Shown here: piece after piece, positions 1 through 15,970 of the stretch
How the letters are laid out: the number at the start of each line of letters is the position of its first letter
Position numbering within the stretch: the stretch's first letter is position 1
NCBI GenBank assembly: GCA_023434855.1
Contig: JAEYSJ010000229.1
Span: forward strand, 1-15,970
DNA: 15,970 nucleotides
Reading direction: 5' to 3'
Origin: Bacillota bacterium
GTDB lineage: Bacteria > Bacillota_C > Negativicutes > JAEYSJ01
Notes under the pieces: model-generated
What the model was told of the DNA's origin: nothing
Database searches by the model: none
What the model saw: the letters and a program-made list of their open reading frames with translations, nothing else
Made by a program: the position numbers and the translations under genes

Positions 1-87
1 GTACCTTATGACCGGCCGTACATAAAGCGGATTTACGTTGAGCAAGCACTTGCCACCATCGGTGATTACTACGAGGAGGATGATTAG
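1..87 (+). CDS. C-terminal end of an unidentified protein (partial)
   Basis: The window opens inside a reading frame that runs from base 1 to a TAG at 85-87 and encodes 28 residues ending in an acidic tail (YYEEDD). The frame overlaps the GTG/ATG start region of the HicB-type gene and carries that gene's GAGGAGG Shine-Dalgarno sequence (73-79), so the two are very probably co-transcribed and translationally coupled. Position suggests a toxin partner of the antitoxin. However, the visible tail does not look like the usual short HicA C-terminus, and I do not recognise the family. Confidence 0.55.
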   Translation, partial: VPYDRPYIKRIYVEQALATIGDYYEEDD

Positions 88-89
88 TG

Positions 90-458
90 ATGGAAAAAAA
101 TGTTGAGTATTACCTGTCTCTTCCTTATCGGTTTGAAATAATCCCAGCAGAAGAAGGTGGCTATGTTGGTGTAGTACCCGAATTACCTGGCTGCATTACT
201 CAAGGTGAGACGTTGGAAGAAACAGTACAAATGATTAACGATGCAAAACAGGCTTGGATTGAAACAGCCATAGAAGAAGGCATTGGTATTCCGGAGCCGG
301 TCGGCCACGACGAAGAATTTAGCGGTAAATTTGTTGTTCGGGTGCCTAAATCATTGCACAGGGATTTAGCTCGGAAAGCTAAGGAAGAGAATGTAAGTCT
401 AAACCAATTAACAACGTATTTGTTGTCATCAGGTATTGGTAAGCCATTAAAAAAATAA
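90..458 (+). CDS. hicB: HicB-family antitoxin
   Basis: This 122-residue protein has the two-part HicB layout. The N-terminal degraded RNase-H-like domain (about residues 15-70) carries the signature GYVGVVPELPGCITQGET. The C-terminal ribbon-helix-helix DNA-binding segment (about 80-115) reads KFVVRVPKSLHRDLARKA and continues through SLNQL. HicB proteins neutralise HicA mRNA interferases and repress their own operon. A GTG at 87 directly precedes the ATG at 90. Both are served by GAGGAGG at 73-79, and I prefer the ATG. The upstream frame overlaps the start, so the pair forms an operon. The partner's tail is not typical of HicA, so this may be an atypical toxin pair or a solitary HicB regulator. 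The gene lies inside the region I infer to be an integrated element, where toxin-antitoxin modules are common. Confidence 0.85.
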   Translation: MEKNVEYYLSLPYRFEIIPAEEGGYVGVVPELPGCITQGETLEETVQMINDAKQAWIETAIEEGIGIPEPVGHDEEFSGKFVVRVPKSLHRDLARKAKEENVSLNQLTTYLLSSGIGKPLKK

Positions 459-517
459 ATTATTGCAACTCACTCTTAAGATTTGTTTGAATCAATCGCA
501 TTAATACATAAAGAATG

Positions 518-558
518 AGCAGCATTCCGGCGCTTTATGCCAGGATGCTGCTTTGTTT
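518..558 (+). terminator. Probable rho-independent terminator after hicB
   Basis: Arms at 518-531 (AGCAGCATTCCGGC) and 539-552 (GCCAGGATGCTGCT) pair over 14 positions with one mismatch and one G-T wobble, around a 7-nt loop. A T-rich stretch (CTTTGTTTG) follows. It lies about 60 bases after the hicB stop, and the remaining sequence up to the recombinase start shows no gene. Confidence 0.6.
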
Positions 559-699
559 GCTGCTTATAAGTTGGGTTTTCTGATTTTGGATGGTGATATT
601 AGAACGATATTGAAAAAGGCTTTAATTTGAAAAATCCCAAGGCATAATTGGCATTCAATGTTTATTATATTTAAGTAAAAACCCGTTTTGGAGGAAAAT

Positions 700-2169
700 A
701 TGAGAGTTCATATATATGCCCGCGTCAGCACTGACGCCCAGGCGGAGAAAGGATATTCACTGCCGACGCAATTGGAGGCCTGCCGGAAAAAGGCCCGGGA
801 AATTGGTGCTGCACATGTTGTCGAACATGTTGATGACGGATATTCAGGCGCGGATATGAACCGGCCTCATCTGGAAGAATTACGCAAAGCGGTGGAAGCA
901 TGCAAAGTTGACGCTGTTATTTGTTATGATCCCGACCGGTTGTCGAGAAATTTAACCCATCAGTTAATTATTACCCAGCAGATTGATAAGTCAGGTGCCC
1001 AGCTTATTTTTATTTCAGGAACTTATGAAAATACACCGGAAGGAAAGCTTTTCTACGCTTTAAGAGGCGCTGTTTCAGAGTTTGAGCGTGAAAAAATAAA
1101 AGAACGTTCCATGCGCGGCAAACGCGGCAAAGCCAATGCCGGCAAAATTGTTATGAATACCCGGCCGACAGGCTACAACTGGGATGCTGAAAATAGCATG
1201 TACATACCCAATAAAGATGCCGGGCTTATCAGGCGATTGTTTCATCTGGCTGCGGCGGGTATGAGTCTCTCCAAGATAACAAAGCGTTTAAACGGGGAAG
1301 GGATTTCATCCCCGAAAGGTTCTATCTGGCAGCCGGCTACTATTTCGCGAATACTGAAAAATCCCTTATACTACGGTGAAGCAGTACAGTTTCGCCAGAG
1401 GAGGGAAAAAGAAAATGACAAGCACGTTACTCACATCAGAGATAAAGGAGAATGGACAATTGTCCAGTGCCCGCCGATAGTCTCCCGTGAAGATTTTATA
1501 AAAGTACAGGCTAAGGCAGTCCAAAATAAACGATTTTCTCCCCGTAATACCAGGCACGCCTATTTACTGCAGAATATCATCAAATGCGGTGTCTGCGGTC
1601 AGCCAATGTATGTTGCTATGCATGGTCACAGTAAGCATTATTATGTTTGCTCCAGCCAGCGTAAAAGAAGACAAACAGGCGAGAAAGGCTGCAGCAATAG
1701 AGGGATACAGGTTGAAATACTCGACGAAGAAGTGTGGAAGCTGTTGACGGAAATGGTGCTTAAGCCCACCCGCATCAGGCAGCTTTTGGTCGAAACAAAG
1801 CTGCGCACTGGGTCTGTTGATCATCTGACCAAACTGCGGAAAAGGGAGGAAGAACTGTCCGGGCGGAAAAAGAAAGTATTGCAGCAATTTACTCTGGGGC
1901 GCATCGATGATAATGAATTGGATGCAGCATTAAAGCAGATCCAATTATTGCTTGCCGAAGTTGAGCAACAACTACGGGAGCATCAAAATGCTGCCAAACT
2001 GCAATCTGTAGATGTCCGCACCGGGAACTTTATTGCCGCCATGCAGCAGAAACATAACTGCCGCGATGCCTGCATGCAAGCACTGTCAGCAGTATATGTG
2101 TCCCGTACAGATAAAAACAGGGGACGATATGCCAAAGCGGAAATAAATGTGCGCATAATTCCACGATAG
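700..2169 (+). CDS. Large serine recombinase (site-specific integrase/excisionase)
   Basis: The protein is 489 residues. Residues 2-150 form the resolvase catalytic domain, opening YARVSTDAQ with the nucleophile Ser10 and Arg8, followed by YDPDRLSRN and EFEREKIKERS. A recombinase (DNA-binding) domain follows at about 165-265 (ISRILKNPLYYGEA). A zinc ribbon has Cys296, Cys299, Cys317 and Cys331. A charged, leucine-rich coiled coil lies at about 375-425. This is the layout of phage and ICE integrases and of sporulation-specific excisionases such as SpoIVCA. I start at ATG 700 because the upstream in-frame TTG at 688 overlaps the Shine-Dalgarno GGAGG (690-694, 5-nt spacer). The gene ends about 90 bp before a 5'-truncated catalase gene in the same orientation, as expected for an integrase beside its attachment site. 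It appears intact; whether it is active cannot be read from sequence. Confidence 0.93.
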   Translation: MRVHIYARVSTDAQAEKGYSLPTQLEACRKKAREIGAAHVVEHVDDGYSGADMNRPHLEELRKAVEACKVDAVICYDPDRLSRNLTHQLIITQQIDKSGAQLIFISGTYENTPEGKLFYALRGAVSEFEREKIKERSMRGKRGKANAGKIVMNTRPTGYNWDAENSMYIPNKDAGLIRRLFHLAAAGMSLSKITKRLNGEGISSPKGSIWQPATISRILKNPLYYGEAVQFRQRREKENDKHVTHIRDKGEWTIVQCPPIVSREDFIKVQAKAVQNKRFSPRNTRHAYLLQNIIKCGVCGQPMYVAMHGHSKHYYVCSSQRKRRQTGEKGCSNRGIQVEILDEEVWKLLTEMVLKPTRIRQLLVETKLRTGSVDHLTKLRKREEELSGRKKKVLQQFTLGRIDDNELDAALKQIQLLLAEVEQQLREHQNAAKLQSVDVRTGNFIAAMQQKHNCRDACMQALSAVYVSRTDKNRGRYAKAEINVRIIPR

Positions 2170-2257
2170 GGGATTCGTTAGCTGGGAAATTATCGATAGA
2201 TGGAAAGCATTTATAGTACATCTGTTTATTGACTAAATGTGTAATTGCAATACTTCT
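2170..2257. other. Inferred element/chromosome junction (att site region)
   Basis: Catalase homology begins abruptly at the ATC codon 2258, and the integrase gene stops at 2169. The crossover should therefore lie within or next to this 88-bp stretch. It contains an imperfect dyad, CATTTA (2208-2213) and TAAATG (2234-2239), flanking TAG..CTA-like bases, as could be found in a serine-integrase half-site pair. The core dinucleotide cannot be fixed without the other end of the element. Confidence 0.4.
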
Positions 2258-2674
2258 ATCGGCACCGAAGAAATGGCCCATATGGAAATGGTCGCCGCCC
2301 TTGTATATAAGCTAATGGACGGAGCCACCCCTGATGATTTCGTAGCCGCCGGGTGGGGAGGGCAATGGGCACAGCATGATTGCGGCTTGTTCTGGAGCGA
2401 TGCAAACGGGGTACCTTGGTCGGCAAAATATATCGCATGCTTAGGCGATCCAATTGCTGATTTGACTGAGGATATGGCGGCAGAGCAAAAAGCGCGTGCT
2501 ACTTATGAACATCTTATTGCTGCTACTGACGACCCGATGGTAAAAGATACTCTACGCTTCCTGTGGCAAAGGGAAGTAGTACATTTTCAACGTTTCGGCG
2601 AAACGTTGAATGAGGTTCAGGAATGGATGAGAAACAGTAAGCATGTATGGACAGGACATAAAATGGATGACTAG
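2237..2674 (+). pseudogene. 3' part of a manganese catalase / CotJC-type spore coat gene, 5' end missing
   Basis: The 145-codon frame matches the manganese catalase/CotJC family from IGTEEMAHMEM to its C-terminus; GDPIADLTEDMAAEQKARATY and REVVHFQRF are diagnostic. Four of the five expected dimanganese ligands are present: Glu12 and His15 (spacing 3) and Glu83 and His116 (spacing 33). These spacings match Glu66/His69 and Glu148/His181 of Lactobacillus plantarum catalase. The N-terminal helix carrying the first ligand Glu, about 60 residues in CotJC, is absent. The first seven codons are unrelated, follow an in-frame TAA (2234-2236) and have no Shine-Dalgarno, so expression as it stands is unlikely. 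The recombinase lies just upstream. The missing 5' half may sit at the far end of the inserted element, in which case this is a split gene rather than a dead one. A strong terminator follows. Confidence 0.85.
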
Positions 2675-2690
2675 CAAAGCCTAATGAATA

Positions 2691-2726
2691 AAGTCGGTTG
2701 GGAGTTTTACTCTCAGCCGGCTTTTA
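2691..2726 (+). terminator. Rho-independent terminator after the catalase remnant
   Basis: Arms 2691-2704 and 2710-2723 pair along all 14 positions (three are G-T wobbles) around the loop TTTTA, and the run ends CTTTTA. It follows the catalase stop codon by 16 bases. Confidence 0.8.
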
Positions 2727-2769
2727 GGGGTGTGCTTTGACTGCGGAACAAACTATAAGGGGGCTGAAC

Positions 2770-2973
2770 ATGATACTATTAGATCGTGTTGAGTGGTATC
2801 GTGATGAGTTTATTAAGATCAGCGACGCTGAGCCTGAAACATTATCATTGCTCATAACTCAGATGGAGAAGGAGTTTGGCATTCCGCCAATCCGCTGTGA
2901 AAAATACGCGTATGCCCGACCGGAAGTAATTAAGCTATACCGCGAAATTCTGGCCAAAATGAATTCCGATTAG
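2770..2973 (+). CDS. Small hypothetical protein
   Basis: This encodes 67 residues, acidic and probably helical (LDRVEWYRDEFIKI, then QMEKEFGIPPI, then PEVIKLYREILAKM), with no signal peptide or membrane segment. It contains one Cys. I start at ATG 2770 because AAGGGGG (2757-2763) lies 6 bases upstream. A TTG at 2737 would add 11 residues and has a weaker GGGGTG upstream, so it remains possible. The gene stands alone between the catalase terminator and the inverted-repeat element. A GC-rich 6-bp hairpin (AGCCGG/CCGGCT) begins at its stop codon but lacks a T run. I do not recognise a family, and the regular coding texture and good ribosome site are the only support. Confidence 0.6.
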   Translation: MILLDRVEWYRDEFIKISDAEPETLSLLITQMEKEFGIPPIRCEKYAYARPEVIKLYREILAKMNSD

Positions 2974-3021
2974 CCGGCGATCCCGGCTGCCGTAAATATG
3001 TACAAGCCAATTAAGAAAAGC

Positions 3022-3189
3022 AAGACATTGGGGACGGTTCTACTGTCTCACTTATTTTTATTTGTTATTTTGATAATTAAAAATGAACCAGTATGAGTGA
3101 TATTAAAAGAGACCTTGTTTCAATCCAACGAGACGGACGAACTGTTACTTAGTCTTTTGGGTGAGACGATAGAACCGTCCCTGTGTCTT
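3022..3189. mobile_element. MITE-like inverted-repeat element, about 168 bp
   Basis: A 30-base arm at 3022-3051 (core GGGGACGGTTCTACTGTCTC) is nearly perfectly repeated in inverse orientation at 3161-3189 (core GAGACGATAGAACCGTCCC). About 109 bp of AT-rich sequence without a credible gene lies between. From recollection, GGGACGGTTCT...GTCTC ends recur in Firmicute genomes beside IS200-like/REP-associated tyrosine transposases, so a non-autonomous element is likely. No transposase is present here. Confidence 0.65.
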
Positions 3190-3190
3190 T

Positions 3191-3213
3191 TTCTGGTGGC
3201 TAGGCCACCAGAA
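3191..3213. other. Perfect 10-bp hairpin between the MITE and the minus-strand small gene
   Basis: TTCTGGTGGC and GCCACCAGAA pair perfectly around a 3-base loop (TAG), 2 bases from the stop of the minus-strand 39-codon gene. Neither strand has a T run directly after the stem, so it is not a canonical terminator. It may still act as a transcript 3' end for the small gene. Confidence 0.45.
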
Positions 3214-3215
3214 TA

Positions 3216-3335
3216 TTATTTGTGTTTTTGCTTGCCGGTATCACCAGGTGATGGATTATTGAAGGTTTTTGGATATTTTAAGGCCTCTTGTTGTCTTCTC
3301 CATTCGTCAGTGCGGTCAGGATGTTTTGCACACAT
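3216..3335 (-). CDS. Small 39-residue hydrophilic protein
   Basis: On the minus strand an ATG (3335-3333) opens a 39-codon frame ending TAA at 3218-3216. It is preceded by a near-perfect AGGAGGTG Shine-Dalgarno (3351-3344) with an 8-base spacer. The product begins MCAKHPDRTDEWRRQQEALK and ends in a basic GKQKHK tail. It is highly charged, with one Cys and two Trp/Tyr-class residues, and has no hydrophobic segment. A 10-bp hairpin follows the stop. Upstream on the minus strand, TTGGTA and TAAATT spaced 16 bases make a possible promoter whose -35 would overlap the palindrome at 3385-3410, so the gene might be controlled by the same regulator. I do not recognise a family. The support is the ribosome site and the closed, well-placed frame. 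Confidence 0.5.
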   Translation of the reverse strand: MCAKHPDRTDEWRRQQEALKYPKTFNNPSPGDTGKQKHK

Positions 3336-3384
3336 AACATCATCACCTCCTGATCTATTTTTCCCGGAAATTTAATTTTAATTC

Positions 3385-3410
3385 GAGATGTACCAACTAT
3401 GGTACATCTC
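3385..3410. promoter_or_regulatory. Palindromic operator / probable activator-binding site (copy A)
   Basis: GAGATGTACC and GGTACATCTC form a perfect 10-bp inverted repeat around 6 bases (AACTAT). The same core, ATGTACY-N6-GGTRCAT, recurs at 9209-9228, 14482-14505 and 14551-14576. It lies about 127 bp (centre to -24 GG) upstream of the sigma-54-type promoter at 3524, a normal distance for an enhancer site of an AAA+ activator. The likely ligand is the activator encoded at 13050-14468 (inference). Confidence 0.7.
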
Positions 3411-3429
3411 TACCTGCTCTAATTTTTAA

Positions 3430-3451
3430 AGTGTTGCTAAAAAGGTACGAA
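3430..3451. promoter_or_regulatory. Degenerate second activator site (partner of copy A)
   Basis: AGTGTTGC-TAAAAA-GGTACGAA keeps the 8-6-8 geometry and the GGTAC half of the palindrome. Its centre is 43 bp downstream of copy A. A nearly identical sequence occurs at 14597-14618, 44 bp downstream of copy D. Paired sites of this kind suit oligomeric sigma-54 activators. Confidence 0.5.
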
Positions 3452-3523
3452 AGGGGTATCAAATAACGGGGGAGGGGCCATTGGTGACAGTGAAACAAGC
3501 GATTTTTCTGAATTTTACAATGA

Positions 3524-3540
3524 TGGCATGGATATTGCTT
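3524..3540 (+). promoter_or_regulatory. Sigma-54 (-24/-12) promoter for the transporter-porin operon
   Basis: TGGCATGGATATTGCTT matches the TGGCAC-N5-TTGCW consensus with a single change (T for the C of TGGCAC). GG (3525-3526) and GC (3537-3538) are separated by exactly 10 bases. Transcription would start near 3550 and read through a leader of about 330-400 bases into the leader ORF and the MFS gene. The upstream palindromes and the sigma-54 activator gene in the same cluster support the call. Confidence 0.7.
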
Positions 3541-3551
3541 TACTATTGGTC

Positions 3552-3880
3552 TGGAAGGATTCGTTTCATTTGAAAGGAGTGATTTTCAACCATCAGGAAA
3601 TAATTCTGGCAAACTTAGGATTGCGGATTAAGGCAGGAGTAAAGGATTGGTATGATAAGTAAACCTTACCATACAATTATCGACAAAAAATGATAATTTT
3701 TTGAAAATTCGAAAGGAATTTTCAAAAAAAAAATGAACTTTATCGAAAATTAGGTATTTTCAGCGAGAAAATTGTCTGGTTGACGATGCGGCCTCGAATT
3801 ATCTACAAGAAGGCGGTCTGCAAGAAGGCCGCGGCACTTGTTTGTCAAATGTCCTGTAGTTAAGGGAGGTGAGATCAGGT
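3552..3880 (+). other. Long AT-rich structured leader upstream of the MFS operon
   Basis: No convincing gene lies here. Two hairpins are visible: AATTATC/GATAATT (3675-3681 with 3692-3698), and a 14-bp stem TTTTTTGAAAATTC (3697-3710) pairing with 3716-3729 around GAAAG. The second stem has T's before it and A's after it on both strands, so it is not a terminator. A 9-bp direct repeat CAAGAAGGC (3806 and 3821) and GC-rich pairing (GCGGCC...GGCCGC) follow. I see no known riboswitch consensus. Confidence 0.4.
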
Positions 3881-3955
3881 TTGACTCTGCGGGATGCTTT
3901 GGAAATGAAGCATCTGTCGTTAAGGTTAAAAAATTGGTTTAGGAGGCTAATTTGA
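3881..3955 (+). CDS. Putative 24-residue leader peptide, translationally coupled to the MFS gene
   Basis: TTG 3881 follows GGGAGGTG (3864-3871) with a 9-base spacer and opens a 24-codon frame that begins LTLRDALEMKHLSLRLKN. Its TGA stop (3953-3955) shares bases with the ATG (3955) of the transporter in a TGATG overlap, the classic arrangement for translational coupling. The transporter's own AGGAGG (3941-3946) lies inside this frame. The TLRDALEM opening faintly resembles the N-terminus of PucR-family regulators, but nothing further matches. It could be a leader peptide, a vestige, or chance. No regulatory amino-acid run is visible. Confidence 0.4.
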   Translation: MTLRDALEMKHLSLRLKNWFRRLI

Positions 3956-5229
3956 TGGGTGATGGTCAAAAGTTTTACGGTTGGAAACTGGTAGGGGTCT
4001 TATGGATAATATACTTGCTTAATATGGGATTTCCCCTCTATGGCGGTGCCGTTATCAACTCCTTTTTGCTTAAAGAAATCCCTATGGACAGAGCGACTTT
4101 CGGGCTGGGCTTCTCGTTGCTGAACCTGTGTGTCGGTTTGTCGGCTATTCTGGCAGGCATGTCGATAGCCAAATGGGGAGTAAGAAAAACTTTTATGGCT
4201 GGCTCAGGACTGCTGGTTGCCGGTACATTATGGCTGTCGCAAGTGGCATCTCAGCCTTGGCATTACCTGGTAGGTTTTGGCGTGCTGATTGGATCAGGCA
4301 TGGGGCTTAGTACTATCGTTGCCTTGTCAACGACCATTACCCGCTGGTTTGTCAAGTACCGGGGCAGAGCAATGGCGATCGCCATGACGGCCTCCGGCTT
4401 TGCCGGTTTTATCGGCGCACCGGCGATGAATCAACTGATTGCGGCTACCGGCGGCAACTGGCGTTTAGCCTGGCTGGTTGTTACGGCGATAGCTATTGTA
4501 AGTGCAATAATTGCTTTCTTATTTGTAAAAGAGCGCCCGCAGGATTTGGGACAAATTCCTGACGGGAAAGAGCCGGACCCGGCGGAAGCGGCCAATTCGG
4601 CAGGCTGCGCCCTTGTTACCAAATATTGCTGGGCTCCGTCAGAGGTCTATCGCACAACTACCTACTGGCTGGCCGTGCTTGCGGCTGCCGCCAGTCAATG
4701 GCCCTTCTTCTTTTTCACTGCCCACTGGATCCTGCATCTTAAGGGGAAAGGCATCAGTCCGGCGGACGCTGCTTTTGCCATGGGGCTGTTCACAATGGGC
4801 GGAATTTTCGGACGGTTAATCAGCGGCTGGCTGATGGACAGAATGGCTGCCCGCTATGTGATGATGCTGGGTATCTGCTGCTATTTCCTTGGATCGTACC
4901 TTGCTGTGCTGGCAAGTCCGGATACGCTAATCGTTGCCTATATCGCTGCAATTTGCTACGGCGCCGGTTTCGGCTGGTCCTTTGTGGCACAAAACACGAT
5001 GCTGGGCCATTTCTTCGGACCGGCGGCGTTCCCCAAAATTAACGGTAACTTGCAGGCCATTTCGGCAGTTATTGTTTCCGGTGCCGGTGTGGCCGGCGGT
5101 AAACTGTTCGATATATTCAAGAGTTACACTCCGGCTTTTGAGCTTAATGCCGCTATTTGTGTCATTGGTATAATTCTGCTGATCTTTACCACGATGCCAA
5201 AGGCGCCGCAAAGCGGTAGTCCCGAGTAA
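3955..5229 (+). CDS. MFS transporter, oxalate/formate antiporter (OFA)-like
   Basis: This 424-residue protein shows about twelve hydrophobic segments split by a hydrophilic loop at about 195-225 (KERPQDLGQIPDGKEPDPAEA). It opens FYGWKLVGVLWIIYLLNMG, typical of the OFA/monocarboxylate branch. The TM2-TM3 loop (AKWGVRKTF) corresponds to the MFS signature. SRYRGRA-like sequence (KYRGRAMAIAMTASGFAG) follows TM4. Such carriers move small organic anions across the inner membrane, but the substrate cannot be read from sequence. Start ATG 3955 has AGGAGG 8 bases upstream; TTG 3952 is an alternative. It is the first major gene after the sigma-54 promoter and precedes the outer-membrane porin by 165 bp, suggesting a two-membrane uptake route for one substrate. 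Confidence 0.88.
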   Translation: MGDGQKFYGWKLVGVLWIIYLLNMGFPLYGGAVINSFLLKEIPMDRATFGLGFSLLNLCVGLSAILAGMSIAKWGVRKTFMAGSGLLVAGTLWLSQVASQPWHYLVGFGVLIGSGMGLSTIVALSTTITRWFVKYRGRAMAIAMTASGFAGFIGAPAMNQLIAATGGNWRLAWLVVTAIAIVSAIIAFLFVKERPQDLGQIPDGKEPDPAEAANSAGCALVTKYCWAPSEVYRTTTYWLAVLAAAASQWPFFFFTAHWILHLKGKGISPADAAFAMGLFTMGGIFGRLISGWLMDRMAARYVMMLGICCYFLGSYLAVLASPDTLIVAYIAAICYGAGFGWSFVAQNTMLGHFFGPAAFPKINGNLQAISAVIVSGAGVAGGKLFDIFKSYTPAFELNAAICVIGIILLIFTTMPKAPQSGSPE

Positions 5230-5283
5230 CGTATAACATCCGCTGTATTTCTGAAAAGGGTATAGCTGAAATAAACAAGGCAG

Positions 5284-5311
5284 GGCGAGGCCGGTACCGG
5301 TCACTATCGCC
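5284..5311. repeat. GC-rich inverted repeat between the MFS gene and the porin gene
   Basis: GGCGA (5284-5288) and TCGCC (5307-5311) enclose a second small palindrome around CCGGTACCGG. The 165-bp gap also contains TGCCT/AGGCA near 5327-5345. No T run follows, so this is more likely an mRNA processing or stability structure than a terminator. No sigma-54 promoter is visible in the gap. Confidence 0.35.
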
Positions 5312-5394
5312 GCCGGACGGGAGTGATGCCTGGCGTAATAGGCAGGAAAGGCATTATACAAAGTGATTTATTATTATGAGGGGAGACAACAAAA

Positions 5395-6816
5395 GTGAAA
5401 AAATTATTAACAATTGTGCTTGCAGCTATTTTCATCTTTTCCTTATCTGCCAGCGCGTTTGCGGCACAAACCTTCAGCGACGTACCTCCCGGGCACTGGG
5501 CCTATGCTGCAGTAGCCAAGCTCGCTAAAGCCGGTATTATTGACGGCTACGGTGACGGCACTTTCCGTGGGGACAGGCCCATGAACCGCTTTGAGTTCGC
5601 TACTGCTACCGTCAGAGCCCTTGACAAGTTCGACAAGGCTGATGACGAGCAAAAGCAGCTCATCGACAAGCTGTCAGCCGAATTTGCGGCTGAGCTTAAC
5701 CGTATGGGCGCCCGCATAGCCAAAGTGGAAGCCAAGACTAATACCTGGCTGCTTGGCGGCGATGCTCGTTTCCGCTATCATACTGATCATCCCAGCTATC
5801 CTAATGGTAGCAAACTCGCCGGATCTAATACCACTGATTGGCGGGCTCGGCTTAAGTTCAGCGGTAACATCAACGATAATACCGTAGTGCAAGGCCGCAT
5901 ATCTACTATCTACGGCAACAATTTTGGCAATACTTCTGCGGACTCTGGCGCTCCAGGTTCAACCGCCTATTTTGATACTTTCAATGTTACGTCAAAAAAT
6001 GCTTTAGGTCTTGATAGCATTCGTTTGGGCCGGTCAGCCCTGGACTTTATAGGCAGCGGTCTTATCGGTAAACCTGTTGACGCTGATGGTGTTACTTTAT
6101 ACAAAACCATGGGCGATGTTAAATTCACTGGCTTCACCGGTAATATCAAGGATGCAACTGGAACTATTGAGTCTAATCAGTTAACTACTGCCCAAGTTGG
6201 CTTCAAAGTATCAAACGATCTTAAAATGGGTGTTGGTTATTACTGGGCTGATATTCCCGGAGTCAGTGGAACACCTGTATCTATTCTTGGCACTGTTGGC
6301 TCTTTCACTCAATCCAAAGGTTATGACGTCTCATTAAAATATAAGGTGGGCGGCGGTCTTACCCTCTTGGGGGACTATATCGGCACTACCCTCGTCAATC
6401 CTGTTAATATACCAGGCAGCCCGAAAGGTTGGTCTGTTCAGCTGAGTAATGGTACCGGTCCGGGAGCGACCATGGCTTACTATCCTACAAGCTGGCAGCT
6501 TGTCCAGCCTACGAAAATAGGGAATTCCGCATGGGCCATAATCTATCGCAGCGTTGATCCAGGTGCTATACCCAACGGTGCCGGCGGTTTTGATACCACG
6601 GCAATAGCAAATGCTACTGGACCTTACAATCTATACCTTCATGGTACCGATAACCAGAAAACTCTCTACTTAGTCTATCAGACTGTTGTGGATAAAAACG
6701 TTGTTCTGTCCTTTGAATGGCAGGACGCCAAAGTCAAGAACCGGTCAATAGCTCCTGCTTTGACTTCTGACTCTCTTGACAAAACCTTCATGACCAAGAT
6801 TGACTGCTACTTCTAA
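5395..6816 (+). CDS. SLH-domain outer-membrane beta-barrel protein (OmpM-like porin)
   Basis: This is a 473-residue envelope protein of a diderm Firmicute. Residues 1-23 are a signal peptide (KKLLTIVLAAIFIFSLSASAFA, cleavage after AFA). Residues 26-73 form one SLH domain (FSDVPPGHWAYAAVAKLAKA, IDGYGDGTF, MNRFEF), which anchors such proteins to peptidoglycan-linked polymer. A short helical/coiled-coil spacer spans about 78-108. The rest (about 112-473) is rich in alternating Gly/Thr/Asn/aromatic strands and ends in Phe, the usual outer-membrane assembly signal. GTG 5395 is preceded by GAGGGGAG (5378-5385). It is probably a passive channel for the cluster's substrate (inference). A strong hairpin terminator follows, so the transporter-porin pair may be made in excess of the downstream genes. 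Confidence 0.9.
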   Translation: MKKLLTIVLAAIFIFSLSASAFAAQTFSDVPPGHWAYAAVAKLAKAGIIDGYGDGTFRGDRPMNRFEFATATVRALDKFDKADDEQKQLIDKLSAEFAAELNRMGARIAKVEAKTNTWLLGGDARFRYHTDHPSYPNGSKLAGSNTTDWRARLKFSGNINDNTVVQGRISTIYGNNFGNTSADSGAPGSTAYFDTFNVTSKNALGLDSIRLGRSALDFIGSGLIGKPVDADGVTLYKTMGDVKFTGFTGNIKDATGTIESNQLTTAQVGFKVSNDLKMGVGYYWADIPGVSGTPVSILGTVGSFTQSKGYDVSLKYKVGGGLTLLGDYIGTTLVNPVNIPGSPKGWSVQLSNGTGPGATMAYYPTSWQLVQPTKIGNSAWAIIYRSVDPGAIPNGAGGFDTTAIANATGPYNLYLHGTDNQKTLYLVYQTVVDKNVVLSFEWQDAKVKNRSIAPALTSDSLDKTFMTKIDCYF

Positions 6817-6874
6817 TTTTCCCCTTGTCTTTTTGCCTGAATCCCGGCATTGCCGGCGCCCAGGCCATGTAAGA

Positions 6875-6917
6875 CCGATAGGAGCCCGAACGAAAGTTCA
6901 GGGCTCCTATCGGAATT
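6875..6917 (+). terminator. Strong hairpin terminator after the porin gene
   Basis: CCGATAGGAGCCC (6875-6887) and GGGCTCCTATCGG (6901-6913) pair perfectly over 13 bp. Inside them GAAC-GAAA-GTTC adds 4 bp with a GNRA-type tetraloop and one unpaired A. Only AATTTAAAAG follows, so the T run is weak and read-through into the second MFS gene is plausible. The rest of 6817-6987 shows no gene or riboswitch consensus. Confidence 0.8.
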
Positions 6918-6987
6918 TAAAAGTGGAGTCTTTTATCTTTAGAAATTATATATTTTTTGCATTATTGAAATCACGGAGGAAAGCTAT

Positions 6988-8259
6988 ATGGAAAAACCGA
7001 CAAAACAGCGGGTAATAGTAATACTCATTCTATTAGCAACCCTGTTTGTAGCGTATCTTGACCGTGTTAATGTGTCAATTTTAGTTGCCGATGAGGCATT
7101 TTTACAAGAGATGGGTATCAAGGGTAATGCTGTGGCGATGGGATCGCTCATGTCTTTGTTTTTGGCTACTTATGCCATTGCCAACGGTGTGCTCAGTCCG
7201 CTGGGAGACTGGTGGGGGCCGCGCAAGGTAATGGCGCTGGCAATTATATTATGGGGTCTTTCCTGCATCTATGGCGGGCTGGTAACCAGTTTTGCCGGGA
7301 TGATTGTTGCCCGCTGCGTTCTTGGTTTAGGGGAAGGTATGCATTGGCCGATGCAGATGAAATTTGTAAAAAACTGGTTTCCGGCCCGGGAACGGGCCAG
7401 GGCAAATTCAGTCTGGCTGCTCGGGCTGACGGCAGGGCCTGCTTTAGCCATGCCTTTTTTCATTTGGGTTATTGGAAATTGGGGCTGGCGGGTTAGTTTT
7501 TTCTCCCTGGCGGCTATTGGCATTATACCATTATTATTAATCTGGTTTTTTACTACTGATCACCCCAGGGAAAATAAGAGAGTAAACCGACTGGAACTGG
7601 AACTGATCGAAGGCGATTCGCAAACGGTTGCTGCTACGCTGTCTGATTGTATGACGGCAACTGATACAAGTTCGACCTGGGAGAATTGGAAAGGGTTTTT
7701 AGTAAATTTTGATTATTGGCTGTGCGTCACATTTTATGTTTTCAGCAGTTCGGTCTGGTGGGGGCTTATGACCTGGATTCCGTCATACCTGAAAGAAGTT
7801 TTGGGCTTTTCCTGGAAAAGCATGGGGATATGGGCCAACGCTCCTTACGCTGCCGGGATTATTGCTCTGTTAATTTCCGGTTATCTGACTGACAAAGTTG
7901 AGCGGAAAGCAACCTTTGGCATCCTGCATATGCTCATGGGAGCTGCCGGGATTTATTTTGCCGCTCATGCTGCCGGGCAGCTAGAAGCGATGGTTTGGCT
8001 GATTATCGCTGTTGCAGGTCTGGTCATTGGTTTGCCCGGCCATTGGGCCATGGTGCAAAAAGTTGTACCAGGGAAGGCACTGGGAACAGGCTGCGGATTG
8101 GAAAGCGCTCTGGGCAGTGCCGGTGGAGCCGCTGCTCCGGTTGTCATTGGCTACTTTATCGATATGACAGGCAGTTATGTCGGCGGGTTGATGTGTCTGG
8201 TTGCTTTTTGTCTCGTCGGCTGTCTGGCGATGATTGCTCTTTGGCTGCGCAAAGTGTAA
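6988..8259 (+). CDS. MFS transporter, anion:cation symporter (ACS)-like
   Basis: This 423-residue protein has about twelve hydrophobic segments. The N-terminal region contains AYLDRVNVSILV, the usual first-helix signature of ACS/hexuronate/phthalate-type symporters. GDWWGPRKVMALAI matches the TM2-TM3 motif. GLGEGMHWPMQMKFVKNWFP and ERARANSVW match the family's TM4-TM5 region. A charged central loop lies at about 190-225 (TTDHPRENKRVNRLELELIEGD). Members import organic acids such as sugar acids or aromatic carboxylates with protons. The true substrate is unknown. ATG 6988 has GGAGG (6975-6979) with an 8-base spacer. It is a different MFS branch from the gene at 3955, so the cluster may import two compounds or import one and export a product. 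Confidence 0.88.
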   Translation: MEKPTKQRVIVILILLATLFVAYLDRVNVSILVADEAFLQEMGIKGNAVAMGSLMSLFLATYAIANGVLSPLGDWWGPRKVMALAIILWGLSCIYGGLVTSFAGMIVARCVLGLGEGMHWPMQMKFVKNWFPARERARANSVWLLGLTAGPALAMPFFIWVIGNWGWRVSFFSLAAIGIIPLLLIWFFTTDHPRENKRVNRLELELIEGDSQTVAATLSDCMTATDTSSTWENWKGFLVNFDYWLCVTFYVFSSSVWWGLMTWIPSYLKEVLGFSWKSMGIWANAPYAAGIIALLISGYLTDKVERKATFGILHMLMGAAGIYFAAHAAGQLEAMVWLIIAVAGLVIGLPGHWAMVQKVVPGKALGTGCGLESALGSAGGAAAPVVIGYFIDMTGSYVGGLMCLVAFCLVGCLAMIALWLRKV

Positions 8260-8369
8260 CATAAGGGACTGTCCATATATGATTTGATATAAATATTATT
8301 TAAAAAGTAAAAGGCTTATCCGGTGGGGACATAAACACGATTCTATTATTAGTCTGAGGAGGACAGATT

Positions 8370-9185
8370 ATGACAAACCTTGAAGCAATACTTCAGGTTG
8401 CAAAATTGTTCCATGAGGCGAGCGTCCACGATGTATCTATTCTGGTTACTGACGCTGATGCAAAAGTAGTCGAATACTTGCCGGACACCCAAGTTAAGAC
8501 CAACGTGAAGATCGGCGATGTTATGGCGGCGGGCCCGGTAAAACAAGCTATTGCTGAAAGAAGAAAAGTTGATAGTGTTATTCCTGAGCATATTTATGGC
8601 ACAAGAATCAAGGGGACGATGATCCCGATAATTGAAGAGGACGGGCAGGTTTCCGGGATGCTGTCTACTTCTACAACCACCAAAACCCGGGACTCTCTCT
8701 ACAGTTCTGCCCAGTCAATAGCAGCAACAGCTGAGCAAATGTCCGCAACAGCGCAAGAACTGGCTACAACTGCCGCTAAATTGGCCGAGGATTTGGATAA
8801 AGTCCGGCAGGGCAGCGAAACTGTGCTTACTGAGATTAATAAAACCGGCGACATCTTAAAATTTGTCAGCGATGTCGCTTCCAATTCCAATTTGCTTGGT
8901 CTTAATGCTGCCATTGAGGCGGCCCGGGCCGGTGAACACGGCCGGGGGTTTGCCGTTGTCGCTGAAGAGATTCGCAAGATGGCGGCAAACAGTACGCAGT
9001 CAGTTGAGGAAATCAGAAAAATTTTGCAAACCATCCAGAATGAAACGCAATTTGTAGTGAAAACTGTAATCAGCACCGCGGAATTAGGGGAGCGGCAGGC
9101 AGCGGCTACTGAAGAGATTGCCGCTTCCATGAATAATTTAGCTATGTCCGCTTCAGAAGTGGAGAAAGTCGCGGAAAAAGCATAG
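8370..9185 (+). CDS. Soluble methyl-accepting chemotaxis-type protein, copy 1
   Basis: This 271-residue protein has no signal peptide or membrane segment. Residues 1-105 form a small sensor-like domain ([21 protein letters not shown] ... [17 protein letters not shown]), compatible with a PAS/Cache fold. Residues 110-271 are a shortened helical signalling domain. Its hairpin tip at about 172-205 ([20 protein letters not shown], then [14 protein letters not shown]) is the CheA/CheW-contact region of chemoreceptors. The length and lack of membrane helices resemble the soluble receptor YfmS of Bacillus subtilis. GAGGAGG (8356-8362) precedes the ATG by 7 bases. It is followed by a close paralogue 131 bp downstream. 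Placement between transporters and methyl-transfer genes suggests it senses an intracellular substrate or product of this pathway (inference). Confidence 0.88.
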
Positions 9186-9208
9186 ATTTGATAGTTGCTA
9201 TACAGGAT

Positions 9209-9228
9209 ATGTACCAAATCCGGTACAT
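9209..9228. promoter_or_regulatory. Palindromic operator (copy B) between the two chemoreceptor genes
   Basis: ATGTACC-AAATCC-GGTACAT is a perfect 7-6-7 palindrome identical in core and spacing to copy A. Unlike copies A and D, no -24/-12 promoter is visible downstream of it, and only a TTTGC-like half-element sits at the second-site position (9251-9258). It may act on a promoter I cannot see, or repress. Confidence 0.6.
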
Positions 9229-9315
9229 GACTTTATGTTTAAATAAATAAGTGTTTGCTCAGTGAATAAAATAATTTGCTATAAGCGTAAGACCGTTTTC
9301 AAAGGAGGATAATCA

Positions 9316-10128
9316 ATGACAATTGATGAAGTCATTAAGGCTGCCGGAGTTTTTCGGGACTTAAACGTTTTCGACTGTTCAATTATGGTGTGTGACACTG
9401 AAGCGAAAATTCTTCACTATGAACCTGCCGCCACATTTCATGCCACAGTTACAATTGGCGATACGGCAAAAGGTGGAGCCATCCTTGAATGCATCAAGAC
9501 AAAACAAAAAATTGTAAAAGAGGTTCCCAAAGAAATTTACGGCCTGCCGGTAAAGGCCATAGTAAAACCGGTATTTAACGAGGATGGGGAGTTTATCGGC
9601 ATTGTCGGCGCTGCTATCAGCATGCAGACTCATGAAATGCTGCATAATGCTGCCGCAACGATAGCTGCGACTACCGAGGAATTGACAAGCACAGCGGAAA
9701 ATCTAGCCGTATCTGCCGGTCAATTAGCCGAAAATTTGACGCAGGTTCGCCAGGGCGGGGAACGCGTTCTTGCGGAAATCGGCAAGACGACAGATATCTT
9801 ACGGTTCGTCAGTGAAGTTGCCGCCAATTCGAACTTGCTGGGACTTAATGCCGCTATTGAGGCGGCAAGAGCCGGGGAACACGGGCGCGGTTTTGCCGTA
9901 GTAGCCGAAGAAATTCGCAAAATGGCCGTGAACAGCGCAAATTCGGTCAAAGATATAGCTGCTATTCTGAAAAATATCCAGCATGATACTGATTATGTAG
10001 TTGGCACATTGGCAAAAACGGTGGAAATGGGCAGCCTGCAGGCGGAAGCGACAGAACAGATTTCCGCTTCAATGCAGCAGCTGGCGTCAACGGCGGCTGA
10101 CGTGCAAAAAGTTGCCGAGAATGTATAG
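9316..10128 (+). CDS. Soluble methyl-accepting chemotaxis-type protein, copy 2
   Basis: This 270-residue protein is a paralogue of the preceding gene and aligns along its full length. The signalling tip (about 172-205) is essentially identical ([20 protein letters not shown], then [14 protein letters not shown]). The N-terminal sensor domain ([21 protein letters not shown] ... [20 protein letters not shown]) has diverged. Shared tips with different sensor domains suggest the same signalling partner but different ligands. It has no membrane segment. GGAGG (9304-9308) lies 7 bases before the ATG. The corrinoid-protein gene begins 34 bp after the stop, so the two are likely co-transcribed. Confidence 0.88.
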
Positions 10129-10162
10129 GCAATTTAATTAATATATTCCGAGGTGGATAAAT

Positions 10163-10795
10163 GTGGCTAAGGTCGATTTGGTTAAGGCTGTTACCGAATT
10201 GGAAGAGGATTTGGTTTTAGAAGGGGTAAAAGAACAGAGTGCGGCGGGAATACCGGCAATGGAGATACTCGCGCAGTTGCAAAAAGGGATGGAGCAGGTA
10301 GGCAAGCTGTTTGAAGCAGGCGATTATTATTTATCTGAATTAATTATGTCGGCAGAGGTTTTTACAAATGCAGCCAAACTGCTGGACGCAGCTTTAACTG
10401 ATGGTTATCAGGCCGGTAAGTCTGCCGGCGTCATCGTATTGGGAACAGTCAAGGATGACATCCATGATATCGGCAAAAATATCGTTGCAACCATTCTAAA
10501 CTGTAATGGATTTAAAGTTATTGATTTAGGAGTAGATGTACCTATCAGCAGCTTTGTTGAAGCGGTAAAAGTACATAAGCCCCTGATTGTCGGCATGTGC
10601 TGCCTGCTTACTACCGCCTTTGATACGATGAAAGAGACCGTCGCGGCTGTCAAGGCCGCAGATGGTAAGGCGAAGATACTTGTCGGCGGTGGACCGGTGG
10701 ATGAAAGTGTTGCTAAATATTGCGGCGCTGACGGGTATTGTAAGAGTGCCTACGAAGCCGTTGCAATGGCGAAAAAGACTGCGGGGGTGAGCTAA
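10163..10795 (+). CDS. Corrinoid-binding methyl-carrier protein (MtaC/MtbC/MttC-like)
   Basis: This 210-residue protein has the two-domain corrinoid fold. A helical cap (about 1-85) contains ILAQLQKGMEQVGKLFEAGDYYLSEL. A Rossmann-type B12 domain (about 90-205) has the cobalt-ligand motif D99-I-H101-D-I-G104 within KDDIHDIGKNIV. GVDVP, MCCLLTTAFDTM and the nucleotide-loop ILVGGGPV follow. Such proteins accept a methyl group on Co(I) from a substrate-specific methyltransferase and pass it to tetrahydrofolate via a second enzyme. GTG 10163 has GAGGTGG (10150-10156) at 6 bases. The stop TAA abuts the GTG of the UroD-family methyltransferase gene, so the two form a cognate pair. No MT2 gene is in the window. 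Confidence 0.93.
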   Translation: MAKVDLVKAVTELEEDLVLEGVKEQSAAGIPAMEILAQLQKGMEQVGKLFEAGDYYLSELIMSAEVFTNAAKLLDAALTDGYQAGKSAGVIVLGTVKDDIHDIGKNIVATILNCNGFKVIDLGVDVPISSFVEAVKVHKPLIVGMCCLLTTAFDTMKETVAAVKAADGKAKILVGGGPVDESVAKYCGADGYCKSAYEAVAMAKKTAGVS

Positions 10796-11929
10796 GTGGC
10801 AGATCAAATGACGGCTGAGGAGAGAATTGTCGCCACAATTAAGCTTGAGCCGGTCGACCGGGTGGTTTGTGCTCCCATTATTGAACAATATGCCGGGCAA
10901 TTTGCCGGGATGACCAACAAAGAATTTATGTGGAACTGGGATAAGGCTCAGGCAGCAATGCAAAAAGTGTGGGAGGCTTTTCCGGTATGGGACAGCAACG
11001 CTTATATGCTGCACGGGCGAATCGGCCAGGTCGCCACAAAATGTGGTCCGGGACGGTTTAAGATGCCTGGCAGGGAGCTTGATGACAACGCCCAGTACCA
11101 GATCCACGAATTCGAAACTATGACCCGCGAAGACTACGCCATTATCAAAGAAAAAGGCTGGCTGGAATTCAGACTGACTTTTCTGGAACGGGCCCATCAG
11201 GTCAACCGGGAGGAAGTGCTGGCAGGCATGAAAGAAATGGCCAGTTTCCGGCAAAATGAGATTGAACGTTCTTTGGCCCGCGGCCAAAGCCTGACTTGGG
11301 GAGCTATCATGGGAACAATTCCTTTTGATGGCCTTTCCATCGTGCGTTCAATGGACCGTTTTTATAAAGATATGTTTCAGATTGGCGACCAGGTGGAAGA
11401 GTTGATGTGGATTATCAATGATGCCGTTATTGCCGGCTGCGAAGCAGCTGTAAAAACTACCGGGATTAATCGGGTGTTTATCGGCGGGGTGAGAGGGTCC
11501 GGGCAGTTTATTGGCAAGAAGCACTTTGAACGGTTCGTCTGGCCGCAGCTAAAGGTGATGGTCGAGCGGCTGACTGGACAAGGAATTGTCCCTATTCTGC
11601 ATTTTGATGCTGACTGGACAAGGAATCTGGAGTATTTCCTTGATCTGCCGAAAGCGAAATTTGTACTGGAGCTGGACAGCGCCACTGATATTTTTAAGGC
11701 TCATGAAATTCTGAAAGGCCATTGCTCGATAAAGGGAGATGTAAGTCCGGCGCTGTTTACCGTAGCTTCTCCCAGTGAGCTTGATGAGTATGCCAGGAAA
11801 CTGATTACAACTTTCCGCAACGGTGAAGGGCTGATGTATTCTTCAGGCTGCAATTTGCCGATGAACGCTAAGCACGAAAACGTAAAAGCGTTCTTTGATG
11901 CGGTGGAAAAATATGGACGTTACAATTAA
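10796..11929 (+). CDS. Uroporphyrinogen-decarboxylase (UroD)-family corrinoid methyltransferase
   Basis: This 377-residue TIM-barrel protein is of the UroD/MtaA/MtbA superfamily: TAEERIVATIKLEPVDRVV at the N-terminus, VFIGGVRGSGQFIGKKHFERF mid-protein, and SSGCNLPMNAKHENVKAF near the end. In MtaA/MtbA, zinc is held by His-X-Cys plus a distal Cys. Here the corresponding positions appear to be H269-F-D271 and C352, so one Cys is replaced by Asp. Loss of one thiolate and pairing with its own corrinoid protein favour a substrate-specific methyltransferase (MT1, O-, S- or N-demethylation) rather than MT2 or a true heme-pathway decarboxylase. GTG 10796 directly follows the corrinoid-gene stop and uses GGGGGTGAG within its 3' end. 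The methylated substrate is not identifiable. Confidence 0.85.
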   Translation: MADQMTAEERIVATIKLEPVDRVVCAPIIEQYAGQFAGMTNKEFMWNWDKAQAAMQKVWEAFPVWDSNAYMLHGRIGQVATKCGPGRFKMPGRELDDNAQYQIHEFETMTREDYAIIKEKGWLEFRLTFLERAHQVNREEVLAGMKEMASFRQNEIERSLARGQSLTWGAIMGTIPFDGLSIVRSMDRFYKDMFQIGDQVEELMWIINDAVIAGCEAAVKTTGINRVFIGGVRGSGQFIGKKHFERFVWPQLKVMVERLTGQGIVPILHFDADWTRNLEYFLDLPKAKFVLELDSATDIFKAHEILKGHCSIKGDVSPALFTVASPSELDEYARKLITTFRNGEGLMYSSGCNLPMNAKHENVKAFFDAVEKYGRYN

Positions 11930-11985
11930 TCTGGTACAGTGGAAATTATAAACAGGCGTAGCGATGGAGTGGAGTGAAAGATATT

Positions 11986-12579
11986 ATGAATATTCTCTTG
12001 TTTGGCGGTTTCCTGGGTTCAGGCAAAACCACGACAATTTTGCAGGTGGCACACTATATAACCGAAGTAAAAAAGGAAACGGCAGCAATTATTGAAAATG
12101 AAATCGGCGAAGCCGGAATTGACGATAAATTGTTGTCTGACAGTGGTTTACAGGTAAGGCCGCTATTTGGCGGCTGTGTATGCTGTCAGATAACAAGCGA
12201 CCTGATTACCGCGATTGAGGAAATTAAACAACAAGTAAATCCCGACTGGCTGATTGTTGAGATGACCGGCCTGGCTGTCCCGGGGAAAACGGCTAAGCTG
12301 ATCGAGCAATACTGTCAGTCTTATTCTAGCCTGAAAACGGTGACCCTCGTGGACGGAGGACGTTGGGCGGAACTTATGGAAATGCTGGAACCGCTGATTG
12401 TCGGACAAATAAAAGATAGCAATCTTATCATCCTCAACAAGGCCGATCTTGCCGGGAACGGTATTGATAGCACAGTCAGACAGCTGCGGGAAATAGACGG
12501 TAAAGTAAAAGTAGTTATTACCAGTGCAACGGATCAATTGCCCCAGTCAGTTATCGGGGAGGTGCTGCGCTGTGAGTGA
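11986..12579 (+). CDS. CobW/G3E-family P-loop GTPase, short form
   Basis: This protein of about 197 residues has the G3E GTPase hallmarks. Walker A is GFLGSGKT at 8-15. ENEIGEAGID follows. The metal-site motif is C64-V-C66-C67 (GGCVCC). E-M-T-G-L at about 93-97 covers the Walker B/switch region, and the guanine-specificity motif is N151-K-A-D154. Members are metallochaperones or help load and activate metalloenzymes. This one lacks the usual C-terminal CobW_C domain; the overlapping downstream gene may supply a partner. I prefer ATG 11986 because it places the P-loop at the usual distance from the N-terminus. GTG 11974 (four more residues) is possible, and both have modest ribosome sites. In this cluster it may serve cobalamin or zinc handling, or reactivation of the corrinoid protein (inference). 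Confidence 0.87.
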   Translation: MNILLFGGFLGSGKTTTILQVAHYITEVKKETAAIIENEIGEAGIDDKLLSDSGLQVRPLFGGCVCCQITSDLITAIEEIKQQVNPDWLIVEMTGLAVPGKTAKLIEQYCQSYSSLKTVTLVDGGRWAELMEMLEPLIVGQIKDSNLIILNKADLAGNGIDSTVRQLREIDGKVKVVITSATDQLPQSVIGEVLRCE

Positions 12580-12946
12580 GGCGACGGTATATAGTAAAAT
12601 TCATACTGTTGATATTGAAGTTTCCCTGACAATTGAGGAGCTTGAGGAAAGGCTGAAGAACTTTCTCGGCAGCATTGGTCAGACCCTTTCCTATAAAGGG
12701 AAGATAATGGGACACATAAAAGTCCTGGCAAAACCACTGCATGAAGACAGCTTTGTGGCTTTGTCGGTAACACGCCTCGATGTTGTAGATATGAAGCGCT
12801 CGGCCGTCTGGGGCAATGCGCAGTGCCCTAAATTTACCGTTCTGGAACTGAATATCAATGTGCTCATCTTTGGTCATAGCAAGAGCGAGGTAGCGACGGT
12901 AGTTGATAGATCGCTAAGCAAACTGCAGGCCGGATTACTGGCGTGA
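12572..12946 (+). CDS. Conserved-looking protein of unknown function, probable partner of the GTPase
   Basis: This 124-residue protein has no signal peptide or membrane segment. It has an acidic helix (LTIEELEERLKNFLGSIG), then a mixed strand region (KGKIMGHIKVLAKP, VALSVTRLDVV, FTVLELNINVLIFGH) and a final helix (EVATVVDRSLSKLQAGLLA). GTG 12572 overlaps the GTPase stop by 8 bases and has GGGGAGGTG (12556-12563) with an 8-base spacer. The same frame is open further upstream to 12524, but that start lacks a ribosome site and lies inside the GTPase. Tight overlap implies stoichiometric production with the GTPase. The alpha/beta pattern and size could stand in for the missing CobW C-terminal domain, but I do not recognise a family. 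Confidence 0.72.
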   Translation: MSEATVYSKIHTVDIEVSLTIEELEERLKNFLGSIGQTLSYKGKIMGHIKVLAKPLHEDSFVALSVTRLDVVDMKRSAVWGNAQCPKFTVLELNINVLIFGHSKSEVATVVDRSLSKLQAGLLA

Positions 12947-13049
12947 ACGGGTAGCGAAGGCCGTTTTGGCAGTAATAAATTACCAGCAGGAAATCATCAT
13001 GTATTAACGAATCCTAGTGTAACTTGTAAAAATAAAAGAAGGTGTTGTT

Positions 13050-14468
13050 ATGCCGCGTAGATCTAAGGAAACGGGGCGGGATTACCAATTGGCAACACGA
13101 AACCTCAGTCAGATTTTTGATAAGTTACCTGATCCAATATTTGTTACCGATTCTGACGGCAATGTGTTGCTTTCCAATTCAACAACTGCTTTGACGTTGG
13201 ATATGTCTTTGGATCAGCTTCTCAGATCGAATGTGGGTGACCTTGTTAAAAACGGCTATTATACGAAATCCTACGCTTTAGAAGCTGTTGAAAAAAAGTG
13301 TGTTGTAAAGGGTGAACTGACTACCAAGCTAAACATGAAACAGCTATCTGTCAGCACACCCATCATGGATGAGGAAGGTAACGTTGTCCTGGTAATAACC
13401 GTTGGCAAGCCGGCTGAGACCGCAGCCAAATGTATGAGTCCGGAAGAACGGGAAATGGTTAACCGCCGCAAGCGGGAGGTTGAGTATTTACGCAGCTATG
13501 TATTAGATACTGATGCGGTGGTAGCTGAGAGCAGGTCAATGCGGGAAATATTACTGCAGGCTCATACTGTTGCCCAGACCGACAGCACTGTTGTTCTCTA
13601 TGGTGAATCAGGCACAGGCAAGGAGATTTTGGCTAAATATCTGCATCGTCACAGCAAAAGAGCGAATGAGGCTTTTATTGCCGTGAATTGTGCCACTTTA
13701 CCTGAGCATCTCGTTGAATCAGAACTATTTGGTTATGAGAAAGGGGCTTTTACCGGTGCGAACGCCGGCGGTAAAATAGGCTTGTTTGAGGCTGCACATC
13801 GCGGTACGCTATTCCTGGATGAGATTGCGGAACTTCCCCTGTCTCTTCAGTCCAAACTTCTTCGTGTGCTGGAGACCCGCGAAGTGCGGCGGCTGGGTAG
13901 CCATATAGACCGGAAGCTTGATTTCCGGTTGATTGCAGCTACTCATAAAGACCTGCAAAAGATGACCCAGGAAGGAACTTTCCGCACCGATTTATATTAC
14001 CGTCTAAATGTTATACCTGTGCACATACCGCCTCTCAGGGAGAGACCTGAGGATATTAAGGCATTGGCACGAAAGTTTCTCGCCGATTTTAAAAAAAAGT
14101 ATCAATCGGATATTCAACTGACACCAGATACCTTGAAATCGTTGCAGCAACACAATTGGCCGGGCAATGTGCGGGAATTAAGAAATGTTATCGAAAGACT
14201 GGCGATCAACGGTTTGCAGAGTTATCCTTCCGGGCATAATGTTTTAAACGAGCAGCTTCCCGGCACAGACGAGAGCAGTATGCAGGTAACAGGACTCAGG
14301 GGGACGCTGAAACAAGTTATGCGGACACTTGAAAATCGCTATATCTGCCAGGTGCTGCATGAATGCGGCGGAAAAATGGGAGAGACGGCAAATAAATTAG
14401 GAATTTACCGTACTGTACTATACCGGAAGTTAAAATCGTTTGAACAGGAGAAAAATATAATACAGTAA
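13050..14468 (+). CDS. Sigma-54-dependent transcriptional activator (PAS - AAA+ - Fis HTH)
   Basis: This 472-residue regulator has a single N-terminal PAS domain (about 18-120, LPDPIFVTDSDGNVLLSN). The AAA+ domain (about 155-390) has Walker A GESGTGKE at 185-192, the sigma-54-contact loop GAFTGA at 232-237, Walker B GTLFLDEIAE, and NWPGNVRELRNVIERL. A C-terminal Fis-type helix-turn-helix lies at about 425-468 (MGETANKLGIYRTVLYRKLK). It has no membrane segment or receiver domain, so it probably senses a cytoplasmic ligand by PAS. AAGGTG precedes the ATG. It sits between two sigma-54-type promoters (3524 and 14857) that share a palindromic upstream site, making it the obvious candidate regulator of both. 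A terminator follows the stop. Confidence 0.95.
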   Translation: MPRRSKETGRDYQLATRNLSQIFDKLPDPIFVTDSDGNVLLSNSTTALTLDMSLDQLLRSNVGDLVKNGYYTKSYALEAVEKKCVVKGELTTKLNMKQLSVSTPIMDEEGNVVLVITVGKPAETAAKCMSPEEREMVNRRKREVEYLRSYVLDTDAVVAESRSMREILLQAHTVAQTDSTVVLYGESGTGKEILAKYLHRHSKRANEAFIAVNCATLPEHLVESELFGYEKGAFTGANAGGKIGLFEAAHRGTLFLDEIAELPLSLQSKLLRVLETREVRRLGSHIDRKLDFRLIAATHKDLQKMTQEGTFRTDLYYRLNVIPVHIPPLRERPEDIKALARKFLADFKKKYQSDIQLTPDTLKSLQQHNWPGNVRELRNVIERLAINGLQSYPSGHNVLNEQLPGTDESSMQVTGLRGTLKQVMRTLENRYICQVLHECGGKMGETANKLGIYRTVLYRKLKSFEQEKNIIQ

Positions 14469-14479
14469 TTTATAGACGA

Positions 14480-14513
14480 CTGGATGTACTGTTATTGGTA
14501 CATCCGGTTTTTT
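14480..14513 (+). terminator. Terminator of the activator gene, overlapping palindrome copy C
   Basis: CTGGATGTAC (14480-14489) and GTACATCCGG (14498-14507) pair over 10 bp (one G-T) around 8 bases and are followed at once by TTTTTT, a canonical rho-independent terminator 11 bases after the stop codon. The same bases form GATGTACT-GTTATT-GGTACATC, the 8-6-8 operator core (centre 14493), 70 bp upstream of copy D. It may therefore do both jobs. Confidence 0.75.
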
Positions 14514-14550
14514 GTTTCAGCGGCAGCATAATTGGCAAGCGGATTAAATA

Positions 14551-14576
14551 GCGATGTACCTAAAAAGGTGCATCGC
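14551..14576. promoter_or_regulatory. Palindromic operator / probable activator-binding site (copy D)
   Basis: GCGATGTACC-TAAAAA-GGTGCATCGC is a 10-6-10 palindrome with one mismatch (wobble in RNA). It matches copies A-C and has the same TAAAAA centre as the degenerate site at 3430. It is followed by TATTTT, so a weak terminator role is also possible. Confidence 0.65.
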
Positions 14577-14596
14577 TATTTTCAGAATTTTGCTAA

Positions 14597-14618
14597 AATG
14601 TTGCAAAAAAGGTACGTG
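14597..14618. promoter_or_regulatory. Degenerate second activator site (partner of copy D)
   Basis: AATGTTGC-AAAAAA-GGTACGTG closely matches the degenerate site at 3430-3451 (shared TGTTGC, A-rich centre, GGTACG). It lies 44 bp centre to centre from copy D, against 43 bp in the first promoter region. Confidence 0.5.
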
Positions 14619-14663
14619 CAGTATAAGTTCCCGGGCGTAGGCAGTTAATACTGGTATTTTTTG

Positions 14664-14836
14664 AACCACAGAGGACACAGAGGACACAGAGGGAACGACT
14701 AACAAGTAGAGCACAATTAAAAATCGGGATATTGTGCTACAGTAACTGTGATAAGAGAAACACGCCGGGTCCAAGATATCGCAGGGTAAAGGAGATTAAT
14801 AATAACCACTCTGTGTCCTCTGCGTCCTCTGTGGTT
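14664..14836. mobile_element. MITE-like element with CACAGAGGA-repeat termini, 173 bp
   Basis: The left end (14664-14692) begins AACCACAGAGGACACAGAGG and holds three tandem 9-base units (ACAGAGGAC). The right end (14804-14836) is its near-perfect inverse, ending in CCTCTGTGGTT. About 110 bp lie between, without a credible gene. From recollection, AACCACAGAGGACAC-type ends are dispersed in many bacterial genomes. It sits between the operator sites and the sigma-54 promoter. I see no clear target-site duplication. Confidence 0.65.
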
Positions 14837-14856
14837 AGCCGTATCCTTAAATTTTT

Positions 14857-14872
14857 TGGCACGAAATTTGCT
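14857..14872 (+). promoter_or_regulatory. Sigma-54 (-24/-12) promoter of the CoA-transferase gene
   Basis: TGGCACGAAATTTGCT is a full match to TGGCAC-N5-TTGCW, with GG at 14858-14859 and GC at 14870-14871 separated by 10 bases. The predicted transcription start is near 14883, about 40 bases before the GTG at 14924. Confidence 0.88.
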
Positions 14873-14923
14873 CTATATAATTGCAAAGCATATTGGGTGC
14901 AAATTGAAAGGGGCGATTTTAAC

Positions 14924-15970
14924 GTGTCAAAAGTAATAACCGCAGAACAGGCGGCAGCGTTAATTAAGGATGGCGCTACTGTGGCTGCCACCGGCTTTGG
15001 TCTTGCCGCTTGGGCGGAGGAAATCGCGCAGGCTATTGAAAAAAGATTTGTTGATATCGGTCATCCGCGCAATTTAACTCTTACCCATGCATCAGCAATC
15101 GGTGACTGGAAAGAACGGGGTACAACCCGTTTAGGCAAAGAGGGTTTGATCAAGCGGTGGATTGGCGCGCATATTGGCTCATCCGCCGGGATGTCCAAGC
15201 TGCTGGCTGAGAATAAAATAGAAGCATATTGTTTGCCGCAGGGTGTAATTGTGCAATTGTTCCGGGAAATAGCCGCTAAGCGGCCGGGTCTGATTACCAA
15301 AGTCGGCCTGGGAACATTTGTTGATCCCCGGATCGATGGAGCAAAAATGAATTCTGTCACTACAGAAGATATTGTAAAAGTTGTCGAGTTCGAAGGCGAA
15401 GAGTGGCTTTTCTATAAAACATTTCCCATTGATGTAGCGTTAATCCGGGGCACGGTAGTTGACGAGCATGGCAATCTTACCATGGACAAAGAAGGGGTGC
15501 TGATGGAGGCACTGCCGCTGGCTCAGGCCGCTAAGAACTCCGGCGGGATAGTTATCGTACAGGCGGAGTATCTGGCCAAGGCCGGCTCTTTACACCCCAA
15601 ACAGGTTAAAGTTCCCGGCATTCTCGTTGACCATATTGTTATCGCGACAAAACAGGAATGCTGCTGGCAGACGGAAGGACTTTACTTCAATCCTGCCTTC
15701 GCCGGCGATATCAAAGTGACATTAAACAGCATTCCGGAATTGCCGATGGATGAGCGCAAAATCATTGCCCGCAGGGCAGCCATGGAGTTAACCTCCAATA
15801 CTATTGTAAATTTGGGGGTTGGTATACCCAGTGACGTTGCGGCAATCGCTGCTGAAGAAGATGTGGTGGAATTGCTGACACTTACTACTGAAGCAGGCGG
15901 TATTGGCGGTGTTCCGGCAAGTCTGCCCAACTTCGGCCACTCTTACAATGGTGAAGCAGTAGTCGAACAC
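14924..15970 (+). CDS. Family I acyl-CoA:carboxylate CoA-transferase (propionate/acetate CoA-transferase-like), partial
   Basis: 349 codons are present and the gene runs off the window. The N-terminal AtoD-like half includes LIKDGATVAATGFGL and, at about 168-190, FPIDVALIRGTVVDEHGNLT. The AtoA-like half begins near 284 (ARRAAMELTSNTIVNLGVGI, PSDVAAIAAEE). In TTEAGGIGG, Glu323 is the likely thioester-forming catalytic residue; the position agrees with the catalytic Glu near residue 324 of Clostridium propionicum propionate CoA-transferase. The fused alpha-beta layout is the propionate/YdiF type. It exchanges CoA between acyl-CoA and free carboxylates. GTG 14924 follows AAAGGGG (14907-14913). 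Expression should depend on sigma-54 and the adjacent activator, linking it to the methyl-transfer cluster. Confidence 0.92.
   Translation, partial: MSKVITAEQAAALIKDGATVAATGFGLAAWAEEIAQAIEKRFVDIGHPRNLTLTHASAIGDWKERGTTRLGKEGLIKRWIGAHIGSSAGMSKLLAENKIEAYCLPQGVIVQLFREIAAKRPGLITKVGLGTFVDPRIDGAKMNSVTTEDIVKVVEFEGEEWLFYKTFPIDVALIRGTVVDEHGNLTMDKEGVLMEALPLAQAAKNSGGIVIVQAEYLAKAGSLHPKQVKVPGILVDHIVIATKQECCWQTEGLYFNPAFAGDIKVTLNSIPELPMDERKIIARRAAMELTSNTIVNLGVGIPSDVAAIAAEEDVVELLTLTTEAGGIGGVPASLPNFGHSYNGEAVVEH

Follow-up and report, generated by a model that had tools for sequence, protein, structure and literature searches.

A large serine recombinase element very probably splits the coat-protein gene cotJC in a Negativicutes contig and may belong to the skin-like, gene-rebuilding type

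How does a manganese catalase gene come to begin in midsequence, close behind an intact recombinase gene, and could such a gene still be made whole? The question arises in the window, the 15,970-nucleotide stretch of DNA analyzed here, in which the 3' part of cotJC follows a hicB gene and a large serine recombinase (LSR) gene (Table 1). cotJC is a sporulation gene that encodes a coat protein. Past position 2674 the window continues with genes for transporters, an SLH protein, chemotaxis-type proteins, and a corrinoid methyltransferase system. The SLH protein is 44% identical to a protein of Sporomusa termitida and, taken with the relatives of the CotJC fragment, suggests a Sporomusaceae-like host. 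The only recognizable genes in the visible part of the element are those for HicB and the LSR; hicB is apparently cargo, provided that the element extends upstream, and the partial open reading frame at 1-84 that precedes it was without a family match. Beside the catalase, two 21-nt segments (3031-3051 and 3161-3181; GGGACGGTTCTACTGTCTCAC) form an inverted repeat with 90% complementarity and a spacing of 109 nt, which may be a small element of the MITE or REP type. Farther on, 8370-9185 and 9316-10128 encode adjoining, similar-looking chemotaxis-type proteins, followed by a corrinoid-binding protein and an MtaA/HemE-type methyltransferase.

Table 1. Features at the split cotJC locus, in window coordinates.
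Feature	Position	Strand	Basis
HicB-type antitoxin gene	87..458	+	Pfam HicB E=4.1e-13; HicB_lk_antitox 5.9e-12
Large serine recombinase (LSR), 489 aa from ATG	700..2169	+	Resolvase, Recombinase, and Zn_ribbon_recom domains
Element-side arm of attR	2170..2260	+	Reverse complement of about 2237-2260 fits tails of 5' stubs
Central GG predicted for the recombination site	2261..2262	+	Glycine codon of IGTEE; window arm and stub tails
cotJC 3' part, 137 codons and stop	2261..2674	+	Mn_catalase E=3.5e-36; 85-87% identity to three best intact relatives

A sequence-only reading of this DNA had held that the catalase frame begins abruptly at IGTEE, keeps four ligand positions, and runs to a normal end, and each of these points proved correct. 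The profile match in Table 1, computed on the frame 2237-2674, starts at profile position 60, and the frame closes with a TAG at 2672-2674. Residues aligned with E66, H69, E148, and H181, which we take to be metal-ligand positions of the Lactiplantibacillus manganese catalase, are present in the fragment; the remaining ligand is presumably the glutamate in GGPDGEL, which would fall in the missing 5' part. The three best relatives among those listed are 198-aa proteins, and the record of one is named Selenomonadales. The first in-frame ATG, at 2237, has no visible ribosome-binding site. The break falls at the glycine codon of IGTEE, and 88 bp separate the LSR stop from the ATCGGC at 2258. We found neither the far end of the element nor a 5' half of cotJC in the window, where the best N-terminal match had an E value of 0.083. 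The attR region also contains an inverted repeat (2194-2213 and 2242-2261, 75%) that ends at the predicted crossover.

The same reading had described an intact LSR on the same strand about 90 bp before the catalase, and the protein bears this out. It has the domains and the catalytic serine and arginines by which LSRs are recognized (Resolvase, Recombinase, and zinc ribbon), with no stop inside the frame. R8, S10, R80, and R83 do not vary among 14 aligned relatives (44-76% identical to the window LSR), and these four residues and Y6 are likewise invariant in an alignment with ten other LSRs that are 19-23% identical to it. The short distance between its stop and the break also places the recombinase near the attachment site, as in the class with which we compared it, the sporulation gene-intervening elements (skin, vfbin, gin, yin, and SPbeta/spsM). 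A search of genome contigs with the window LSR returned five loci at 30-40% identity, none titled Negativicutes. Pattern scans for a sporulation-type promoter gave no match upstream of the window LSR and nothing callable in the relatives' upstream regions, and the element part visible in the window held no candidate for a directionality factor.

The fragment search yielded 7997 matches past the threshold, of which 120 were listed and 35 of the listed sequences were inspected. Four proteins (P0005, P0014, P0020, and P0043) start with nearly the residues that precede GTEE in the window (MRNCNTSFGTEE and variants, compared with MCNCNTSIGTEE in the window), and the starts of two more (P0066 and P0081) are related to them. 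These residues appear to be element DNA read in frame, so that the arm would be conserved across differing host genes. Another break, located a few residues before this one (AKA-LTDIGTEE), was present in P0016, P0028, P0029, P0039, P0051 (Pelosinus sp. sgz500959), and P0052 (Pelorhabdus), as well as in the IMG/VR record L014.

Pieces corresponding to the missing half were seen in other records. With the first 62 CotJC residues as the query, 2649 short proteins matched at E<=0.001, and we inspected 45 of the 120 listed. Some were contig-edge partials, and many left the catalase sequence at the IGTEE or the AKA-LTDIGTEE break point. In one class of stubs, LTDIG is followed by KEDIQLPI, KEVIQLPI, IEVIQLPI, or KEVLEILN; this class includes P0244 of Sporolituus thermophilus, whose LSR (P0133) is 46% identical to that of the window among the listed LSR relatives. 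Stubs of the window class end soon after the break. When attP was taken as an inverted repeat and the window arm was reverse-complemented about the GG at 2261-2262, it read IEVLQLHI. With best codons, the tails of P0249, P0248, P0244, P0253, and P0245 fit this arm at 21, 20, 19, 19, and 18 of 24 nt, whereas the median over 56 tails was 14 of 24 nt, and random tails reach the first-seven-residue scores of these five with a frequency of 0 to 0.006. Five of six tested tails, which were chosen after inspection, thus fit; that of P0241 does not fit the palindrome (0.27). Two tails outside the class score as well among all 56, namely P0262 (19 of 24) and P0292 (18 of 24).

Indirect evidence that the two sides of such breaks lie on one contig came from the sizes of the longest contigs. 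Among the listed matches, four pairs of stub and fragment have equal values (20798, 65501, 315344, and 392818), and stub P0241 shares a size of 6319 with P0128, an LSR 53% identical to that of the window. The closest listed LSRs (P0122-P0127, 69-76%) had no longest-contig size in common with any listed catalase piece. A DNA search of plasmids gave one catalase match. In viral contigs, the DNA pattern of the attR arm occurred in L197 and L198; we rejected both as chance matches, lying inside other coding frames and without a catalase piece.

The junction of the window is known from a contig, and it could in principle be an assembly chimera or a place where a recombinase and a catalase pseudogene adjoin by chance, but it recurs in independent proteins and matching stubs exist. 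We rejected both explanations because of this recurrence, and we regard them as scarcely credible. That a recombinase element splits cotJC, as had been proposed from the sequence, is well supported by the recurrent junction, by arms that fit an inverted repeat, and by two-ended examples in relatives, and we are highly confident that an element was inserted in cotJC.

Such two-ended examples come from clostridial relatives. In Monoglobus pectinilyticus (L104), cotJB is followed by the 5' portion of cotJC, an LSR-bearing element of 2.67 kb, and the 3' portion; a 12-base core (GGCGGTCCTAAT) is common to both ends, and joining yields a CotJC of 194 residues. A wider sample comprised 199 genomes of the phylum to which G002 belongs (its record is titled Clostridiales bacterium). 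A match was found in 127 of the 199, reaching at least 103 bits in 102 by our count of the listed rows. Fetched DNA confirmed a split copy in 11 of the 102 (G101, G049, G077, G075, G178, G164, G195, G116, G148, G203, and G106), a count that omits G015, which starts at a contig edge, and is low for splits at GGPDGE, which the search model under-counts. All 11 split genomes, when checked, carry SpoIVA. Unannotated cotJC 3' pieces starting near GTEE were also seen in Pusillibacter faecalis, beside a ParB gene (L103, 6019-6393), and in Paenibacillus cellulosilyticus (L102, 6001-6384). The cotJC gene of Paenibacillus sp. CC-CFT747 is divided between two overlapping frames (L007, 1528-2054), which cover residues 1-32 and 31-177; a frameshift is a likelier cause than an insertion.

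Splits were frequent in the genus of G077. Of 42 genomes searched, 35 matched, and these comprised 12 one-piece genes, 21 split genes, and 2 that were unresolved at contig edges (G232 and G234). The 21 splits lie at GGPDGE (1), at GTEE (10), at AAE|QKAR (8), or at both of the latter places (2; G229 and G239); G213 is counted with the eight single-site AAE|QKAR splits, its 5' side being a contig start that leaves a double split unproven. A break at each of the two places also occurs in G164, which does not belong to this genus. Eight two-ended elements in the genus measure 3.3 to 16.4 kb. The arms of L137 form GGTGTCATTTTGACCCTTCTGTA-GG-TACAGAAGGGTCAAAATGATACC, and the center is the same GG as that predicted for the window. 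When the halves were joined at the site, the frame stayed open through the junction at 13 of the 14 loci tried. The one failing locus is G239, in which the first aligned stretch starts in element sequence; the joined junction of G240 has Pro in place of Ala.

A different relationship between element and gene is conceivable, in which insertion leaves a restored gene: a whole cotJC, made up with sequence from the element or from a duplicate, would lie upstream, and the window piece would be a leftover. Three of the 11 split genomes (G116, G195, and G106) indeed hold an intact copy as well as a split copy lacking the first 27-29 residues. Their splits are at another site, however, and the window-class stubs stop soon after the break, and we consider this explanation very improbable. 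In these three genomes the shortened copy is on the same strand as the intact one (L142; L141 and L146; L145), and in G106 it is broken again near residue 80.

In the genus of G077, no aligned cotJC exon contains a stop codon, and G219 loses the normal cotJC sequence after residue 176. Pairs of GTEE-split genes had a median dN/dS of 0.082 (n=31; range, 0-0.166), GTEE-split genes compared with intact ones a median of 0.122 (n=83), and intact pairs over the same codons a median of 0.093 (n=61). For AAE-split pairs, the first exon gave a median of 0.017 (n=12; range, 0.008-0.064; intact, 0.119) and the last exon a median of 0.027 (n=27; maximum, 0.085; intact, 0.084). Split-split dN/dS is thus no higher than that of intact pairs. 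Hand-picked close pairs had the following synonymous and nonsynonymous differences (with the nonsynonymous number expected under neutrality): G218-G228, 39.0 and 1.0 (127); G212-G228, 21.5 and 5.5 (70); G212-G218, 42 and 4 (137); G221-G077, 13 and 0 (42); and G211-G220, 40.5 and 9.5 (136). Five picked intact pairs ranged from 0 to 0.14.

One and the same element is present in G212 and G213 (93.6 and 95.0% nucleotide identity over two long stretches), and its right part is also present in G228 and G218 (94.0 and 94.5%). The non-LSR genes of the shared element have dS values of 0.02-0.23 and the LSR one of 0.68. The element-gene values are within the cotJC range for G212, G213, and G228 and below the cotJC values of G218 (0.37-0.41), so the element in G218 may be younger. 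The LSRs of G240 and G241 are 97% identical, and AAE-site LSRs clearly move between hosts. Selection before insertion would therefore explain part of the signal, which may to that extent predate insertion. Yet with a split gene in 21 of the 35 genomes, relaxed constraint would be expected if such genes were dead, and it was not seen. Purifying selection on split genes, together with in-frame joining, supports gene rebuilding in the clostridial relatives.

The recombinases at cotJC were identified in the relatives' elements with a profile, and they are diverse. AAE-site LSRs form one family (66-97% identity). One GTEE-site family comprises L137, L194, L193, L196, L139, L164, and L195 (about 39-74%); a second comprises L011, L135, L169, and L185 (49-56%), known from the 3' side only, so that its exact crossover center is unproven. 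The window LSR, at 19-23% identity to the other LSRs tested, represents a further family. By these comparisons, at least four LSR families use cotJC, three of them apparently at the same glycine codon. In four GTEE-site elements (L137, L194, L139, and L196), a small open reading frame of 65-79 aa directly precedes the LSR gene and is a possible partner of the LSR; two of these are 38% alike over 55 residues, and two that were tested had no Pfam match. In one cotJC-splitting element (L139:15116-17721) there are two genes with collagen repeats, perhaps cargo of a spore-surface type; one of them matches BclA_C, though below the curated cutoff.

The element in the window could also be quite ordinary. 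A prophage, ICE, or IME might simply use cotJC as its attachment site, the gene being lost or dispensable and excision serving transfer. Attachment sites often lie in conserved coding DNA, four IMG/VR records (L011, L012, L200, and L201) end in cotJC pieces beside an LSR, and AAE-site LSRs move between hosts. The first three of these records are viral records of 31-46 kb; by eye, no phage gene was recognized in the elements of L104 and L177. The C. difficile prophage phi027 likewise has a CotJC-like gene beside its attR (PMC12122855, PMC11222575). Against an ordinary element stand exons without stops or relaxed constraint in the best-sampled genus, though 21 of its 35 matching genomes are split. 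We judge it the less probable account of the window, though one with a real chance of being right.

We favor, and consider reasonably likely, a skin-like element: the window would contain its right end, and its excision would make cotJC whole again, probably in the mother cell during sporulation. This reading is preferred because an LSR stands intact beside the break, the junction recurs, 5' stubs match, and relatives join in frame. The window would contain the attR end, the integrative element having inserted itself into the cotJC gene of a spore former resembling the Sporomusaceae and the LSR alone having recombined an inverted-repeat attP with an attB formed by the conserved IGTEE codons. 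About 61 cotJC codons would have been left upstream of the element and 137 downstream. The same LSR, with a presumed directionality factor, would excise the element precisely and leave cotJC rebuilt in frame. Such excision would most likely occur in the mother cell during sporulation: coat genes are expressed there, and, as for skin, that cell is not inherited. The mother cell dies, so the germ line would keep the element. That excision rebuilds cotJC in the window's host seems quite likely, and whether it is timed to sporulation there is evenly balanced. A skin-like role, which the sequence-only reading had raised, is supported in the clostridial relatives by in-frame joining and purifying selection, and for this contig it is a proposal.

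A broader reading is more tentative, and we hold it somewhat less probable than its opposite: cotJC would be a general landing pad of spore formers on which at least four distant LSR families have converged, the coat catalase arising only after one or two excisions. If so, in some genera most species carry a cotJC gene that is divided into two or three parts and fully maintained by purifying selection, comparable to introns but at the level of DNA and linked to spore development; the window would be the Negativicutes version. The sporulation intervening elements named in the literature cited here are a handful of cases; a coat gene that distantly related recombinases split again and again in Negativicutes and Clostridia, and probably Bacilli, and whose pieces selection maintains, would suggest that developmental DNA excision is common rather than exceptional. 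Such splits would offer a large set of natural replicates with which to ask how directionality factors gain sporulation control and why integration is tolerated in genes of a terminal cell, and they would account for some of the manganese catalases annotated as truncated.

Within the titles and abstract beginnings of the open-access literature, our search found no report of cotJC as the target of an intervening element, and the main text of the LSR-discovery papers checked contains neither "catalase" nor "cotJC." In the consulted portions of the phi027 reports, the CotJC-like gene beside attR is not described as split or rebuilt (PMC12122855, PMC11222575). The closest parallels are the skin elements of sigK in B. 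subtilis and C. difficile (skinCd), which bear an LSR, lie inside a sporulation gene, and rebuild that gene on excision (PMC5025042). Their target is a sigma factor, whereas that of the window is a coat enzyme. In skinCd, the LSR is constitutive and the directionality factor is specific to the mother cell (PMC5025042). The gin element in gerE of B. cereus ATCC10987 resembles the window in being an LSR element, not necessarily a phage, in a sporulation gene with a short shared core, but it has three recombinases and a known partner, GirX, whereas the window has one LSR and no visible partner; the LSR and factor of gin are both made at sporulation (PMC5595907). The yin element in yabG of C. botulinum is, like that of the window, an intervening element in a late sporulation gene, but it is reported from one isolate (PMC10747680), whereas the split cotJC recurs widely. 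Supported by its relatives, cotJC would thus be a new target gene for an already known, skin-like type of element; more surprising is that the gene is split recurrently and, in some genomes, twice.
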